Positions 1 through 64,000 of a stretch of DNA of 64,000 nucleotides are shown here, one piece after another. A model generated the notes under the pieces. The model was not told the DNA's origin. It was given only the letters and a program-made list of their open reading frames with translations, and did no database searches. This DNA comes from Sulfodiicoccus acidiphilus (GTDB taxonomy: Archaea > Thermoproteota > Thermoprotei_A > Sulfolobales > Sulfolobaceae): positions 1,178,001 to 1,242,000 of the forward strand of contig NZ_AP018553.1 of the NCBI RefSeq assembly GCF_003967175.1, read 5' to 3'. The stretch's first letter is position 1. Every line of letters begins with the position of its first letter. The translations under genes and the position numbers were made by a program.

Positions 1-58
1 TCTAAAAAAGATGGATTACTTGGATTTAGAGTATACATTGGCTCACCAACAATAGACT

Positions 59-487
59 TTATCCCTTTAGTTTCTTTAACGCGTCTGTGAACTTTTCGGC
101 GTGGCTCTTCTCAGCTCTCGCTAATGTTTCGAACCACTCCGCCAACTCGCTGAACCCTTCTTCCCTGGCAGTCTTAGCGAATCCTGGGTACATCTGAGTC
201 CACTCATAGGTTTCTCCTGCCACGGCAGACTCCAGCATTTCCTCTAGCGTTCTGATTGGCTTGTCGGTAGCCGGATCCCCTATGTTGCCTTGTCTCACGA
301 AGTCCAAGTGACCGAATCCGTGGGCTGTCTCGCCCTCAGCTATACTTCTAAGTAGCGCAGCTATCTCTGGATAGCCCTCCTCGTCGGCCCTCTTAGCGAA
401 GTACAAGTACCTTCTGTTGGCCATTGCCTCTCCAGCGAAAGCGTGTTTCAGGTTTTGTTCTGTCTTGGTTCCCTTCATCTCCTTCAT
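59..487 (-). CDS. Sulerythrin-type rubrerythrin (ferritin-like di-iron protein)
   Basis: A four-helix ferritin-like protein of 142 residues. Di-iron ligand positions are recognisable: E20, E53, H56, E92, E126 and H129, in the contexts FAGE, GETAH, AGET and EKSHAE. There is no C-terminal rubredoxin domain, which is the sulerythrin form known from Sulfolobus. Such proteins take part in peroxide detoxification, and the electron donor is unclear. The frame is open back to a GTG at 511, but the ATG at 487 gives the N terminus typical of the family (MKEMKGTK). It also lies about 34 nt after a good TATA box, so I chose it. Monocistronic and divergent from the next gene. Confidence 0.93.
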
Positions 488-515
488 TTTTGGTCGAATA
501 TGATACCTCACCTAG

Positions 516-526
516 AGTATATAAGG
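516..526 (-). promoter_or_regulatory. TATA box of the sulerythrin gene
   Basis: On the minus strand the sequence reads CCTTATATACT, an archaeal TATA element. Its centre is about 34 nt upstream of the ATG at 487, so transcription should begin a few bases before the start codon. Confidence 0.55.
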
Positions 527-628
527 TTTTACTTCGTAGCAATTCTTACTTTGATGTATTAGCAGCTATCATGTGATACTTCTTCTGTCTAAAGGCATCG
601 TTTTTATTCTCTGATTCAAATTCAGTTC

Positions 629-1210
629 GTGGACCCCTCAGATGTGCTTTCACCCCTCAGAGAGCTAGGGATGACCGACGAAGAGATCTCCTACGCCCTG
701 AAGAGGGCTAGGGGAATAATATTTGGATTCGGCATGGAATTCAGGGCCAAGTCTGTACTCGAATCCATGAACTTCGAGGAGGTCAGAGGCGTCGATCTCC
801 CCACACACGATATAGAGGCGATAAGGGGGGGAGTGAAGTACTTCATAGAGGTAAAAGCCACTCGTAAGTCTCCTACGAAAGGGTACAGCGCTCACAAGAT
901 AGCCCAACTAGCTTTGTTGGACGGACCTCACATGACTTTGGTGATGTACCCCGAACCGAAACTCTATCTTACGGAGGAGGTTCTGAGCGAGCCTAAGAGG
1001 ATGCTCCTTTTTCTCCTAAAACAAGTCAAAAACGGCAACTTGGAAGCAGTTAAAAAAATAGTAGAGATTGGAGGGGACTTCCTCAGACCCTATGAGGCAG
1101 TAATCATGGACTTCTCTAGGAAGTACTCAGGAGAGGAAACTTCCACTTACCTTACCTACCTCCTTCGCAGCCAACCTCAAAGTGACGGACGGAACTTGGA
1201 GATCCTATAG
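629..1210 (+). CDS. Hypothetical protein with restriction-endonuclease-like (NO VEIN/Mrr-like) core
   Basis: A protein of 193 residues that I do not recognise as a named family. The segment around residues 59-78 (HDIEAIRGG then FIEVKAT) resembles the D-x(n)-E-x-K core of PD-(D/E)XK nuclease folds such as DUF3883 (Protein NO VEIN) and Mrr, and suggests a nucleic-acid-processing role. This is inference from one motif. The start is GTG at 629, with a T-rich TATA-like stretch about 25 bp upstream, so the mRNA is probably leaderless. The 3' end overlaps the convergent KH-domain gene by 34 nt. Confidence 0.6.
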   Translation: MDPSDVLSPLRELGMTDEEISYALKRARGIIFGFGMEFRAKSVLESMNFEEVRGVDLPTHDIEAIRGGVKYFIEVKATRKSPTKGYSAHKIAQLALLDGPHMTLVMYPEPKLYLTEEVLSEPKRMLLFLLKQVKNGNLEAVKKIVEIGGDFLRPYEAVIMDFSRKYSGEETSTYLTYLLRSQPQSDGRNLEIL

Positions 1211-1710
1211 GTCCTCAGCTCCTTCTCTGCCCTCTCTAAGTACTTATAAACAGCACTGTGATCCTTACCTCTTATTAACATCTCTACTGCTTTCCTAGTT
1301 ACCTGAAGTTGATCGTAGAATCCAATTAGCCCAACGTAATGGTCGTACACTGAGACATGTACACCCGTATACTCGAAGATAATCCTCTTAGTCTTACCTT
1401 TTTCACCTATTACTCTTCCCTTTAATCTCCTTAGGTCCTCCGGATCGTGTGTAACCTCCTTTATGTCTATTACATCTAACATGATATCGTCGGAAAGTAG
1501 CTTCATTGCGACTTCAACGTCGAATCCCAGCCCTATGGCGTTGATGATAGACTGCACTTTCAGGGCGCCGTACGAGTTATTTCCCTTTGGGCTAACGTTG
1601 AACATTTTATTCCTTTCATCGAACTTAACCTCGACTTCCTCTTTCTTGGAAAGGGAGGGAAGTACAGACTTCACCAATTCCAACCTCTCGTCTGGGACAG
1701 TGATAAACAT
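1177..1710 (-). CDS. KH-domain protein, archaeal Pno1/Dim2-like ribosome assembly factor
   Basis: 177 residues. A KH domain in the C-terminal half contains the RNA-gripping GxxG loop (GRVIGEKGKTK, about residues 98-108), preceded by a degenerate first KH repeat. The arrangement and length match the archaeal relatives of eukaryotic Krr1/Pno1 (Dim2), which act in small-subunit ribosome biogenesis. ATG at 1710. Its tail overlaps the upstream convergent gene. Family assignment is good; function is by homology. Confidence 0.85.
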   Translation of the reverse strand: MFITVPDERLELVKSVLPSLSKKEEVEVKFDERNKMFNVSPKGNNSYGALKVQSIINAIGLGFDVEVAMKLLSDDIMLDVIDIKEVTHDPEDLRRLKGRVIGEKGKTKRIIFEYTGVHVSVYDHYVGLIGFYDQLQVTRKAVEMLIRGKDHSAVYKYLERAEKELRTYRISKFRPSL

Positions 1711-1831
1711 CGGCCCACTGTGTAGTTAATTGTACTCCAAATTTTAATCTCACCTCTCGAGGAAATAAGGAGGGTCACTGAACTCAATTAACGCTATTTT
1801 TCCTCCTGCGGGACGTCGGGAGGAGATCTGG

Positions 1832-2821
1832 ATGAAGTTCGTCGTCATAGGTGCGGGGGTTATCGGTTCAACACTTCATAGGTTACTGAAGAGGGCTGGG
1901 CACGATGTGATTGTGGTGGAGGCGGGAAAGAGAAAGGTATATCCTACCCTTATTCATTCCCTCCTCTTAAAGGGTGAGGACGTCTGGCTGGCTAGGAGGA
2001 CCTTGGAGCTTTACGACCAGCTGAGGGTTAAAACTAGGGAGTTCCCAGCCTATACCATATTGCGGGATAAGGGGGAACTCCCGCACCTTTGGGAGGAAGT
2101 AGGAGTAAAAATTGAAGAGAAGTACATTGACTGGCTCTCAAGTGAGGCCATAGTGACACGAGGGAGCGACCGCCTGGTTTGGATAGGAAGTTTCATCAAG
2201 TCCACGCCGGTTGTGAAGGGTGAAGCCAGGCTCTCAGTCAATGGAGGAAAGACTAGAGTGACCGTGGAAGGCGTCCAGTTGAGTGCAGACTACGTGATCT
2301 TGGCAGCGGGTGCGTGGAATTCTAAGTTATATCCAGAGGTGAGATCTAAGTCCTACTTCTGCTGGGCTGTGGCTGCCTACGGCCCTCGACAGCTCGACTC
2401 CTCTTTTGTTTACGACTATGAACTTGGGTTCTACTCAAGACCCCTTTTAGGTTTAGGACTTCCCCTAGGTATCCTTGGGGATGGTGACGTGGTGGAATGT
2501 GAGCCTGAAGAGCGTCTTAGGGTGGACTACAGAAACTTGGTGAGAGAGGCCTCTAAGCGTCTAGGCAAGCTAACTCCACTCTATGTTGGGTGGGGACATT
2601 GCGAGGGTTCGCCCGACATGAGGCCAGCCTACGGGAGACTTCGGGACGATCTGCTCTACGTAGGGGGACTCGACGGGTATGGGGCAGAGGTCGGCCCTGC
2701 TGTGGCAGAAATGGTGGTAGATCTAGTCTTAAAGGGAGAGGAAAAAGCCGGATACCTCGTGGATCGTTTCGACGACGTGCAGGACTTCCGTCTGGGTCGA
2801 GAACCTCACGAACTTCCATGA
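1832..2821 (+). CDS. FAD-dependent oxidoreductase, DAO/glycine oxidase-like
   Basis: 329 residues. The N terminus is a Rossmann dinucleotide-binding motif (VIGAGVIGS, residues 5-13) ending in an acidic residue that binds the FAD ribose (VVEAGK). A second FAD contact, VILAAGAW, lies near residue 156. The C-terminal block with RPAYG and LYVGGLDGYG is typical of the D-amino-acid oxidase fold. The substrate cannot be told. The start ATG follows a purine-rich stretch (gggaggagatctgg), a plausible ribosome-binding site. It lies just upstream of the ETF operon on the same strand, but a separate promoter intervenes. Confidence 0.8.
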   Translation: MKFVVIGAGVIGSTLHRLLKRAGHDVIVVEAGKRKVYPTLIHSLLLKGEDVWLARRTLELYDQLRVKTREFPAYTILRDKGELPHLWEEVGVKIEEKYIDWLSSEAIVTRGSDRLVWIGSFIKSTPVVKGEARLSVNGGKTRVTVEGVQLSADYVILAAGAWNSKLYPEVRSKSYFCWAVAAYGPRQLDSSFVYDYELGFYSRPLLGLGLPLGILGDGDVVECEPEERLRVDYRNLVREASKRLGKLTPLYVGWGHCEGSPDMRPAYGRLRDDLLYVGGLDGYGAEVGPAVAEMVVDLVLKGEEKAGYLVDRFDDVQDFRLGREPHELP

Positions 2822-2837
2822 TCGGGTCTTAAGAGGC

Positions 2838-2870
2838 CGGTTTATATCCTGAACGAGTTTTTTATATCGC
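2838..2870 (+). promoter_or_regulatory. Promoter region of the ETF operon with two TATA-like boxes
   Basis: Two TATA-like elements, GTTTATATCC and TTTTTTATATC, lie in tandem. The second is centred about 32 bp before the etfB ATG and would give a very short leader. Confidence 0.45.
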
Positions 2871-2896
2871 TCCTGTGCAGTTAGAGTTGACCTTGA

Positions 2897-4069
2897 ATGT
2901 TGGTTTTCGCGTTGGTCAAGGGCGTCCCTGCTAATACGGCTAACGTAGTTAGTGTGGGTGGCATTCTCAGAAGGGAACAGATGGACATAGTAATGAACCC
3001 GTACGACAGGAAGACCATCGAGGCAGCAGACTACATGAAGAGACAAGCCGGTGGGAAACTCGTGGCGGTTTCCATGGGTCCTCACGTGAAGATAATACCG
3101 ATAATGCAGAAGCTCTTCGACGCTGAGGTTTCGGGGATCGATGAGGCCTACATCCTCAGCGATAGAAAGTTCGCCGGAGCCGACACTTTGGCGACCTCCT
3201 ATACCTTAGCTATAGGGGTGAAGAAGGTCCTAGACCTTCACGTCCAAGCTCTAGACAAGCTAATAGAGGCGTCTCACAGTTCGACCGAGGAGTTCGAGAA
3301 AGTCGCGAGGGACCTATATTATTCCAACATGGTCCCCAATTACGTTTACTCTGACAAACCGGCCGTGAAAGACTCATTGGTCCAGAGGTTGAGAGAGGGA
3401 AAGGTGAGTAAAAGTGATCTAGAGCAGGAACTTACACAACTAAGGGAATCAGTTTACAGGGATTTCGTGGTTTTCGCAGGCATGAAGGCCTCTGACGGTG
3501 AGACGTGGAACACGGGACCGCAAGCGGCGGAGGCCCTCTCAGAGATGCTCAATGTCACAATTCCTCACGCCAGTTCCGCCCTAGGGTTCGAATACTATCA
3601 AGGCTCACTTATAGTGAGGAGACGAATTGGACAGTTCCTACAGACAGTTAGGATGGAGCTGCCAGCTATTATAACAATCAACCCAGACTACTACGTTGCT
3701 CCCCTAACTCTGGAGATGAGGAGACAGGCTAGGGCCATGACCTACATGGGAAAAAGGAAAGATCCAGTAGTTTGGACCGCGGCTGAGGTAAACCCAGATC
3801 CCACGAGGATCGGCTTAGCCGGTTCGCCCACTGTGGTGGGACCTGGAGTGGACATCGGGAGACCACCTCAGTTGAAGATTGTGGGAAAGTCTACCGTACT
3901 CACCGAGGATGTGGATAAGTTCGAAGTGGATGGGAAGTCTTACGGTCCTTTCAAGAAGGGAGATCCTGTAGACTCCCTTCCAGAGAATGTCAAGACCAAG
4001 TTGGCAGGCAAGCTTAAGGTCTTTGAGTATGACGACCTAGTGGACGAGTTGTTGAGGGAGTTGAAGTGA
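2897..4069 (+). CDS. etfB: Electron transfer flavoprotein beta subunit with internal insertion
   Basis: 390 residues against roughly 260 for usual EtfB. The N terminus (LVKGVPANT), the NPYD segment and the signature FAGADTLATSYTLA (residues 92-105) are clearly EtfB/FixA. A segment of about 70 residues (about 115-187), charged and probably helical, is inserted before the canonical DGETWNTGPQAAE segment. The C terminus is also extended by about 60-80 residues beyond the usual MRARKK-like end. EtfB forms a heterodimer with EtfA and passes electrons to the FixCX-type quinone reductase encoded downstream. First gene of a four-gene operon with 1 bp to the next start. Confidence 0.92.
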   Translation: MLVFALVKGVPANTANVVSVGGILRREQMDIVMNPYDRKTIEAADYMKRQAGGKLVAVSMGPHVKIIPIMQKLFDAEVSGIDEAYILSDRKFAGADTLATSYTLAIGVKKVLDLHVQALDKLIEASHSSTEEFEKVARDLYYSNMVPNYVYSDKPAVKDSLVQRLREGKVSKSDLEQELTQLRESVYRDFVVFAGMKASDGETWNTGPQAAEALSEMLNVTIPHASSALGFEYYQGSLIVRRRIGQFLQTVRMELPAIITINPDYYVAPLTLEMRRQARAMTYMGKRKDPVVWTAAEVNPDPTRIGLAGSPTVVGPGVDIGRPPQLKIVGKSTVLTEDVDKFEVDGKSYGPFKKGDPVDSLPENVKTKLAGKLKVFEYDDLVDELLRELK

Positions 4070-4070
4070 A

Positions 4071-4682
4071 ATGAGTCAGCCCCAAGTATTGCCGGACACG
4101 CCTGACGCCTCAAGCTACAGAGATGTGTGGACCTTCACGGAGTACGTGGAGGGTGAGCTTTTCCAGACCTCCTTCGAGGCGTTGGCTGCGGCTAAGAAAA
4201 TAGCGTCCTTAACTGGGATGAAGGTAGGCACTGTTGTGATAGGGTACAAGATCCCCGACGAGGTACCTCAAGCGCTAATAAGACGAGGGGCGGACTACGT
4301 CGTAATTGTAGACGACGTGGAGCTGGAGAGGTACAATCCACTGACTTACGCTAGCGCGCTGGTTCAAGTGGCCCAGGAGAGGAAGCCTTGGGCGTTCGTC
4401 TTCGTCGCCGACGATATTGGGCGGGATGTGGCACCCCGAGTTGCTTATCGCCTCAAGACGGGACTCGCCACCGATTGTATAGATTACGAGATGGGTGAAA
4501 TATATCAGGGCGTGGTGGGGCAAACCTTCAAGAACGTACTAGCTCAGGTCAGGCCAGACTTCGCGAGTAGAATAGCCAAGATCTTCACACCACGTCACAG
4601 GCCGCAAATATCCTCCATGAGACCTGGGTACTTTAAGCCTCTCCCGAGGACCCTTCCAGGAAAGGAGAAATATTCAGGGTGA
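4071..4682 (+). CDS. etfA: Electron transfer flavoprotein alpha subunit, N-terminal half (split gene)
   Basis: 203 residues equal to EtfA domain I only. It starts with an extra leader of about 15 residues, has the FEALAAAKKIA and RRGADYVVIVDD segments, and ends at HRPQISSMRPGYF, where ordinary EtfA continues into its FAD domain. Here a TGA stop ends the protein about 20 residues later, and the FAD domain is a separate gene overlapping by 4 nt (GTGA). Both halves look intact with no decay, so I read this as a genuine gene fission rather than a frameshift. Translational coupling should give equal amounts. Confidence 0.9.
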   Translation: MSQPQVLPDTPDASSYRDVWTFTEYVEGELFQTSFEALAAAKKIASLTGMKVGTVVIGYKIPDEVPQALIRRGADYVVIVDDVELERYNPLTYASALVQVAQERKPWAFVFVADDIGRDVAPRVAYRLKTGLATDCIDYEMGEIYQGVVGQTFKNVLAQVRPDFASRIAKIFTPRHRPQISSMRPGYFKPLPRTLPGKEKYSG

Positions 4683-5197
4683 AATGGAGTGCCAAGGAGG
4701 AGGAGCTGAACAAGTTCAGTGTGTTGGAAGTCAAGAGACTTCCAGAAGAGGAGGGGGTCGAGCTCCTATCCGCTGACTTCGTCGTAGGCCTAGGACTAGG
4801 CATAGTGAGAAGGACCAGGGGAGACCCTGACCCCAAGTACGTCCTAGACATGGCTCGCAAGATAAATGAGTTATTAGCACAGAGGCTGAAAGTGAAGACT
4901 GCTATAGGAGCTTCGAGGGCCCTCGTATGGGCGGAGGTTAGGGAACTCAAGGACTTCATAACGCCTGGGAGACAGATAGGTCAAACAGGTAAGACAATAT
5001 CCCCCAAGGTGTATGTAGCTGTGGGGATAAGTGGAGCAATACAACACAAGGTGGGTATAATGAGGAGCAGGAAGATAGTAGCGATAAACACCGACCCGGA
5101 GGCACCCATAAAGGATATGGCCAGCTATATGATAAACGAAGACCTATATGAGGCTCTACCCAAGCTTTACGAGTCTCTCAAGAGGAGGTTAGAGTGA
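4679..5197 (+). CDS. etfA: Electron transfer flavoprotein alpha subunit, C-terminal FAD-binding half (split gene)
   Basis: 172 residues matching EtfA domain II. It carries the FAD-binding block GRQIGQTGKTISPKVYVAVG and the following SGAIQH and INTDPEAPI motifs, at about residues 101-145. The GTG start overlaps the stop of the N-terminal half (GTGA). The first 30 residues supply the linker and the LSADFVVGLGLGI strand that begins the domain in fused EtfA. It must pair with the separate N-terminal half and EtfB to rebuild the flavoprotein. Confidence 0.92.
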   Translation: MKWSAKEEELNKFSVLEVKRLPEEEGVELLSADFVVGLGLGIVRRTRGDPDPKYVLDMARKINELLAQRLKVKTAIGASRALVWAEVRELKDFITPGRQIGQTGKTISPKVYVAVGISGAIQHKVGIMRSRKIVAINTDPEAPIKDMASYMINEDLYEALPKLYESLKRRLE

Positions 5198-5198
5198 A

Positions 5199-6860
5199 TT
5201 GACGGATAAGTACGACGTAATCGTAGTTGGTGCAGGGGTAGGAGGATCAGCAGCTGCCCTCTACCTCGCCAAGAAAGGGTACGATGTGATGTTACTTGAG
5301 AAGGGGATGGTGCCTGGGCAGAAGAACCTCACTGGGGGCGTTCTTTACGGCTCGTTCGTCGAGGGATACGGGCTCATTGATCTAGTCCCTGAGTTCGAGA
5401 AGGAGGCGCCCCTAGAAAGAAGGGTCATCGATTACAGGCTCGTCCTTCTCTCTTCTCCGGTGAAGTCAGGTGGTAAATTCCAGTATAAGTACCTGGACAG
5501 TAAGGACGTTCCACTACTTCACTCTATGGCACATAGGCTGAAGGGAACCGGACACGATTACACAGTACATAGAGCTAGGTTCGATAAATGGCTGGCTTCC
5601 AAAGTCGAACAGGCTGGAGGCCTCGTGGTCACGGGGACTGCTGTGGAAGATCTACTATGGAGAGACGGTAAAGTCGTTGGGGTGAGGACAACAAAGGAGG
5701 ATGTAGAGGCTGACGTCGTCATAGATGCCAGTGGTGTCACTAGTAAGTTGGTAATCAAGGCCGGGCTCAGGGAGCCACTCTCACCCGAGGACGTCTACCA
5801 CGGAGTCAAGTTCGTGTTTGAGTTAGGCGAATCAGAAATAGAGTCTAGGTTCGGCCTAGCGAAGGGAGAAGGGATTGCCATGGCAGTGATGGGAGACTTC
5901 CTTCACGGCATGAAGGGTGGGGGTTTCCTTTACACCGATAAGTCTACCATTTCCTTCGGTATCGCGGTAGATGCCGTATCTATGCTGAAGAGCTTGAGGG
6001 ACAACGTCCCGATCCTCGGGAAGCCAGTTGATGTAGTCGACGAAATGGCCTCCCACCCTTACTTTTCCAAGTATTTAGAAGGAGCGAAGTTAGTGGAGTA
6101 TGGAGCTCACAACATACCTAAGGGGTACAGGACCTTCTTGGAGAGGCCTTTCATTCCAGGATTTATGGTGGTAGGCGACGCGCTAGGGGCCTTCGTGAAA
6201 CTTGGGGCCGTCATTGATGGAATGAGGAGGGCTATAGCGTCTGGAATAATGGCGGCAGTCACTTACGAACAAGCGCGTAAGAGAGGTGAGTTCTCCCAGT
6301 CCCTATCGCTCTACAAGGAATTATTGAAACCCTTAGAGGCTGATATATCTCGGTACAGGGCTGAGACCCTAGTATCTGAGAGCGACTTCCTCTACGGAAG
6401 AGGTTACACTTCGCTCCTTCAATCAGCAGGCAAAGTGGGATACGCCGACATCATCAAGGAGCCCCCAACAGTAGATTCACAGCAGAGAATCCAGTCCCTT
6501 ACTGCTACCCTTTCTTACAACGAGGATAAGGAGTGGGCACACATAAACGTAAGTGAAAGGGCTGATGAGGACCAAATGAAGATGTGGATACCTGCATGTC
6601 CGGCCAACTGTTATACCCTCCTAGTAGAGGGGAAGGGGGTCTTCGCCTCTTTTAGGGATCTATACAAGGTAAACCTATCCAAGGTGAGGGATCCGGGAGA
6701 AGCCGCGAAACTCACTTGGTCTGACGTAAGACAAGGAAAGGTGCGGTTCGACTATGTGCCATGTGTCGCCTGCGGAACTTGTTGGGTCATAGGTCCCAAG
6801 GACGTGATAGACTTCAACCCAGAGAGACAGGGCCACGGCGTCAAGTACTCCTACGGTTAA
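5199..6860 (+). CDS. fixCX: FixC-FixX fusion: ETF:quinone oxidoreductase with ferredoxin-like tail
   Basis: 553 residues. Residues 1-430 are FixC: FAD motif VVGAGVGGSAAALYLAKK near residue 9 and FMVVGDALG around 325. Residues about 450-553 are a fused FixX domain with C467 (CPANC) and the cluster CVACGTC (C522, C525, C528) ending HGVKYSYG, as in free-standing FixX. C471 is an additional cysteine not usual in FixX. It accepts electrons from EtfAB and reduces the quinone pool at the membrane. TTG start 1 nt after the preceding stop, with a GGAGG ribosome-binding site. A bifurcating role is possible for FixABCX-type systems but cannot be shown here. Confidence 0.93.
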   Translation: MTDKYDVIVVGAGVGGSAAALYLAKKGYDVMLLEKGMVPGQKNLTGGVLYGSFVEGYGLIDLVPEFEKEAPLERRVIDYRLVLLSSPVKSGGKFQYKYLDSKDVPLLHSMAHRLKGTGHDYTVHRARFDKWLASKVEQAGGLVVTGTAVEDLLWRDGKVVGVRTTKEDVEADVVIDASGVTSKLVIKAGLREPLSPEDVYHGVKFVFELGESEIESRFGLAKGEGIAMAVMGDFLHGMKGGGFLYTDKSTISFGIAVDAVSMLKSLRDNVPILGKPVDVVDEMASHPYFSKYLEGAKLVEYGAHNIPKGYRTFLERPFIPGFMVVGDALGAFVKLGAVIDGMRRAIASGIMAAVTYEQARKRGEFSQSLSLYKELLKPLEADISRYRAETLVSESDFLYGRGYTSLLQSAGKVGYADIIKEPPTVDSQQRIQSLTATLSYNEDKEWAHINVSERADEDQMKMWIPACPANCYTLLVEGKGVFASFRDLYKVNLSKVRDPGEAAKLTWSDVRQGKVRFDYVPCVACGTCWVIGPKDVIDFNPERQGHGVKYSYG

Positions 6861-7010
6861 CAACATCCTTAGATTAGGAGGAAGTCGCCCTCAGACTACC
6901 TCTCCCACTCCAAGGGCGAGGGTATATTATTGTCTTAAAACTCTTTTTCTGCCCTCTATAAGATTGGGGAGAAGGGAACTTATTACCTGGGTTCAAGTCT
7001 AAGCCCAGAC

Positions 7011-7754
7011 ATGGATCTCTCTGGGAAACTGGCCATAGTCACTGGTGCCTCCGGCGGTCTGGGCGCAGCGACAGTAAGGAAGTTGGCCTCCCTAGGAGCT
7101 TCGGTGGCTGCAGTAGACGTCAGGAAGGAAGTGGAAGAATTAGCTTTAGTCGTGTCTAAAGAGACGGGCTCGTTAGTGATAGGCTTGATCGCAGACGTCA
7201 AGGACCTCTCCTCTTGTGAAAGAATGTACGCTGAAGCCAAAGGAAGGTCTGGGAAGGATGTGGCGGAAATTCTGGTAAACAATGCCGGGATTAACAGGGA
7301 TGCCCTATTCGTTAACATGACGTATGAGCAGTGGGACGAGGTAATCAAGGTCGACCTCTACAGCATGTTCAACGTCACAAAACAGGTGGTCCCAGATATG
7401 ATACGGGCCAGTTGGGGTAGAATAATCAACGTTTCCTCATTGAGCGCCTGGGGAAACGTGGGACAGGCGAATTACGCCGCTGCCAAGGCAGGTGTGATAG
7501 GTTTCACTAAGACTCTAGCTAAGGAGCTTGCTAGGTACAACATAACAGTTAACGCTATTGCTCCTGGCTTCATCGATACGCCAATGACTAGGAGTGTACC
7601 TGAGAAAGTTAGGAAAATGATCTTAGACAAGATCCCCGCTAAGAGGATAGGAAAACCAGAGGAGGTCGCCAATGTAATTGCGTTCTTGGCCTCGGAAGAG
7701 GCATCTTACGTGACCGGGGAAGTCGTAGGGATAACAGGAGGGCTCTCTTTCTAA
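7011..7754 (+). CDS. SDR-family 3-oxoacyl/acetoacetyl-CoA reductase (FabG-like)
   Basis: 247 residues, the typical length of a classical SDR. Cofactor loop TGASGGLG (11-18), NNAG (90-93) and catalytic S143, Y155 and K159 are all present. The conserved ending YVTGEVVGITGG is that of FabG/PhaB-type beta-ketoacyl reductases. In archaea without fatty-acid synthase such enzymes act on 3-oxoacyl-CoA or polyols. The neighbouring ETF operon would fit acyl-CoA metabolism, but this is inference. A TATA-like AACTTATTA lies about 27 bp before the ATG. Confidence 0.85.
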   Translation: MDLSGKLAIVTGASGGLGAATVRKLASLGASVAAVDVRKEVEELALVVSKETGSLVIGLIADVKDLSSCERMYAEAKGRSGKDVAEILVNNAGINRDALFVNMTYEQWDEVIKVDLYSMFNVTKQVVPDMIRASWGRIINVSSLSAWGNVGQANYAAAKAGVIGFTKTLAKELARYNITVNAIAPGFIDTPMTRSVPEKVRKMILDKIPAKRIGKPEEVANVIAFLASEEASYVTGEVVGITGGLSF

Positions 7755-7883
7755 CTGCTCACTACCGGTGAACCTATCCTCGGCGAGGAAATCGGGAGTG
7801 AGTTCGTCAAACCTTCGAGGCCTAACACCTACCTTCTCCCTGGGACAATACTGTACTTTTCCCACCGTGCTGAGTTCCTCGTT

Positions 7884-8175
7884 CCGACTTCTTCCCCATC
7901 CTAAAGGTTTCCCCTCAAAGGGTTAGTAGTTCTCACAGTCGATTCTAAACTAAGCCTCTCTTTCGATCGGGGCAGTCGAGTGATTCGGAGGTCCCATTCG
8001 AAATTAATGAAGGGACCTTCCTTTTCGGCTCTGGTTCCGTCGAAAGGTGCCACTATAGTTGCTCCTGCTTAGTCCTATTGGGTCCTAGGTCGAGCCGGGA
8101 GGAGCTCGGTTAGCATGGTTGAGAAATTGCCTAACGATGTTATTATTACCGTTGCCCTGAAGGGCGAGGCGTTTT
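7884..8175 (-). mobile_element. Miniature tnpB-derived element, minus-strand copy
   Basis: Read on the minus strand, it begins with the left-end hairpin GCCTCGCCCTTCAGGGC and ends with GGGGAAGAAGTCGG, the right end shared with four other copies in the window. Internal blocks (CTAAC..GAGCTCCTCC, GGAGCAAC, CACTCGACTGCCC) align in order with the copies at 8237-8550 and 58481-58817. No open reading frame survives. It stands head-to-head with the next copy, 61 bp away. Confidence 0.6.
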
Positions 8176-8236
8176 TATCTGCCAAGGCAACATGACACAT
8201 TGGAGATTTGAGATCGCGTGTATTTTACACAGAGAA

Positions 8237-8550
8237 GGGGTTGAGGGGGTGGAAAGCCTCGCCTTTCACTGGGGTGTAGCCCCCTCATATTCAAGCACTT
8301 CTTTGTCGGGATACATTGTGACCCTAACGACGCTCCTCTCCCCAGCTCGATCGAGGACTTAACGAAAATGAGGGAGGAGCAGCCAATATCTCCCTTGAGG
8401 GACCGGACTTCACGGAAGAAAGTCCCACCTTCGAGTGGGTTCCCCCCGATCCACTCCACTGCCCACCAAACGAGGCGTGTCAACCCGAACCGGTGGTGGG
8501 AACGACGAGCCCCCTGGGAGGGTTCCCTCCCAGGGTGGGGAAGAAGTCAG
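8237..8550 (+). mobile_element. Miniature tnpB-derived element, plus-strand copy
   Basis: 314 bp from GGGGTTGAGGGGGTGGAAAG plus left hairpin to the right end GGGGAAGAAGTCAG. It shares a conserved order of blocks with 58481-58817. One is CGACGCTCCTC then CCCAGCTCGATCGAGG, which in one frame reads SSIEDLT, like the RuvC-II region of TnpB. The right part contains CCACC/GGTGG and CCCTGGGAGGG-type hairpins, the region that in IS605-family elements is transcribed as the 3' part of omegaRNA. I regard it as an internally deleted tnpB element. Short ORFs inside it are not real genes. Confidence 0.6.
8463..8550 (+). ncRNA. Candidate omegaRNA 3' scaffold/right end of a tnpB-derived element
   Basis: Right-end block aligning with those at 26262-26330, 28279-28346 and 58710-58817. 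It is GC-rich with two potential hairpins and a common terminus at GTCAG. By analogy with TnpB systems the bases just beyond 8550 would act as guide. No transcription evidence. Confidence 0.35.
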
Positions 8551-9221
8551 CATTTCGTTATAAACTACCTTGGTCAACCCCCATCAATTTTCTAGCAATT
8601 GACAGCAACCTCTATACCCTAGATGCTTATGACGGCGAGAAGTTCGTCACGTTCTCCATCAAAGAGTTGTATACTCTGAAGTACGGAGTGCAGTTGAGGA
8701 GGAGTGAAATACAGTCATTTGCATCTAAGCACGGTAAAAAAGGGAAGGAGTTGATGAGGAAGTATTCCCACGGCGAAAGGAACCGTGTAATTGATTACGT
8801 CTACAAGTTCGTGAATCAATTGCTGAAGATGTATCCCTTGATAACATTCGTTATAGAGAAGTTAAATAAACAAGGGATGTTTAATGACGCTAACGATAAA
8901 TTCTCTAAGAAGATTTCTAGGACTGTCTAGAGGAGTATTCACAGCATACTTAAATACAAGGCTCCCCTTTATGGTTACTTCGTAAAAGAGGTGAACTCGC
9001 ACCTCACATCTAAGTCCTGCCCCAGGTGTGGACGTGTTTCCCGAAAGGTCGGCGGGACCTTCACGTCTGAGAGATGCGGGTTCACCCTAGATAGGCAGTT
9101 GAACGCGTCCCTAAACATTTTCCTCAAGGTGTGCGGGTTTCCCCACGTCCGCGACATTCCACGGGTGTGGGTCGGGGTCACCCCGCTAAGGGGCGGAGGG
9201 TGTGAACGAGTTCCCTCGTGA
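8551..9221 (+). pseudogene. tnpB: TnpB (IS605/IS1341-type OrfB) pseudogene, N terminus missing, one in-frame amber
   Basis: The frame reads RuvC-I (FLAIDSNLYTLD), RuvC-II (FVIEKLNK) and then TAG at 8928-8930. After the stop the same frame continues perfectly through RSIHSILKYKAPLYGYFVKE, a zinc ribbon (CPRCG, then SERCG in place of the usual second CxxC) and RuvC-III (DRQLNASLNI), ending at TGA 9219. The stop most simply replaces a conserved TGG (Trp). The catalytic Asp, Glu and Asp are all still present. About 170-190 N-terminal residues are missing, the frame being cut by the right end of the miniature element at 8550. Confidence 0.8.
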
Positions 9222-9290
9222 CCCCGGTGAAGCCCAAGGGCTGAGGATTGATATGAAATATTATGAAATCCTATGAAGCCCAAACCCCAA
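9160..9290 (+). repeat. Right end of the second tnpB family
   Basis: Directly after the zinc ribbon and over the tnpB stop lie GGTCACCCCGCTAAGGGGCGG, then GTGAAGCCCAAGGGCTGAGG and a second GAAGCCCAAACC. The last two blocks recur at 44660-44695, which marks this as the right end/omegaRNA region of that family, distinct from the GTCAG family. Confidence 0.5.
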
Positions 9291-9942
9291 GTCTCACCAA
9301 CCTGATTAACACTAAGGACCGATTTGTCGTATAAAGGCTCGTGGAGACTTCTCGAAGATGGTGTTTAATTTATATTTTAATCTATAAATCTATATAAGAC
9401 TATTGGACCGAACCCTCTTCCACGTAGACTGAAATTTTTTGGTTTACGCATCTTCGTCGATCTTAGACGGCCTCACACGCGGACGTGGGTTTCCGCCCAG
9501 GAGGGAAGACGCGTCCCTCACCGTCGGGCTCCGAGAAGTCCCACCACCCAATCTGTCAGGACGACCGCCCGGCCGAGGGCTCGATTGCGAATCAAGGTGA
9601 ATCGAAATGGGGGGAGGGATAAACGGTAGTGAGGAGAAGCCCATGACAGTTCTATGAACTACCTCGTCCCGACGAGGCTTTCCGCTTCATCGTACATCTC
9701 GCCTAACGGTGGAGGGTAAAGCTTCAGGGCACCTAAGGCCATCCCAGCCCCGATGCTGAATCGCTCGTTACCTACGAATTACCTTTATGGGGAATAGAGG
9801 CGTAATACGTCAATCCTACCTTCGATAGAGGGTCTCACTGATCACTTAGGCCGCGGCTGCCGTCGATGTAGTGTCTTGGAAGTTGGTATTTGAACGGGAC
9901 AGTCCTCACAGGAGGGGCTTCCCCCTTAACCCCCATATAAAA
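9291..9942. other. Gene-free stretch with GC-rich remnant
   Basis: No supportable gene. 9360-9440 is AT-rich. 9455-9610 is much more GC-rich (cacgcggacgtggg, gaccgcccggccgagg) and looks like decayed foreign or insertion-element DNA, though I could not identify a family. The remainder runs into the 3' end of the aldehyde oxidoreductase gene. Confidence 0.4.
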
Positions 9943-12171
9943 TTATTTCGTTTTAATCTTCTCAAAGATTTCTTCAGGCCTAACGGGAGTCTTTGTGAAC
10001 CTAGCACCAGTGGCGTTCTCGAGAGCCCTCACTACTACAGCAGGTCCTACGATCAGACCAGCCTCTCCTATTCCCTTACTCTTCGTCACATAGGGGGAAT
10101 CGTGAGGTGTATCCGTGAACTGGCTCTTTATCTCTGGAGCTTCCATGAACGTGGGAATGAAGTAATCGGAGAAAGACACAACTAGCTGTCCATTCTCATC
10201 TAGCTTGGCTTCCTCGTAGAGTGCCTGTCCAACGGCCTGAACTACCGCACCGTGCACTTGTCCCTCTGCCAGCAACGGGTTTACCACCTTTCCGATATCG
10301 TCGTAAGAGAGGTATTTCAGAACCTTAGGTATACCATAGTCGTCCACCTCCACTATCGCCACTCCCACTCCGTAGGGGAAGGTTACGTTGGCCTCATAAA
10401 ACTGATAGGCCACTAGACCTGGGTCCTTCACCTCGTAGGCCTTCTTCGCGACTTCGTTCCAACCAACAGACTTACCGGCTGCGGTGAACTTCCCATCTTT
10501 GTAATCGACATTCTCTACACCCAACATTGAAGCGGCAACTCTCTTCATCTTATCCATGACCTTTCTCGATGCCAGGGCAGCAGCGGATCCCGCCAAACTT
10601 ATTGTCCTCGAGCCGTAGGTGCCAAACCCAGCCGGCACTATCGCAGTGTCTCCCCAGATCACGGTAACTCTCTCCATGTCAACACCGAGCTCGTCGGCCA
10701 CTATTTGTGCTATTCCGGTCTCAGTCCCTTGGCCGTGTGGTGTGGCACCCGTTATTACACTTACGTTACCATTTTCGTCGATTCTCACTTCAGCGTATTC
10801 CCAAGGGCCGAACCCACAGATCTCCAAATAGAAGGCCATTCCTACCCCTACCCTGTGCCCGCGCTTCTTCTCCTCCTCTGCCCATTTGATCAGTCTCTCG
10901 TACTCAAGCTTCTCTATCGCCTTCTTTAGCAGTCCAGGATAGTCTCCAGTGTCGTATTGGAGGCCGAACGGATTTTTGTAGGGCATCAAATCTGGAGGCA
11001 CTAGGTTCCTTAATCTTATGTCCACATCACTCATCTTCAACTCGTCCGCAGCTATGCTCATTATTCTCTCTATGATGAATGTGGCTTCAGGCCTGCTCGC
11101 ACCTCTGTACATCGTTATCGGTGGCGTATTTGTGTACACGGCCCTCGATCTTATGGCTAGGTCCTTCACTTTGTAGGGGCCAGGGATCATTGGTGGAATG
11201 ATCTGGGGTTGTATCATGCTAGTGTAGGTTATGTAAGCTCCCATTTCCACGTCCAAGGTACCCCTTATTCCCAGTAGAGTGCCGTCCCTCTTGAGGGCGA
11301 CCTCTCCCACGAAGTGATTGTGCCTAGCAGTAGACGCTAATAGTTCCTCACTTCTAGTTGCGACCCACTTGACCGTGGAGTTTAGTTTCATTGATGCCGC
11401 TATCACGGCTAGCTCTTCTGGAATGATGTGGGCCTTACTTCCGAAAGCTCCGCCTATGTCTGGCATTATAACCCTTATCTTGGAGCTCTCCAGTCCCAGC
11501 ATCCTAGAGAACTCGTTCCTAAGAATGTGGGGGATCTGAGTAGATGCCCACACCGTTAGGTATCCAGATTCGTACCTAGATACAATTCCACGTGGTTCCA
11601 TTGGCGACGGACTCAATCTCTCGTTAGCGATCTCTATTGGGACAACCACTTCGGCTTCCTTAAACGCCCGTTCGACGTTCCCTGCATTGAAGTTTGAGTC
11701 GTACGCTACGTTAGTTCCTAGGTTAGGATGCACTAGCACCTCGTCCTTCACCGCGTCCTCCATCTTGGTCACTGCCTTCAGCTCCTCGTAGTCCACATTG
11801 ACCTTTTCCACGGCGTCTCTGGCTAGATACCTATCCGTCGCTAATACCACGGCTACAGGCTCTCCGACGTACTTCACTGTGTCATGGAATATGTATCGTG
11901 GAGCGTCCTTCAAGTGTGACGTATCTATGTAAGTCACCCAAGGCCTCATGGGTTCCTTTAGGCCCAGGTCCCTCTTGGTGAAGACCGCCACCACTCCCTT
12001 ACTTTTGACTGCGTCACTTGCGTCTATAGACCTCACTCTGGCGTGAGGGTATGGAGACCTCACGAAGGCTGCGTGGAGTCCCTGGAAGTTGATGTCGTCT
12101 ATGTAATTTTGCCTCCCCGTTATCAGTCTAGGGTCGAAGACTCTCTTTATGGGCTTTCCGACGTAGGTCAT
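9943..12171 (-). CDS. cutA: Aldehyde oxidoreductase large (molybdopterin) subunit, CutA/CoxL-like
   Basis: 742 residues, xanthine-oxidase family. The molybdopterin-binding GGAFGSK is at 240-246 and YRGASRPE at 355-362. The latter lacks the active-site cysteine motif (AYRCSFR) of true CO dehydrogenase, so an aldehyde oxidase is favoured. The catalytic Glu is in GIGEAG (E703). In Sulfolobales the homologous three-subunit enzyme oxidises glyceraldehyde in the non-phosphorylative Entner-Doudoroff pathway; the substrate here is inferred. The start overlaps the small-subunit stop by 4 nt. Last gene of the operon FAD subunit - FeS subunit - Mo subunit. Confidence 0.92.
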
Positions 12172-12662
12172 GCTCCCATCCTCTTAGCTGCCTCCCTTAC
12201 GGCCTTTACTATGTTCTGATAGCCAGTGCACCTGCACAAGTTCCCATGCATGTAATTCCTTATCTCCTCCTCGCTCGGGTTCTTGTGTTCCTTTAGTAGG
12301 GCATAGGCGTTCATTATCATACCAGAAGTGCAGTATCCGCACTGCAGGGCGTGGTTCTCCCAGAACGCCTCTTGGAGCGGGTGGAGTTTACCTTCGACTG
12401 AAAGGCCCTCTATGGTGGTTATATCCGACCCGTCGGCTTGGACAGTCAATACGGTGCAGGACTTAATCGGCTTACCGTTCATTAAGACTGTACAGGCCCC
12501 GCAGACCGATGTGTCACATCCCACCTTAGTGCCAGTCAGTCCGATGTCTCTTAGGGTGTGAACTAGTAACTTCCTAGGCTCCACTTCAACCTGGTGGACC
12601 ACGTTGTTTATCCTCAGACTGACCTTCGTTGTCTCTCCTGGTCTAACCAAAGTGGACATCAC
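12168..12662 (-). CDS. cutC: Aldehyde oxidoreductase small subunit, two [2Fe-2S] clusters
   Basis: 164 residues. The plant-type ferredoxin motif has C49, C54, C57 and C69 ([10 protein letters not shown]). The C-terminal cluster motif has C108, C111, C143 and C145 (CGYC and CRC). This is the standard small subunit of the xanthine dehydrogenase family, carrying electrons from the molybdenum centre to FAD. Overlaps both neighbours by 4 nt, so the operon is tightly coupled. The ATG overlaps the stop of the FAD subunit. Confidence 0.93.
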
Positions 12663-13501
12663 GATGCACCTCTCAGTCCTCTCATTGTCACTAGCTTGAT
12701 CAGTTCTTTACGATAGGACGAACTGGCCCTCACGTCAGAGGGCGGAGACGCACCCTTCAAGGCGAGTTCTGCGGCCTCCCTCAAGTTCTCTTCGTTTAGC
12801 TTCCTTCCCTTTAGAAACTCCTCGGCTTCCTTAGCTCTGTAGGGTCTGTCAGCGGCGCTGGCGTAACTGAGTCTCACGTCTTCCACCTCCTCTCCCTTCA
12901 TCTTCAGCATTACAGCCGCGGAAACTATAGCATAGTCTCCGGCTCTCCTCACTAGCTTCACGTATGTCGTCTTGTAGTCTGCGTGGGTTGGGATCTTTAT
13001 TTCGCGCAGTATCTCCCCCTGCTTCAGTTGGGTAGTGAATGGACCCTTGAAGAAGTCTGAAGCCTTAACTTCCCTCTCTCCGTTAACGGACTTAACTACG
13101 AATCTGGCCTCTGCTGCAAGGAGGACAGCTGGGGAATCTGAGGCAGGATCGGCGTTGCAAACGCTGCCCCCCAATGTCCCCATGTTCCTTACCTGCGAGT
13201 CACCAACTTGTGAAAGCGCTTTAACGAGAAGGGGAGTAGCCTTTCTCAGCTCTGTTCTGGACAGGATCTCTGAGTACTTGGTGGTAGCCCCGATCCTTAC
13301 TTCATTATCTGACAGGTTAAAACCATTCATGTTCAGAGGAGTCAGGTCAACCAAATAGGAGGGGTTGGCAACCCTTAGGCGCATCATGGGAATTAGACTC
13401 TGTCCACCTGCCAGTGGGCGACTATCCTTCTCTTTCTCTAAAAACTTTAGGGCCTCTTCTATGGTGGAGGGTCTAAAGTATCCGACCTCTCTAGGGTACA
13501 C
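12659..13501 (-). CDS. cutB: Aldehyde oxidoreductase medium subunit, FAD-binding
   Basis: 280 residues. FAD-binding motifs are [10 protein letters not shown] (about 32-41) and [14 protein letters not shown] (about 107-121), as in CoxM/CutB. First gene of the operon on the minus strand. The upstream region shows TTTATATTCCAT on the minus strand, a plausible TATA box. Delivers electrons to an acceptor that is not identified. Confidence 0.92.
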
Positions 13502-13664
13502 GCCTAAATAGTATCATTATGGAATATAAACATGTTTTAGAACTGAGCTCACAGTAGTCCAGACTCTTGGAACCTTGCCAATTCATCGTGTCCTGCCGCT
13601 TTCCTAACGAAAGGTTTTATGTCACCGTACACAACCGTCCTTCACGTTAAAGGTAAGCGGACGT

Positions 13665-14576
13665 TTGAAGAACACGATCCTTATCGCCCTTCTAGCTCTA
13701 CTACTCTGTCAGGTCGTCTTCGGTAGTACAATACACTTCAACTGGACCCAGAATACTCTCACTTCCTCTAGGGAGTTTGCTGGCCTCGTGGCTGCTGGAG
13801 CTAACATTACTGGGGTATCTGCTGTCCTCACCCTTCCTGAAATGAAAGAGAACAGCTCCTCGCTTGGTCAGTTGTCTAAGTTCCTCTTAGGCTACTGGAT
13901 AGGATTGAGTGCAGGGGGATCCTTCGTCCAGGCCGGGCTCATACCGGTTATAACTACTGAGCAGATCGGAACTCAGAGCTTTTACACTTTCGTAGGGTGG
14001 GAGTCCTTCTTCATGTATATGCAAGATGGGGTCTACCTTTGGCCTCAAGGCAATGTGACGTTCTATTCTCAGGGTTTTCCTCCCTCAGAGATACGAGGTC
14101 TGGTAGATGCCTCTCGAGTCGTCGAGGTTAAAGGGGGTGAAGTAAACGTAACCGTCAGAGAAGTTAGGTCGGGAGAGTTGCTGGCCACCTTTAACGGTAC
14201 TCTAGGAGGAAAAGTCGTGGTGCGTGGATCGTTTGATCAGGCCATGTTCGAGGTGGAGCTCTACCCACCTACTTATCCGAATGGAACTCAAGTTCCCGCT
14301 CCTCCACCTACTTACTTTCCTAACATCACTTTCTACGATCCGCTAGTTTTCGAGAATGGCTCTTGGATCACCCCAGTGGTTTTCACTGGTTTTTCCCAAC
14401 CCTTAGGAATAGAGGTCACCTATACAGGAGAGTCAATCGAGGTGTACAGAGCACCTCTAGGGGGCAACGTAAGCTCATCGCCCTACATGCTTCGGGAACT
14501 TCTAGCCCCCTTACCGCTAACGGCTACTTTGGTATTGGCAATAGTTGTATTCCCTCGGAGACTATCTGGAAAGTAA
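13665..14576 (+). CDS. Secreted peptidase G1 (eqolisin/A4)-like protein, membrane-anchored
   Basis: 303 residues. N-terminal signal sequence (residues 1-20), many N-glycosylation sequons and a C-terminal hydrophobic helix (about 277-297) followed by RR, so it should be exported and anchored. The block LPE...YWIGLSAGGSFVQAG...YTFVGWESFF matches the order of G1 glutamic peptidases (W78, Q89 and a W-E pair near 113). Q89 would be the catalytic Gln. The partner catalytic Glu cannot be placed with confidence. TTG start. Fits extracellular proteolysis at acid pH. Confidence 0.6.
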   Translation: MKNTILIALLALLLCQVVFGSTIHFNWTQNTLTSSREFAGLVAAGANITGVSAVLTLPEMKENSSSLGQLSKFLLGYWIGLSAGGSFVQAGLIPVITTEQIGTQSFYTFVGWESFFMYMQDGVYLWPQGNVTFYSQGFPPSEIRGLVDASRVVEVKGGEVNVTVREVRSGELLATFNGTLGGKVVVRGSFDQAMFEVELYPPTYPNGTQVPAPPPTYFPNITFYDPLVFENGSWITPVVFTGFSQPLGIEVTYTGESIEVYRAPLGGNVSSSPYMLRELLAPLPLTATLVLAIVVFPRRLSGK

Positions 14577-14690
14577 GTCTTGGGTTGCACAGCTTCGCCG
14601 AAATCGTTCACATCTACTCAGAACAGGCCATTGAACCCGGACTTCTCTTGAATCCCCAAGATTTAACCTCCAGCTGCTTTATCTCAGCTC

Positions 14691-15620
14691 GTGAGTGTTG
14701 AGCTACGATCGGTCACCAAGAGGTACGGGGACTACAAGGCCGTAAATGGTGTTAGTCTTCATATAGAGAAGGGAGAGCTCTTCGTGTTCCTAGGTCCTTC
14801 GGGTTCCGGTAAGACGACCCTCCTCAGACTGGTAGCGGGACTGGAGAAGGCGGATGAAGGCAAGATAATATTGGACGGAACTGACGTCACATCTTTACCC
14901 CCCTCTAAGAGGAACGTCTCCATGGTCTTTCAGAATTATGCTCTCTTCCCTCACAAGACCGTCCTTCAGAATCTCTTGTTACCTGTGGAAGGAGATAGGG
15001 ACGCTCTATCCAAGGTGAGGGACGTTGCAGCCAAGCTAAAGATAGATGACCTCCTCGACAGATACCCAAGTAGTCTATCAGGTGGGCAGCAACAAAGGGT
15101 AGCCCTGGCTAGGGCTCTAGTCAAGTTACCCAGGCTTTTTCTAATGGACGAACCCCTCTCCAACCTAGATGCTCCACTAAGGTTCTCTGCTAGACACCTA
15201 ATAAGGGAACTCCAGCGAGAAAGTGGGATAACTACGATCTACGTCACCCACGATCAGGGAGAGGCCATGGCAATTGCTGATAGAATTGCTATCATGAATA
15301 GGGGGAGGATAGTCCAAGTCGGTGCTCCAGAGGAGGTTTACAACGAGCCCACCGACCAGTTCGTGGCCTCCTTCATAGGGTACCCTCCGATGGTAATAGT
15401 GGACAGTGTCGGAGTTAGAGCAGAGGACGTGGTGTTGGGCCAAGGCGAGAGGAACGGTGTAGTGAAGGATGTGGAGTTCATGGGAGACCGATATTTGGTT
15501 TATGTTTCTGAGGGAGAGAAGGAAATCATGGCCTTCTCCAGAACCAAGCCGAAGATAGGGGATAATGTAAGGTTTTCTATAACTAAGTTCTTCAAGTTCG
15601 AAGAGTTCAGAGCTCACTGA
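14691..15620 (+). CDS. ABC transporter ATP-binding protein, MalK/PotA-like
   Basis: 309 residues. Walker A GPSGSGKT (about 35-42), Q-loop, signature LSGGQQQR, Walker B LFLMDEP and H-loop TIYVTHD are all intact. A short C-terminal TOBE-like domain follows after about residue 235. This is an importer ATPase of the sugar/polyamine/phosphonate type, but no permease or binding protein is encoded nearby, so it probably energises a transporter encoded elsewhere. GTG start. Convergent with the peroxiredoxin gene, overlapping 14 nt. Confidence 0.88.
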   Translation: MSVELRSVTKRYGDYKAVNGVSLHIEKGELFVFLGPSGSGKTTLLRLVAGLEKADEGKIILDGTDVTSLPPSKRNVSMVFQNYALFPHKTVLQNLLLPVEGDRDALSKVRDVAAKLKIDDLLDRYPSSLSGGQQQRVALARALVKLPRLFLMDEPLSNLDAPLRFSARHLIRELQRESGITTIYVTHDQGEAMAIADRIAIMNRGRIVQVGAPEEVYNEPTDQFVASFIGYPPMVIVDSVGVRAEDVVLGQGERNGVVKDVEFMGDRYLVYVSEGEKEIMAFSRTKPKIGDNVRFSITKFFKFEEFRAH

Positions 15621-16020
15621 GGACCCGGAGAGTCTCCCTCACGTGGCTCACTGGATCGAAGAGCGAACAGTACCTGAACCTCTCCTTCCCTACACTATCC
15701 ACTAGTACGGTCGCCCTGCATTTCATGAAGTCCTTGAGTCCGAATCTTTGTCTCAAGGCATCCTTCGGATCGCTAACTAGCGTGAAGGGGAGCGAGAACT
15801 CCTCGGAGAATTTCACGTGGGTGTCGACAGGATCCTTACTCACTCCTATTACTTCGGTCTCAAAAGAATGGAAGTATTCTATCTTGTCTCTGAAGGCTAT
15901 CGCCTCCACCGTACATAATTTGGCGAAGTCCTTGATGTAGAAGAACAACACCAAGTTCCTCCCTCTATACGAGTTCAAGTCGAAGTCGCAAACTTCCTTA
16001 ACTTTCATGGGTTGGGCCAA
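15607..16020 (-). CDS. Peroxiredoxin, Bcp/AhpC-TSA-like
   Basis: 137 residues, thioredoxin fold. The peroxidatic Cys lies in the block FFYIKDFAKLCTVEA, corresponding to YPKDFTPGCTVEA of Bcp; the usual Pro-Gly before the Cys is replaced. The rest of the family pattern (IGVSKDPVDTHVKFSEEFSLPFTLVSD) is clear. Shorter than usual Bcp (about 150), with the N-terminal strand abbreviated. Probably reduces hydroperoxides. Confidence 0.82.
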   Translation of the reverse strand: MAQPMKVKEVCDFDLNSYRGRNLVLFFYIKDFAKLCTVEAIAFRDKIEYFHSFETEVIGVSKDPVDTHVKFSEEFSLPFTLVSDPKDALRQRFGLKDFMKCRATVLVDSVGKERFRYCSLFDPVSHVRETLRVLSEL

Positions 16021-16194
16021 TAGTTCCCGATTATAACTTCATTTTTCCTGTTTTAGTTGTAGAATATGCGTGGGAGGAATTGACAGGATCTGTGTATATT
16101 AACAGTCATAACCTTGTCAAATACTATTCTCATTTTCAGAATATTGTAGAAAGTGTATGGTAAGGTTTAAATCAGGCTAGGAGTGATGCAGGTC

Positions 16195-17500
16195 ATGAGC
16201 GAAGGCTGGTACGAGATCTCCCTTAAGATGCACAGGAAGTACGGTGGAAAGATAGAGGTTCTGCCGAAAGTTCCAATATCCAGCCTCAAGGACTTCGCCG
16301 TCTGGTACACCCCAGGTGTGGCCGAGCCATCTAGGAGCATATCCAAAGACCCTGACCTCAGTTTCGAGCTCACCTCCAGGTGGAACACCATAGCTGTTGT
16401 GACGGACGGTACGCGGGTCCTGGGTCTGGGGAACATAGGCCCAGAGGCTAGCTATCCAGTGATGGAGGGAAAATCAATGATATTCAAGTACTTGGGGGAG
16501 TAGATGCTATTCCATTGCCTATCAGAGTCAGTAACGCGGATGAGTTCATAGATACCGTTAAAAGACTTGAACCCGCCTTCGGGGAATAAACCTCGAGGAC
16601 ATCGAGAGTCCTAAGTGTTTCCATATTCTCGATAGGCTCAGGAAGGAGATGCAGATACCAGTGTGGCACGACGACCAGCAAGGCACCGCCACGGCTATAC
16701 TTGCTGGCTTAATCAATGCCCTCAAGTTAGTTAATAAGAAGCTCAATGACGTGACCGTGACGCTCATAGGAGCAGGCGCAGCAAACATAGCAGCAGCGAG
16801 GCTTCTCATCAGGGCTGAAGTGAAGCCTGGGAACATGATCCTTGTGGATAGGGTAGGGATATTGAACTCCTACAGGGAAGACATGGATAGAATGATGTTC
16901 GAGAACAAATGGAAGTACGAACTGGCCCTCCAGACTAACTCAGAGAACAGAACGGGAGGAATCGAGGAGGCCATGCGGGGAGTTGACGTGGTCATCGCTA
17001 CCTCCACTCCCGGTCCAGGAGTAATAAAGAAGGAATGGGTAGCTAAGATGAACAAGGATCCAGTGGTGTTTGCTTTGGCCAACCCAGTTCCCGAGATATG
17101 GCCCCACGAAGCCAAGGAGGGAGGGGCCAAGGTAGTGGCAACCGGTCGTAGTGACTTCCCCAACCAAGTCAACAATAGCTTAGTGTTTCCCGCGGTGTTC
17201 AGGGGCGTGTTGGACGTCAGAGGCAGGACAATCACAGACGACATGGCCGTAGCCGCAGCTAGGGCACTTGCAGCGTACGCCGAGGAGAAGGGTCTCAACG
17301 AAGACTACATCCTCCCCACTATGGAGGAGACTGGGGCTTATATAAGGACAGCGGTAGCTGTTGGGGAGAAGGCCATGGAACTAGGGCTTGCTAGGGTGAG
17401 CAGGACGCGGGAGGAGCTACAGGCATCCGCAGCTAAGGCCATTACTTCATCAAAGGCTAAATACGAGGCCCTAGTTAAGGCCGGCTTAATAGAGGTGTGA
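16195..17500 (+). pseudogene. NAD(P)-dependent malic enzyme, interrupted by two -1 frameshifts in G runs
   Basis: The protein (oxidative decarboxylation of malate to pyruvate) is complete in sequence: YTPGVAEPS near residue 39, then IPVWHDDQQGTATA and the NAD motif IGAGAAN, ending normally at 17500. The frame breaks twice. At 16494-16498 a run of five G should be six to continue [11 protein letters not shown]. At 16581-16584 four G should be five to continue PAFGGINLED. Restoring one G at each site rebuilds an uninterrupted enzyme of about 435 residues. Two under-length homopolymers suggest sequencing error at least as much as decay. ATG 16195 fits a TATA box (GGTTTAAAT) centred near 16167; GTG 16183 and ATG 16186 are alternatives. 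Confidence 0.85.
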
Positions 17501-17504
17501 TAGG

Positions 17505-17969
17505 TTGGCCGTGACGGTCAGGGAAGCAAAGAAGGAAGATGCCGAGAGAATAATTGAATTGATGGTGCGATTAAAGAAGTTAAATGAGGAGTTCGATCCC
17601 CTTTACACGGTGAGGCAGGACATATACGACGTCGTTAAGAAGTTCGTGGAGGCCTCTATGGGGAAAGAGAACGTTGCTATGATTGTAGCAGAAGATCAGG
17701 AGGTGATCGGATTCGTGAGGCTCGAGATTAGATCGAGGATGTTCTATGAGCCCACCATGGAGGGAGTTATAACCGACCTATACGTCCTCCCTCCGTATAG
17801 ACGCAAGGGAGTGGGGAAGGTCCTTATAGATGCTGCGATAAAGGAGCTCAAGTCGCGCGGGGTCTACTTGGCCTCCGCCGAGTTCCCTCCCATGAACAAG
17901 ATATCCGTGGACTTCTATCAAAGGAGAGGGTTCAAGCCGTTACTCTACACTTTCTTTAAGGAAGTCTAA
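17505..17969 (+). CDS. GNAT-family N-acetyltransferase
   Basis: 154 residues. The acetyl-CoA binding motif A is visible as DLYVLPPYRRKGVGKVLIDAA (R/Q-x-x-G-x-G/A form, about residues 86-106), followed by the motif-B like FYQRRGF. The substrate is unknown. TTG start 5 nt after the malic enzyme stop, and 19 nt before the pyruvate oxidase-like gene, so it lies in the same operon. Confidence 0.82.
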   Translation: MAVTVREAKKEDAERIIELMVRLKKLNEEFDPLYTVRQDIYDVVKKFVEASMGKENVAMIVAEDQEVIGFVRLEIRSRMFYEPTMEGVITDLYVLPPYRRKGVGKVLIDAAIKELKSRGVYLASAEFPPMNKISVDFYQRRGFKPLLYTFFKEV

Positions 17970-17988
17970 TGGCCTCGAGGAAGCCGAG

Positions 17989-19569
17989 TTGGGTCATAAA
18001 GTGGCTGACGAGCTGGTGAGGCAGCTCCTTGTCGCGGGAGTCAAGCGCTTCTACGGTGTTCCAGGTGACGCGATAGATCTGGTAGTTGACGCAGTCAGGA
18101 AGACAGGGGCCACCTTCGTTCAGGTAAGACATGAAGAAGGGGGTGCTCTGGCTGCCTCTGCAGAAGCTAAGCTAACTGGAGGTCCGGGTGTCTGTTTAGG
18201 AACTTCAGGTCCTGGGTCCATCCACCTGCTCAACGGCCTATACGACGCGAAGCTGGACGGGGCACCGGTGATAGCTATAACCGGCCAAGTACCCACGGCT
18301 AAAATGTGGAGCAACTTCTTTCAGGAGGTAAACTTAAACAGACTGTTCGACGACGTAGCGATTTACAATGCCCAGCTGGTTAATCCCCAGGAGACGCCCT
18401 ACGTAGTGGCCAGGGCTGTGAGGGAGGCTGTGACAAGGAAGGGAGTATCTCACATAAACGTTCCGGAGGACGTGTTGCGCATGGATGCTGTCCCGAGGGA
18501 GGTTACAGTGAAGGTGCCTGAAACTAGATACACATTTGCCCAAAGGGAAGTTATAGCTGACATAGAAATAAGTGCGAGGCCTGTGATAATTATAGGCAAG
18601 GGAGCTCAGGGCCTAGGGGAGGAGGTGCTCTCTCTGGCACGGAAAATAGGTGCCCCTATAGTTCACGCCCTCAATGCCAAAGGGGTGGTCCCAGACTATG
18701 TGCCCCAGGCCTTTGGGGGACTTGGGATGTCAGGAACAAGGGCTGCTAGAGAAGCTTTGAGTCGAGCGGACCTTCTGATTATGATGGGTACCTCCTTCCC
18801 GTTCGTCGAGTTCCTCCCCGACGTAAAAACCATACAGGTCGACGTTGAGCCATGGAAGTTCGGACTCAGGGCACCCGTCGTCCAACCTGTACTATGCGAC
18901 GTAGAGACCTTCCTCAAGGAGGTCACACCATCCGTCAAAGAGAAAAAGGAGAAGTTTTACGACGAGCTTCAGAACGTCAAGAGGAGCTGGATGGAAGAGT
19001 TGACCGCTCTAGAGAAGCAGGGCACTAAGGTCAGACCAGGAGCCCTGGCCAAGGCCTTGAGTGAGGAAGTGCCCGAAGTGCCCGTCGTGGTGGACACGGG
19101 AAACGTAACTGTCTGGGTGAATAGACACTTCAGAGTCAAGAATCCCCGGAGGTTCCTCTTCTCCTCTTGGCTCGGAACGACCGGCTTTGGCGTCCCTGGC
19201 GGACTTGGAGCGGCCTTCGCCTCTAATTCTCAAGTACTCTCTGTGGTGGGGGACGGCGGGTTCGTAATGACAATGCAGGAGGTGTTAACCGCGCGGAAGT
19301 ACGGTGTCCCCGTCAAGGTAGTGATCTTCAATAACTCCTCCTTCGGCATGGTTAAGGAACAACAGCAGGAAGCCGGTCTTCAACCCTTCGGTGTGGAGTT
19401 GGACAATCCAGACTTCGTTGAGCTAGGGCGTAGCTTCAATGTCCCGTCGAGGAGAGTGGAGGAAGCCTCAGAGTTGACTGACGCCCTGAGGTGGCTTCGT
19501 CAAGAGAAGGGGCCAGCGATCCTGGAGGTAGTACTAGATCCGAGAGATGTCCCACCCAAGGTATCGTGA
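17989..19569 (+). CDS. Thiamine-diphosphate enzyme, pyruvate oxidase/acetolactate synthase-like
   Basis: 526 residues with the three-domain layout of the POX/ALS family. The N-terminal PYR domain has the cofactor-activating Glu in VRHEEGG (E49/E50), followed by a central domain. The C-terminal PP domain has the ThDP motif GDGGFVMTMQE...FNN (about 421-448). The overall pattern is closest to pyruvate oxidases/pyruvate:quinone oxidoreductases, but sequence alone does not exclude another 2-keto acid. The position after malic enzyme suggests malate to pyruvate to acetate or an acetyl product. TTG start. Confidence 0.8.
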   Translation: MGHKVADELVRQLLVAGVKRFYGVPGDAIDLVVDAVRKTGATFVQVRHEEGGALAASAEAKLTGGPGVCLGTSGPGSIHLLNGLYDAKLDGAPVIAITGQVPTAKMWSNFFQEVNLNRLFDDVAIYNAQLVNPQETPYVVARAVREAVTRKGVSHINVPEDVLRMDAVPREVTVKVPETRYTFAQREVIADIEISARPVIIIGKGAQGLGEEVLSLARKIGAPIVHALNAKGVVPDYVPQAFGGLGMSGTRAAREALSRADLLIMMGTSFPFVEFLPDVKTIQVDVEPWKFGLRAPVVQPVLCDVETFLKEVTPSVKEKKEKFYDELQNVKRSWMEELTALEKQGTKVRPGALAKALSEEVPEVPVVVDTGNVTVWVNRHFRVKNPRRFLFSSWLGTTGFGVPGGLGAAFASNSQVLSVVGDGGFVMTMQEVLTARKYGVPVKVVIFNNSSFGMVKEQQQEAGLQPFGVELDNPDFVELGRSFNVPSRRVEEASELTDALRWLRQEKGPAILEVVLDPRDVPPKVS

Positions 19570-19617
19570 AAAGGAGAATTCTCAACACAGTTAAATCTCC
19601 CAGAGGTAAGGCCACTT

Positions 19618-20013
19618 ATGTACAGGTTCTCCGTCTCACGAAAGTTTAACTGCGACTCGAACTCGCTGTGGCTGAAGGTGAAGGACATAGATTCCGTCAC
19701 AAAATATTGGAGAGGCCTCCGTAGCGTCAAGAAGATACAGGGTGACCTTTTCGAGGTCCGCTTCGCCTTTCCCGCGTCGGGCATAGTTAACATAAAGGCC
19801 GAAGAAGAGGCGAGGACACTCACCTTCACCTACATCAAGGGACCATTCAGAGGAACTAACGAAGTCCACGTCGGTGATGGAGAAATCACGTCCAGCTGGG
19901 AAGTGGAGTTCAACGGCCTCTACAAACTCATCGCTAGGAGTAACGTTCAGCACTTCTCCACGGGGGCCTCTCATGCCCTCCAGAGGTTGGTGGAGGAATG
20001 TGGGTCAGATTGA
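19618..20013 (+). CDS. StAR/SRPBCC-like protein, DUF3211-type
   Basis: 131 residues. The pattern of a polyketide-cyclase/START-like fold (an N-terminal strand with VSRKFNCDSNSLW, a beta sheet and a long C-terminal helix) and the size resemble the Sulfolobales-restricted DUF3211 proteins. No catalytic role is known. The 3' end overlaps the convergent methyltransferase by 9 nt. Confidence 0.6.
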   Translation: MYRFSVSRKFNCDSNSLWLKVKDIDSVTKYWRGLRSVKKIQGDLFEVRFAFPASGIVNIKAEEEARTLTFTYIKGPFRGTNEVHVGDGEITSSWEVEFNGLYKLIARSNVQHFSTGASHALQRLVEECGSD

Positions 20014-20562
20014 CCTAGGCCTCAGGAGCGCCCAAGACGACGTGACTCCCTGCTTAGACCTCAGGACTTCGAACTGAGACAAGAGTTCCCTCCACTCGCT
20101 CTTCTTCACGTCTCTAGGGTCTTTAGAGAAGGGGAAACTCCTAACGGATATGTAGATAGTTCCTCCTGGTTTGACTATCCTCGCCAACTCCCTCACCACC
20201 TCCTTATGCTTCACCGTACAGCACAGAAGGTCTTTGGATAGAACGAAGTCGACTGAGGCTGAGGGAATGAAGTCCAGCTTCTCCGCAGGAGAGACGTAGG
20301 CCTTAACGTTCTTCAGTCCCTCTTTCTCCGCCCTCTCTCTGAGCACCCTTACCGCGGCCTCGTCCGAATCCACAGCGAAGACTAGGCCTTGAGGTCCTAC
20401 CACCTTTGCTAGCGGCAAGGTGTAATACCCAGCTCCACATCCCACGTCTGCTACCACCATGCCCGGACTCACGTAAGTTCTTGCGAACTTCTCTGGAGAC
20501 TCCGTTAACCTACGGAGTGGGTTGTTGAGGATGAAAACTGGAACGTGTCTGTCCTCGATCAC
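20005..20562 (-). CDS. Class I SAM-dependent methyltransferase
   Basis: 185 residues. Motif I VADVGCGAGYYTLPLA (about 38-53), the acidic residue after beta-2 (FAVDSDE) and the motif IV-like VDFVLSKDLLCC are present. Small-molecule or arsenite-type methyltransferases have this layout, but no diagnostic cysteines or substrate domain are seen. 35 nt downstream of the herA-like gene and on the same strand, so it may be cotranscribed. Confidence 0.82.
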   Translation of the reverse strand: MIEDRHVPVFILNNPLRRLTESPEKFARTYVSPGMVVADVGCGAGYYTLPLAKVVGPQGLVFAVDSDEAAVRVLRERAEKEGLKNVKAYVSPAEKLDFIPSASVDFVLSKDLLCCTVKHKEVVRELARIVKPGGTIYISVRSFPFSKDPRDVKKSEWRELLSQFEVLRSKQGVTSSWALLRPRSI

Positions 20563-20597
20563 ACCAGGGTTCTCACTCCCGAGCTCAAAAGTCTTGG

Positions 20598-22322
20598 TTA
20601 AGTAGTTCCTAATGCCCTCCTCAGCTCGGCGAAGTTGTTCTCAGCTCGGAAGAATACAGGTATGTCGTAGGGGGTGGCCGACTTGAAGCTAACCAGCAGC
20701 CACTCCCCCGTCTCCAACTCCAAGGTTCTATCGAGAAGCGCATCGCTTATGGCGAACGTTTCTCCCACTAACTGCCTGTCGTAAGGCCTGGGTAACGTAC
20801 TTATGAAGTACGTATGAAGTTGCTGGAGCGCGTTGGTGTTGAGGTAGGCCAACCTCTGCGAGCTTATGAGGGAGTGAAGGTGGTACTTCCTACCTTGCCT
20901 GAGGAGCTTCTCCACCGCCTCACTCGACTTCTCACTCATGTTCTTTTGTCTTGTGTCGAAAGGAATGAACTCCTGCGCCTCATCGAGAACGAAGAGCACT
21001 GATGGGGAGGCGGAGAACATCTTCTTCCTCCTGTTCATAACCTCGTTTATTACGTTGGAGACGACGAACCTGGCCTCTTCCACTTTAGGACTCTCGACCA
21101 CGAAGAGTCTGGGCGACACCTCCGAGTCCTCAAGAATTTCTATTGCTAACTTCTCAATGTCGTAGTCCTCGCTCACCGGCTCCACGTTGGTGGAGGAGAG
21201 GTACGACCTGAGCCCGTTAATGAAGGAGAATATTGAGGACGTTTCCCTGAGCTTGGACCGGTTGGCCACCTCCTCCACCTCGTCCAGCAGTCCGTTCACT
21301 CTCTCGTCAACGATGTCGTCCTTACTCAGCTTGTTCTCCCTCATTAACGCGTCCAGTTTTTGAAGCATGGTGAACAGCACAGGTTTCTGGGAGGCCGCGT
21401 AGTTGTCGGAAATCTGGCCGTTCACTAAGTCCACCAGGTCCCCGTAGGTCATAAGCACCTGCGAGCTAGACGGCACATACATATACCTGACTTTCTCCTC
21501 CTCTATTAGCCTCTGGGTAGTAACCCTGAACTTGTCCCTGAGGTCATCTAGCTCCTCTGGGACTACGTGGAGTCTCATGAAGCGTCTAGAGGCCTCCACT
21601 GGCGATGGTGGTAGTCTCTCCGCCGTCAGGACACGCGAGTTATACCTCACCAACTGATCGAAGAGGAGCGTGAAGTACTCCATGGATATGTCGAACACCA
21701 CTACCTTGAGATTCCTCATGGTGCCTAAGGCCCTCCTTACTAGTAACGAGACCAGGTTCGACTTCCCAGAGCCAGTGAACGCGAACACTCCAACGTGATA
21801 CCTCACTGCCTTCTCTAGGTCAATTCTCAGTTCTACTCCGTCCCCTAAAACCCTTCCGAGGGGTTCGCTGGAGCTCGAACACACCAACCTCTGGTAAGCT
21901 TCCCTACTCAGCTGATACACCGCGGAAGCGGGAAAAGGAGGCGAGTATCCCCTCCTGAAGGTCACCTTAGAGGAGTCCATCAGATACCCAACTGGCACAG
22001 CGTACACTTCTACCCAGCTTTCGGGAGACCCCTTCTCCCAGCTCCTCTCCACTTCATCCATGACCTCGTCCCTTATTTCCTTGGGGATGGATCCCTCTAG
22101 GTTTATCATGGAGTAATGGAGTGGCAGGAAGTCCACGATCTCCAGGAGTAACATCTCTCCTCCCATCGACTTCACTGCGAGAACCCTCCCCACGCTGAGC
22201 TTGAGTTCTGGGGTGTAGGGAACCTCGATCACGAAGCTCCTGAAGCTTATAGTTCCTCTACCGTCTGACGTCGGTCTCGTGACTACTCTTACTTCCCTCA
22301 GTCTACCTATTGGGCCTTCCAA
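20598..22322 (-). CDS. HerA-like FtsK/DUF87 ATPase
   Basis: 574 residues. The N-terminal beta-rich HAS-barrel-like region is followed by Walker A AFTGSGKSN (about 181-189), VVFDIS for the following strand, and Walker B FVLDEAQEF (about 457-465) with the typical TGSGKS/DE pair of hexameric HerA translocases. HerA pumps DNA for the NurA nuclease. It overlaps the upstream NurA-like gene by 20 nt. No mre11 or rad50 is encoded nearby, so this is probably a paralogue of the canonical repair operon or a defence-type pair. Confidence 0.82.
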   Translation of the reverse strand: MEGPIGRLREVRVVTRPTSDGRGTISFRSFVIEVPYTPELKLSVGRVLAVKSMGGEMLLLEIVDFLPLHYSMINLEGSIPKEIRDEVMDEVERSWEKGSPESWVEVYAVPVGYLMDSSKVTFRRGYSPPFPASAVYQLSREAYQRLVCSSSSEPLGRVLGDGVELRIDLEKAVRYHVGVFAFTGSGKSNLVSLLVRRALGTMRNLKVVVFDISMEYFTLLFDQLVRYNSRVLTAERLPPSPVEASRRFMRLHVVPEELDDLRDKFRVTTQRLIEEEKVRYMYVPSSSQVLMTYGDLVDLVNGQISDNYAASQKPVLFTMLQKLDALMRENKLSKDDIVDERVNGLLDEVEEVANRSKLRETSSIFSFINGLRSYLSSTNVEPVSEDYDIEKLAIEILEDSEVSPRLFVVESPKVEEARFVVSNVINEVMNRRKKMFSASPSVLFVLDEAQEFIPFDTRQKNMSEKSSEAVEKLLRQGRKYHLHSLISSQRLAYLNTNALQQLHTYFISTLPRPYDRQLVGETFAISDALLDRTLELETGEWLLVSFKSATPYDIPVFFRAENNFAELRRALGTT

Positions 22323-23007
22323 AGGCCCTTGCCGACTCGACGATCCTCCTGAAGTCCCTATATCGCACCTGCCTCCTTGTCAAAAGGAAGTCCATCGTCC
22401 TTTTGAATTTGTCCCTCTTGAACTTGGCCAGTTTGTCCGCTAGGAAGAGCGGGTAGTTATATCCCAAGGCCTCCGGAACGGGCTCGTTCCCCATCACTCT
22501 TAGGAGTCTGAACACCTGTCCTGCAGAGAGTTGCTTGGTCCACTCCGTCATGAATATCCAGGATGACTTCCTAAGCTTGAAGAAGGCCCTCCTAGGCGCA
22601 GTTGTAGGATCCTCTACCATCCATGGCACTTCCCTTCCTAGAAATCTCTCCCTCCCTGGGAAGTCCTTCACTACCGCAATAGCGTTGGCCGGTAATCCCA
22701 GTTGAGCGTCTCTGGAGAGCATCCTGTCCATCAGGACGAGGTCTACCTGCTCCAAGGAGGCCTGAGCGTACTCCATTCTCCTCATGGCATCCTCCCCATT
22801 TCCCTGAAACATACTGTCCACAGACGATAGACCCGTGAGTCTGAACCCCTTATTATCGACCTGCCCGTAGACTATGGCAACTACAACGTAGGATAACTCC
22901 CCTTCGTCCGTCTTGACGGTATGGAGACTGCCATCTAGGGCGGCGAAGCTCATGGGAGATAACTCCTCTTCCCCTACATTTATAAGCGACCCGACTTCAC
23001 GGAGCAA
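22303..23007 (-). CDS. NurA-like nuclease partner of HerA
   Basis: NurA-domain protein. The AALDGS motif near the N terminus (metal-binding Asp) and LVLMDRMLS in the second conserved segment are seen, with the C-terminal block NYPLFLADKLAKF typical of the family. Overlaps the herA-like gene, which supports a HerA-NurA complex. The frame is open to 23136, but that would run 90 nt into the divergent regulator. A TATA-like element GGCATAAAAAC on the minus strand near 23045 supports a start near 23007 (TTG), giving about 234 residues. The start is uncertain. Confidence 0.72.
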   Translation of the reverse strand: MLREVGSLINVGEEELSPMSFAALDGSLHTVKTDEGELSYVVVAIVYGQVDNKGFRLTGLSSVDSMFQGNGEDAMRRMEYAQASLEQVDLVLMDRMLSRDAQLGLPANAIAVVKDFPGRERFLGREVPWMVEDPTTAPRRAFFKLRKSSWIFMTEWTKQLSAGQVFRLLRVMGNEPVPEALGYNYPLFLADKLAKFKRDKFKRTMDFLLTRRQVRYRDFRRIVESARAFGRPNR

Positions 23008-23046
23008 GTGCTCAGGACCCCTCTCACACTCCTCACTGACGTTTTT

Positions 23047-23943
23047 ATGCCTTCTCTCCGCGTACTCGCGGCCAAGAGGTTGAGAGAACTTGGAATGAGT
23101 CAGACTAGGATAGCGAGTCTTGTAGGGGTGAGTCAACCCGCAGTTAGACAGTACCTCGACGAAGATGAGGAGAAGGTGATAGAGAGGCTGATCAACCTAG
23201 GCCTCGCTAAGGAAGAGGTGAATGAATTAGTGGACCAGGTAACTCAGTTGCTGTCGTCGGAGGACGTTGAAGCTGTAATGTCCTTCGTAACTACGAGGGG
23301 ACTGAAACTACTTTCTGACCTTAGGTTTTGTCAGTTCCACAGGTCCCTTGATCAGGAAGTCCCCCCCACCTGTTCTATTTGTTCATCTCTTTACATAGAA
23401 AGTGAGGAGGAGCTCATGCGGCAGGCCTTGGCCATGATACAGGACGAGGACGTTTCTGAGCTCATTCCTCAAGTGATGAGTAACATGGCTTTCGCTAAGT
23501 GGGGAGCGAAGGGACCGAACGACGTAATAGCGGTCCCCGGAAGGATAACGAAAGTTCACGGCGTCCCCAGGCCAGCGTCCAGGCCTGAGTGGGGAGCTAG
23601 TGCACACTTGGCTAAGATACTCCTAAGGGTGATGGAGAGCAGACATGGACTAAGGGCTGTCATGAACCTAAAGTACGACGATTCTGTGGAGAGGGCGTTG
23701 CTGAAGCTTGGACTTCCCTACGTCAAGGTGCGAGGCGAGAGTGGAGACGACGACGTCGTCGCAAGGGAGATAGCTGAGGCCATGACGGGGGAAGCCCAGG
23801 TCGCTCTACACCTAGGAGGGAGATGGTTGGAGCCCGCGACCTACGTGTTCGGGAGGGATCCGCTTGAGGTGGCGAAGAGGGTGTTGGGGTTAGCGAGGGA
23901 GTACGTGAAGCTTAGGTCCAAAAGGAGTCAGGCCTCCAAGTAG
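23047..23943 (+). CDS. thiR: ThiR-like thiamine regulator: HTH plus ThiN domain
   Basis: N-terminal helix-turn-helix (MSQTRIASLVGVSQPAVRQYL) of an archaeal XRE/Tfx-like type, a cysteine-containing middle segment (CQFH...CSIC) and a C-terminal ThiN domain (VPGRITKVHG to PYVKVRGES). ThiN is found fused to ThiD or, with an HTH, in the regulator ThiR that controls thiamine synthesis and uptake in archaea. ATG 23047 is preferred to the GTG at 23008, because the HTH begins immediately after it. Divergent from the nurA-like gene with overlapping promoters. tenA at 40.3 kb is a plausible target. Confidence 0.82.
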   Translation: MPSLRVLAAKRLRELGMSQTRIASLVGVSQPAVRQYLDEDEEKVIERLINLGLAKEEVNELVDQVTQLLSSEDVEAVMSFVTTRGLKLLSDLRFCQFHRSLDQEVPPTCSICSSLYIESEEELMRQALAMIQDEDVSELIPQVMSNMAFAKWGAKGPNDVIAVPGRITKVHGVPRPASRPEWGASAHLAKILLRVMESRHGLRAVMNLKYDDSVERALLKLGLPYVKVRGESGDDDVVAREIAEAMTGEAQVALHLGGRWLEPATYVFGRDPLEVAKRVLGLAREYVKLRSKRSQASK

Positions 23944-24812
23944 CCCACCACTCTCGGCTTCTTGGGCCTGGCATTGAGGTTGAGGAGCAGGAACCTCGAA
24001 GAGAAAGGAAGTCTTCTGTTCAGCCTCACCTCCACTTCTCCCTGTCCCTCCACTGAAGCCACGCTCGAGGATCCGGACGAAACAACATGAAACATACCAG
24101 GAGAGTAGTCGGCCCACTCGAACTTCACTAACTTCCCTCTAATCGAGTCAACTACTTTAGTCTCTGGCTTGACCATGGAGTAGAGCCCCCTGAGCTCCTC
24201 TTGACGCACGTTCTTCAGTGCTATACCTACCCTAACACCAGGGCCTACAGCGTCCTGATCCTCATCTAGCACTTGTATGCTCTTAACCTCGACCTCCTTC
24301 CCTTGAGGGAGTGTCAGCAATCTATCGTGAACCCCTAACTGTGTGCTAGAGAAGCCCAGTACTACAGTCCCAATCCCTCTCACTTGGAATACCTTGTCCA
24401 CCGCAATGTACCCCCTATCTGGGGTTTCATACGAAACTTCCTTCACCTCTTGGGAGATCTTCCCAGCTAGAGAGGTACCATTGAGGAGTTTGCCGGCCAC
24501 TTGAGTAGACGCTATTACACTACCCTCGATGCCTGAGGCCTCACTCAAGAGTAGAAGCTCTCCATCCTCAGGCTTTGGCGAGTCAGGCAACCTTAAGAAG
24601 AAAGATGAGGACACCGTTAGACATTCAGCCGCCTCAACCAGTCTAGAGGGAAGACCTGTGGGAAACAGAACTGATAGAAGGTGATCCTCTCTCTTCCTGT
24701 AAAATATCTTCGTGGCCTCGTCTTCGTGGAGCTTCCCCAGTTTCCTACCTATCTCCATGCCTAGATCCAAGTTTGTTGAAAGGATCGTTGCTACATAGCC
24801 TCTTATCATCAA
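23928..24812 (-). CDS. EF-Tu/SelB-like protein lacking a recognisable GTPase site
   Basis: 294 residues. Residues about 130-215 (IAVDKVFQVRGIGTVVLG...VKSIQVLDEDQDAVGPGVRVGIALKNV) are a clear translation-factor domain 2, followed by a domain 3-like region. The N-terminal 125 residues occupy the place of the G domain but have no GxxxxGK[ST], DxxG or NKxD motif. It is probably a degenerate paralogue related to SelB/aEF1A with a regulatory or tRNA-binding role; function unknown. Its 3' end overlaps the convergent regulator gene by 16 nt. Confidence 0.7.
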   Translation of the reverse strand: MMIRGYVATILSTNLDLGMEIGRKLGKLHEDEATKIFYRKREDHLLSVLFPTGLPSRLVEAAECLTVSSSFFLRLPDSPKPEDGELLLLSEASGIEGSVIASTQVAGKLLNGTSLAGKISQEVKEVSYETPDRGYIAVDKVFQVRGIGTVVLGFSSTQLGVHDRLLTLPQGKEVEVKSIQVLDEDQDAVGPGVRVGIALKNVRQEELRGLYSMVKPETKVVDSIRGKLVKFEWADYSPGMFHVVSSGSSSVASVEGQGEVEVRLNRRLPFSSRFLLLNLNARPKKPRVVGYLEA

Positions 24813-24848
24813 TGGAGTTTAAGCCCATCCTCGTTAAAAGGGTTGAGC

Positions 24849-25220
24849 TCAAACTAGAAGTAAAGCCAGGGCTATGGAAACTAGCAAAACGGTCAAGGCA
24901 AAGATTGTGTTCTCGACCTTCCTCGGCCTGTAGGTTCCCTTGTCTAGCGACAACTCCGCTTCAATGTATGTGTAAAGCCCGTAAACGATGGCGGCCCCTC
25001 CAAGGAATATCATTACCTCCCCGTAGATTACCGACCCATATGGAATGAGCTTGGAAGACCTTATTACTTCTAGGAAGAGGGCGAACTTGGCGATCACGAA
25101 TCCAAATCCTATCAAAGCTATGCCGGTCCTAACCCAGGCGAGAAACGTCCTCTCATTGGCCATGTGATCTGATGGCTGCCCCACATCACTCCCTAGGAAA
25201 AGTATGCTGAACTCCAACAT
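24849..25220 (-). CDS. DUF202 (YidH-type) membrane protein
   Basis: 123 residues with three hydrophobic helices. The family signature ANERTFLAWVRTGIALIGFG is present at about 21-40. DUF202 proteins are small inner-membrane proteins of unknown function. 36 bp downstream of the start of the EF-Tu-like gene on the same strand. Confidence 0.85.
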   Translation of the reverse strand: MLEFSILFLGSDVGQPSDHMANERTFLAWVRTGIALIGFGFVIAKFALFLEVIRSSKLIPYGSVIYGEVMIFLGGAAIVYGLYTYIEAELSLDKGTYRPRKVENTIFALTVLLVSIALALLLV

Positions 25221-25348
25221 AAGCGCCAGTCACCTTCAGAGCCCTAGTAATAGGAGGAAGTTCTACAAAAACCAAGAGGCAGAAAGCCTCGCCCTTCAGG
25301 GCAGGGATGAATGCCTTCAAAACTCAAATCCGAACTCCCTAGAGTTCC

Positions 25349-26290
25349 TTGATGGTCAGGAGAAGTAAACCCCCAACCAGAGCGACAGTTTCGATGAAGG
25401 TTCCCCTCTCTCATCCTTTACTAGCCTTGGTTGAGAAGTACGTGAGAGCTCTGCGATTCGTCCTGTACTGGTTGAAAGAGAACGTCGCAAACCCAAATGA
25501 GGAGGACGTTTTAACGAGAGTGCACAGCGAGATATACCACAAACAGAAGGGGGGAGTTCGACCCACTTCGAAAGTTCCTCAAGACTGTTATCGTGACGCC
25601 TACTATCCTCACTATCATCTTATCGAAATCATTACTGCAGCTCAACCTAGGAGTTAGCCACACACTCGATCTGTATACCCTTGGGAAACGACCTCTGTTA
25701 GGGTTGTTGAACCAGCTCTTTTGGATATGGCGTCGACGACAAGAACTACGTGGGGAACCCAAATCACCTGAACAGAGTTTATCAGAGGAAGTCCTTAGCT
25801 GAAAAACTCCAGAGGAAGTACACAAAGAGGTGTTAAGGAAAACGAGAGGATCCTTTCGAGGATTAAGGAGTTTCCACTCAAAAGCTAGGAGAATCCTAGA
25901 GGACTTCCCAAGGAAAGTTGGTGAGTGGGTAGTCGACATTGTCAAATTATACAAAGGCGTTAGGCTGGAGGACTTGAAGAACTTGGCCAAACACGTAGAT
26001 AAGTTGTCTAAAGAGTTTAGTACTCTACCAGATGGAGTACATAAGTACCCATTGCTGGTTCGCGTGGCAAGCTAAGAAGCACGGTCTCCTTGTTGAATTC
26101 GTGAACCCTAAGTACTCCTCAACCTCTTGTCCAAAATGTGGTTCAAAAATGGCCGAGATAAGCGGCCGCAGGTTCAAGTGTCCCTCACGTGGTTGGCAGA
26201 ACGACTTTGACGTAATCGCAATCGCGAATTTGAATGGGAGGAGATCTCTGATCCTCTCGACCGCCCCTCAGAGATGTAACCCCGAATCGG
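25349..26290 (+). pseudogene. tnpB: tnpB of element A1 with internal inversion and frameshifts
   Basis: Plus-strand pieces in order: N terminus to [11 protein letters not shown] (to 25600), then [19 protein letters not shown] (25750-25820), [20 protein letters not shown], RuvC-II LEDLKNL, zinc ribbon CPKCG...CPSRGW (second CxxC damaged) and [11 protein letters not shown]. Between 25601 and 25728 the coding sequence lies on the minus strand ([22 protein letters not shown]). It is flanked by GACGCC at 25595-25600 and GGCGTC at 25729-25734, a perfect 6-bp inverted repeat. About 70 residues before the GNPNHL block are also missing. Not functional. Confidence 0.8.
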
Positions 26291-26330
26291 TGGGGGGAAC
26301 CCTCGCCATTCGTGGCGGGGAGGAAGTCAG
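26262..26330 (+). ncRNA. Candidate omegaRNA scaffold, right end of element A1
   Basis: The block CGCCCCTCAGAGATGTAACC, CCGAATCGGTGGGG and CCTCGCC..GGCGGGG ending GTCAG is nearly identical to 28279-28346. It overlaps the end of tnpB, the place where TnpB guide RNA scaffolds are encoded. Transcription is not shown. Confidence 0.4.
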
Positions 26331-26420
26331 TCCAGTTCGACCTCGAGATAACGTCAAGAATTCGTTTATCCTCATCAATCGAAATTGAATTTTTCACATT
26401 CCAGACACTACGACGTTTCC

Positions 26421-26795
26421 TTACCATTTCCATAACTTACCTTCTCTAGTGAACCTCTTTCTGACTTCCGTAAAAGTCTTCATGATCTCATTGATAAAAT
26501 CTTCATCACCACATAATATCTTTCCATCTTCGATTATTTCAAGAACGAGAGTGGACCCTTCCTCAAGCTTCTTTAAAAACACTCGGGTATTCATGGGTGT
26601 TGGCATTACTTTAGGAAAATTAACGTTATAAGCCATAATAAACCCTTCTCGAGGGTCTCTCGGTAATAGATCCGAAATAATGAGAACATCTATGTCGCTC
26701 TCTTCCGTATAGTCTCCTCTCGCACGAGATCCGAAGAGTATGACAACCTTAGGTTTTAAATTTCGGTAAAGTTTACAAATCTCTTCTGATGACAA
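26421..26795 (-). CDS. MNT nucleotidyltransferase, antitoxin of HEPN-MNT pair
   Basis: 124 residues. The minimal nucleotidyltransferase motif GSRARGDYTEESDIDVLI (GSxxRG plus DxD) is at about 22-39. In HEPN-MNT systems the MNT protein neutralises the HEPN ribonuclease by AMPylating or polyadenylating it. The gene follows and overlaps the HEPN gene by 23 nt. The catalytic motif is intact, so it is probably active. Confidence 0.87.
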   Translation of the reverse strand: MSSEEICKLYRNLKPKVVILFGSRARGDYTEESDIDVLIISDLLPRDPREGFIMAYNVNFPKVMPTPMNTRVFLKKLEEGSTLVLEIIEDGKILCGDEDFINEIMKTFTEVRKRFTREGKLWKW

Positions 26796-27168
26796 TTTCT
26801 TTCACCCATTCAAGAATTTTTTTACCGCAGTTCAAACAACTCTCGGCGTTATTTTCGTTGTAGTAATCTGCTGGAGCGCCTTCGTCATAGACGTCTGGAT
26901 ATCTAGAAGGAATGTAATGCTTGTCGAGTTCCTGTGCACATACAAATATCTCCTCAGGGACTTTGACATCAACCGCCTTAAGTAGCATGGTGATCGAATG
27001 TCCCCTCATTTCCTTGTGAAGATAATTAAGCAAAGCTTTGACTGCCTTTTCCCCTACCTGCTGTGATTCGTAGCAAGTCTCCTCATAAAGGCTGTTCTGT
27101 AAGTTGACCTCTGCGGACTTAAGGTTCCTCTCTGCTTGCCTCAACCAATCGTTATGCCTGCTGACCAC
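26773..27168 (-). CDS. HEPN-domain protein, putative toxin of HEPN-MNT pair
   Basis: 131 residues, all-helical HEPN fold (LRQAERNLKSAEV...YESQQVGEKAVKALLNYL) with MRGHS in the place of the usual R-x(4-6)-H site and the C-terminal SRYPD motif of this subfamily. First gene of the two-gene module. The whole pair sits between two directly repeated tnpB elements, suggesting it arrived as cargo or survived around insertions. Confidence 0.82.
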   Translation of the reverse strand: MVSRHNDWLRQAERNLKSAEVNLQNSLYEETCYESQQVGEKAVKALLNYLHKEMRGHSITMLLKAVDVKVPEEIFVCAQELDKHYIPSRYPDVYDEGAPADYYNENNAESCLNCGKKILEWVKEIVIRRDL

Positions 27169-27319
27169 GGAAAATATCTTGAAACCTCATTTAAATTACC
27201 AATAGCAGATGCGAGACCCCTCAGTCCCTCATTCCCTTAAGGTCGAGGAAAAGTCGGTGAATTCTTCCATTGAGTTACAAAGGATCAAAAGCCTCGCCCT
27301 TCAGGGCGGGAATGTCAAT

Positions 27320-28275
27320 TTAAACGTCCTCTTCGTTCCAAACCCCTCGATGTCTTGGAGGGCTAAAGGATCGGAGTTGCGATCTCGACGGAGGTCCCCC
27401 GCGAACTACTACGTTCAAGCGATGGGTTCCACCCCCTTTTGCTTGAAGGAGAACTTCCCAGATCCGGAAGGGTGTGAAGGGTGAAATACGCGGGGAGCTG
27501 CACACCGCGTCGATGTAGGATTTCGACCTACCTTCTAAGGTGGCCGAGGACCGTTGTATGGACGCGCCCTCGTTGTGCGATCCGCACGACCCTATGGTCG
27601 CTTCCCCAGCAAGCGTAAACGGCGCGGTCGACGCAGAGAGCCGAAACCCGGATTCGGAGAGGACAACCTTCAGGATCGCTGGAGCCGGCGACCTCCAAAC
27701 CTCGTGCCCGAGGAACTCGAGGCGGGAGAGGAGGTAGGCCGGCAGTCGAGGACGGGAAGCGATGGGGGAAGGTGACCCGAGTCGGGCGTCGCCGTAGACG
27801 CGGCCGAAGTCGTCGGTACGACACCCTACACGTTCACCCACCTCCGCGACGCTCGCAGTCGGAAGTAGTTGCTAGGGGGTCGCGAGGGAAGTACACCACC
27901 TGAACGAACGGATCCTCCGCGGAATTCCACGGGAAGAGATCGCAAAGACGGTCGGCAAAGGGGAAGCCGGCCGTCGAGGACGGTGCAAACGTCCAGCTGG
28001 TGGACCTCAGGAACACGATCGGAAACGCGAACGAACTCTCAAGACAGTTTCGCGATGAGTTGCATTTAACGTAGTACCTTCCTTCGTAGCACCGAACCGA
28101 GTGGCGGGCGAGGTGTTTTCGTACAGTACGTCGGTCCCAGGTGCTCTCCAGTCCCTTGCCCTAAGTGCGGACAGGAAACGACCGAAGTCGGTCATCGTCG
28201 GTTTGAGTGCACTCGCGGTCGCGAGGACGACCGCGACGTCGCAATCCCGAACCTGAACAGGAGGGGTCCTCCCAT
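27320..28275 (+). pseudogene. tnpB: tnpB of element A2, heavily decayed
   Basis: Recognisable plus-strand pieces are GANVQLVDLRNTIGNANEL (RuvC-II region with Glu changed, about 27982-28038) and PCPKCGQETTEVGHRRFECT then DRDVAIPNLNRR (zinc ribbon and RuvC-III, about 28150-28265). They align with element A1 in the same order. Stops and frameshifts are frequent. ORFs on either strand in this stretch are artefacts of high GC. Confidence 0.65.
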
Positions 28276-28278
28276 CCC

Positions 28279-28346
28279 TCGACCGCCCCTCAGAGATGTA
28301 ACCCCGAATCGGTGGGGAGAACCCTTCAGGGTGGCGAGTAAGTCGG
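28279..28346 (+). ncRNA. Candidate omegaRNA scaffold, right end of element A2
   Basis: Nearly identical over its first 40 bases to the right end of A1, then a shorter hairpin (ACCCTTCAGGGTGG) and terminus AAGTCGG. The right end is much better preserved than the tnpB coding region beside it. Confidence 0.38.
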
Positions 28347-28559
28347 TATGGAGGCGGTGAGCTTTGATCTACTGTGAAGAAGCTTTTACGCCTTTACGAC
28401 CTCCGTTCCTTCTGGGCCTCCCTTATGATCGAACAAGGCATCTCTCCCAATATGGCGACCCTGTAGCAAGGTAAAGTTCCCCTCACAACAGTTCGAGATC
28501 CTGCAAAACCACTACTTCATGATAAAACCAACGACAAGCCTCGTTCCTTCTAGCGCGAG
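28347..28559. other. Unassigned stretch between element A2 and integrase remnant
   Basis: No gene seen. If the second integrated element ended here, its distal attachment site would be expected nearby, but I found no further copy of the tRNA-Asp 3' end. Confidence 0.3.
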
Positions 28560-29455
28560 GTTCGTCCCCCTTATTATCAAAGAGTCGATTGGGAGAGGCG
28601 GAACACCTTACCTAGGACGTCCTGTAGCCTCCTTCCTTATCTTCAGTTTTAACGTGTCGTCCTTAAAGGGAAACAACTTCCTTACCCAGCTACCCAGTTC
28701 AATCCTTAGGTTCTTGACAGCACTGAAATATTCCTCGACTGACCTGATCCTGAACTTTAGGTAATCGGACCTGATGAAGTCCACACTCCTCTTATGGAAG
28801 AAGTTGATGCCTGCTCTCTTTATTCCCCTCGCTTTCCTCACTTTATTACCCTGTTCTTGAAATCTATCTTGTCCGTAGAAATGGAGTAGACCTCGCCTAT
28901 TCTCAAGCCCGTTTCGGTCAGGAGGAGAAGGAAAACTTTCGCCCCTGAAGATCTATCTTCATATCTTTTTAAGAAGATGGAGGTTCAGGGGATAGGAGAG
29001 GTAGGTCGTAGTGATTTGTAGGATCCTAAACGAATTATAGATCACCCGTCTTAACGTGGAGTCCCTATTCCTCACGACCTCCTTGATGAAGGCCTTTGGT
29101 GCCTTGCCCAAGTCCCTGGCCGGGTTAGGTTCTCTCCTCCAGGTCCAAGATGCACTCTTTCTGTCCAACCTTAGCATTCCGGTTCCACCAACACCCTTGT
29201 TAGGTAGTTCTAGTGTTTCTTCGCGGTCTTCTTGCTCTTTCCGTTAAGTGTCTTCTAGATTACTGCTTAGAGAACGCCATGAATTACTTTTCCCCGAAGG
29301 AAATATTCGTGGATAGTCTACGGATTTTCCTTGGAGAACACGACGTTTAACGACTCCATAAACGTGGTAACCAAGGCAGTTCAGAACCCTAAGTTCCGTG
29401 AGTTCCTCCTTTTCGTTATTGCGTTATTCTCTGTCAGGCTTTACGTGATCATCAC
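28560..29455 (-). pseudogene. Tyrosine recombinase (integrase) remnant int2, with inverted N-terminal piece
   Basis: Minus-strand pieces are GKSKKTAKKH (about 29240), PKAFIKEVVRNRDSTL (28959-29177), the catalytic-domain block FLLLLTETGLRIGEVYS with the active-site Arg (about 28890-28940), and VRKARGIKRAGINFFHKRSV to KLKIRKEA (28608-28841). The N-terminal piece SPKEI...NTTFNDSINVVTKAVQ and KFREFLL is on the plus strand at 29272-29445. Homologous to int1 at 33590-34257, but int2 keeps the catalytic region that int1 lacks. It lies next to the tRNA-Asp 3'-end copy at 29493, as int1 lies next to tRNA-Asp. Confidence 0.72.
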
Positions 29456-29492
29456 TTTTTCCTTAAGTGATGAGAAGAAAAATGTACAACGA

Positions 29493-29533
29493 TGCCGCGG
29501 CCGGGATTTGAACCCGGGTCAGAGGCTTGACAG
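29493..29533 (-). repeat. Duplicated tRNA-Asp 3' end, attachment site
   Basis: GCCGCGGCCGGGATTTGAAC and the following bases repeat the 3' end and T-arm of tRNA-Asp at 34351-34391, with two mismatches in about 39 nt. About 25 bp of the flank on the int side (AAAGAAAAA-type) is also similar at both sites. Marks the junction of an integrated element. Confidence 0.8.
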
Positions 29534-29775
29534 GATATGCTTAGTTTAATTTAACGTCAATCAAATTACGTTACTCGTTACATCTTGAGGTACTATAATG
29601 CTATGAGCATAGTTAAATTATACTACAAAGACAAGTGTACTTTCACTACGCGTTAAGCTCATTCGATACTGTAGTGTTGATACAATATACCCTGAACTTC
29701 TTAGATCCAGGAATTTTCTGCCAGTTACTTTGTCTTGAAAAATTCAGTAGTAGTATGTGTTAGGAGTTTTTCACC

Positions 29776-30110
29776 GAGAATTATACGAGAAGTTAAGGGA
29801 AGAGTCCCAACTACCGTCAAAGATTGCTGAGAACTGCTATAGGGATGCCATGGCCATATACAAGTCGTGGTACAACAACCCGAGAAGGGGTAGGTTCCCA
29901 AGAGTGTACAGACCGCATGTTTGACTGACCCCCCAAGCTCGGCTATTCCATTAATTTCGATAGGATGGTCGTAAAGATCGCCGGGGTTGGCGAAATACCG
30001 ATCTTAGGCTACCCTAGGGATGTCACCAGGGAGAGTGAGGGAGTGAAATCTAGACGAGTTGGACAGGGCTATCCTCCATCACGGTGGAGTTCACGTTAGG
30101 GCCGATGCCT
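29776..30110 (+). pseudogene. tnpB: tnpB fragment, N-terminal part
   Basis: Reads [20 protein letters not shown], then [22 protein letters not shown], a TGA replacing Trp, a one-base slip in a C run (CCCCCC), then [15 protein letters not shown] and [11 protein letters not shown]. This is the wing-helix/N-terminal region of TnpB, homologous to element A1. The rest of the gene is absent; a 13-base G run follows at 30138-30150. Confidence 0.7.
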
Positions 30111-30236
30111 TTGAATGGAGGGGCTAGGTGGGATCTGCGGGGGGGGGGGGGAGGAAACTTTACCCCTAGGGTACGCGATCCTCTGTCCCTAGCGTGAGAT
30201 AGAGGACTCGGCGTAGGTTGTAGTTAACAGACCCGC

Positions 30237-30842
30237 TTACCTCGCCCTCCCAAGGCTCGTATTTCCTTTGTACTTCCTGAAGGTCGTGAAGTGCTTGAGC
30301 TTGCGGACGGAGTAGACTATCAGGGAAGGCTCATCTGGGAACCGGATCTCCCTCAGATCAAGGGAGATCTTCTCGAGCCCGGTCTGGAGGCTCCTCTTCC
30401 CAGGATAGGCCTCCCGGAAGAACGTGTCCATCACGTAATACTCCTCATACTCGTCGTTTTTTCTCTCCCCACCTGGAGTTCCAAACCCTTCTCCTGGTAC
30501 TGTTTCACGACTTCGTCCAGAGAGTTGAGCTCTTCCATGAGCGTGGTCCACATGACCTCCTCTCCCTTCACGGTCTCATGTAGCTTCTTGTAGAACAGGA
30601 AGACCGTGCTCTTGGGAGGGACCTTCTCCCTCACGAACTCCCTGAACTTCTAGTCCCTTATCTCCCCAGGTTGTTCCAGGATATGTTGTAGACGTACTTG
30701 ACCAGGAGGGTCTTGAAGAGCAGGATCACGTCCCACTTGATCTTCGAGTAAAGCGACTCCAACTTCCCCTGAACTTCTCCCACGGGAAGACCTCGTTGGC
30801 CTTCAGAAGGACGTCCTTCTCGGTGTGGAGTACCTTTTCCAT
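30237..30842 (-). pseudogene. IS5-like transposase remnant
   Basis: Minus-strand frames pieced together read MEKVLHTEKDVLLKANEVFP, WDVILLFKTLLVKYVYNIS, KFREFVREKVPPKSTVFLFY, KKL and then EEYYVMDTFFREAYPGKRS. The pattern of large-aliphatic FKTLLVKYVYNIS followed by W-x-FREF and P-x-ST-x-x-x-F is that of the DUF772-type N terminus of IS5/IS1182-family transposases. At least two frameshifts; the DDE catalytic domain is not recognised. Confidence 0.5.
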
Positions 30843-31170
30843 GATATTACCTCTTCCCAACCCTTATTAATATTACCCGCGTCCTGAGGCTTCGTCCTCG
30901 ACGACTCGTTAAGAGAATTTGTTGCTTATTTGTACAATTATTTAAATCAGAGCTGTTAACCTGAATTATATTGTTCAGCCCGATTATACTTAAGTTATAA
31001 TAATATGATGTGAAATATTATACTTATGATGATATTTCAATTTTGCTTAAACTGGACAACGTCACGTTTGAGGCGCTAATGTATGATCTCAAATGCGTTA
31101 GTTTGAGGCAAGGAAGTTATCAGGACAGTATTGCGACATGAAAATGGCGAAGCAGGTACTGAGAAACCTT
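30843..31170. other. AT-rich upstream region of the ATPase gene
   Basis: No gene found. AT-rich (attatactt, tatttaaatc), probably promoter DNA and inter-element spacer. Proceeds into the TATA box (CCTTAAATC) and tandem palindromes before the ATPase. Confidence 0.35.
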
Positions 31171-31174
31171 AAAT

Positions 31175-31209
31175 CTAACAGGGTGTTAGTACACTAACAG
31201 GGTGTTAGT
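31175..31209 (+). promoter_or_regulatory. Tandem palindromic operator overlapping the ATPase start
   Basis: Two identical 16-bp units CTAACAGGGTGTTAGT at 31175-31190 and 31194-31209, 19 bp apart (about two helical turns). Each unit is an inverted repeat CTAACA-GGG-TGTTAG. They lie just after a TATA-like box (CCTTAAATC, near 31170) and run into the GTG start at 31202, so a bound protein would block transcription initiation. Likely autoregulation or repression. Confidence 0.7.
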
Positions 31210-32269
31210 TATTCTCTTCGATGGAAGGCCTAAGGAAACCAAGGAAGAGTTGTATGATAGAGACGAGGAACTTAACCAGTTGCGTTCGACTGTGTCAGAG
31301 CCCATAGTTCTCCTAACTGGTATCAGGAGAATAGGTAAGACCTCTATTCTAAAGGCTTTCCTAAACGACACCAGTTTACCTCACGCCCTTGTGGACGCTA
31401 GAATCCCGCTATCCTCTTATAGGGCAATCTACACGATGTTTTCGGAGGTACTATCCCAGTTAAACAAGAGATTACCCATCAAATCTGTCTTACAGCACTT
31501 TAGGGGAATTTCAATCTTCGGAGTTAACGTATCCCTGTCCTGGGATCCCAGGGAAAGGGTTTTATTAACTCAAGTATTGGACAGAATAAACGACGAAGGC
31601 AAGGTGATCATAGCCTTCGACGAGGCCCAAAACCTAAGAGGTAAGTTGGGCCACGAGATGCTCTCCATTTTAGCCCACTGTTACGATTACTGCAAAAACG
31701 TGACCTTCATTCTAACGGGCTCGGAGATAGGACTACTGTACGACTTTCTAAAGGTTGAGGATCCATCCTCTCCCCTATACGGGAGGCATTTAGAGGAGGT
31801 GAGAGTGAACAGATTTGATTCATTCCGATCCATAGATTTCCTAGAGAGGGGCTTTGAACAGGCCGGGATGACACCCACGAAAGACGTCCTGGAGCACGCG
31901 GTGGAGGAACTTGACGGAGTTGTGGGGTGGTTGACGGAGTTCGGGCTCAGGTGTTTGAGGGCCAAGGAAGTCAAGAAGTCATTTGTGGACGATGTCCTGG
32001 AACTCGCAATGAGAACAACGGTTGAGGAATTGAGTCATTTCTCCAGGGAATACGTCACAATAGTTGAGGCCATAGCGAAGGGGCATGGGAGGTGGAGCGA
32101 GATAAAGAGGTACTTCGAAGACAAGAGGAGGAGGACCATATACGACGCGGAACTTGGGAGATATTTAAATAACCTGGAGGGGCGGGGATACGTCGTCAAG
32201 AGCGGTAGGGGAAACTACCAGTTGGCCGACCCAGTGATAGGGAGAGCTTTCAATTTCCTTAGAAGATGA
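31202..32269 (+). CDS. Archaeal ATPase (AAA/STAND-like, PF01637 type)
   Basis: 355 residues. Walker A TGIRRIGKTS (39-48), Walker B VIIAFDEAQN (135-144), sensor-like FILTGSEIGL and a C-terminal winged-helix region (about 280-350, KRYFEDKRRRTIYDAELGRYL...LEGRGYVVKSGRGNYQLADP). This is a lineage-expanded archaeal family often found on mobile elements, with unknown targets. GTG start overlaps the second palindrome and fits a leaderless mRNA. It is the only clearly intact protein gene in the integrated element. Confidence 0.82.
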   Translation: MLVILFDGRPKETKEELYDRDEELNQLRSTVSEPIVLLTGIRRIGKTSILKAFLNDTSLPHALVDARIPLSSYRAIYTMFSEVLSQLNKRLPIKSVLQHFRGISIFGVNVSLSWDPRERVLLTQVLDRINDEGKVIIAFDEAQNLRGKLGHEMLSILAHCYDYCKNVTFILTGSEIGLLYDFLKVEDPSSPLYGRHLEEVRVNRFDSFRSIDFLERGFEQAGMTPTKDVLEHAVEELDGVVGWLTEFGLRCLRAKEVKKSFVDDVLELAMRTTVEELSHFSREYVTIVEAIAKGHGRWSEIKRYFEDKRRRTIYDAELGRYLNNLEGRGYVVKSGRGNYQLADPVIGRAFNFLRR

Positions 32270-32687
32270 ATGGGCAATTGATGGAGTGTTCTCATGCAGT
32301 CATCTTATTGGAAATGCATCTGTAATATTATATCAATTTATCTCTAATACATCGCAATCCCTCAAGTGGGGCGATTCAGGTTTCAATTGCGAATTGTAAT
32401 TATAGCAAAGATAGATTAAATAAGGGATATCGTTAAGCGTGAATCCCTACCTAGTCCGTGCGGGGGTATTCAATTAAATTCATTTTATTTTTCTAAATAA
32501 ACTGAATTCGCAAAGGACCCCTGAATCTCCCCTCAAGTGTGCCCATTTAAGATGGTTCTCTTTAACGGAAAGAGTCTGAGCTCAGGATTTTTAAATTCCG
32601 TAAGGGTAGGGGTTCCGATCACATCTGAGTTAAGTCACCTCCATCTTTTTCACGTAAACATTATACTAGATTTCATCTTACTCACCA
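32270..32687. other. AT-rich gene-free stretch
   Basis: No coding region supported. Contains AT-rich tracts (aattaaattcattttatttttctaaataaactgaattc near 32475) with short inverted similarity (GAATT...AATTC). Confidence 0.3.
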
Positions 32688-33085
32688 GAGACCCCGCCCT
32701 TACGGGCGGGGAGTATAAGTGTAAATATCAAAACAGACATGAAAAGATCTGGGACGTTCCCTGAAAGCTGAAGTAAAGATAGCAATACGAGGAAAAATCC
32801 TAAACCCTAATGAAGAGAAGAGGCATGAACTAAACGTAGTCCTAGAACATCAAGAACTTGTCACTGATGCGGGCACGTTGCCCGCACGGACGGAAGGGAA
32901 TACAGACGTAAGTGCGGTGTGGTACGTAACCGCGACTTGAACGCGTCGATCAACGTAGCCCGTGCCTCAACGAGAGGTACGGGTCGGGGGTAGGTAAACA
33001 ACCCGAAGGGGGGATGAAGGTGCACCGCGAAGGGTACTGGAAACCCCGAAGCCCCGTCCGTGAGGACGGGGTGGTTTACTAACCT
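32688..33085 (+). mobile_element. Internally deleted IS200/IS605-type element, hairpin family C
   Basis: Left end hairpin CCCCGCCCTTACGGGCGGGG (about 32691-32710) and right end hairpin CCCCGTCCGTGAGGACGGGG (about 33057-33076), about 400 bp apart. Between them a frame reads RDLNASINVARASTRGTGRG (about 32934-32996), the RuvC-III end of a TnpB. Most of tnpB has been lost. A related right end occurs at 44450. Confidence 0.6.
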
Positions 33086-33337
33086 CCCTAGTATTCCTAA
33101 GATCTTCTGGCCCGGACATCGTGAGGAAATAATTTTCGTTTTATTTTAATATTTTTACTGCATGTTCTCGAATGAGATGACTACATGAGAACACTCCGAC
33201 AATTCAATGAAGAAATTGTTTATGTATTTTCGCAGGGTGAATCATGATATCGGGACTACTATATGACCGCGCTAGGGACGTCTATACATTTATTACATGG
33301 GCGTAAATTATTTAATATACGAATCTAACTTTTGTTC

Positions 33338-33508
33338 ATGCCAGGGATCAGCATCAGAATTGATGAGAAGTTGAAGAAAAGGATGGACGAACTAACATAC
33401 ATAAACTGGAGCGAAGTAATAAGGAGAAAAATAGAGGAGGTAATAGAGGAGGAAGAGAATAAAAGGAAGAGGGAAAGAGAGGACTATAAAAGATCTCCAT
33501 GGCCTTGA
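33338..33508 (+). CDS. Ribbon-helix-helix (CopG/VapB-type) antitoxin, C terminus frameshifted
   Basis: 56 residues: GISIRIDEKLKKRMDEL then INWSEVIRRKIEEVI, the RHH fold of Sulfolobales VapB antitoxins, followed by a charged helix. A TATA box TTATTTAATA lies about 26 bp upstream. The frame ends early. An overlapping frame from 33499 (MALIKSREIFLNYGG...EEWREKR-like SEETIREWREKR) supplies what looks like the normal antitoxin C terminus, so a one-base loss near 33490-33500 is likely. No vapC toxin follows; the degenerate integrase begins instead. Confidence 0.65.
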   Translation: MPGISIRIDEKLKKRMDELTYINWSEVIRRKIEEVIEEEENKRKREREDYKRSPWP

Positions 33509-33589
33509 TCAAATCCCGTGAGATCTTCCTAAATTACGGAGGCAAGAGCTCGGAGGAGACCATAAGGGAGTGGCGTGAGAAAAGGACGT

Positions 33590-34257
33590 AGGTCGTTGTA
33601 GTTTGCGGAATCTTGAATGAGTTGTATAGGACTTGTGCTATCACAGGATCCCTGTTTCTAACTACCTCCTTTATGAAGACCTTCAGGGCCTTAGCTGAAC
33701 GTCTGGCCGAGTTTGGGTTTTCCGCCTCAAGGTCCAGAACATATTCCTTCAACCTGTCTGGGGTAAGCGTGTACTCCAGTTCCCCTAGCGTCCTTATCAG
33801 GTAGTTGTAATGTTTCTTTGCAGTCTCCTTACTCTTGCCGTTGAGTAACCTTCTGGAACAGCTGCTGGTCATCCCCGGTCACTACGTGCATGTTCGAGAC
33901 CCTGTTAACGAACTCCCCCAGATGCTTGTGCAACGACGAAAGGAGGAACTCCCGGAACTCTGGGCTCTGGACAGCCTTGGCTACAACTTTTATAGCGTCA
34001 TTGAACGTCACGTTATCCAGAGAGAATCCGTATACTATTTCCGACACTTCCTCCGGAGAGAGGTACTTTATCGCGTTCTCCACGACGTAATCGTGGATTT
34101 TCTGTCTTCCCATCGTATATCTCCACGCCTGAACCCTGGTCACTCCAAGTTTCTCGTAGTCTATCCTCTTCTCCTCCACCACCTTCCTTAATATCTTCAG
34201 CTTGGCTTCCTCCGGCAACTCATTTACCTTTACCTGTATCACATTATTACCATACAC
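33590..34257 (-). pseudogene. Integrase int1, N-terminal half only, frameshifted
   Basis: Minus strand. The first frame (34257-33829, 142 residues) has an N-terminal HTH-like region (YEKLGVTRVQAWRYTMGRQK) and SPEEVSEIVYGFSLDNVTFND. After a slip near 33850 the second frame continues LLNGKSKETAKKHYNYLIRTL (SAM-like core-binding domain of tyrosine recombinases) to RNRDPVIAQVLYNSFKIP. The catalytic domain is missing: homology stops where the antitoxin tail begins. Resembles pNOB8-type plasmid integrases. Starts 94 nt from the tRNA-Asp 3' end. Confidence 0.72.
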
Positions 34258-34350
34258 TTACGACACCTATATGCGTTGCACTCTTCTCCATCGGACGCTA
34301 CATTCCCATCAATTTCTTCGGAGATCAGTGAAAAGAAAAACGTAAAATAG

Positions 34351-34440
34351 CGCCGCGGCCGGGATTTGAACCCGGGTCAGGGGCTCGACAGGCCCCCATC
34401 CTCTCGGCGAAGGCTCTAGACCGGGCTAGACTACCGCGGC
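34351..34440 (-). tRNA. tRNA-Asp(GTC) with a 15-nt D-arm insertion
   Basis: Minus strand. Acceptor GCCGCGG/CCGCGGC, discriminator G, T arm CCCGGGTTCAAATCCCGG, anticodon stem GGGGC/GCCCC with loop CTGTCGA, giving GUC. Total 90 nt. Taking out 15 nt (AGAGCCTTCGCCGAG, or that window shifted by two because AG repeats) between GGTCT and AGGAT restores a normal D arm and a 75-nt tRNA. No CCA encoded. Its 3' end serves as integration site (see copy at 29493). Confidence 0.85.
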
Positions 34441-34497
34441 ATTCTTACACACTACGCATCTTGATATAAGTTTTTCCCTCTTTCAATTTTCACACAA

Positions 34498-35841
34498 TCA
34501 AGCCTCCACTATCTTCAACAGGTCCTCGTGATCCAGCTTGTAAACACTGAAGTAGTTGTCGGACACTCTCCTAAGGTCGTTGTTATCTCCTCTTATCATG
34601 ACGCTTATTAAAGTGGACTTAGCGTCTTTCAACGACCTCCTCACCGCTGTTTCGGCTATCTTATCCTCTCCGTCCGTGAGGAGAATTATCTCACTTACTC
34701 CCTTCACTGGGCCCTCCCTTATGTCCTCGCAGGCACTCAGAACGGACCTACTTATGTCTGTCCCTCCTCCCCCCCTAATCTTACCTATATACTCTATCAT
34801 CTTTATGACGTCTTTGCTCTTGGCGTTCTTCATCACCTTTATGAGCGGGTATGGTATGTTGTCGAAGAACCTCATGTAGAAGTCCCTGTTCTCTCTCCTC
34901 GCTCTACTGTATAGAGCCAGTGCCACGGCCTTCGCCCAAAGTATCTTCTCCCCGTCCATGCTCCCCGACTTGTCTAGGAGGAGATAGAGCGGCCCGAGGC
35001 TCTCCCTTATCTGCTTCTCGTAAAGTAAAGTCTCGGCCTCCGCCAGTTTGAGGTAGAAGATCTCGTCTGGCATTGAAAGTTCAGATGGGACGATCCTCTC
35101 AAGGTCTGACCCCTTCTCGTAACCGTAAAGCTCTCCCTTAGAGTACCTGGTGCTAACTTTTCTAGTGAACGATCCTAATTTCTGCATTCCGCTCAGGAAC
35201 TCTAGTATCTTTTTTATCTCCGTTATCTTCGACAGTCTCAACACCTCGTGTATGTCCCCCTCGAAGTTCAGCATACTTCCCGTGCCTGCCCCGTTCCCAC
35301 CTATTATCCTCTGCATGCTCTTCACCATGTTGGCGTCCTCCATCGCCTTAGACATGGCCTTCTCGTGCACCTGCTTCATGAGCTTCTCCATTGACTCTTG
35401 ATTTCCCTGCTGCGTCCCGCTCCTCTTGTTTCCTCTCATCATTCCGTTCAGTATCTGCTCCGCCGCCTCTCTCTCCTCCTTGGACTGGGAAGTCTTCCTT
35501 ATCCTCTCAAGCTCCTCTATGAGGTTCTGAACGTAGCTTATTGAGAGGGCCATGCTCACAGCGGAGTTAGCCACGGAGTAATTCCTGTTGCTCAACACCG
35601 CGTCGGAGGACAGGGTCATCTCCAGGAACTTGTACATGAGCTTTCCCTCATCCGACACCTCCTCCTCTGACCTCATTATGGGCAGTGGTAAGTAGTGGGT
35701 GTAGTAGGAGTCCACTAGGAACGCTGGCTCGACCGGTAAGTCCTTTCCAATCAACTTCTTTAGGGTATGAGAGATCCTTTCGCCCCTATACTTAACTATG
35801 GGGTCCTCGTAGTCTACTCCTCTAAGGTATCCCTCACTCAT
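34498..35841 (-). CDS. VWA-domain protein partner of MoxR ATPase (CoxE/ViaA-like)
   Basis: 447 residues. The N-terminal helical region includes a Met/Gln/Asn-rich, charged linker (about 130-195). The von Willebrand A domain has the MIDAS motif DKSGSM (290-295), a GGGTD loop and LLTDGED. Overlaps the MoxR gene by 4 nt. MoxR-VWA pairs act as chaperones that insert metals or remodel protein complexes; the client here is unknown. Confidence 0.87.
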
Positions 35842-37031
35842 GGATATATCCCCAGCTTCCTGGCCACCCTCTCGAGGAGCTTGTCTATCTCGGCCACTAC
35901 CTGGGTGGAGAACTCCTCCACCTTGGGGTCTCCTCCCTCTCTACCTAGTGAGAGAACCCTCTCCCTGGTGGCTTTCAGACTCCTTATGAGTTCCACCAAC
36001 CTGGGGTCTGAGTCGTTTGACGAATCCACGTATTTGCCGGCCTCCTTTATGTTAGTGTATATCTCGTTGAGCTCCTTCATGTACTTTATGGGTGTCTTGA
36101 GCTCCTCCGCCAACAAGGCGGCTACCTTCTCGAAGTCGTCTATTTCCCTGGGAGCCACGTACTTCAGGACCACTAAGTCCTCCTCCGTGGCCTTCAACCT
36201 ACCGTTAAGTATGGAGTGTGCCGAGACCACCTTTAGGGTCTTACCCTTTCTTCTGTCGCTCATGTGTATTCCCTTCTCCTCTAACATCAGGAAGAGCTTG
36301 AGTAGCTTGTTCTTCACCGCGCTGACGTCGACGTCTGGTATCATGGAATACATCCTGTCTAGGTCCTCAGTCGTCAACAGCGGCTCCGTCACCTTCCACT
36401 TGTCGGTGAACTCCAATTCCCAGCTGGAGTCGAGCAACTGTTTCCACACCTCCTCTCCCACCGGCTTGGCGTAGTGCCTTAGGAGAAGCCTGTCGTAGAG
36501 GGCCTCCAGCTCTGGCTCGTCCGGTACTCTGTTGCTTGCCCCTATTAGGGTCCTGAGTGGTACCTTTATGGTGTTGTAACCGTCGTATATCACCCTCTCG
36601 TTAAGGAGTGTTAGCAGTGAGTTTAGGATGGCGGAGTTGGCGTTGAATATCTCGTCTAAGAACGCTATCTCGCTTTCCGGGAGTTTGTCCTTAGTTATCC
36701 TCCTGTATATCCCCTGTCTCAGCATGTTCACGTCTAAGGCGCCGAAGAGCTCTGCTGGTTCCGTATATTTAGTTAGCAGATAAGAAAAGAACTTCGCCTT
36801 GAGCAGCTCTGCGGCTCTCCTCGCTATGGCCGACTTGGCGGTGCCTGGCTCTCCTACCAACACCACGTGTTCCTTCGCTATTAGAGCCAGGGTAACGACC
36901 TTGGCCTCCTCGTCCCTGCTTATGAACGGTGTGTACAAGGTCTCCATGAACTTCCTGGGCAAAGACAGTAGTCTGTCACCATCCGTTCCTCTCATAGTAG
37001 TTACTACCGTTCCGTAGCTTAAAAAGTCCAA
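35838..37031 (-). CDS. MoxR/RavA-type AAA+ ATPase
   Basis: 397 residues. Walker A GEPGTAKS (60-67), Walker [10 protein letters not shown] (about 119-127), then the MoxR sequence [18 protein letters not shown] and sensor 1 IGASNR. The C-terminal extension beyond the lid (about 280-397) is predicted helical/coiled and resembles RavA more than short MoxR. First gene of the pair with the VWA protein. Confidence 0.88.
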
Positions 37032-37153
37032 ATCAAAACGCCTTAACCTCGTTCAGATGTGGTCCTAGAAGTTGGCCACCTTCGTTCCGGCATAGTTCAG
37101 CGTCTAGAGGTTCAGGTCAACCTTATAAACCGTCCGATAAAGATCGAGATGCA

Positions 37154-37540
37154 ATGGGTTTCTTCCAAGGAAGCGACAGGAGGAAGATAACTGGCGGCAA
37201 GAAGGGGGTGAACAGGGGAAAGCGTAGGTATGAAGTTGGGAGCCCCTTCACGGAGACCAAACTAGGGCAGTCGTCGGTAAGGGAAGTGGAAAGGACCAGA
37301 GGGGGTAATGAGAAGGTGAGGCTAAGGTACGTGGATTCTGCAGTTGTCACTGATCCGGCGACTAAGCAATCTAAGAAGGTGAAGATACTGCAAGTGTTGG
37401 ACGTCCCAGCGAACAGGGAATACGCTAGGAGAGGGATCGTAGTTAAGGGCGCTAAGTTGAGGACGGAGATCGGAACTGCCGTTGTCACTTCTAGGCCCGG
37501 CCAGGACGGCGTAGTGAACGCCGTGCTGGTGAGGCAGTGA
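37154..37540 (+). CDS. rps8e: 30S ribosomal protein S8e
   Basis: 128 residues, full length. Begins MGFFQGSDRRKITGGKKG with the S8e signature of basic residues, and ends with RPGQDGVVNAVL. Its stop overlaps the GTG start of srp19 (GTGA), so the two are coupled. Confidence 0.96.
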   Translation: MGFFQGSDRRKITGGKKGVNRGKRRYEVGSPFTETKLGQSSVREVERTRGGNEKVRLRYVDSAVVTDPATKQSKKVKILQVLDVPANREYARRGIVVKGAKLRTEIGTAVVTSRPGQDGVVNAVLVRQ

Positions 37541-37833
37541 CCCTCCACGATCTAGAGGGGAACAGGTTAATACTTTGGCTCTCCTACTTTCAAGAGGGCC
37601 CAAGGTCCAGAGGTAGGAGAATTCCTAGGAGTTCGGCGAACTCCAAGATCAGTCTGGAGGACTTGGTGAGGGCAGCTCAGGCCTTTGGACTAAATCCCGA
37701 ACCCTTAAGGGAAGTTATATATCCTCGGGAGAGGAGCAAGATCGGGGCAGTTGTGGTAGATAAGAGGAAGTCCAAGCAGGCTACGTTAAGGGAGCTAGGT
37801 GAGTGGTTGAAACAGCACAGACAGACCCAATGA
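37537..37833 (+). CDS. srp19: Signal recognition particle 19 kDa protein
   Basis: 98 residues. Family features: LWLSYFQEGPRSRGRRIPRS near the N terminus, the LEDLVRAAQAFGLNPEP helix, and YPRERSKIGAVVVDKRK. Binds SRP RNA helices 6 and 8 to allow SRP54 docking. GTG start overlapping the rps8e stop. The usual IWP motif is changed to LWLSY. Confidence 0.9.
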   Translation: MTLHDLEGNRLILWLSYFQEGPRSRGRRIPRSSANSKISLEDLVRAAQAFGLNPEPLREVIYPRERSKIGAVVVDKRKSKQATLRELGEWLKQHRQTQ

Positions 37834-37878
37834 GATGTAGACTCGTGCCAACAAAGTTAAAAGCAGCACTTCCCAACA

Positions 37879-38541
37879 ATGGCTCGTGATTCCTATTTGA
37901 AGGACTCGTCCTCGAGCGAGCTCTCCTCAGAGGTACCTCTAAGCGTGAAGACCATGTACGATATTGCCGAGTTCGTCCTCAGAGCGGCCACTCTGATAAA
38001 GGCCCGCCAAGCCGAGGAAATGGTGAACGCCCTAGAGGACTTCTACAGGAACCACAGAGGAGGAAAGGTTCTAGTAATGGGAGCTGGAAGGAGCGGACTA
38101 GTGGGCAGGGCTTTCGCAATGAGGCTCCTTCACTTAGGCTACAACTCTTACGTCCTTGGGGAGACCATAGTTCCAGCAATTCGAGAGAACGATATAGCCA
38201 TAGCCATCTCCGGTTCGGGAAGGACTAAGCTCATAGTGACGGCTGCTGAGGCAGTCAGAGAGGCTAAGTCTAGGCTTATAGCCATAACTAGTTACGCCGA
38301 TAGCCCGTTGGGGAGAATGGCCGACATAGTAGTTGAGGTCCCCGGCAGGACTAAGTACAGTAAGAACGAGGACTACTTTGCCAGGCAGATACTAGGGATA
38401 AACGAGCCCTTGGCACCTCTCGGCACCCTGTTCGAGGACGCGACTCAGGTATTCCTAGACGGAATAGTCGCAGAACTTATGGTTAGACTCAAGAAGACGG
38501 AAGAAGACCTGAGGTTGGTCCACGCTAACATAGAGCTTTAA
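37879..38541 (+). CDS. hxlB: 6-phospho-3-hexuloisomerase (SIS domain)
   Basis: 220 residues. SIS domain with [18 protein letters not shown] (about 66-83), AISGSGRT (about 113-120) and [11 protein letters not shown], as in archaeal PHI. Interconverts 3-hexulose-6-phosphate and fructose-6-phosphate in the ribulose monophosphate route used by archaea to make ribose phosphates. The partner hexulose-phosphate synthase is not in the window. The extra Ser-rich N terminus (about 20 residues) may be disordered; a later start is possible. Confidence 0.88.
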
Positions 38542-38548
38542 AAAAAAG

Positions 38549-39034
38549 TCATTTGGAAACGTGAGCTAGGTATTCCATTATTCCACCGCTTTCAAGTATT
38601 TTCAGGGCCATCCCTGTTACACCCTTGCCCGACAATCTCTTATCCCCTACAGTCACTTCGCCCGTCTCTATTACCACTCTCACGAAGTCTCCCTCGTTGA
38701 CTTCCTTGGATATCCCGGGGACGGTTATTACAGGGAGACCGGTGTTAATCGCGTTCCTATAGAATATCCTAGCGAACGACTCTGCCAGCACGGCCCTCAC
38801 TCCTGCAGCTTTCAGTGCTATTGCGGCCTGTTCCCTGGACGATCCCATTCCGAATACCTTTCCGCCCACTACCACAACCCCCTTTGAGGCCTTCTGGTAG
38901 AATTTCGGATCTATGGGTTCCATCGCGTGTTGGGCCAGGAAGATTGGGTCTGTAGACGTCAGGTACCTTGCCGGTATTATAACATCAGTATCTATCTTAT
39001 CACCGTACTTTAAGACAGGTCCCTCAACGATCAC
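38549..39034 (-). CDS. leuD: 3-isopropylmalate dehydratase small subunit
   Basis: 161 residues, archaeal short LeuD. Begins with [17 protein letters not shown] and has the swivelling-domain signature [22 protein letters not shown]. Forms the heterodimeric aconitase-family enzyme of leucine synthesis with LeuC. Overlaps leuC by 4 nt. Confidence 0.94.
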
Positions 39035-40278
39035 TCCAACTCCCTCGGGTCAGTTATTCTGCCGGTGGCGGCAGTCGCCGCTGCTACGGCCGGTCCTGAG
39101 AGGTATACCTTGGCATCCGGACTCCCCATCCTTCCCTTGAAGTTCCTCGAACTTGTGGATAGTACTACTTCTCCCGGGCCTGCGACTCCAAAGTGTCCCC
39201 CTAGGCAAGGCCCGCAGGTTCCGTAAGTGATCACGGCTCCGCTCTCCACTAGATCCTTGATGTAACCCAGCTCCATAGCCCTTTTGAACTGTTCGTAGGA
39301 CGCCGGTATCGCTATTGTCCTAGTTCTCACCTTCCTCCCTTTCAGTATTTTGCTGGCTATTTCGAAGTCACTCAGTCTGCCATTGGTGCAGGAACCTATG
39401 AAGACCTGATCCACTTCGACGTTCCCTACTTCTGACGCAGCCTTGACGTTGTCTACACTATGGGGCGCCGCCACCAGGGGCACCATCCTGTTCAGTTCTA
39501 TGTCGTAAGTGCCGACGTATTTGGCATCTCCGTCTGGGGTAACGAGTTTGGGTTCGTAACCTCTGTTCTCCTTAATGAACTTCACGGTCTCAGTGTCAGG
39601 CACAAATATCAGTGCGTCGGCGTTCATCTCGATTCCCATGTTAGAGACAGTGGCCCTATAGTCCACGGGAAAGGAGTGGGGCTCCTCCACCGAGACCTCT
39701 ATCGACTTACCGTTGAAGTAGTCGGCCTTGAACTCACCTAGGAGCTGGAGGGCCACGTCCTTTCCTCCTATCCACTTCGCTGGCCTCCCCCTGAGGTTCA
39801 CCTTGAATGGTTCCGGCACCGTGATCCATGTCCTTCCTGTTATCACGGCAGCGGCTATATCGCTGGCTCCCATGCCCTGGGCGAAGGCCCCCAAAGCTCC
39901 TGAGGTGGTGGTGTGGCTGTCCGCTGCCAAGATCACTTGTCCGGGTTGGGCATACTTCTCCACCATGAGCTGATGGAGGATACCCACGTTGTTGTCGTGG
40001 AAATTCTTGATTCCCATCTCTTTGACGAACTTCCTTATTGAGACTTGGATCTGGGCGCTCCTAGGATCGGGAGGAGGGGAGAGGTGATCGAAGGCGACTA
40101 CGAGTTTCTCTCTATCAAATATTTTCGACATTTTAGCTTTCTCCATGACCTCTATCACATGATAGCCTGTGAGGTCGTGGAAGGCGACTATGTCCACGCC
40201 CACTTCTGTCACGTCTCCTGGGGCCACGGACCTTCCCGCCGCCCTTCCGAGGATCTTCTCAGTCAATGTATAGCCCAT
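39031..40278 (-). CDS. leuC: 3-isopropylmalate dehydratase large subunit
   Basis: 415 residues, archaeal LeuC/homoaconitase-type. [4Fe-4S] ligands are in SCTNGR (about 293-298) and TCGPCLGG (about 353-360). The [19 protein letters not shown] segment is conserved. A TATA box CTTATATAC lies about 28 nt upstream of the ATG at 40278, giving a leaderless transcript. Divergent from tenA. Confidence 0.94.
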
Positions 40279-40343
40279 AACTGTATAGTGAGTTCGTGGT
40301 GTATATAAGCAAACGTCATATTCTAGGCTGTTAGTGACGATTC

Positions 40344-41000
40344 ATGCTCTCGTCCGAACTGTGGAGGTCGGTGGGAGACGTTTACGAGGCCATACTGTCT
40401 CACCCTTTCATTATTGGCCTAACCACAGGCGAGCTGGATGAGGAGAAGTTTAGGTTTTACATAGCTCAGGACTCCCTATACCTCAGGGAGTACGGCAAGG
40501 TCCTAGCCATAGCCGCAGCAAAGGCCGAAGAAAGGGAGCATAGCAGGTTCTTCGCCGAGAGTCTAGCGCGTTCCATAAAGGTTGAACAGGAGATGCACGA
40601 GGCCTTCATGCGAGCTTGGGGAATGAGAGCGGAAGAGATGAGTCCCACCAACACTGCCTACACTAACTTTCTCCTAGCCACGGCCTACTCGAGGCCCTTT
40701 CACGAGGTCGTAGGTGCCATCCTCCCCTGTTTTTGGATATATATGGAGGTTGGGAGCACACTCAAGGCCAAGGGGTCTAGGAATGCTCTTTTCCAGAAGT
40801 GGATCGACACCTACGGAGGGGAGGAATACGAGAGGGGGGTGAAGAGAGCTATTGAAATTGTGAATGAGTTGGAGCTTGGAGAAAGGGAGAGGAGGGCGAC
40901 GAAGGAGAAGTTCAGGATGGCAGCTATATACGAGTACATGTTCTGGGACAGTGCTTATAGACTAGAGAGGTATCCCTTCCGGCTCACCTCCCCGCTTTGA
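40344..41000 (+). CDS. tenA: TenA/thiaminase II family protein
   Basis: 218 residues, all-helical haem-oxygenase-like fold. FYIAQDSLYLREYGKVLA near residue 38 and the active-site Cys in LPCFWIYMEVG (C129) place it in the TenA_C class, which salvages base-degraded thiamine by hydrolysing aminopyrimidines. Divergent from leuC with 65 bp between. Probably a target of the ThiR-like regulator. Confidence 0.92.
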   Translation: MLSSELWRSVGDVYEAILSHPFIIGLTTGELDEEKFRFYIAQDSLYLREYGKVLAIAAAKAEEREHSRFFAESLARSIKVEQEMHEAFMRAWGMRAEEMSPTNTAYTNFLLATAYSRPFHEVVGAILPCFWIYMEVGSTLKAKGSRNALFQKWIDTYGGEEYERGVKRAIEIVNELELGERERRATKEKFRMAAIYEYMFWDSAYRLERYPFRLTSPL

Positions 41001-43101
41001 GCGAGTTGCGATCACCTTCGCTGGGCCTCGTCGGCTTTTCCTTAAGGAACTGAAGCACAGAGGGGAGATACACGCTCCTTATGGCGAACGTGTCGATGAG
41101 GAGAGAGACGAAGAACGCAACTCCCAACTGCTGAAGGAACCCCACAGGAATTAATGTGAGAACTCCGAGGGACACTGCTAAGATGAGGCCCAAAGAAGTC
41201 ACTGTCCTTCCCGTCTTTGCCATGGCGACTGGTACGTTTCCTTCCTCCCTGACTCTGGATAGTATGAACACAGTGTAATCGTTACCTAAGGACATCAATA
41301 TCACGAACAAAATGACCGGAACCAGGTATATCAGCCGTTCCTTGAGAACGTAAGTCGAAATGAGGTAGAGCAAGCCGGTCGTCCAAGTCACGCTCATGAA
41401 CACCCCTGTGAGCGAGGCCAGTGGGTCCTTCCAGGACCTGAATGAGAGTCCCAACACCAGTCCGACCACAGTTACTATCAAGATCTCGAGGAGGGAGTAG
41501 TTCCTCGTGTTCATGGACTCTAGGTCAACTATGGAGGCAGCCACCCCACCTACGAGGAATCCCTCTCCGCGGAGTTGTTTCACCAGTTGGGCCGCCGCGG
41601 GGGAATAGGGAGAAACGTTGCTGTAGATTACGAAATAAACGTAGCGTCCCACCTGAAACTGAGATACATTAGAGGAATTTAGGACATCTCTCCCATCAGC
41701 GTAAGGCCCAACGACGCTTGACACCCCGGGCGTCTCAATTAAAGTCCGAGCCTCCTGTCTTAGTGGAGCAGAAGAGTTAACCACCACTATGATTGGTGAA
41801 GTGTATGCACCGAACTTTGCCTGAAGTATGTTGAGTCCCTGCACGCTCCTGAGATCTGATGGAAGTCCGACGTCGAAGTTGTAAGTTGTGGGTAGGTGGA
41901 AGAACAGGTAAGCTGCTGGAATAGTCAGGACGACGAAAAACGCGACAATAAGTCCCTTCCTCTTCAACGTGGCGGCTCTGTAGAAATATGAGTTGGTCAC
42001 TCTAGACTCTTTAGAGGGTGTCGAGAAGAGCCTCATTCCGGCGACTGAGAGGATAGACGGTAAAAGTGTGACCATCATCGCAGTAGAGATCAGGATGGCA
42101 ATCAAGAGGACCACTCCCCAACTCAGAAAGCCTGGAACTAAGGAGAACGTGGCTAGGCTCAACCCTACTGTTAGCCCAGAAATCAACACTGTCTTCGAGG
42201 CCTTTTTGGAAGCGGCTTCGATCGCCTTCTCTCTCCCTCCCTTGAGTTCCTCCTTGTATCTGCTGGCTATGAATACTAGGTAGTCCGTAGTTATCCCGAG
42301 TAGGACGGCAGTGAGGGTGTAGTTGACTACGTAGTCCACGCTCTTAAGTAGGATGCCGGTCACGAAAACCGCGAAGTAACCAATTATTGTGGTGAGGGAG
42401 ACGAAAAGGAGGGCCAACAATGAGCCCTTGAATGAGTAAAGGGTGAGACCAACCGCTATTGCTAAGACAACGAAGAGAACGGGGAAAACGAAGGCACTCC
42501 TCTGGGTCAGCTGTTGAGTCTCATACTTAAGAGCTCCGTTACCCGTAACGTAGGCCTCATTGCCCAAGTAGAGGTGAACCATCTGTTCCACTTTAGGGAC
42601 GATCTCCTGGGATGGGGAAGTCCCCCCTGCTAGTGTAGTCCCTGAGGTGTAGTTCAGTTGTATGGTCACGAGAAAGGTGGAATTATCAGCACTCACACTT
42701 GCGGCCCTCAAGAACGAGGGCGAGCCATATAGACCGTGTTGTTCCACGTATTGTTTGGCAACGGAGAGGTTTCCTACGGTCGATGCTATGAAAAGTTCGT
42801 ACTCCGAAAAAGGGGAAGAGGTAGAGATCACTCCAGGAAGTAGGGACAAGTTACCTTGTAGTGCGAGCACCTTACTTGCCAAGGACAGGTTGAACGGAGA
42901 TTCATTCACTACTATTATGAGAGTCTCCCTGTTCGTAGACGAGTTGAAGAGGAGCTTCTCCACTTCAGCAGACTGGCCAGTGCTCTCTTGTTGAGCCGAG
43001 TAGGTGAGGTAATGAGAGTAGTTAATAATGCCTGGGATCATGAAGACTAGGAGAACTACCCATACTACTATCGATCTGAACTCCGATCTGTTGAACTTCA
43101 C
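40984..43101 (-). CDS. MMPL/RND-family exporter
   Basis: 705 residues built as two repeats. Each has one N-terminal helix, a large extracytoplasmic domain rich in N-x-S/T sites, then a bundle of five helices with GxxxDY motifs (TDYLVFI in the first half, GNDYTVFIL in the second) that carry the proton-relay Asp. Family members export lipids or hydrophobic compounds. The 3' end overlaps the convergent tenA by 17 nt. The gene for a two-winged-helix regulator lies 35 bp upstream on the same strand, probably in one operon. Confidence 0.87.
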   Translation of the reverse strand: MKFNRSEFRSIVVWVVLLVFMIPGIINYSHYLTYSAQQESTGQSAEVEKLLFNSSTNRETLIIVVNESPFNLSLASKVLALQGNLSLLPGVISTSSPFSEYELFIASTVGNLSVAKQYVEQHGLYGSPSFLRAASVSADNSTFLVTIQLNYTSGTTLAGGTSPSQEIVPKVEQMVHLYLGNEAYVTGNGALKYETQQLTQRSAFVFPVLFVVLAIAVGLTLYSFKGSLLALLFVSLTTIIGYFAVFVTGILLKSVDYVVNYTLTAVLLGITTDYLVFIASRYKEELKGGREKAIEAASKKASKTVLISGLTVGLSLATFSLVPGFLSWGVVLLIAILISTAMMVTLLPSILSVAGMRLFSTPSKESRVTNSYFYRAATLKRKGLIVAFFVVLTIPAAYLFFHLPTTYNFDVGLPSDLRSVQGLNILQAKFGAYTSPIIVVVNSSAPLRQEARTLIETPGVSSVVGPYADGRDVLNSSNVSQFQVGRYVYFVIYSNVSPYSPAAAQLVKQLRGEGFLVGGVAASIVDLESMNTRNYSLLEILIVTVVGLVLGLSFRSWKDPLASLTGVFMSVTWTTGLLYLISTYVLKERLIYLVPVILFVILMSLGNDYTVFILSRVREEGNVPVAMAKTGRTVTSLGLILAVSLGVLTLIPVGFLQQLGVAFFVSLLIDTFAIRSVYLPSVLQFLKEKPTRPSEGDRNSLKAGR

Positions 43102-43136
43102 GAACGTTTTAGTTGGCGCTATTGGAAAAGTTCTCC

Positions 43137-43949
43137 TTAACTTCCGATTAAGTCTAGCTTAAATTCCCCGGGTGGTCCCCTCACTTTGAAATCCGTTACG
43201 ACCATGACCCTCGAGGTAGGGTCAGCTTTCCTTATGAGGTCGACGTATACGGTTCCCCTGCCTAGTTCTCCTACGAAGCACACCTCTACCGACCCCCCAT
43301 CTGTCGTGATAGAGAAGAGTCTACACCCCTCTGTCGCTCTTCTTACCTCTTCGGGTTTATCCGAGAACACTCCCAGTATTACGGCATTCAACTTAATCAA
43401 GTCCACCTCTGGGACTATCGCTACTTCTCCTTTCTCCTTCATTTTCCATATCTTCCTCGATACGTACCTCAACCTAGAGTTTATCCTCCTCGCTATTTCC
43501 CCCGGCGTCGCTCTCGGGTCCTCAGCTAGGGCCCTGATCAACTTCAGTTCCAAGGGCCTAGGTTCCCTAGGTGACTGGGTCGGAACGTACCTCATTACTG
43601 CCTCTCCTAGGTCTTCCTTTAGCAGTTCAAGCCTATCCTCAAGCTCCTCCAGACTATGGGCCTCCACTCCGTAAACGTTGAGCTCCTCGAGGCACTTGAA
43701 CTTAACGAACAGCCAGGGTGCGTCGAAGTCCTTCCTGTTGGAGTGGGCGGCGTAAGCGAAGTACATGCCGTAGAAGTTTGGGTTGACAAGTAGTTTGAAC
43801 CCTCTGAGGACACCTTCTTCCCTCAGCTTCCTCATCTTGTGACTCAACGACGGGGGAGACACTCCTAGTCTCTTTGCCAATTCACTCTGGGGAACCCTCC
43901 CGTCCTTGAGTAAGCTGAACACTATCTTCCTGTCGTCCTCTTCACTCAA
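43137..43949 (-). CDS. Lrp/AsnC-like transcription regulator with two winged helices
   Basis: 270 residues. N-terminal wHTH (VPQSELAKRLGVSPPSLSHKMRKLREEG, about 18-45) and a second wHTH in the C-terminal half (TPGEIARRINSRLRYVSRKI) with intervening sensor-like regions. No clear RAM effector domain is seen. Located directly before the MMPL exporter, which it may control. Confidence 0.8.
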   Translation of the reverse strand: MSEEDDRKIVFSLLKDGRVPQSELAKRLGVSPPSLSHKMRKLREEGVLRGFKLLVNPNFYGMYFAYAAHSNRKDFDAPWLFVKFKCLEELNVYGVEAHSLEELEDRLELLKEDLGEAVMRYVPTQSPREPRPLELKLIRALAEDPRATPGEIARRINSRLRYVSRKIWKMKEKGEVAIVPEVDLIKLNAVILGVFSDKPEEVRRATEGCRLFSITTDGGSVEVCFVGELGRGTVYVDLIRKADPTSRVMVVTDFKVRGPPGEFKLDLIGS

Positions 43950-43990
43950 TAGTTGTAGTTATGGTGTTAGGGGACTAAAGAACTTTAATC

Positions 43991-44093
<103 letters not shown>

Positions 44094-44299
44094 ACGCAAG
44101 AACACATGTGGCTTCGAGCTAGTAATAAGGTTAACCGTCAAAGAAAACGGGGATTGAGGGTGGCTTACTCTCACAACTATACCTGGAGCTTTCTCTTATT
44201 AGGAGATAGAGGAGCGGAAGATCCCGTCAGCGAGAATGGACGGCACCTCATTTAAAATCAACCTGAAGAAACTCATTCACGAAAGTCGTAGACAGGCTG

Positions 44300-44477
44300 A
44301 GCGTCGCAGAGACGCCTCCGAGGGAGGGGCGACGAGGTACGTCTACGCTCCGGCCGACGGCCTCCTCTGACACCGATCCCGTGCGGTGACGGTCCTCTGA
44401 GCCTGCGGAGTTTATCCTCCACTCGGGCCCGAGCTACGGGCAGGGAAGCCCCGTCTGTGAGGACAGGGCGGTTCACA
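44300..44477 (+). repeat. Remnant of hairpin-family C IS605 element (right end)
   Basis: The right-end hairpin GAAGCCCCGTCTGTGAGGAC is at about 44448-44467, then AGGGCGGTT, matching the right end at 33053. The preceding GC-rich 130 bp resembles the decayed 3' end of a tnpB, but no frame is convincing. Confidence 0.45.
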
Positions 44478-44745
44478 CCTAGAAGTTAAGTACAGTCAGT
44501 CGAATGCAGGCATCTAGACCTGATGTAGTAAGAGACGGGCATTCATCATGGGTCGTTGATACTTTGATGGGTCCGGGGTCACCTATCTAATGCAGTCATC
44601 TAATGTGGTCAAAAGAGGTGAGCGTTTCCGGTGGCTTCGGCGAAGTCCAAAGGCTGAGAACAGCAAATTCATGAAAAATAGGTGAAGCCCAACCCTAAGC
44701 TTAGGTAGTTACGCTCTTTTTAGTTAGACTGTAGACCTCCATTCC
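44478..44745. repeat. Gene-free stretch with right end of the second tnpB family
   Basis: The piece at about 44640-44695 (GGCGAAGTCCAAAGGCTGAG, then GGTGAAGCCCAACCC) matches the tnpB right end at 9225-9285. No tnpB remains next to it. The rest, up to the TatD gene, holds no gene; a T-rich promoter-like run precedes the ATG at 44746. Confidence 0.45.
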
Positions 44746-45432
44746 ATGCTATACGACGCCCATTGTCACCTAGTTGAACTAGGAAAGAGCTACGACGGAG
44801 TATTCGTGGCCGCAGTCTCTATGGATCTCGCCTCCTCTAAGAGGACCCTCGGCCTCTTAGGACCAAAGATCCTAAAGGGGGTGGGAATACATCCTTGGTT
44901 GGCACATCTAGAAGATCCCGAAAAGGTCCTTCCACTGATAGAAGAGGCAGATTTTGTAGGCGAGGTTGGGCTAGATCGCAAGTACTCGGAGGCTCCCTGG
45001 GATAGGCAAAGGCAAGTTTTCCTGAAGCAAATTAGGGAGGATAAGACAATCAACGTCCATGCATTGAGAGCTTGGAAGGTGACTTTCGATCTCTTAATTA
45101 AACATGACGTGAAGAGAGCTATATTTCACTGGTACACCGGACCCAAGGAGCTACTTAAGGACATAGAGGGGGCAGGATACTTCGTGACAGTGAACCCTTC
45201 AGTGAAGGTGCAGAAGGAACACGCAGAAGCTATAGCCGAAGCTGACCTCTCCGTGATCTTGGTGGAGAGCGATGGTGGTTACACTTACAGGGGGAGAACG
45301 CTCGAACCACCCATGGTGGTGGAGGCTGAAGACTTCTTGGCTACAACCTTCCAGGTCTCGATCAAAGAGATTGAGCGGAAGGTGAGAGAGAACTTCATAA
45401 GGGCGTTCTCCCTCTCCCAGCAGGTGGAGTAA
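44746..45432 (+). CDS. TatD-family metal-dependent hydrolase
   Basis: 228 residues. Metal-site motifs in order: DAHCHL (4-9), GIHPW, FVGEVGLD, NVHA, IFHWY and VESDGG, all in the TIM-barrel positions of TatD nucleases/amidohydrolases. Ends 0 nt before the next gene's GTG, so the two are coupled. Confidence 0.88.
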   Translation: MLYDAHCHLVELGKSYDGVFVAAVSMDLASSKRTLGLLGPKILKGVGIHPWLAHLEDPEKVLPLIEEADFVGEVGLDRKYSEAPWDRQRQVFLKQIREDKTINVHALRAWKVTFDLLIKHDVKRAIFHWYTGPKELLKDIEGAGYFVTVNPSVKVQKEHAEAIAEADLSVILVESDGGYTYRGRTLEPPMVVEAEDFLATTFQVSIKEIERKVRENFIRAFSLSQQVE

Positions 45433-46347
45433 GTGCTGCACGTGGTGGCAGGGGGAGCGGGATACATTGGAGGACACCTCACAGATAGGCTACTTGAGAT
45501 GGGGGAAGACGTCTTAGTATTGGACGATATGTCTAGCGGAAATTACTTCAGGGAAGGGGCCAAGTACCTTAAGGTGGACCTCCGGTTTCCCATCTCCTTA
45601 GAACTTCCTAGGGGGTTCGTACTCTACAACCTCGTGGCAAACCCAGACGTGAGAACTTCGATGTACCAAGTTGAAGAACACTTCGAGAGGGACGTTAAGA
45701 CCGCTCTCAACCTAATGGAGTTCGCCCTAAAGAGTGGAGCTTCGAGGGTCGTGTTCACTTCGTCTAGCACGGTATACGGAGAGACCGACAAGTTCCCTAC
45801 TCCAGAGGACCACCCCCTCAAACCGGTCTCTAACTACGGACTCTTCAAGGTAGTTGGCGAGCAGCTCTGTGAGTTCTACTCTAGGAATTACTCTCTTCCT
45901 TGCGTCGTCCTCAGGCTGGCCAACATAACAGGGGGAAGGACCTCCCATGGCGTAGTGGTAGACTTCGTGAGGAAACTTAGGAGAAATCCCGCAACTCTAG
46001 AGATCTTGGGAGACGGAAGACAGAGGAAGAGTTACCTCTACGTGCAGGATTTGATCGAAGCGATCCTGAAGCTCTCCTCGAGCGAATCGGGTAGCTTCGA
46101 GGTATTCAACGTCGGAAACGAGGACTGGGTGACAGTAGAGGAAATAGCAAGGATAGTGGAGGCCGAGATGAATTTGAGCCCTAGGCACGTTTACCTGAAT
46201 CGATTCGAGGGGAGGGGTTGGCCGGGAGACGTGAGGCTGATGTTACTGAGCGTCGAGAGGGCCAAGTCCAGAGGTTGGAAGCCTACCATGAGTTCGGCAG
46301 GAGCCGTTAAGAAAGCTGTGAGGGACCTGCTGGACCTAGGGATCTAG
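45433..46347 (+). CDS. NAD-dependent sugar epimerase/dehydratase, GalE-like
   Basis: 304 residues, extended SDR. NAD motif GGAGYIGGHL (8-17), the SSSTVYGE segment, and catalytic YGLFK (YxxxK, about 133-137). The C-terminal region VFNVGNEDWVTVEEIA is typical of UDP-glucose 4-epimerase and related nucleotide-sugar enzymes. Substrate not determined. GTG start immediately after the TatD stop. Confidence 0.87.
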   Translation: MLHVVAGGAGYIGGHLTDRLLEMGEDVLVLDDMSSGNYFREGAKYLKVDLRFPISLELPRGFVLYNLVANPDVRTSMYQVEEHFERDVKTALNLMEFALKSGASRVVFTSSSTVYGETDKFPTPEDHPLKPVSNYGLFKVVGEQLCEFYSRNYSLPCVVLRLANITGGRTSHGVVVDFVRKLRRNPATLEILGDGRQRKSYLYVQDLIEAILKLSSSESGSFEVFNVGNEDWVTVEEIARIVEAEMNLSPRHVYLNRFEGRGWPGDVRLMLLSVERAKSRGWKPTMSSAGAVKKAVRDLLDLGI

Positions 46348-46481
46348 GGAGTTCCAAGGTTTTGTGAGTCACAGACACTAACCCATTCCTAAGGGTAATC
46401 GATCCCATTTGCCCGTATCCAAATAGTAATACCATATTTTGGGATCAAATTCATGGACCCCAGTTCTAGTTATATAATACG

Positions 46482-46493
46482 ATAAATATTTAT
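46482..46493. promoter_or_regulatory. Perfect palindrome over the TATA region of the winged-helix regulator
   Basis: ATAAATATTTAT is a perfect 12-bp palindrome inside CGATAAATATTTATACG, centred about 30 bp before the GTG at 46518. It coincides with the expected TATA position, which would let a dimeric regulator compete with TBP. Suggests autoregulation. Confidence 0.45.
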
Positions 46494-46517
46494 ACGACAA
46501 TTGAATCCACTATTATA

Positions 46518-46931
46518 GTGAAAAGCATGGAAGAATTCCCTAACGTACCCTTCGAGGGGGTGCGGATAAAGCTCCCCTCAGGGAAAGATGCCAACCTTGT
46601 GGACATCCTGTCCTTCTGCTACGGACTCTCGGAAACCGATATAGTAGTTCTATTGAACTTGATAAAGGGGCAACCTCGAGGGACGGAGGAGATAGAGGGA
46701 CAGCTCAAGCTAAGCAAGGCTTCCATAAACAGGAGCTTAAACAAACTTCTAGAGATGAACCTTGTCATGAGGATAAAGGAGACTGGAAACAAGGCCGGGA
46801 GGCCTAGGTACCTCTACAGAGCGAGGAACTATGAGGAACTTAGGGAGAAGATAACCAACGATATAAAGGAATGTTCAGCCAAGATGGAGGGGCTCATACA
46901 GACTGTACTTAGGGGCAACGACCAGCACTGA
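46518..46931 (+). CDS. Winged-helix transcription regulator, Lrs14/MarR-like
   Basis: 137 residues. The N terminus VRIKLPSGKDANLVDILSFC is followed by a wHTH (GTEEIEGQLKLSKASINRSLNKLLEMNLV), a basic wing (NKAGRPRYLYRA) and a C-terminal dimerisation helix. Size and layout fit Lrs14-type regulators of Sulfolobales, which control biofilm and motility genes, but the subfamily is a guess. GTG 46518 fits the TATA region for a leaderless mRNA; ATG 46527 is an alternative. Confidence 0.7.
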   Translation: MKSMEEFPNVPFEGVRIKLPSGKDANLVDILSFCYGLSETDIVVLLNLIKGQPRGTEEIEGQLKLSKASINRSLNKLLEMNLVMRIKETGNKAGRPRYLYRARNYEELREKITNDIKECSAKMEGLIQTVLRGNDQH

Positions 46932-46938
46932 AGTAGGA

Positions 46939-48873
46939 TTAGCCGAAGTCCTTGAACTTGACGGTGCCTTCCAAATAGAGTGTGGCGGAGAACTTAGTTC
47001 CCTTCCTAGACGTCAATCCCCTCACCCTCACCTCCTCCCCCGAGAAGAGTTGCATGATTTGCTTTTCCGTGAGTCTCTTACCGGCAACGGAAGACCACAC
47101 TAGGCTGCCGCAAGAGTCGCACTTCCAACCCCTTCCGAAGAACTGAACCTTCCCACCACACCTACACTTGATTTCCTCCCGTTTCACCTCGAATCTTGCC
47201 TGTTTCAATCTATCCAGCTCTTCCTTCACAAACTCTTTGATCTTGGCCATAAATTGATTATACCCGTCCTTTCCTAACCGAGCGAGGTAAATCCTCTCCA
47301 GTTCCCTCTCCCACTCTCCTGTCATTTCGGGACTCGACACCTTGCTGTCCCTTAGCTTGGCCACGAGCTCCCTGCCCTTCGGGGTGGAAACCAAGGTGCG
47401 GCGTTCCCTCTTCATGTAACCTCTGTCAAGGAGAGTCTCTATTATTGCTGCCCTAGTGGATGGTGTTCCGAGGGAAAGCCTCTCCATTTCCTTCAGTAGG
47501 GTAGATTCCGAGTACCTAGGAGGTGGCTCAGTCTCCTTCTCCTCCGCTTCCACTTCGAGATTCTCTACTTGTACCTCCGTTCTAGGTAAGTTCCCTGTGT
47601 TGTCCTCAGGTTCTCTGTAGAGGGACATCCACCCCATTTGTACGTCTCGTTTACCTTCGGAAAGAAAGTTTTCCCCTCCTAAGGAAGTGATTACGGTGAT
47701 CGAATGGTAGATGTGGTCATCCATGAATGCTCCCACGAACTTCCTGTACACCAAATCGTACACTTTCCTCTCCACCTCCTTCAGGTTGGCCGGGGGCCTA
47801 TCCAGGGGTATTATGGCGTGATGGTCAGTCAGCTTCGTCGAGTCGAACACCCTCTTTCCCACCCTGCTCACCTTTGATATCAGCTCTTCCTTTCCCAGTC
47901 GGGTTAGGACGTCTTTGACTAGCTGAACGTTGCTCTCCCCTAGGTGTCTGGCATCTGTCCTTGGGTAACTTATCACCTTGTAGGTCTCGTAGAGGGCCTG
48001 GGCGGCATCGAGCGTCCTCTTGGCGGAGAGTCCGTAGACGACGTTGGCTTCCCTCTGGAGGGAAGTGAGCGAGTGCAGTAGAGGGGGTTTAGACACCTGC
48101 TCCCTGAGCTCCACCGAAATTACCTTACCCTCCCTCACCTTCGAGAGCTTAGACGCCACTTCAGTGGCCTCTTCCTCATTGAGCTTGGCTATACCCTCCC
48201 TCATGAGGAGACCCTCGTAGATTCCTCCACTCCATCCGAATCTCCCCCTCACCACGAAATACTTCTGGGGCACGAAGGACTCCACAGCCTCGTCTCTCTC
48301 TACCACCAACCTGAGGGTGGGGGTCTGTACCCTCCCGACACTCCACACCTCTCGTCCCCCCGCCCTCAGGGTGACCAACCTTGTGAGGTTTATTCCAACC
48401 AACCAATCACTATGTTGTCTCGCTAGGGCAGAGTAGTAAAGGGAGTCGAACTCCTGCGAAGGCCTCAGCCTGGTGAACTCCTTTCTCACTACTTGAGGAG
48501 TCAAGGCCTCGGAAGTCCAGAGTCGGAGCACTTTCCCCTTGTATCCGATCTCCCTAAGTATCTCCCTCACTATCAGTTCACCTTCTCTCCCGGCGTCTCC
48601 GCAGTTAACTACGACTTCAGCCTTCTCGAGTAGCTTCCGCACCACCGAAAGCTGCTTCAGTTTGACACTTTTATATCTGAATTCCTCAGGGAAAATCGGA
48701 AGGTCCTCTAGACTCCACTTCTTGGGAGCTATGGAGTCGTCAATCTCGAAAAGGTGACCCAGGGCCCATGTTACTGTATACTCCCCAACTTGAATGTAGC
48801 CCTCCCTTTGGACGGGTCTGCCTAAAGCCCTAGCTATATCTCTCGCAACGCTAGGCTTCTCCGCGATGACCAC
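46939..48873 (-). CDS. topB: DNA topoisomerase III, bacterial TopB-like type IA enzyme
   Basis: 644 residues. Toprim domain with VIAEKPSVARDIA and the acidic GDAGREGELI. LVGINLTRL, VGRVQTPTL and the catalytic Tyr in ISYPRTD (about 305-311) follow. The C terminus has a CxC...CxxC zinc ribbon and a repeat-topo motif (LTEKQIMQLFSG...KFSATLYL). This C-terminal arrangement and the CDAGREGE-like Toprim are those of bacterial TopB rather than the archaeal topoisomerase III I would expect. It suggests lateral transfer or a second topoisomerase. Next to tRNA-Lys(TTT). Confidence 0.85.
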   Translation of the reverse strand: MVIAEKPSVARDIARALGRPVQREGYIQVGEYTVTWALGHLFEIDDSIAPKKWSLEDLPIFPEEFRYKSVKLKQLSVVRKLLEKAEVVVNCGDAGREGELIVREILREIGYKGKVLRLWTSEALTPQVVRKEFTRLRPSQEFDSLYYSALARQHSDWLVGINLTRLVTLRAGGREVWSVGRVQTPTLRLVVERDEAVESFVPQKYFVVRGRFGWSGGIYEGLLMREGIAKLNEEEATEVASKLSKVREGKVISVELREQVSKPPLLHSLTSLQREANVVYGLSAKRTLDAAQALYETYKVISYPRTDARHLGESNVQLVKDVLTRLGKEELISKVSRVGKRVFDSTKLTDHHAIIPLDRPPANLKEVERKVYDLVYRKFVGAFMDDHIYHSITVITSLGGENFLSEGKRDVQMGWMSLYREPEDNTGNLPRTEVQVENLEVEAEEKETEPPPRYSESTLLKEMERLSLGTPSTRAAIIETLLDRGYMKRERRTLVSTPKGRELVAKLRDSKVSSPEMTGEWERELERIYLARLGKDGYNQFMAKIKEFVKEELDRLKQARFEVKREEIKCRCGGKVQFFGRGWKCDSCGSLVWSSVAGKRLTEKQIMQLFSGEEVRVRGLTSRKGTKFSATLYLEGTVKFKDFG

Positions 48874-48988
48874 CTTGGAGCTCGTGGAGGATCCCTCGAA
48901 TAGCCCTATTCATAGGGAGCTCAAAAGCGTTGGGACATCATGTGAAGGAGAAGACAGGGTTAAATACGGGAAGTCAGTGTGAATAGAT

Positions 48989-49490
<502 letters not shown>

Positions 49491-50408
49491 GTGACGGAGT
49501 TTCTGCTCGTGGGCCTCGGATTTATATCTTCGGGAGTTGCTGAGCACTTGTCTAGGAGACATAACGTCACAATAACGTATAGGTCCCTAAATCCGGTGAA
49601 GTCGAAGTACGTCCAGAAGCTGGTGGGCAAGGCGAATGTACTTAGAGCAGACCCGCTTGAGTTGGCTCCCCTCGTCGAGAAGTCAGACGTGGTAGTGAAC
49701 TTCGTGGGGGAGGTGAGTGGTGAGGAGAGCTCTTTGAGAATCGCCAATGTGGAAGTTCCGCGAACTTTGGCCAGGATGACGCGAGGGAAGACTTTCGTCC
49801 ATCTGAGTGGTGCCACCTTGGGACAGACGGAGCGTGTGGTTAGGGAGGAAGAGACCCATGGGGTAGGTCTCAGTCCGTCCACCTCATTCGAGAGAACGAA
49901 ACTTGAAGGCGAGAGTGAGGTCCTTAGGGAGAATCCTAACTCCGTAGTGTTGAGACCCACCTTAGTTTATGGTACTAACTCTGCCCACATACAGTTCGTC
50001 ACCATGTACAAGCTGGTTAAGAGAGGGTTGGTCCCTAGGCTGTCGATAAGCTATATGCCAGTCTCAGTCACTTACATAGGGAGAGCAATAGAGATCATTG
50101 CGGAGTCGAGGCCCCAGAGATCCTACATGTACGCCACTGAGTGCGAGCCCGTATCCATAAACGACTTCTTCTCAGCCTTCGCCTCTGGGCTGAACGTTAA
50201 GTACTTCTCGTTACCCTTTCCGACCGAGGTCGCGAAGATCTTCCTCCCTCGTGAGATAAGGTCCCTCCTAAGGTACTCTGGAGTTAGGTTCTCCTGCGAA
50301 TCGATGAGGAGGTTGGTGGGGGACCTTAGGTTCAGAAGTGAGGAACTAGAGGAGAACGCCAGGTTCCTCAGGCAGTTAGATGCAGAGGGGATTCTGATTC
50401 CTACCTGA
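49491..50408 (+). CDS. Atypical SDR, NDUFA9/complex I-associated-like NAD(P)-binding protein
   Basis: 305 residues. Degenerate Rossmann motif VGLGFISSGVAEHL (7-20), VVNFVGEVSGEES, HLSGATLGQ, and the SFERTKLEGE segment in place of YxxxK, as in NDUFA9-like atypical SDRs. The C-terminal TYIGRAIEII segment is also family-typical. Role in respiration or quinone metabolism is inferred from the family. GTG start. Confidence 0.75.
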   Translation: MTEFLLVGLGFISSGVAEHLSRRHNVTITYRSLNPVKSKYVQKLVGKANVLRADPLELAPLVEKSDVVVNFVGEVSGEESSLRIANVEVPRTLARMTRGKTFVHLSGATLGQTERVVREEETHGVGLSPSTSFERTKLEGESEVLRENPNSVVLRPTLVYGTNSAHIQFVTMYKLVKRGLVPRLSISYMPVSVTYIGRAIEIIAESRPQRSYMYATECEPVSINDFFSAFASGLNVKYFSLPFPTEVAKIFLPREIRSLLRYSGVRFSCESMRRLVGDLRFRSEELEENARFLRQLDAEGILIPT

Positions 50409-51854
50409 CTATTTGTTGAGGCTTTGAGGTACTACCTGAGACTGGCTAGGCTCTGCCTGTCTGTTCTCCTTACCCCTCACTGCAGATAACACAGCTCCCA
50501 CTGCGAGTATTCCAATCGATATCAGAAAGGCAGCGTGCACTCCGGCCAGAAATTTCACTCCTATTCCGCCGACTAAGTTGCTGGTACCTAAGAACACCTC
50601 GAAAGCTACTGCCCGCGGTATCGCTAGGGACGCCACTGTTATGGCCAGTACGTAGCTGAGCAGAGTGCCCATGTTAGATAAGGTTCTCAATATACCCGAT
50701 ACTCCCCCGTAAAACCCGCGGCTGGCATTGGCCATCACGGCGCTGTTGTTGGCGGGGTAGAAGAGTGAGGAGCCCACTCCACCTACCACTGTGGCCAGAA
50801 CGATAGTTGCATATGATGTGTTAATAGTTAGTGTACTGTAGATGAACGCCGCTACCATCATGAGCAGTATTCCGATGGTAGCCGGAATCCTAGCCCCTAT
50901 TCTGTCCGCGAGTCTCCCCGTCCAAGGAGCTACTAAACTTGCAAGCACATAGCCAGGCACTAGAAGGAGGGAAGCCGAAAAGGGGGAGAGGCCCCTCACT
51001 CCCTGTAAATACATTATAAGGATAAACGCCGTGGCGAGGTATCCTGTACTCTGCATGAACGATGCGAGGAGGGAGCTTGTCAACACTCTGTTCTTGAAGG
51101 CCCTAAAGTCAATGGTTGGGTTGGGTACCCTGAGCTCTAGCAATGCGAACGGGAAAAGTAAGGCGACGCCAATTCCAGTAAACGAGGAGTTCAAGAGAGT
51201 TACTCCCTCTCCAGCAATGTCCGAGGCCCCGTAGGAGATGAGGGCCAAGGAGGTCGCCAAGAGGACTACTCCCCCTACATCCACTCTCCTCTTGATCCTT
51301 TCCTTGTCCTGCAATATCCTTAGACCCATTACTACCGCGGCGATCCCGATGGGCACGTTTATGTAGAAAATGTACCTCCACCCTACGAAAGTAGTTATTA
51401 TCCCTCCCAGCACTATCCCCAATATAGCTCCTACGTTCCACCCTATGGAGGTGTAGCCGTAGGCCCTTCCCCTCATGTTTGGGGGGTAATGATCCGCTAT
51501 GATCGCGCCACCATTAGCTTGCATCATTGATGCTCCCACCGCCTGGAGGCCTCTCGACGCTATGAGAAAAATGTCGGTGGGGGCCGCTCCACACATCGCT
51601 GAGCCTACCGTGAACACTAGGAAGCCCAAGTTGTATATTCTAGACCGGCCGTAGGAGTCACCTAGTCTTCCTAGTTGCGTTGTCATTACGGCGACGATCA
51701 GAATGTAGAGCAATATAACCCAGATAATAGTGAAAAGGTTGGAGTGCAAGGACTGGACTATGGTAGGTAAGGCTAGAATTACTATTGTTGTGTCAATAGC
51801 ACTCATCATGGTCCCGAGAAGGACAACTAGTAGAACCAAGTTGGTCCTGTTCAT
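50409..51854 (-). CDS. MFS transporter, DHA2-type multidrug exporter (14 TM)
   Basis: 481 residues with about 14 hydrophobic helices. The DHA2 motif [15 protein letters not shown] is at about 19-33, motif [14 protein letters not shown] at about 62-74, and the antiporter region motif follows. Exports drugs or small molecules with proton antiport. Stop is adjacent (1 nt) to the convergent SDR stop. Confidence 0.88.
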
Positions 51855-52006
51855 AGGTCCATCCTACCTTACCCTAAATTAAAAACAGATCGATGTGATG
51901 CCTAATCTAATTTAGGACAAGGACACTTAGGTCGACCACCAAACTTAAGTTCAGTCGTGTTCAACTTCCTCTGCTAACTTATTTCCCAGTTCGTGGAGTG
52001 TAAACC

Positions 52007-52813
52007 GTGATAGTTCCAGAGGAGAGGGTGAGGCTAGGAATAATAGGTGGTTCGGGCTTTTACGACCCAGACTTCCTTAGTAGGACCAAAGAAATCAAAG
52101 TCTATACTCCCTATGGTGAGCCGAGCGACATGATCACCGTGGGGGAAGTGGAGGGGGTGAAAGTTGCGTTCATTCCGCGCCACGGTAGGGGCCACAGGGT
52201 ACCTCCCCACAGGATAAACTATAGGGCCAACGTATGGGCTCTCCACCAGTTAGGTGCAAAATGGGTTGTCTCGGTCTCAGCAGTTGGTAGTCTTAGGGAA
52301 GATTACAGGCCTGGTGACTTTGTTGTTCCAGATCAGTTCATCGACATGACCAAGGGAAGGAGCTATACGTTCTTCGACGGGCCGGTAGTGGCTCACGTTT
52401 CCATGGCTGACCCGTTCTGTGAACACCTTAGGCAACTCCTCATAGAAGCTGGAAAGGCAATGAAACTACAGATTAGAGAAAAAGGGACGTATCTGTGCAT
52501 TGAGGGACCCAGATTCTCCACTAGGGCTGAGAGCAGGGTCTGGAGAGAAGTATTCAAGGCCGACTTAGTGGGAATGACATTGGTTCCAGAAGTGAATCTG
52601 GCTTGTGAGGCGGGCCTATGTTACGCTTCCCTAGCTGGAATAACGGATTACGACGTCTTCGCCGAGAAACCCGTCACAGTAGAGCAGGTAGAGAACGTGA
52701 TGAAGGACAACACCCAGAAGGCTAAGGAGATCCTCAGGGTCCTAGTACGTGAGCTACCGCCTGAGCCAGAGAGGTGTGGTTGTTGCGCCTCCCTCAAGAA
52801 TTCCACGATCTGA
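52007..52813 (+). CDS. mtnP: S-methyl-5'-thioadenosine phosphorylase
   Basis: 268 residues. Begins [11 protein letters not shown], has the phosphate-binding [18 protein letters not shown] segment, [11 protein letters not shown] and [15 protein letters not shown]. The C-terminal CGCC (257-260) contains the CxC motif known from thermostable Sulfolobus MTAP II. Recycles MTA from polyamine synthesis to adenine and methylthioribose-1-phosphate. Confidence 0.94.
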
Positions 52814-53511
52814 GCTCCTTGCGGGTCGGGAACCTTGGAGTGAGGAAGCCTAGGACTATAGTCTTCTCCCAAGAGATGGAACTCCCGGCCTTTGTCGCAG
52901 CGCGGGCCGCCGCAACCGCGGGGTACAGGCTGCTAGTCCTCGAGCTCTTCGAGTTCCTTTTCTCCGTTCTACCTTACGTTGAGGTTGATGGCCCGATCCT
53001 TATCCTCCTCAGGGGCGACGACCCAGAGGTAAAAGGGTCCATGAACGCCATGAGGGAGGATCACGAGATCCTGAGTTGTACCAAGGAACTGGGGGGACTC
53101 TGCGACGTGTCGCTCTCCCTCTCTCTAACTCAGTTGTTTCTCTCTGGACAGGACGGCTACAGAGCCAAGAGACTGCTGGAAGAGGTTCAGCACTTGGAGG
53201 ACTTGGACTCGTGGGGGGAGTCTAAGGTCGCTACCATTCCAGCGCCCTCCGCGGTGGTTTTGTCGCCTGTTCTCAGGCCCGCCAGGCGGACTGTGGCTAG
53301 GTATTCTGGACTGGAGACCTTGGAAATGGGAGATCTTCCCCCTCGAGGCTCCGTACTCATCTATACTGGAGTGGACTCTCACTTAGCCAAGAAAGAGCTC
53401 TCCCTCAGAGGACAGTACTACTACCCGCTCCTTCTTGACGTCGACCCGATCCTCGCACCAGTCTACGCTGCCATTGTTGCGCTAAAACTTCCAAAACTTA
53501 ATAAACGGTAG
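52774..53511 (+). CDS. Hypothetical protein, possibly SIS-like
   Basis: 245 residues. The alternating hydrophobic strands and helices ([22 protein letters not shown]..., [13 protein letters not shown]) look like an alpha/beta sugar-isomerase type fold, but no signature is certain. The GTG at 52774 overlaps mtnP by 40 nt; TTG at 52780 or a later start is possible. Lies 37 bp before the polyprenyl synthase start and is probably cotranscribed with it and mtnP. Confidence 0.55.
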
Positions 53512-53548
53512 GGAGGATGAGTGCTCGTAGCGGAGTGGGTGTTAGAGT

Positions 53549-54388
53549 TTGAGTACGATACAGGACTACTGGTTGTCCAGGAGGAAAGTCATAGACAGGC
53601 TGGTGGAGGAGTTCCTGAATAGAAACAGGGAGTGGGAGCATGTGGACCTGACGAGGTACATACTAAAGGACGGAAAGAGACTTCGTGGGGTGCTTATGAT
53701 GCTCTTCTCAGAGGCACTTGGGGCGACAGAGGAACAGAGCTCAAAGGGGGCGTTGGCGGTGGAAGTGCTGCACGCGGCCTCCTTGGCCTTAGACGACATA
53801 GTGGACGGGGACCTAGAGAGGAGAGGAGACAAATCGGCCTGGGTCGTGTTCGGCAACAGGAGGGTCATTCTACTCAGTAACTATCTCGTTCCCTTGGCCT
53901 TGAGGTACATAGAGTCCTACGGTCCGGACGCCCTCAGTACCAGTCTGAAGTTGTGGCTTGACACCGCCGAGGGGGCGCTGAAGGACCTCTACGGTAGGGC
54001 CGAGGACTACTTTAAGGTGATTGAGCTAAAGACCGCAAGTCTTTTCAAGCTCTCCATGGTCTTGGCCGCCTACTCCTCTAGGAGGGAGGAGCTAGTGGAC
54101 GAGATGATGACAACGGGAAGCCAACTAGGTTCCATCTACCAGCTCGTGGACGATTACGTAGACTTCGTGAGATATAGGAGGGGCCAGATAAAGGAGTTGG
54201 AGGGCAGTGCTCTCTACCTTTACCAATATACTGACGGCAACCCAGAGGAGATCGTGAACCAAACTGTGGCCAAACTCAAGGAATCCTATGAGCAGGAGAT
54301 AAACCGTATACACTTCCCAGCTAGGTACCACCAGTTAATTAGAGGTCTCCCCGACCTTTTGATGGCGGCAATGTTAAGTGAGATTTAG
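53549..54388 (+). CDS. Polyprenyl (geranylgeranyl-type) diphosphate synthase
   Basis: 279 residues. First Asp-rich motif DDIVD (82-86) and second DDYVD (201-205) coordinate Mg-diphosphate. KDGKRLRG (40-47) binds the allylic/IPP substrate. Makes C20 or longer isoprenoid chains for archaeal ether lipids or quinone tails; small residues before the first motif leave chain length open. TTG start. Confidence 0.88.
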   Translation: MSTIQDYWLSRRKVIDRLVEEFLNRNREWEHVDLTRYILKDGKRLRGVLMMLFSEALGATEEQSSKGALAVEVLHAASLALDDIVDGDLERRGDKSAWVVFGNRRVILLSNYLVPLALRYIESYGPDALSTSLKLWLDTAEGALKDLYGRAEDYFKVIELKTASLFKLSMVLAAYSSRREELVDEMMTTGSQLGSIYQLVDDYVDFVRYRRGQIKELEGSALYLYQYTDGNPEEIVNQTVAKLKESYEQEINRIHFPARYHQLIRGLPDLLMAAMLSEI

Positions 54389-54840
54389 TCGTAGAGGTGC
54401 AGTGCGTAGAAAAGTCCTTCGTCCCTCTTCATCGGGGTCAACTTAACCTTTGCTCCCACCCTTAGCTTCCCCTTATCGCCCACGACCCAGGCCAATACCT
54501 TAAGCTCGTCTTTAGAGAGCTCCGCCACACCTACGACGTAGTCCTGAAATGCCGCAAAGGACTTCGGTTTCACGTTCACTATAGTGTACGTCAGAAGCTC
54601 TCCATAGGGATCTGGCTCGAACCACTCTAGCTCTCCTGCTCCGCACTCGCTACACCAAGCCTGAGGAGGGAAGTACTTAGCCCCGCACTCCCTACACCTA
54701 GTCGCGAGAACCTTGCCCTGTTCGAGCCCCTCGAAGAACCTCCCTAATCTGCCCACTGGAACCTCGTACTTGAGTCTGAGTTCCCTGAGGTCCTTCAGTA
54801 GGAGATCTCCGCTCCTCTTATCTCTAACTAAGTAATCCAC
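54385..54840 (-). CDS. DUF35 OB-fold/zinc-ribbon protein partner of thiolase
   Basis: 151 residues. Rubredoxin-like zinc ribbon CRECGAKYFPPQAWCSECG (about 52-70), then an OB fold (YGELLTYTIV...). DUF35 proteins form channelling complexes with thiolase and HMG-CoA synthase in archaea. 3 nt downstream of the thiolase gene. Confidence 0.9.
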   Translation of the reverse strand: MDYLVRDKRSGDLLLKDLRELRLKYEVPVGRLGRFFEGLEQGKVLATRCRECGAKYFPPQAWCSECGAGELEWFEPDPYGELLTYTIVNVKPKSFAAFQDYVVGVAELSKDELKVLAWVVGDKGKLRVGAKVKLTPMKRDEGLFYALHLYD

Positions 54841-54843
54841 GCC

Positions 54844-56019
54844 TCACACCTCGTAGATGGTCACGTAGGCGTAGTGACCAGTTCCTCCCACGTTGTGGGT
54901 GAGCGCCCTTCCGTTTCTGATGTCAGCCTGTCTACCCTTTTCAGCCTTCCTGAGGAGCTGCTTTGTTGCCTCCACCGCCATAGCTACACCTGTTGCTCCT
55001 ATCGGGTGTCCTTTCGCCTTAAGGCCCCCGTCAAGATTAACGGGTATCCTTCCCCCAACTTGCGTCTGGCCATCCCTAAGGAGCTTAATCCCTTCACCCC
55101 TCGCAGCGAAGTTCAGGTCCTCGTAGGCCATTACTTCAGCAACGGTGAAGCAGTCGTGAACGGTGGCAACGTCTAGTTGTCTCCACGGGGAAGAATGGTC
55201 TATTCCAGCGGATGAGTAGGCCTGTCTAGCGGCCTCGACAGACGCCTCCAGGGAGGTGAAACTCTTCCTCCTGCTCAGGTTTGATGTACCGTTCGCAGCG
55301 CCGAGTCCAGTGACCCAGACGGGGGTGTCGGTGAGCCTCTTGGCAACATTCGCTGACGCTAGGACTACGGCTGCAGCGCCGTCTGTGATAGGCGACGAGT
55401 CCAGAAGCTTCACTGGCCACGCGACGTACTTGCTCCTCATCACCTCCTCTACAGTAACCGGGTTCCTGAACTGAGCGTACGGGTTGTATTGTGCGTAACC
55501 GTGGTTCTTCACCGACACTAGGGCAAAGTCCTCCTCCCTAGCATCGTACTTCTTCATGTAGGCAGTCTGGTGGAGAGCGTAGTAGCCTGGGAACGTTAGA
55601 CCGAAGAACTCGTACTCCCACTTGTAATTGCCGGCCCTCCCTATCAGCTCCACAGCGGTCTCGGTGTCGACCTCGTGCATCTTCTCCACTCCTAAGGCCA
55701 GTACTACGTCAGCTCTTCCTGACGCTATCATCGAGTAGGCAGTGTGAATGGCGGAGCTTCCGCTCGCACAGGCAGCTTCTACCCTCAGAGTCGGCACGTT
55801 GCTCACACCTAAGGCCTCTCCACTTACTACAGCAGGTAACTCCTCTGAACTCCACATTCCTACGTTGGAGACCACAAGTCCCCTCACGTCCCTTCTCTCC
55901 AAGCCTGCTGAGCCTATGGCTTCATGCCCTGCCTCCCACGCTAACTCCTCCAACGAAGCGTCGGTTCTTCTCCCGAACTTAGTAAGCCCGTAACCAACGA
56001 CAGCGACCTTCCTTTCCAT
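54844..56019 (-). CDS. Thiolase (acetyl-CoA acetyltransferase/SCP-x type)
   Basis: 391 residues. Nucleophilic Cys in EAACASGSSAIHTA (about C84), GGLKAKGHPIGATG (about 335-348) with the active-site His, and a terminal NVGGTGHYAY in place of the bacterial CxG motif, as in archaeal thiolases. With DUF35 it likely feeds acetoacetyl-CoA to the mevalonate pathway or acts on other beta-keto acids; no HMG-CoA synthase lies next to it here. Confidence 0.9.
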   Translation of the reverse strand: MERKVAVVGYGLTKFGRRTDASLEELAWEAGHEAIGSAGLERRDVRGLVVSNVGMWSSEELPAVVSGEALGVSNVPTLRVEAACASGSSAIHTAYSMIASGRADVVLALGVEKMHEVDTETAVELIGRAGNYKWEYEFFGLTFPGYYALHQTAYMKKYDAREEDFALVSVKNHGYAQYNPYAQFRNPVTVEEVMRSKYVAWPVKLLDSSPITDGAAAVVLASANVAKRLTDTPVWVTGLGAANGTSNLSRRKSFTSLEASVEAARQAYSSAGIDHSSPWRQLDVATVHDCFTVAEVMAYEDLNFAARGEGIKLLRDGQTQVGGRIPVNLDGGLKAKGHPIGATGVAMAVEATKQLLRKAEKGRQADIRNGRALTHNVGGTGHYAYVTIYEV

Positions 56020-56295
56020 AGTACTTCCTCTGTTGAGTGGCTATTAGTTTTATCTTAAATTGGGGTTGAGAGCATAGGTTCCTCGAGAACGAGGTGACGG
56101 ATAGTCTCTATTTGTGGAAGGATTTTATTCTAGAAATAAAAGAATAAATTAGTCAACTTAAGACTGGAAGAGCTGGTTTCGCATTCTAAGACAGAGGTTC
56201 GCGCCCGCAGAAGGCGAATTATCCACGACCTTATCGTTCACAGAACGGTTCCAGAGAGCCGAATAACTGAAATCGAAGTACGGACTACCCCGAGC
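56020..56295. other. Gene-free stretch between thiolase and nfeD genes
   Basis: Contains an AT-rich tract (ttttattctagaaataaaa) with dyad symmetry near 56130. No coding potential seen. Confidence 0.3.
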
Positions 56296-56664
56296 TCAGT
56301 TTTGAAGGTTCTCCTTCTCTACTTTCTTAACGTAAAGTGTAAGGCCCTCTTTCCTCACCACAGTGACCTCATCTCCTTTCTTAATGTCTGAGTCAGGAAC
56401 GGCCTTCCACAACTCTCCGTTGAGCCATATGTAACCCTCAGTTCCTCTCTTTATGTCCTCTGTAGCTTTCCCCCTAAGTCCCTCGTATTTGTACGGATTG
56501 ATTCCCCTGGTTTTTACTAAGGTCCTCACTAGTCTATACGTAACGAACCCCAGTATGACGAAAGACGGCACGTCCACTACAGGGTCAGATATGAAACCCG
56601 TAACAATGAGGAGTCCTACGACTACCGCTATTATTATTATCGGTATCACAGCGTGAAGAGCCAT
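56296..56664 (-). CDS. NfeD-like membrane protein
   Basis: 122 residues. Two hydrophobic helices (residues 5-23 and 28-47), then a soluble OB-fold domain (GLRGKATEDIKRGTEGYIWLNGELWKA...IKKGDEVTVV) typical of NfeD C termini that work with membrane stomatins. No stomatin gene is present. Divergent from the thermopsin gene with only 44 bp between the starts. Confidence 0.82.
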   Translation of the reverse strand: MALHAVIPIIIIAVVVGLLIVTGFISDPVVDVPSFVILGFVTYRLVRTLVKTRGINPYKYEGLRGKATEDIKRGTEGYIWLNGELWKAVPDSDIKKGDEVTVVRKEGLTLYVKKVEKENLQN

Positions 56665-56685
56665 AGGATCATTTTTATTATCTGG

Positions 56686-56695
56686 GCTTTAAAGC
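56686..56695. promoter_or_regulatory. Palindromic TATA-like box between divergent nfeD and thermopsin genes
   Basis: GCTTTAAAGC is a perfect palindrome centred about 26 bp from the nfeD ATG and 19 bp from the thermopsin TTG. Because it reads the same on both strands it could serve both promoters. Inference only. Confidence 0.35.
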
Positions 56696-56708
56696 TTCTT
56701 TAATCGAG

Positions 56709-57992
56709 TTGAACTATACAGCCCTCTTTCTACTATCGCTATTGTTAACTCCGGTGGCTGCGTTTTTCGCAACAGCTCAAACTGTGCAGGCCTTCCCAAT
56801 GGGTATCTCAACGTTTTCGTTAACGTCAGTCACAAGCACTCCATATGTAATAGGTGTAGTGAAAGTCGATTCCCTCTCCATCGGGCAGGACGTATTACCC
56901 TCCGGCTCCTACATAGGTTCTGGAAACGCCTCCCTCCAGCTAAACGCAGTAATGGAAGGCAGGTTCTGGGCACAGGACGTTGCGCTCTTCCACGAGGTCT
57001 CTCCCAACTCCTTTGAGGTAACAATGGTGGTCAACTTCTGGAACTTTTCTGGGCCAGTTTCCTTCCCTGGAAATAAATCGACCTACCAAGGGTTAGGGGT
57101 CCTCTGCTACGTTGGGCCCACCTTCACTGTGAGCACTCCCTTCAACATCTCATTGTTCATGAACTCCTCTGGAGGCCTGAAGTTCGGTTACATCTACGCC
57201 GGAGCTCGACACGTTTTCTTTGAGCTACCGACGATCGGTAACTTCACTGTTGGTGGGTTATCCGTAGTAGGCGTGCCCAACGATCTGGAGTTCGTGTGGG
57301 GAGGCCCAGGAGGCGGAAGCGTCGCACAGATGTCGATTTCAGCCACAGAGACCCTCTACTATTGGACGGGCGGAAGACTTGTTGAGCCGCCAGTGGCGTT
57401 CTCCACAGGATTCGACACGGCCGAGGCCGTGGAAGGAGTATACGAGGTCGCCAATTTGACTGAACTGTTTTCTCCTTCTGTATCGCAGACGGCTGGACCC
57501 GATGACCAGGAAGTGCTGTGGCCAGTTCCACCTACCATGATCCTCAACTACTCTTCTAATACTGCCTTGGTTGCCTTGAGCTTGAATGGAAGGCCCTTGC
57601 CTTATCAGGAGGTAGAGCTGGAGACGATAACTATCACCGGTCCCAAGGTTGAGTATGAAGAATACACTTCACCTCAGGGGGTTGCCGTCTTCAATCAAGT
57701 TAACAGCAGTCTATTCGTAACAGTGTTTCCAGGTAACTACACCTTGGCTCCTACATTTTCCGTCTCTTCCCCTGGATTGTCGTCTTTCTTTCACTCGTTG
57801 ACTCACGGATATCAGAGCCTTACGTCCTTCCTGAAAAGTTACAACTACAACCACGCCTTGAAGTCCTTCTTTCGTGGATTTAAGTACGAGCAGACTACTA
57901 ACTACTCTCCGACGGAGCTCCTAGCTCTCTATGTTGGCGCGTTGGCTGTCGGTGTCGTCCTCGCTGTAGTTTTGAAGGAGAGACACGAGTAA
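56709..57992 (+). CDS. Thermopsin-family (A5) secreted acid protease-like protein
   Basis: 427 residues. Signal sequence at 1-18, then PMGIS...YVIGVVKVDSLSIGQ and GNASLQLNAVMEGRFWAQDVALF, the diagnostic thermopsin block. N-glycosylation sites are frequent, and a C-terminal membrane anchor (about 404-422) is followed by KERHE. Expected to act outside the cell at low pH. TTG start. Divergent from nfeD. Confidence 0.82.
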   Translation: MNYTALFLLSLLLTPVAAFFATAQTVQAFPMGISTFSLTSVTSTPYVIGVVKVDSLSIGQDVLPSGSYIGSGNASLQLNAVMEGRFWAQDVALFHEVSPNSFEVTMVVNFWNFSGPVSFPGNKSTYQGLGVLCYVGPTFTVSTPFNISLFMNSSGGLKFGYIYAGARHVFFELPTIGNFTVGGLSVVGVPNDLEFVWGGPGGGSVAQMSISATETLYYWTGGRLVEPPVAFSTGFDTAEAVEGVYEVANLTELFSPSVSQTAGPDDQEVLWPVPPTMILNYSSNTALVALSLNGRPLPYQEVELETITITGPKVEYEEYTSPQGVAVFNQVNSSLFVTVFPGNYTLAPTFSVSSPGLSSFFHSLTHGYQSLTSFLKSYNYNHALKSFFRGFKYEQTTNYSPTELLALYVGALAVGVVLAVVLKERHE

Positions 57993-58224
57993 ATCATAGG
58001 ATTTGGGCTTGTAGGACCTCACTAACTCGTTTTTGGATCCTCTTTCCTTCGGCACCACTACGGTCTCTGAGCTTCGCTCCTCTTGGTTCTCCTGCTAGAT
58101 AAGGCGACCTCATCCGTTGAAGCGTTACAGAAAGACATGGAGAGCCGTACACCTAATCTCGTCTTGACAATAACGCTCATTTGTTGTTTATATCTTTATT
58201 TTAATATTTAAATATCTAATTTCC
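57993..58224. other. Gene-free spacer
   Basis: No coding region supported. Turns AT-rich near 58190-58220 (tatctttattttaatatttaaatatc), then meets the transposon-derived locus. Confidence 0.3.
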
Positions 58225-58345
58225 TCTCTTCTTCGAGGGTTCCCTTCTAAGCGGTTTGTCGTTCTCACAGTCATTTGGATTACTTTTAAAACAAATTTGT
58301 TATCCTTAATATTTGAATTATCACCTCTGCCCTAAAGGGCAAGAC
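58225..58345 (-). mobile_element. Heavily deleted miniature tnpB-derived element, minus strand
   Basis: GGTTCCCTTCTAAGCGGTTTG...GTTCTCACAGTC aligns with 7905-7940 of the minus copy at 7884-8175, and CTCTGCCCTAAAGGGCAAGA resembles its left-end hairpin in reverse. Only about 120 bp remain. Confidence 0.45.
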
Positions 58346-58480
58346 TTTCGTTGCTTTGTAACTTTACGGCCCGAGCGAAGCTACTGCCACTGGCGTTCAA
58401 GATAGCTGAGTATAACATCCTTTGGGGTTGAGGGAACGGATGGCCCCCTTATAGGAACACTTTCCTAAGTTACAAAAATT

Positions 58481-58817
58481 GGGGTTGAGGGGGCGGAAAG
58501 CCTCGCCTTTCACGGCGGGGACGGATAGCCCCCTTGTATTTATACTTCTTTGTTAAAATTTCTCTTAGTGGTACTAACGACGCTCCTCCCCAGCTCGATC
58601 GAGGGCTTAACGGGACTGTGGGAGGAGCAACCATCGTCTCTCTTCTCTCTTAAGGGACTAGAGCTTTGCGATGAAAGTCCCCTCCTCTTCAAATGGGAGT
58701 GGACCTCTGATCCACTCGACTGCCCACCAAACGAGGGATGTAAACCCGAACCGATGGTGGGAACGACGATCCCTTTGGGAGGGAACCATCGCCCTTCCAG
58801 GGCGGTGAGAAAGTCAG
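58481..58817 (+). mobile_element. Miniature tnpB-derived element, plus strand
   Basis: 337 bp from GGGGTTGAGGGGGCGGAAAG and hairpin GCCTCGCC..GGCGGGG to terminus GAGAAAGTCAG. Collinear with 8237-8550 over most of its length. A partial second left end (GGGGTTGAGGGAACGGATGG) lies at 58426-58445. The ORF across it is not a gene. Confidence 0.62.
58710..58817 (+). ncRNA. Candidate omegaRNA scaffold of the 58-kb miniature element
   Basis: CCACCAAACGAGGGATGTAA through CGATGGTGGG can form a CCACC/GGTGG stem, followed by CCCTTTGGGAGGG and CCCTTCCAGGGC hairpins and the GTCAG end. Conserved with the copy at 8463-8550. Expression unknown. Confidence 0.35.
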
Positions 58818-59084
58818 TTGAAAACAATATTTCAGACCTAGGCCGTAGGAGTCGGATCGTACCATCGGGACTGGGGGAACCAGGTGGAAGGTGAACCTCG
58901 CAACCTCTCTTCCATAGAAGGTGTCGAAGGATTGTTACACCGGACCTCCGCTACAAGCGAAGGGGGATCGAGATTGTCCATAGAAGCAGGCTTCGTCGCG
59001 AGTTGAGGACACCAGGGCCGTGAAGGCGTGGTAGTTCGCGGTCACTTGAAAACGTTTTTTAGATGGGCCGGGAGCTTAAGTAGT
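58818..59084. other. Spacer downstream of the miniature element
   Basis: No gene supported. A T-rich TATA candidate (CGTTTTTTAGA near 59057) precedes the metallophosphoesterase ATG. Confidence 0.3.
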
Positions 59085-60056
59085 ATGAGGCTTTTCAGGA
59101 AGGGGGAAACTGACGAAAGGAGTGGTAAGATCAAGGTTCTCTACGCATCCGACATTCATGGTTCAGAGACCACTTTCAGAAAGTTTCTGAACGCTTCGCA
59201 GATGTATGGTGCGGACATCATGATAATAGGTGGCGACCTAGCTGGCAAGGCGCTAGTACCAATAGTAGATCTAGGAGAGGGAAAGTATGAGGTTGATGGT
59301 AAAGTTGTCGGAAGGGAGGAAATGCAGAGGTACGTTAAGGAGCTCAGGAAAAAGGGGGACTACCATGTGATTGTCGATAGGAAGGGTTTTCAGGAACTTA
59401 ATGAGAATCCCGCCAGAGTTAAGGACGCATTCAGGGAGGCCATGACTCAAGTCCTCAGGGACTGGTTCGTCATAGCGGAACAGAAGACGAAGGAAAGGAG
59501 GATCCCTTTTTACGTTAACTTAGGTAATGACGATCCCGAATACCTCTTTGATGTGTTGAAGGAATCGGAAATAATGGAACCATCCGAGGGTAAGGTCGTA
59601 GAGGTAGCGGGACACGAGATGGTTAGCTTCGGCTACGTGAATCCCACTCCGTGGAACACCCCACGAGAGATGGATGAGGAAAGACTCTATTCGGAGTTGA
59701 AGGCGATCGTAAATAAGATAAGGGAACCAGCTAGGGCAATATACAACTTCCATGCTCCTCCCTACGAAACGCTTTTGGACAACGCGCCACAGCTCACCAG
59801 CGACCTCCGAGTAGTGGTGAGGGGCGGAGAGATTGTCATGACTCACGTTGGTTCCAAAGCAGTAAGACGGATAATAGAGGAAACGTCGCCCGCGCTCGGA
59901 ATTCATGGACACATACACGAGTCGCGGGGAACGGGGAAGCTTGGCAGCACGATCATCCTCAACCCAGGTAGCCAGTACTCTGCTGGCATGCTGCAGGGCG
60001 CTCTAATCACCTTCGAAGGAGGGAAGGTGAAAGGGGTACAACTATTCATAGGATAA
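59085..60056 (+). CDS. Metallophosphoesterase
   Basis: About 323 residues from ATG 59085. Calcineurin-like motifs: YASDIHGSE (D-x-H), IIGGDLAGK (GD), NLGNDD (GNHD-like), NFHAPP and HGHIHESRG. The frame opens at GTG 59028, but the ATG at 59085 is about 28 bp from a T-rich TATA box and starts just before the conserved fold. Substrate unknown. Confidence 0.87.
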   Translation: MRLFRKGETDERSGKIKVLYASDIHGSETTFRKFLNASQMYGADIMIIGGDLAGKALVPIVDLGEGKYEVDGKVVGREEMQRYVKELRKKGDYHVIVDRKGFQELNENPARVKDAFREAMTQVLRDWFVIAEQKTKERRIPFYVNLGNDDPEYLFDVLKESEIMEPSEGKVVEVAGHEMVSFGYVNPTPWNTPREMDEERLYSELKAIVNKIREPARAIYNFHAPPYETLLDNAPQLTSDLRVVVRGGEIVMTHVGSKAVRRIIEETSPALGIHGHIHESRGTGKLGSTIILNPGSQYSAGMLQGALITFEGGKVKGVQLFIG

Positions 60057-60073
60057 TAAACAAAAACAATTTC

Positions 60074-61618
60074 TCATTCTGGAGGTATCTCTTTGAATAT
60101 GAGATCGAAGTTTATGCCTTGTCTCCTCCGTATTAGCTTAGCGATGTAAAAGATCGCGAACAGTATTATTATGGTTCCTGCCATTATAGCATATCCCACT
60201 GTGCTGTCGGCTCCTATGGCTGGCACTGTGAGGTATTGGTAAAATGTGTAGAGGAGATAAGGTATTGAGACGGCAGCTGCAGCCTTAACCCAAGGCGAGG
60301 ATTCCTTGGCCAAGACCGCGGCTGACACCACCGTTAGAGGGAACAAGAGGAGGATGGCTACAGCAACGCTGGAGAGGAGGAAAGCCACTGCTGAAGTCAC
60401 GGGCAAGGTGAAGACTAAGAGACCGAGGAGGCCCGCTATCATGGAGGCCAAGGTCGCTTTAACTGGAACGTGATACTTCTCGTTGACTTCTCCTAGGCTA
60501 TCTGGTACTATTCTATCCATGGAATAGGAGAGGAGTAGCCTGCTCCCTACGAACGAGGCGCTTGCCAAATACATTAGTAGCTGTAGAATACTCACCACCG
60601 CAAATAGGACGCCCAGGGCTGGGGTTCCACTCGCTATCCCTTCTAATAGGTCTAGATAAGGTGTTGGAATTGGAAGCTGTCCCGCTACGGAGAGCTGCAG
60701 GAGTTTAGAGGTGAAAACGTATCCCCACTGCACGTACTCTAGAACAGTGGCGACGCTGAAGATGGCCGCCATAGCTACCAAAGTACCTAATATGCTTAGG
60801 GGCATTGTCTTTCTGGCGTTCTTGACCTCCCCAGCTATGTACACGGTGCTAATTATGTACGAGAGCCCGACCACGTAAACTGGGTTAAGGGCAAGCGTGG
60901 CCAAGAGGCTGTTATAGGGAGGAACAGAAATCTTAGAGCTCTCCACCGAAGCTACGGAGGAGTGGTAGAAGGTCATGAACTTGTTAAGTTCACTTATAGC
61001 CTGAGCATGAGGGATTGCCGCCTCCACTCCTATCATCAAAACTACGGTTAGGAGAACTAGGGGTATTATCACCCTCTGAACTGCCCTGTACGCTCTGTTT
61101 CCAGCCACGGGAAGGAGACCTAAAGCGATGATCTCCACAGCACCAATTGCCATTATGTAGTATGGGTTGTTTGATATTGTTGTTGCTAGTGAGATGAGGG
61201 ACGGGTTGTTGGTGTAGAACCCTAGGAGATCTAACAAGGGAATCAGTCCGAAGGTTTGGAGCGTGATCCCAGTGATCCCCATGAAGAGAGGAACAGTGGC
61301 CACGAAGTACCCTGCGTTTCCCACAAACCCTAACGCGGGATGGAGGTTCCTGCTCACGTAAACGTAATCTGCTGCGGTCCTAGGTACTTTGGAGGAGATG
61401 TGAGAGAAAACGAACCCAGCAAGGAAGAACCCTACCAGCGGTAGGATCAGACCCACGAGCGGGTTTCCCCCCACTAGAGGTGCCGTGGAGCTGACGTAAT
61501 ATGTGGAAAAGAGAAGTCCAACTAAAGCGATGTTGAACCATATAGCGTCAGCTAGGCTGAATTCCCTGACTAACCCAGAGGATTCTCTTAGGAATACGTT
61601 CCTTTTCTCAGACGACAC
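60074..61618 (-). CDS. APC-superfamily amino acid permease
   Basis: 514 residues, about 12-14 hydrophobic helices. The N-terminal FSLADAIWFNIALVGLLFS resembles the first helix of APC transporters, and the helix 10 region with SYSMDRIVPDSLGEVNEKYHVPVKA is typical (DRxxPxxxxxxN). Proton-coupled amino acid uptake is likely. Ends 17 nt from the convergent phosphoesterase gene. Confidence 0.87.
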   Translation of the reverse strand: MSSEKRNVFLRESSGLVREFSLADAIWFNIALVGLLFSTYYVSSTAPLVGGNPLVGLILPLVGFFLAGFVFSHISSKVPRTAADYVYVSRNLHPALGFVGNAGYFVATVPLFMGITGITLQTFGLIPLLDLLGFYTNNPSLISLATTISNNPYYIMAIGAVEIIALGLLPVAGNRAYRAVQRVIIPLVLLTVVLMIGVEAAIPHAQAISELNKFMTFYHSSVASVESSKISVPPYNSLLATLALNPVYVVGLSYIISTVYIAGEVKNARKTMPLSILGTLVAMAAIFSVATVLEYVQWGYVFTSKLLQLSVAGQLPIPTPYLDLLEGIASGTPALGVLFAVVSILQLLMYLASASFVGSRLLLSYSMDRIVPDSLGEVNEKYHVPVKATLASMIAGLLGLLVFTLPVTSAVAFLLSSVAVAILLLFPLTVVSAAVLAKESSPWVKAAAAVSIPYLLYTFYQYLTVPAIGADSTVGYAIMAGTIIILFAIFYIAKLIRRRQGINFDLIFKEIPPE

Positions 61619-61686
61619 TACACTCTCCCGTATTGAACCGTTTATTTATGTTTCCACTGTTCCTTTTGTATGCTGTCCAACATGAT

Positions 61687-63279
61687 TTAAGACGTTATGT
61701 AGAGCAGTAATTCCCTCTCAGAGACCGTACCCACTGCTCTACCTTCCTCGTCAACTACAGCAACTAATGGTATATCTCTCTTCCTCATTATCTCTATCAC
61801 TTCCCACGCCGCTTCCCAACTCTCGACCACTGGGACGTCCCTATTCATGACGTCACCAACAGTCAATCTAGCCCTCCTCTCTGGGCTCATGTTGATCACG
61901 TCGTTGAGCAAAACTACCCCAATTGGACTTCCGCGTTCATCAGTAACCACCGCCCCCAAGATCCTCAGTTCCATCATCCTTCTGGTAGCTAACTCTAGGG
62001 GTTCCTGTGCTCTGAGAATAACGTTTGGTAATGTCCTACTCACCTCCTCAGCAGTGACGTTCCTTGAGAACCACTTGACGTAAGGGAGCAACAGGCTTCT
62101 ACCCTGGGATAGTGTAATCTGGTCCTTCACTGTAGAGACCCTCGTCTTCAGGAGAGAAGGACAGATCAATACGATTGCTAAAATGGAGATTAACGCAATA
62201 GAATAGACCCTAGGGCTCACTACACTGGCCTCGAGGCCAGCTAGGAGGAGGGCACCATCTACTCCTCCCTTGAATGTGGAGCCTACGGCTGCGAAGAAAG
62301 GGTTCTTCGCGCCTCTCATTAAGGAAGTCAAGTATCCTAGGCACAGCTTGCTTATCAATATCACAGCTATCAATTCTAACAAAGGAAGAACGAAGTTCGC
62401 CACCAACTCAAGGCTAATGGAGAGTCCGAGACCTCCAAAGAAGAGAGGCTCGAAGAGCCCATAAGTCACCCCCCGTAATCTCTCTAGCAACTGCGGTCTC
62501 TCTCCCACATACTCTGAGAGGGTGAAACCGACAAACAAGGCCACTATTGCATCGTTGAAACCCGCTATCTGGCCCGCGTAACCCAGGAGGAATACCATAG
62601 CTAGTAAAAGGGCTAGTACAGCTTCCCTACTGCCTACGAACTTCTCCACATAGATCATTGCCTTGGGTATATAGTTCCTGACGACATAGAGTCCGCCCAT
62701 CAGGACCCCCACCTGTGCTATCACAATTAACGGCCTATCGCCCAGGGAGATCTGGAGAGCGATAGATGACGCTACCAATCCCAATATCTCCACCAACAGA
62801 GTAAAAACGAACGTTCTCACAGCGGTTCCTGTCTTGGATACTCCCAGGTCCTTCAGAGCCCTAGAAAGGGGAGCGACGCTACTCATCCCAAGCACGAACG
62901 CAGAAAAAAGCAGCTCGGTTCCCCTCACTCCTAGTAGGTAGTAGAGGGCGACCAGCAAAGCTATGGAAGAGCCTGCCCAGTCTAAGGAAGCTCCAAGTAG
63001 GTAGATCCTAACGTTAGTTACGCTCTCCCTTATTCCATTCACGTCGAACTCCTCGGCTCCTGAAATGAATAACAAAAGTATCACACCCAGGTCCACGAAT
63101 AGTGCTATGTATGGTGTATTTCGTACTAACCCGAGGACAGACTTGCCTAGTATTATCCCTCCTAACACCGCCCCGACTAGCGGAGGTAGTTTCAACCTGG
63201 AGAAGACGTCCTCCATTACCTTGACCACTACGAGCAACAGACCTAAATAGAGAAGACCGAGGACCTCAGGACTCTCCAT
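61687..63279 (-). CDS. CPA2 cation/proton antiporter with C-terminal CBS pair
   Basis: 530 residues. Residues 1-370 form a Kef/NapA-like membrane domain of about 12 helices. A linker and two CBS motifs follow, about 405-530 (LEPLELATRRMMELRILGAV... and VGDVMNRDVPVVES...IPLVAVVDEEGRAVGTVSE). CBS pairs bind adenine nucleotides and would gate the transporter. Na+ or K+ specificity cannot be told. Divergent from the next gene. Confidence 0.88.
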   Translation of the reverse strand: MESPEVLGLLYLGLLLVVVKVMEDVFSRLKLPPLVGAVLGGIILGKSVLGLVRNTPYIALFVDLGVILLLFISGAEEFDVNGIRESVTNVRIYLLGASLDWAGSSIALLVALYYLLGVRGTELLFSAFVLGMSSVAPLSRALKDLGVSKTGTAVRTFVFTLLVEILGLVASSIALQISLGDRPLIVIAQVGVLMGGLYVVRNYIPKAMIYVEKFVGSREAVLALLLAMVFLLGYAGQIAGFNDAIVALFVGFTLSEYVGERPQLLERLRGVTYGLFEPLFFGGLGLSISLELVANFVLPLLELIAVILISKLCLGYLTSLMRGAKNPFFAAVGSTFKGGVDGALLLAGLEASVVSPRVYSIALISILAIVLICPSLLKTRVSTVKDQITLSQGRSLLLPYVKWFSRNVTAEEVSRTLPNVILRAQEPLELATRRMMELRILGAVVTDERGSPIGVVLLNDVINMSPERRARLTVGDVMNRDVPVVESWEAAWEVIEIMRKRDIPLVAVVDEEGRAVGTVSERELLLYITS

Positions 63280-63369
63280 CGAATAGGTTCAATTCTAGGG
63301 ATATATGAACACTTGTCTGGCGGTCAACAGTAGCGTTCCCAAGGCTTTTAGATTTGGACAAACACAGCT

Positions 63370-64000
63370 ATGGAAGTGAAATACGACGCCGTAGTTATAG
63401 GTGCTGGTCACAACGGGCTGGTGGCAGCGTGTTACTTAGCTAAAGCTGGACTGAAGGTGGCAGTTGTGGAGAGGCGGAGCGTGCCTGGAGGAGCTGCAGT
63501 AACCGAGGAATTATGGCCAGGATACAAGGTTAGTAGGCTCTCCTACTCTTACAGCCTTTTCTCACCTAAGATAGTTGAAGATCTCAAGCTCAAAGAGAGT
63601 GGTCTAGAGGTGGTGGAGTCTGATGTCGAACTATTCGTTCCTTTCGAAGATGGAAGGTACCTGACGATCTGGAGCGATCCACGCAAGACGGTGAAGGAGA
63701 TCTCCAATTTCAGTGTTAAGGACGCCGAAGCTTACTTGAAGTTCGAAGCATACTGGAGAAAAGTGGGTTCCGCCCTAAACGATCTCATGCTCTCTCCTCC
63801 TCCCGACTTAACTCAGCTAGTTACCCTTTCTGACGCGATTTCCGATCCCATAAGGGCCGTCAAACAGTTGGGGAGTCTCCTAGATATGTCGAAGGCAGTG
63901 AGGGCCTTCGCTTCCCACTTCGACAACCCTAGGGAGGCTGTCGAGGTGACTAGGACTCTCATGTTCGCCAGCGTTCATGACTTCCTCTCAGAGTACTTCG
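63370..64000 (+). CDS. Phytoene-desaturase-like FAD oxidoreductase (partial, cut by window end)
   Basis: Open to the window end: 210 codons visible of an expected roughly 500. The FAD motif VVIGAGHNGLVAACYLAKAG is at about residues 8-27, followed by VVERRSVPGGAAVTEE, which is the CrtI/PYROXD2 pattern. The ATG at 63370 lies about 25 bp after TTTTAGATT. Could be a carotenoid desaturase or a related isoprenoid oxidoreductase. Confidence 0.85.
   Translation, partial: MEVKYDAVVIGAGHNGLVAACYLAKAGLKVAVVERRSVPGGAAVTEELWPGYKVSRLSYSYSLFSPKIVEDLKLKESGLEVVESDVELFVPFEDGRYLTIWSDPRKTVKEISNFSVKDAEAYLKFEAYWRKVGSALNDLMLSPPPDLTQLVTLSDAISDPIRAVKQLGSLLDMSKAVRAFASHFDNPREAVEVTRTLMFASVHDFLSEYF

Follow-up and report, generated by a model that had tools for sequence, protein, structure and literature searches.

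A miniature IS200/IS605-type element of Sulfodiicoccus acidiphilus carrying a predicted gene for a TnpB guide RNA

Introduction

SMN1 is a MITE-like element of 320 bp in Sulfolobus islandicus and is mobilised by the transposase of ISC1733 (PMC3718332). The PATEs of Haloquadratum walsbyi lack terminal inverted repeats, carry palindromes close to their termini and cause no target duplication; they are too short to encode a transposase, and some of them are IS605-type elements minus the core (PMC3119063). Non-autonomous relatives of IS605 have so far been treated as bare transposon ends. In IS608, TnpA needs only the end hairpins.

In the cryo-EM structure of ISDra2, the guide RNA (wRNA) of TnpB forms a pseudoknot between positions -105 to -103 and -5 to -3 (PMC10097598). 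In S. islandicus, IS1341-type tnpB is reported to have no associated sense-overlapping reRNA transcript, unlike the IS605 type (PMC11043419). The guide function of the IS1341 type is therefore uncertain: either it has been lost, or the RNA is needed in trans. Guide-RNA loci without a nuclease gene exist as stand-alone IscB wRNAs in Ktedonobacter, and we know of no demonstration that these are mobile elements with intact ends. No paper on guide-RNA-bearing MITEs was found by title or abstract opening, and this absence proves little because most subscription journals are outside the coverage.

Here we describe a family of noncoding elements that was met in a window of 64,000 nucleotides (NZ_AP018553.1, positions 1,178,001 to 1,242,000) of S. 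acidiphilus, whose 2.35-Mb genome is of the Sulfolobales type. A sequence-only reading of the window had singled out head-to-head pairs of this element; the object of interest is the single element, not the pair.

Results

Copies, size and subfamilies

Four pieces of the family in the window are relevant here:

8229-8550, plus strand (TTAC target at 8225-8228): full-length element of a diverged subfamily; nhmmer 272 bits, profile positions 1-348; sister copy L002, 94% identical; empty site in a tnpB paralogue
58474-58817, plus strand (TTAC target at 58470-58473): full-length element of the main subfamily; nhmmer 407 bits; included in the 33-copy alignment
7886-8173, minus strand: diverged, decayed relative with an incomplete left end; nhmmer 76 bits, E 1.5e-22, profile positions 28-346 of 348
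58234-58349, minus strand: decayed scrap of the family, formerly read as a second minus copy; directed search only, 8.1 and 2.2 bits

The plus-strand sequence 8237-8550 gave 41 matches at no fewer than 40 loci of its own genome, with E values down to 1e-162. The element is about 320-345 bp long, noncoding and devoid of protein genes. As 40 of 108 candidates were scored, the copy number is a lower bound of at least 40 full-length copies, 18 on the plus strand and 22 on the minus strand. Over their whole length, thirty-three copies aligned to the 58.5-kb copy with scores above 300 bits, and the similarity stopped sharply on both sides. Their pairwise identity was 84-99% (mean 91%, up to 99.1%). 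The remaining copies represented diverged subfamilies, and among the matches listed, the 8229-8550 copy had a single close sister (L002). Decayed copies were numerous in the genome, and four additional ones were met in a search with the 111-nt middle of the element. No Rfam family matched the element at the gathering score over the whole window, in which two tRNAs were the sole matches. These tRNAs (43998-44093 and 48989-49084) measure ~96 nt each versus a 71-position model and thus probably contain introns.

Insertion sites and ends

The target was TTAC at 39 of the 40 copies and TTGC at the exception. On the left, TTAC^ is followed by a linker and by AAAG with a hairpin; on the right, GAAC with a hairpin precedes the closing GTCAG^. 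GGAAC was present in all 40 copies, GTCAG in 38 and AAAGyCTC in 37, so that each motif of the subterminal hairpins with their 5′ guide tetranucleotides occurred in 37-40 of 40 copies. In copies L046, L043 and L039 the left tetranucleotide is AAAC instead. By the IS608 rule, AAAG would pair with TTAC and GAAC with TCAG, the cleavage sites. The left end of the 58.5-kb copy is as follows:

58497-58500, plus strand: AAAG guide tetranucleotide, followed by the left hairpin at 58501-58520 (from the alignment, counted in 40 copies)

One copy, at 1515206, lies in a gene whose paralogue aligns without a gap over 334 bp across the junction, which shows insertion without target duplication. A further empty site was readable for the 8229-8550 copy, which sits alone in a tnpB of the IS607 type:

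8551-9220, plus strand: remnant of the IS607-type tnpB hosting the copy (PF01385, PF07282; blastp and DNA match to L021)

In the paralogue L021 the sequence is GTGTATTTAC^CGTTTCGTTACAAG, with the TTAC still empty, and the window reads GTGTATTTTAC, element, CATTTCGTTATAAAC. The host tnpB is gone beyond ~10 nt upstream, so that the surroundings appear to consist of old insertions that were piled up and rearranged. An origin of the element from the IS607 type was considered because such tnpB genes (L019, L021) lie beside some copies, and it was rejected, the 8229 copy being merely inserted into one. At the sequence level, these features identify the element as non-autonomous and of the IS200/IS605 type, with TnpA-type ends and no target duplication.

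Derivation from tnpB-only elements

The genome also holds tnpB-only elements, such as 348382-349649 and 1030094-1031352, whose left ends were matched by profile positions 1-100 and whose right ends by positions 220-348. The description as a miniature tnpB-derived element is thus supported at both ends. The last ~130 nt of the element matched the 3′ guide-RNA (wRNA) region of the tnpB-only elements, and a promoter-like sequence was shared as well:

58539-58544, plus strand: TATA-like box TTTATA, common to the tnpB element at 348382; putative promoter

A TTTATA or TTTAAATA box was found in 34 of the 40 copies, and the position of the start codon of the 348382 tnpB is GTG in the element. The 111-nt middle was not present in any tnpB element compared. 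All 5 genomes searched contained matches to it, and those in the own genome mostly coincided with element copies (not every row was checked). In sequence terms, the element is composed of the promoter end and the 3′ wRNA region of a tnpB-only (IS1341-type) element, with a covarying 5′ RNA domain of two helices between them.

Secondary structure of the predicted RNA

In the 58.5-kb copy, a stretch of 249 nt beginning near the predicted transcription start folded with a z score of -3.48, better than 199 of 200 shuffles. The predicted RNA features are:

58582-58628, plus strand: helix P1 of the 5′ domain (GCTCCTCCC ... GGGAGGAGC), from covariation; not found in the tnpB elements compared
58718-58817, plus strand: 3′ wRNA-like module with GAAC at 58783-58786, right hairpin at 58787-58807 and GTCAG at the end, from folds and homology to tnpB right ends
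58718-58721, plus strand: GACT, with the predicted partner AGTC at 58812-58815, from single-sequence folds
58818-58837, plus strand: predicted guide of the 58.5-kb copy, from the known wRNA layout with an assumed length
first ~20 nt of 8551-9220, plus strand: predicted guide of the 8229-8550 copy, from the wRNA layout

RNAalifold gave a poor consensus for the full alignment (30 pairs, some linking the left end to the middle). The helices were therefore named by inspection and from folds of single sequences, and were counted afterwards. Covariation was scored on 25 sequences from the own subfamilies, from relatives and from one archaeal virus. The 43 named pairs had 89.3% paired cells, and 17 of them changed on both sides, versus 8.5 ± 1.8 in shuffled and at most 11 in slid controls. 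With the end hairpins excluded, 28 internal pairs remained (90.3% paired), of which 11 pairs in 35 cells changed on both sides; shuffled controls gave 6.6 ± 1.2 pairs and 12.6 cells, slid controls at most 6 and at most 7, and 1 of 500 shuffles reached the count of 11. The count of further pair types was not above the shuffles, 75 (43 pairs) and 245 (internal pairs) of 500 being as high. The internal helices, two of which are absent from the tnpB elements compared, covaried across genera. As the helices were chosen on the sequences later scored, the slid control leans towards them, and this, together with the kinship of the sequences, which inflates the scores, makes the covariation strong but not conclusive.

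Compensatory differences were also seen in the 3′ module between the element and its tnpB version (CCCACC/GGTGGG vs CCCCTC/GAGGGG, and GAGTGG/CCACTC vs GAGGGG/CCTCTC). Pairing of GACU with the guide-adjacent AGUC was predicted in all 4 single folds (two elements and two tnpB elements), and in L053 the two lie at -100 to -97 and -6 to -3. A plus-strand RNA is expected to show more G-U than A-C mismatches, and the asymmetry favoured this strand weakly (33 vs 22, p = 0.089). These comparative data demonstrate, within the bounds of sequence comparison, a conserved RNA secondary structure in the element.

Neighbourhood of the copies and the head-to-head pair

The sequence-only reading had paired each plus copy with an upstream minus copy and had taken the recurrence of this layout as a hint that the two may move, or be maintained, together. 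Both plus copies are indeed full-length members of the family, with the true borders 8229-8550 and 58474-58817; the minus copies were only partly borne out. The one at 8 kb is real but strongly diverged: blastn over the genome returned the copy itself and four weak matches (best other 66% over 228 nt) and no second pair. The one at 58.2 kb was absent from the general search at E 0.05, and a directed search of 575 bp on that side returned only scrap, with 8.1 bits at 58280-58234 and 2.2 bits at 58349-58322. The recurrence itself is weak, a full copy with a diverged copy being set against a full copy with a scrap, and the spacers are unequal (about 51 and about 120 bp).

For a census, the 1-kb surroundings of all 40 full-length copies were scanned for family pieces scoring 15 bits or more. 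Twenty-four copies had no such piece, which speaks against a paired unit. Around the other 16, there were 17 pieces: eight tail-to-tail, seven tandem, one head-to-head (the 8-kb pair) and one right-end scrap of 35 bp, which abuts the 5′ end of one copy and had been wrongly labelled tail-to-tail by the script (nine labelled, eight after correction). With the 58.2-kb scrap included, the head-to-head total is two, and no head-to-head excess was present among the neighbour pieces of the 40 copies. The own-genome census found no pair recurring at independent sites with the same partners, and the sister L002 was without a head-to-head partner. The genome-wide survey, proposed beforehand as a way to refute the pair, thus showed that unpaired copies predominate. 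An inverted duplication from one event was rejected, as the sister of the plus copy is much closer to it than the minus copy is. Judged from these alignments, independent insertions, together with decay, produced the head-to-head layout by chance. The tail-to-tail neighbours (8 of 17) were somewhat commoner than random sides and strands predict, three of them being only 23-51 bp apart.

TnpA and TnpB partners and distribution among relatives

One intact IS200-type TnpA (137 aa, PF01797) was found in the genome. It matched ISHp608 TnpA with a phmmer E value of 4e-25 and the chains 2ec2 and 2f4f better; its own element has the target TGAC, versus TTAC of the miniature element. The only intact TnpA-TnpB element (G000:C1:430510-432689) has an opposite-strand miniature copy directly beside its left end. 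A single tnpB with a matching right end is intact in this genome; it encodes a 381-aa protein of the IS1341 type, with the TNB domain PF07282 at 60.5 bits and PF01385 below its cut-off (26.1 vs 30.5). The element of this TnpB uses TTAC and GTCAG, and RuvC-type acidic residues were seen in the protein by eye only.

Among the relatives, 30 of 60 matched at E 0.001, many through right ends only. Full-length elements (E<1e-60) were present in 10 of the 31 family genomes; all 10 are among the 12 genomes that have a close TnpB (E<1e-150), and none is among the 19 others (Fisher p = 1.5e-6), with both cut-offs picked after the tables had been seen; this association may reflect common descent alone. 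An intact TnpA did not predict the element, which occurred in 5 of 13 genomes with it and 5 of 18 without it (p = 0.70), and half of the 10 element-rich genomes were without an intact TnpA. Two genomes, G024 and G028, had many copies though no intact IS200-type TnpA was found in them; either the mobiliser was lost, or there is another route of movement.

Exact DNA patterns of the family at first gave no record among named genomes; a 32-nt pattern was then met in two metagenome-assembled genomes. A full copy was found in Sulfolobus tengchongensis spindle-shaped virus 4 (STSV4; OP999031.1, L109:170-529), 96.6% identical to one G024 copy over 353 bp. Four annotated hypothetical proteins overlap the STSV4 copy. 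An IS110-family element (PF02371 1e-27, PF01548 1e-11) was located at the same point of a miniature right end (GGGGAG^...^AAGTCAG) in two genomes whose outer flanks differ (L094:1838-3031 in G024 and L098:1836-3032 in G020). That suggests that this IS110-family element targets the right ends of miniature elements.

Discussion

Most likely, the element is of the same kind as SMN1 and the PATEs. It resembles SMN1, with which it is compared by description only, in its size, its noncoding nature, its occurrence in Sulfolobales and its presumed need for a transposase in trans; it differs in its guide-RNA content, of which there is none in the available part of the SMN1 description (PMC3718332). With the PATEs it shares the lack of terminal inverted repeats, the near-terminal palindromes, the absence of target duplication and, for some of them, the core-deleted IS605-type origin. 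The PATEs were described before wRNA was known, the available part of their description has no conserved internal RNA or promoter, and most of them are far more divergent than the present family (PMC3119063). The new feature, relative to these descriptions, would be a guide-RNA gene that is conserved, covaries and has a promoter-like sequence of its own. As in the wRNA or reRNA of tnpB (ISDra2; TnpB7 of S. islandicus), the predicted RNA derives from the right end and would take its guide from the flank, with a TAM identical to the insertion target, and a predicted pairing of about -3 to -6 with about -100 is shared with ISDra2. Unlike those RNAs, the predicted RNA gene of the element is on its own; it has a promoter-like sequence, and an additional 5′ domain of two helices takes the place of tnpB. 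The IscB wRNAs of Ktedonobacter likewise have no nuclease gene at the locus, but the nuclease there is IscB and here would be TnpB.

In the reading that we think probable, the element is non-autonomous and mobilised by TnpA, and every copy encodes a complete TnpB wRNA under its own promoter; an IS1341-type TnpB may serve the element in trans. Each copy would be transcribed from its own promoter as a complete guide RNA, with the flanking DNA just after GTCAG as the guide. TnpA in trans would excise the element DNA and insert it at TTAC; an IS1341-type TnpB in trans, together with the element RNA, would cut the resealed site of TTAC plus guide, and recombination would then restore the copy. We infer transcription, the TnpB partnership, guide use and retention in trans from sequence. 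It is more tentatively suggested that the dispersed guide-RNA genes serve one IS1341-type TnpB, so that one nuclease would have about 40 guides per genome, each marking its own insertion site. Since IS1341-type tnpB in S. islandicus reportedly has no reRNA of its own, the satellite RNAs could be the main guides of these nucleases.

The same copies could be plain PATEs or MITEs, that is, core-deleted tnpB elements moved by TnpA in which the wRNA part is a passenger without present function. End hairpins suffice for the TnpA of IS608, and many copies are decayed. The anatomy also agrees with that of the haloarchaeal PATEs (PMC3119063) and of SMN1 (PMC3718332). However, internal helices that TnpA does not need covary across genera, and both the tnpB-like promoter and the 5′ domain of helices, which the compared tnpB elements lack, have been retained; we therefore consider a mere passenger rather unlikely. 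The strong structure, the many copies, the promoter-like sequence and the persistence in genomes without intact TnpA could be those of a noncoding RNA family, such as a regulator, that was exapted by the host after past transposition and unlinked from TnpB. Such an exaptation appears improbable given the TnpA-type ends intact in nearly all 40 copies, the near-identity of copies (up to 99.1%), the full copy in an archaeal virus record and the retained guide-adjacent pairing. That the head-to-head pair is itself a mobile or maintained unit can hardly be believed: opposite-strand family sequence lies upstream of a full copy at two places in the window, but head-to-head pieces are 1-2 of the 17-18 neighbours of 40 copies, 24 of which have none, the two minus pieces are unlike in length, content and spacing, and the sister of the plus copy is unpaired.

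If the favoured reading of a working guide RNA kept in each copy is right, these elements exploit an RNA-guided nuclease as well as a transposase, and if the satellite RNAs are the main guides, the element would be a satellite of both. This could explain the high copy number and the persistence where TnpA has been lost. It would also make these tractable archaea a natural setting in which to test TnpB acting in trans with multiple guides, as well as the origin of guide RNAs as genes of their own, a step towards CRISPR.

What the first reader, a model, noticed from the sequence alone, without database searches (positions are those of the whole stretch)
8463..8550. Conserved omegaRNA-like right ends in five elements with unrelated downstream bases
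Right ends at 7884(-), 8550, 26330, 28346 and 58817 all finish at (G)AAGTC(A/G)G and share hairpin-forming blocks, after which homology stops abruptly. In TnpB systems this is exactly where the scaffold ends and the guide begins. Most copies lack an intact tnpB, and the right ends are better preserved than the coding regions, so some may be stand-alone guide RNAs used by a TnpB encoded elsewhere.
Basis: partly seen in the sequence, partly recalled or inferred. Interest (0 to 1): 0.7.

Follow-up and report, generated by a model that had tools for sequence, protein, structure and literature searches.

The report
Stand-alone guide-RNA elements borrowing one TnpB
This archaeon carries about 35 copies of a tiny gene-free jumping element, each of which looks like a complete guide-RNA gene (promoter, folded scaffold, and a different address taken from the neighbouring DNA) that could steer a single TnpB DNA-cutting enzyme encoded elsewhere in the genome; the RNA fold is clearly under selection, but no RNA or cutting has been measured.

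Summary
In 35 aligned genome copies, information drops from 2 bits to under 0.2 bit right after ...TCAG. 8229-8550 and 58474-58817 are two of about 35 tnpB-free IS200/IS605 elements ("PATEs", 322-348 nt), each starting after TTAC. 26330 and 28346 end decayed tnpB elements; 7884(-) is a decayed relic. Each full element is the LE and promoter of a tnpB element, a ~110-nt RNA domain in place of the tnpB gene, and the tnpB 3' end (omegaRNA scaffold). Homologues in at least eight other Sulfolobaceae genomes keep the internal helices by compensatory changes (94.8% of cells paired, 13 pairs changed on both sides, 0/500 shuffles). The genome has one intact TnpB of this family, whose element also starts at TTAC and ends AAGTCAG. 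Empty sites show the putative guide is the sequence that stood 3' of TTAC before insertion. Best reading: stand-alone omegaRNA genes used in trans by TnpB, probably moved by a Y1 TnpA. Transcription, trans use and cleavage are inferred. Caveat: the own TnpB's scaffold lacks one 20-nt hairpin of the PATE scaffold. PATEs and omegaRNAs are known; this is a new variant.

The parts
8225..8228 (+). TTAC: left target motif / expected TAM of copy 1
   Evidence: fixed as TTAC in 34/35 copies
8229..8550 (+). tnpB-free IS200/IS605 element (PATE), copy 1, a slightly diverged member
   Evidence: boundaries by alignment of 35 copies
8429..8550 (+). omegaRNA-like scaffold / right end of copy 1
   Evidence: model R1, 88.1 bits, E 1.2e-21
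8551..8570 (+). putative guide of copy 1 (unique flank)
   Evidence: no shared sequence among copies after 8550
58470..58473 (+). TTAC left motif of copy 2
58474..58817 (+). PATE copy 2, intact typical member
   Evidence: 95-96% identical to other genomic copies
58539..58544 (+). TATA-box-like TTTATA, homologous to the tnpB promoter region of the tnpB-bearing elements
   Evidence: TTTAWA in 29/34 homologues; leader 80-95% identical to tnpB elements
58582..58628 (+). 5' RNA domain, helix H3 (GCTCCTCCC/GGGAGGAGC)
   Evidence: 98% of cells paired, conservation 0.904
58656..58682 (+). 5' RNA domain, helix H5 (GGGAC/GTCCC)
   Evidence: 4 of 5 pairs with a change on both sides
58693..58817 (+). omegaRNA-like scaffold of copy 2 (helices H6, H7, H8, terminal hairpin)
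   Evidence: model R1, 151.2 bits; Rfam HgcC 29.3 bits E 6.3e-5, sub-threshold
58818..58837 (+). putative guide of copy 2
   Evidence: unique flank; no second TTAC-guide target in the genome
25267..26330 (+). decayed tnpB element (left motif CTAC), scaffold 26234-26330 without helix H8
27279..28346 (+). decayed tnpB element (left motif TTAC 27275-27278), scaffold 28257-28346
7884..8003 (-). decayed right end of a PATE-like relic; LE hairpin remnant near 8157-8187
   Evidence: model R1 32.4 bits, most helices broken
   Evidence: model R1 20.8 bits, E 5.3e-4
8580..9250 (+). fragment of a tnpB of a different group (relative of L038), next to copy 1; not the partner
   Evidence: PF07282 match 8937-9119; right end of another type

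Best explanation
The right ends at 8550 and 58817 are the 3' ends of about 345-nt non-autonomous IS200/IS605 elements (PATEs) that work as stand-alone omegaRNA genes. A promoter inherited from tnpB drives an RNA made of a 5' structured domain (in place of the tnpB reading frame), the TnpB scaffold ending ...AAGTCAG, and a guide read from the flank. The one intact TnpB of the family (genome 1030134-1031285, minus strand) would bind these RNAs in trans and cut TTAC+guide, i.e. the site that reappears when an element is excised or that is empty on a sister chromosome, so that repair copies the element back (peel-and-paste, cut-and-copy retention). A Y1 TnpA, probably the intact one of the ISC1733-like element, would move them through the LE and RE hairpins. 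Shown: boundaries, TTAC, target-derived guides, conserved covarying fold, intact TnpB. Inferred: transcription, trans loading, cleavage, retention.
For: About 35 full copies, TTAC-start / TCAG-end, 35 distinct flanks. Homologues in eight or more other family genomes, 75-84% identical over the whole element. Helices outside the Y1-bound hairpins: 94.8% of cells paired, 13 of 34 pairs with double-sided changes against 5.4 in shuffles (0/500), slid controls 43-50% paired. H3 (0.904) and H7 (0.922) are conserved better than the LE hairpin (0.851), linkers 0.69-0.71; G.U outnumbers A.C 46:20 on this strand. Fold z-score -4.0. H6 and H7 covary between PATE and tnpB right ends. LE+leader 80-95% identical to tnpB elements, middle without homology to them. 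Intact TnpB: D185, E275, D356 and four Zn cysteines invariant among 12 relatives; dN/dS about 0.1; its element starts at TTAC and ends AAGTCAG. Joined flanks restore reading frames without gap or duplication. Rfam HgcC matches the own tnpB end at 41.6 bits, E 1.6e-6, below its gathering score. In the family, full PATEs and intact TnpB co-occur (8 both, 2+2, 19 neither; Fisher p 2e-4), uncorrected for phylogeny and with hand-set cut-offs.
Against: No RNA data. The only intact TnpB here has a scaffold without the 20-nt H8 hairpin that the PATEs carry; H8+ scaffolds sit on intact TnpBs of other genomes (G004, G030, G028). H8+ and H8- tnpBs are interspersed on the tree, but deep nodes are weakly supported. 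Full PATEs also occur in G012 and G020, where the best listed relatives have stops. The top strand is also the strand that Y1 elements move as ssDNA, so the pairing could in principle serve DNA folding.
Confidence: 0.68

Rival explanations
1. Ordinary PATEs/MITEs: the right ends are conserved only because the Y1 transposase TnpA needs the hairpins; the scaffold is a passive leftover of the tnpB 3' end and makes no functional RNA.
For: The elements fit the PATE definition (PMC3119063): no ITR, near-terminal palindromes, no target duplication, too short for a transposase. Recent multiplication explains the near-identity within one genome. Y1 elements need only LE and RE. Non-autonomous SMN1 (320 bp) in Sulfolobus is moved in trans by the ISC1733 transposase (PMC3718332).
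Against: Across genera the most conserved and most strictly paired parts are internal (H3, H7), not the ends, and they covary. The tnpB-like promoter region is kept. The middle domain is not tnpB-derived yet is conserved across genera.
Confidence: 0.2
2. The RNA is real but works in another way: for example as a decoy that soaks up TnpB (or shields the element), or as a regulatory RNA of its own using the 5' domain.
For: The 5' domain (H3, H5) is specific to the tnpB-free elements and has no known homologue in Rfam or in tnpB elements. A scaffold with an extra hairpin could bind without activating.
Against: Intact H8+ TnpB elements exist whose own scaffold has the same hairpin, so H8 itself is not an inhibitory mark. 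The guide boundary and TTAC logic are preserved in nearly every copy.
Confidence: 0.1
3. Conservation reflects folding of single-stranded DNA during transposition rather than RNA.
For: IS200/IS605 elements move as top-strand ssDNA, the same strand as the proposed RNA; G.T also pairs in DNA.
Against: The known Y1 mechanism does not use internal structure; TATA box and leader would not need to be kept.
Confidence: 0.05

Closest known systems
PATEs (palindrome-associated transposable elements) of Haloquadratum, PMC3119063
   Same: Gene-free IS605-type elements without ITRs or target duplication, near-terminal palindromes; some derived from tnpB elements by core loss; attacked by other mobile elements
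   Different: There described as transposase-free repeats, some being only fused ends; here a promoter, a conserved 5' RNA domain and a full covarying scaffold are kept across genera
SMN1, 320-bp non-autonomous element of Sulfolobus islandicus mobilised by ISC1733 transposase (PMC3718332)
   Same: Similar size, same order, gene-free, moved in trans by an IS200/IS605 transposase
   Different: Sequence relation not tested (SMN1 sequence not at hand); no omegaRNA is proposed for it in the text read
TnpB-omegaRNA systems, incl. Sulfolobus SisTnpB1 (PMC10640517) and ISDra2 (PMC8612924)
   Same: RE scaffold with terminal hairpins, guide from the flank, TAM equal to the left-end cleavage motif, RuvC D/E/D
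   Different: In those systems the omegaRNA is encoded by the tnpB element itself; here TTAC instead of TTTAA/TTTAT, and guides outnumber intact nucleases of the family about 35:1
Trans-encoded (stand-alone) omegaRNAs of IscB systems and PATE omegaRNAs in Geobacillus (from memory: Altae-Tran 2021; Meers 2023; not readable here)
   Same: Guide RNAs without a nuclease gene next to them
   Different: Not compared in sequence; I cannot say whether they have a dedicated 5' domain
Rfam HgcC (RF00062) and sot0042 (RF02656, an omegaRNA per PMC12558985)
   Same: HgcC spans scaffold and start of flank with the same ...GGGGAGGAGGUCAG end
   Different: Match is below the gathering score; I found no curated link of HgcC to TnpB

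Membership tests
IS200/IS605 (Y1) transposable element, PATE subtype | No terminal inverted repeats, subterminal palindromes at both ends | tested here: met
   LE and RE hairpins in all full copies
IS200/IS605 (Y1) transposable element, PATE subtype | Insertion 3' of a fixed tetranucleotide, no target duplication | tested here: met
   TTAC 34/35; ungapped empty-site alignments for L021 and L066, frame restored in L010
IS200/IS605 (Y1) transposable element, PATE subtype | No transposase or tnpB gene | tested here: met
   No tnpB homology inside copies
IS200/IS605 (Y1) transposable element, PATE subtype | A Y1 TnpA available in trans | tested here: met
   One intact Y1_Tnp ORF (136-138 aa with HVH and Tyr) at 430993-431346; that it moves these elements is inferred
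TnpB omegaRNA | Scaffold homologous to the 3' end of a tnpB element of the same family | tested here: met
TnpB omegaRNA | Conserved secondary structure with compensatory changes | tested here: met
TnpB omegaRNA | Guide begins at the transposon edge; TAM equals the left-end motif | tested here: inconclusive
   Edge and TTAC shown for PATE and tnpB elements; RNA 3' end and TAM use not measurable here
TnpB omegaRNA | Binds TnpB and directs cleavage | not testable with these tools
   needs biochemistry
TnpB (partner protein P0001) | RuvC D/E/D and TNB zinc ribbon, full length | tested here: met
   PF07282 E 1.8e-16; PF01385 26.1 bits, under its cut-off of 30.5; D185/E275/D356 and 4 Cys invariant; PDB TnpB match E 2e-6
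Rfam HgcC | Score at or above gathering (50 bits) | tested here: not met
   29.3 bits for the PATE, 41.6 for the own tnpB end

The most novel reading that the evidence does not exclude
A dedicated, tnpB-free guide-RNA gene family, with the tnpB promoter, a new 5' RNA domain in place of the nuclease gene and a scaffold carrying an extra hairpin, has multiplied to about 35 guides that all draw on one resident TnpB, so that one nuclease enforces retention of dozens of dispersed, gene-free elements; the 5' domain would be a new functional part of an omegaRNA (stability, loading or regulation).
Probability: 0.4. Interest if true: 0.75.

Novelty: new variant of a known kind. Interest (0 to 1): 0.6.

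Why it matters
If right, gene-free IS605 elements are not dead remnants but a multi-guide system that exploits a single TnpB, an archaeal parallel to a CRISPR-like many-guides/one-nuclease arrangement produced by transposition alone. It would explain how such short elements persist at high copy number when their transposase loses them on excision, and it gives a clear test bed (35 natural guides, one nuclease). The conserved 5' domain is a ready candidate for a stabilising or regulatory module in a compact RNA-guided nuclease.

Tried and rejected
Rfam scan of the window: only two tRNAs at gathering level. Self-targeting: the 35 TTAC+guide sequences have no second full match in the genome; the nearest are three tnpB paralogues that match the L066 guide with one mismatch, but next to TTCGC rather than TTTAC. 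The tnpB fragment next to copy 1 (8580-9250) is of another group with another right end, so it is not the partner. The ISC1733-like TnpB next to the intact TnpA has a different scaffold. Papers by Meers 2023, Altae-Tran 2021 and Berkner & Lipps 2007 are not held. A mixed alignment of tnpB and PATE right ends (A2) was dropped because the H8 insertion was misplaced; helix counts for that comparison were made on gap-free rows instead (the H7 register was off by one and corrected). In one search helix H5 was first placed at a wrong occurrence and corrected. In one search the G012 row was cut at the wrong motif and is ignored.

Full report
What is there. The window lies at 1178001-1242000 of a single-contig genome of 2,353,189 bp (the size fits Sulfodiicoccus acidiphilus from memory, unverified). 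A BLAST search with the 8550 right end found 40 places in that genome. Aligning them shows a hard edge after ...AAGTCAG and a left edge after TTAC. In 35 copies the last five element bases carry 2.0 bits each and the twenty bases after the edge 0.01-0.19 bit; TTAC is fixed in 34/35, with TTGC in one. The elements are 322-348 nt long and hold no tnpB. The two copies in the window are 8229-8550 and 58474-58817.

A covariance model of the last ~125 nt recovers all five at the stated end points. 26330 and 28346 end elements of about 1.07 kb that still hold a degenerate tnpB. 7884(-) is a relic with most pairs broken. The model finds 117 such ends in the genome, in a gradient from about 34 intact to heavily decayed.

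The partner. A protein search finds one intact TnpB of the family in the genome and some 28 broken pieces. The protein has PF07282 (above cut-off) and a PF01385 match below its cut-off, and the RuvC D185/E275/D356 and zinc cysteines are invariant among 12 relatives. dN/dS against genes from other genera is about 0.1. Its element starts TTAC|AAAG, like the PATEs, and ends in the same ...GGGGAGGAAGTCAG. One intact Y1 transposase is present, in an ISC1733-like element.

Anatomy of the element. The first 90-97 nt are 80-95% identical to LE plus tnpB leader of tnpB-bearing elements, including a TATA-like box (TTTAWA in 29/34). The last ~130 nt are homologous to their right end. Between them lie about 110 nt with no clear homology to tnpB elements, found in this genome at places that coincide with PATE right ends (spot-checked against the list). 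So the tnpB gene has been replaced by another structured stretch.

Evidence for a selected RNA. Homologues in eight or more other genomes of the family are 75-84% identical over the full length. On 34 non-redundant sequences, helices outside the transposase-bound hairpins are paired in 94.8% of cells, with 13 of 34 pairs changed on both sides (shuffled mean 5.4, 0 of 500 reach it; slid controls 43-50% paired). Examples: H6 A-U to G-C in 7 sequences and U-A to G-C in 8; H7 A-U to C-G and C-G to U-A. H7 differs between tnpB ends (CCCCTC/GAGGGG) and PATE ends (CCCACC/GGTGGG) with pairing kept, although only the former lies at a coding end. H3 and H7 are the best conserved parts, better than the LE hairpin. 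The window copy folds with z = -4.0. Related sequences inflate such counts, but the slid controls keep relatedness and fall far below. Within the genome, diversity is not lowest in H3 or H5, so the constraint is read from the cross-genus comparison, not from recent copies.

What the guide is. Joining the flanks restores an amidohydrolase frame (L010; PF04909 across the junction, E 3e-16) and a tnpB frame (L066). For L021 an uninterrupted paralogue at window 31907-32204 aligns across the junction with no gap; intact relatives of the L010 and L066 sites align across the junctions too. A PATE in a MAG contig (L220) interrupts what reads as an ABC-ATPase motif (my reading of the sequence). Hence the bases after the right end are those that stood 3' of TTAC before insertion: TAM plus target in the TnpB scheme. 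No second full TTAC+guide target was found in the genome.

Mechanism and limits. The simplest account is a stand-alone omegaRNA gene used in trans. Shown: boundaries, motif, guide origin, fold, intact nuclease. Inferred: transcription, loading, cutting, retention. The weak link is the H8 hairpin: the PATEs have it, the own TnpB's scaffold does not. H8+ and H8- scaffolds occur on about 80%-identical TnpBs that mix on the tree (weak deep support), so cross-use is plausible, not proven. Presence of full PATEs and intact TnpB is associated over 31 family genomes (p 2e-4) but with hand-set cut-offs and no correction for phylogeny, and two genomes (G012, G020) break the rule.

Comparison. PATEs (PMC3119063), SMN1 (PMC3718332) and omegaRNAs of Sulfolobus TnpB (PMC10640517) are known; stand-alone omegaRNAs have been described for other systems as far as I recall. 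What I have not found described, within the papers I could search, is a gene-free family with tnpB promoter, a covarying 5' RNA domain and dozens of guides per nuclease. I rate it a new variant of a known kind.

Noticed in passing
L138-L143, L121, L123, L124, L230, L232, L240, L242 (relatives G015, G020, G024, G028, G030): An IS110-family element (DEDD transposase, judged by eye from its ORF) is inserted at the same spot...GGGGAG|CTTCCGGTATAAAAACC, in many PATE and tnpB right ends, between the scaffold hairpin and the guide; IS110 elements choose targets with a bridge RNA, so one RNA-guided element seems to disable another's guide RNA.
   Followed up: partly
L159:1448-1558(-), window 58733-58830: Rfam HgcC (RF00062) matches the own tnpB right end at 41.6 bits (E 1.6e-6) and the PATE at 29.3 bits, with the same GGUCAG end followed by flank: HgcC is probably a TnpB omegaRNA family.
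   Followed up: partly
L189 (OP999031.1, STSV4) 175-529; L221 (IMG/VR contig) about 5893-6207: Copies of the element on viral sequences, so it travels between hosts.
   Followed up: no
L066 and tnpB paralogues L038, L039, L040: The PATE in L066 sits in a tnpB of another group, and its guide nearly matches three paralogous tnpB genes that have TTCGC instead of TTTAC at the motif.
   Followed up: partly
29471-29534 and 34329-34392: 64-nt direct repeat (86%) containing what looks like a tRNA 3' part; could be attachment sites of an integrated element between them.
   Followed up: no
43993-44094 and 48988-49089: Two nearly identical tRNA genes in inverted orientation 4.9 kb apart.
   Followed up: no
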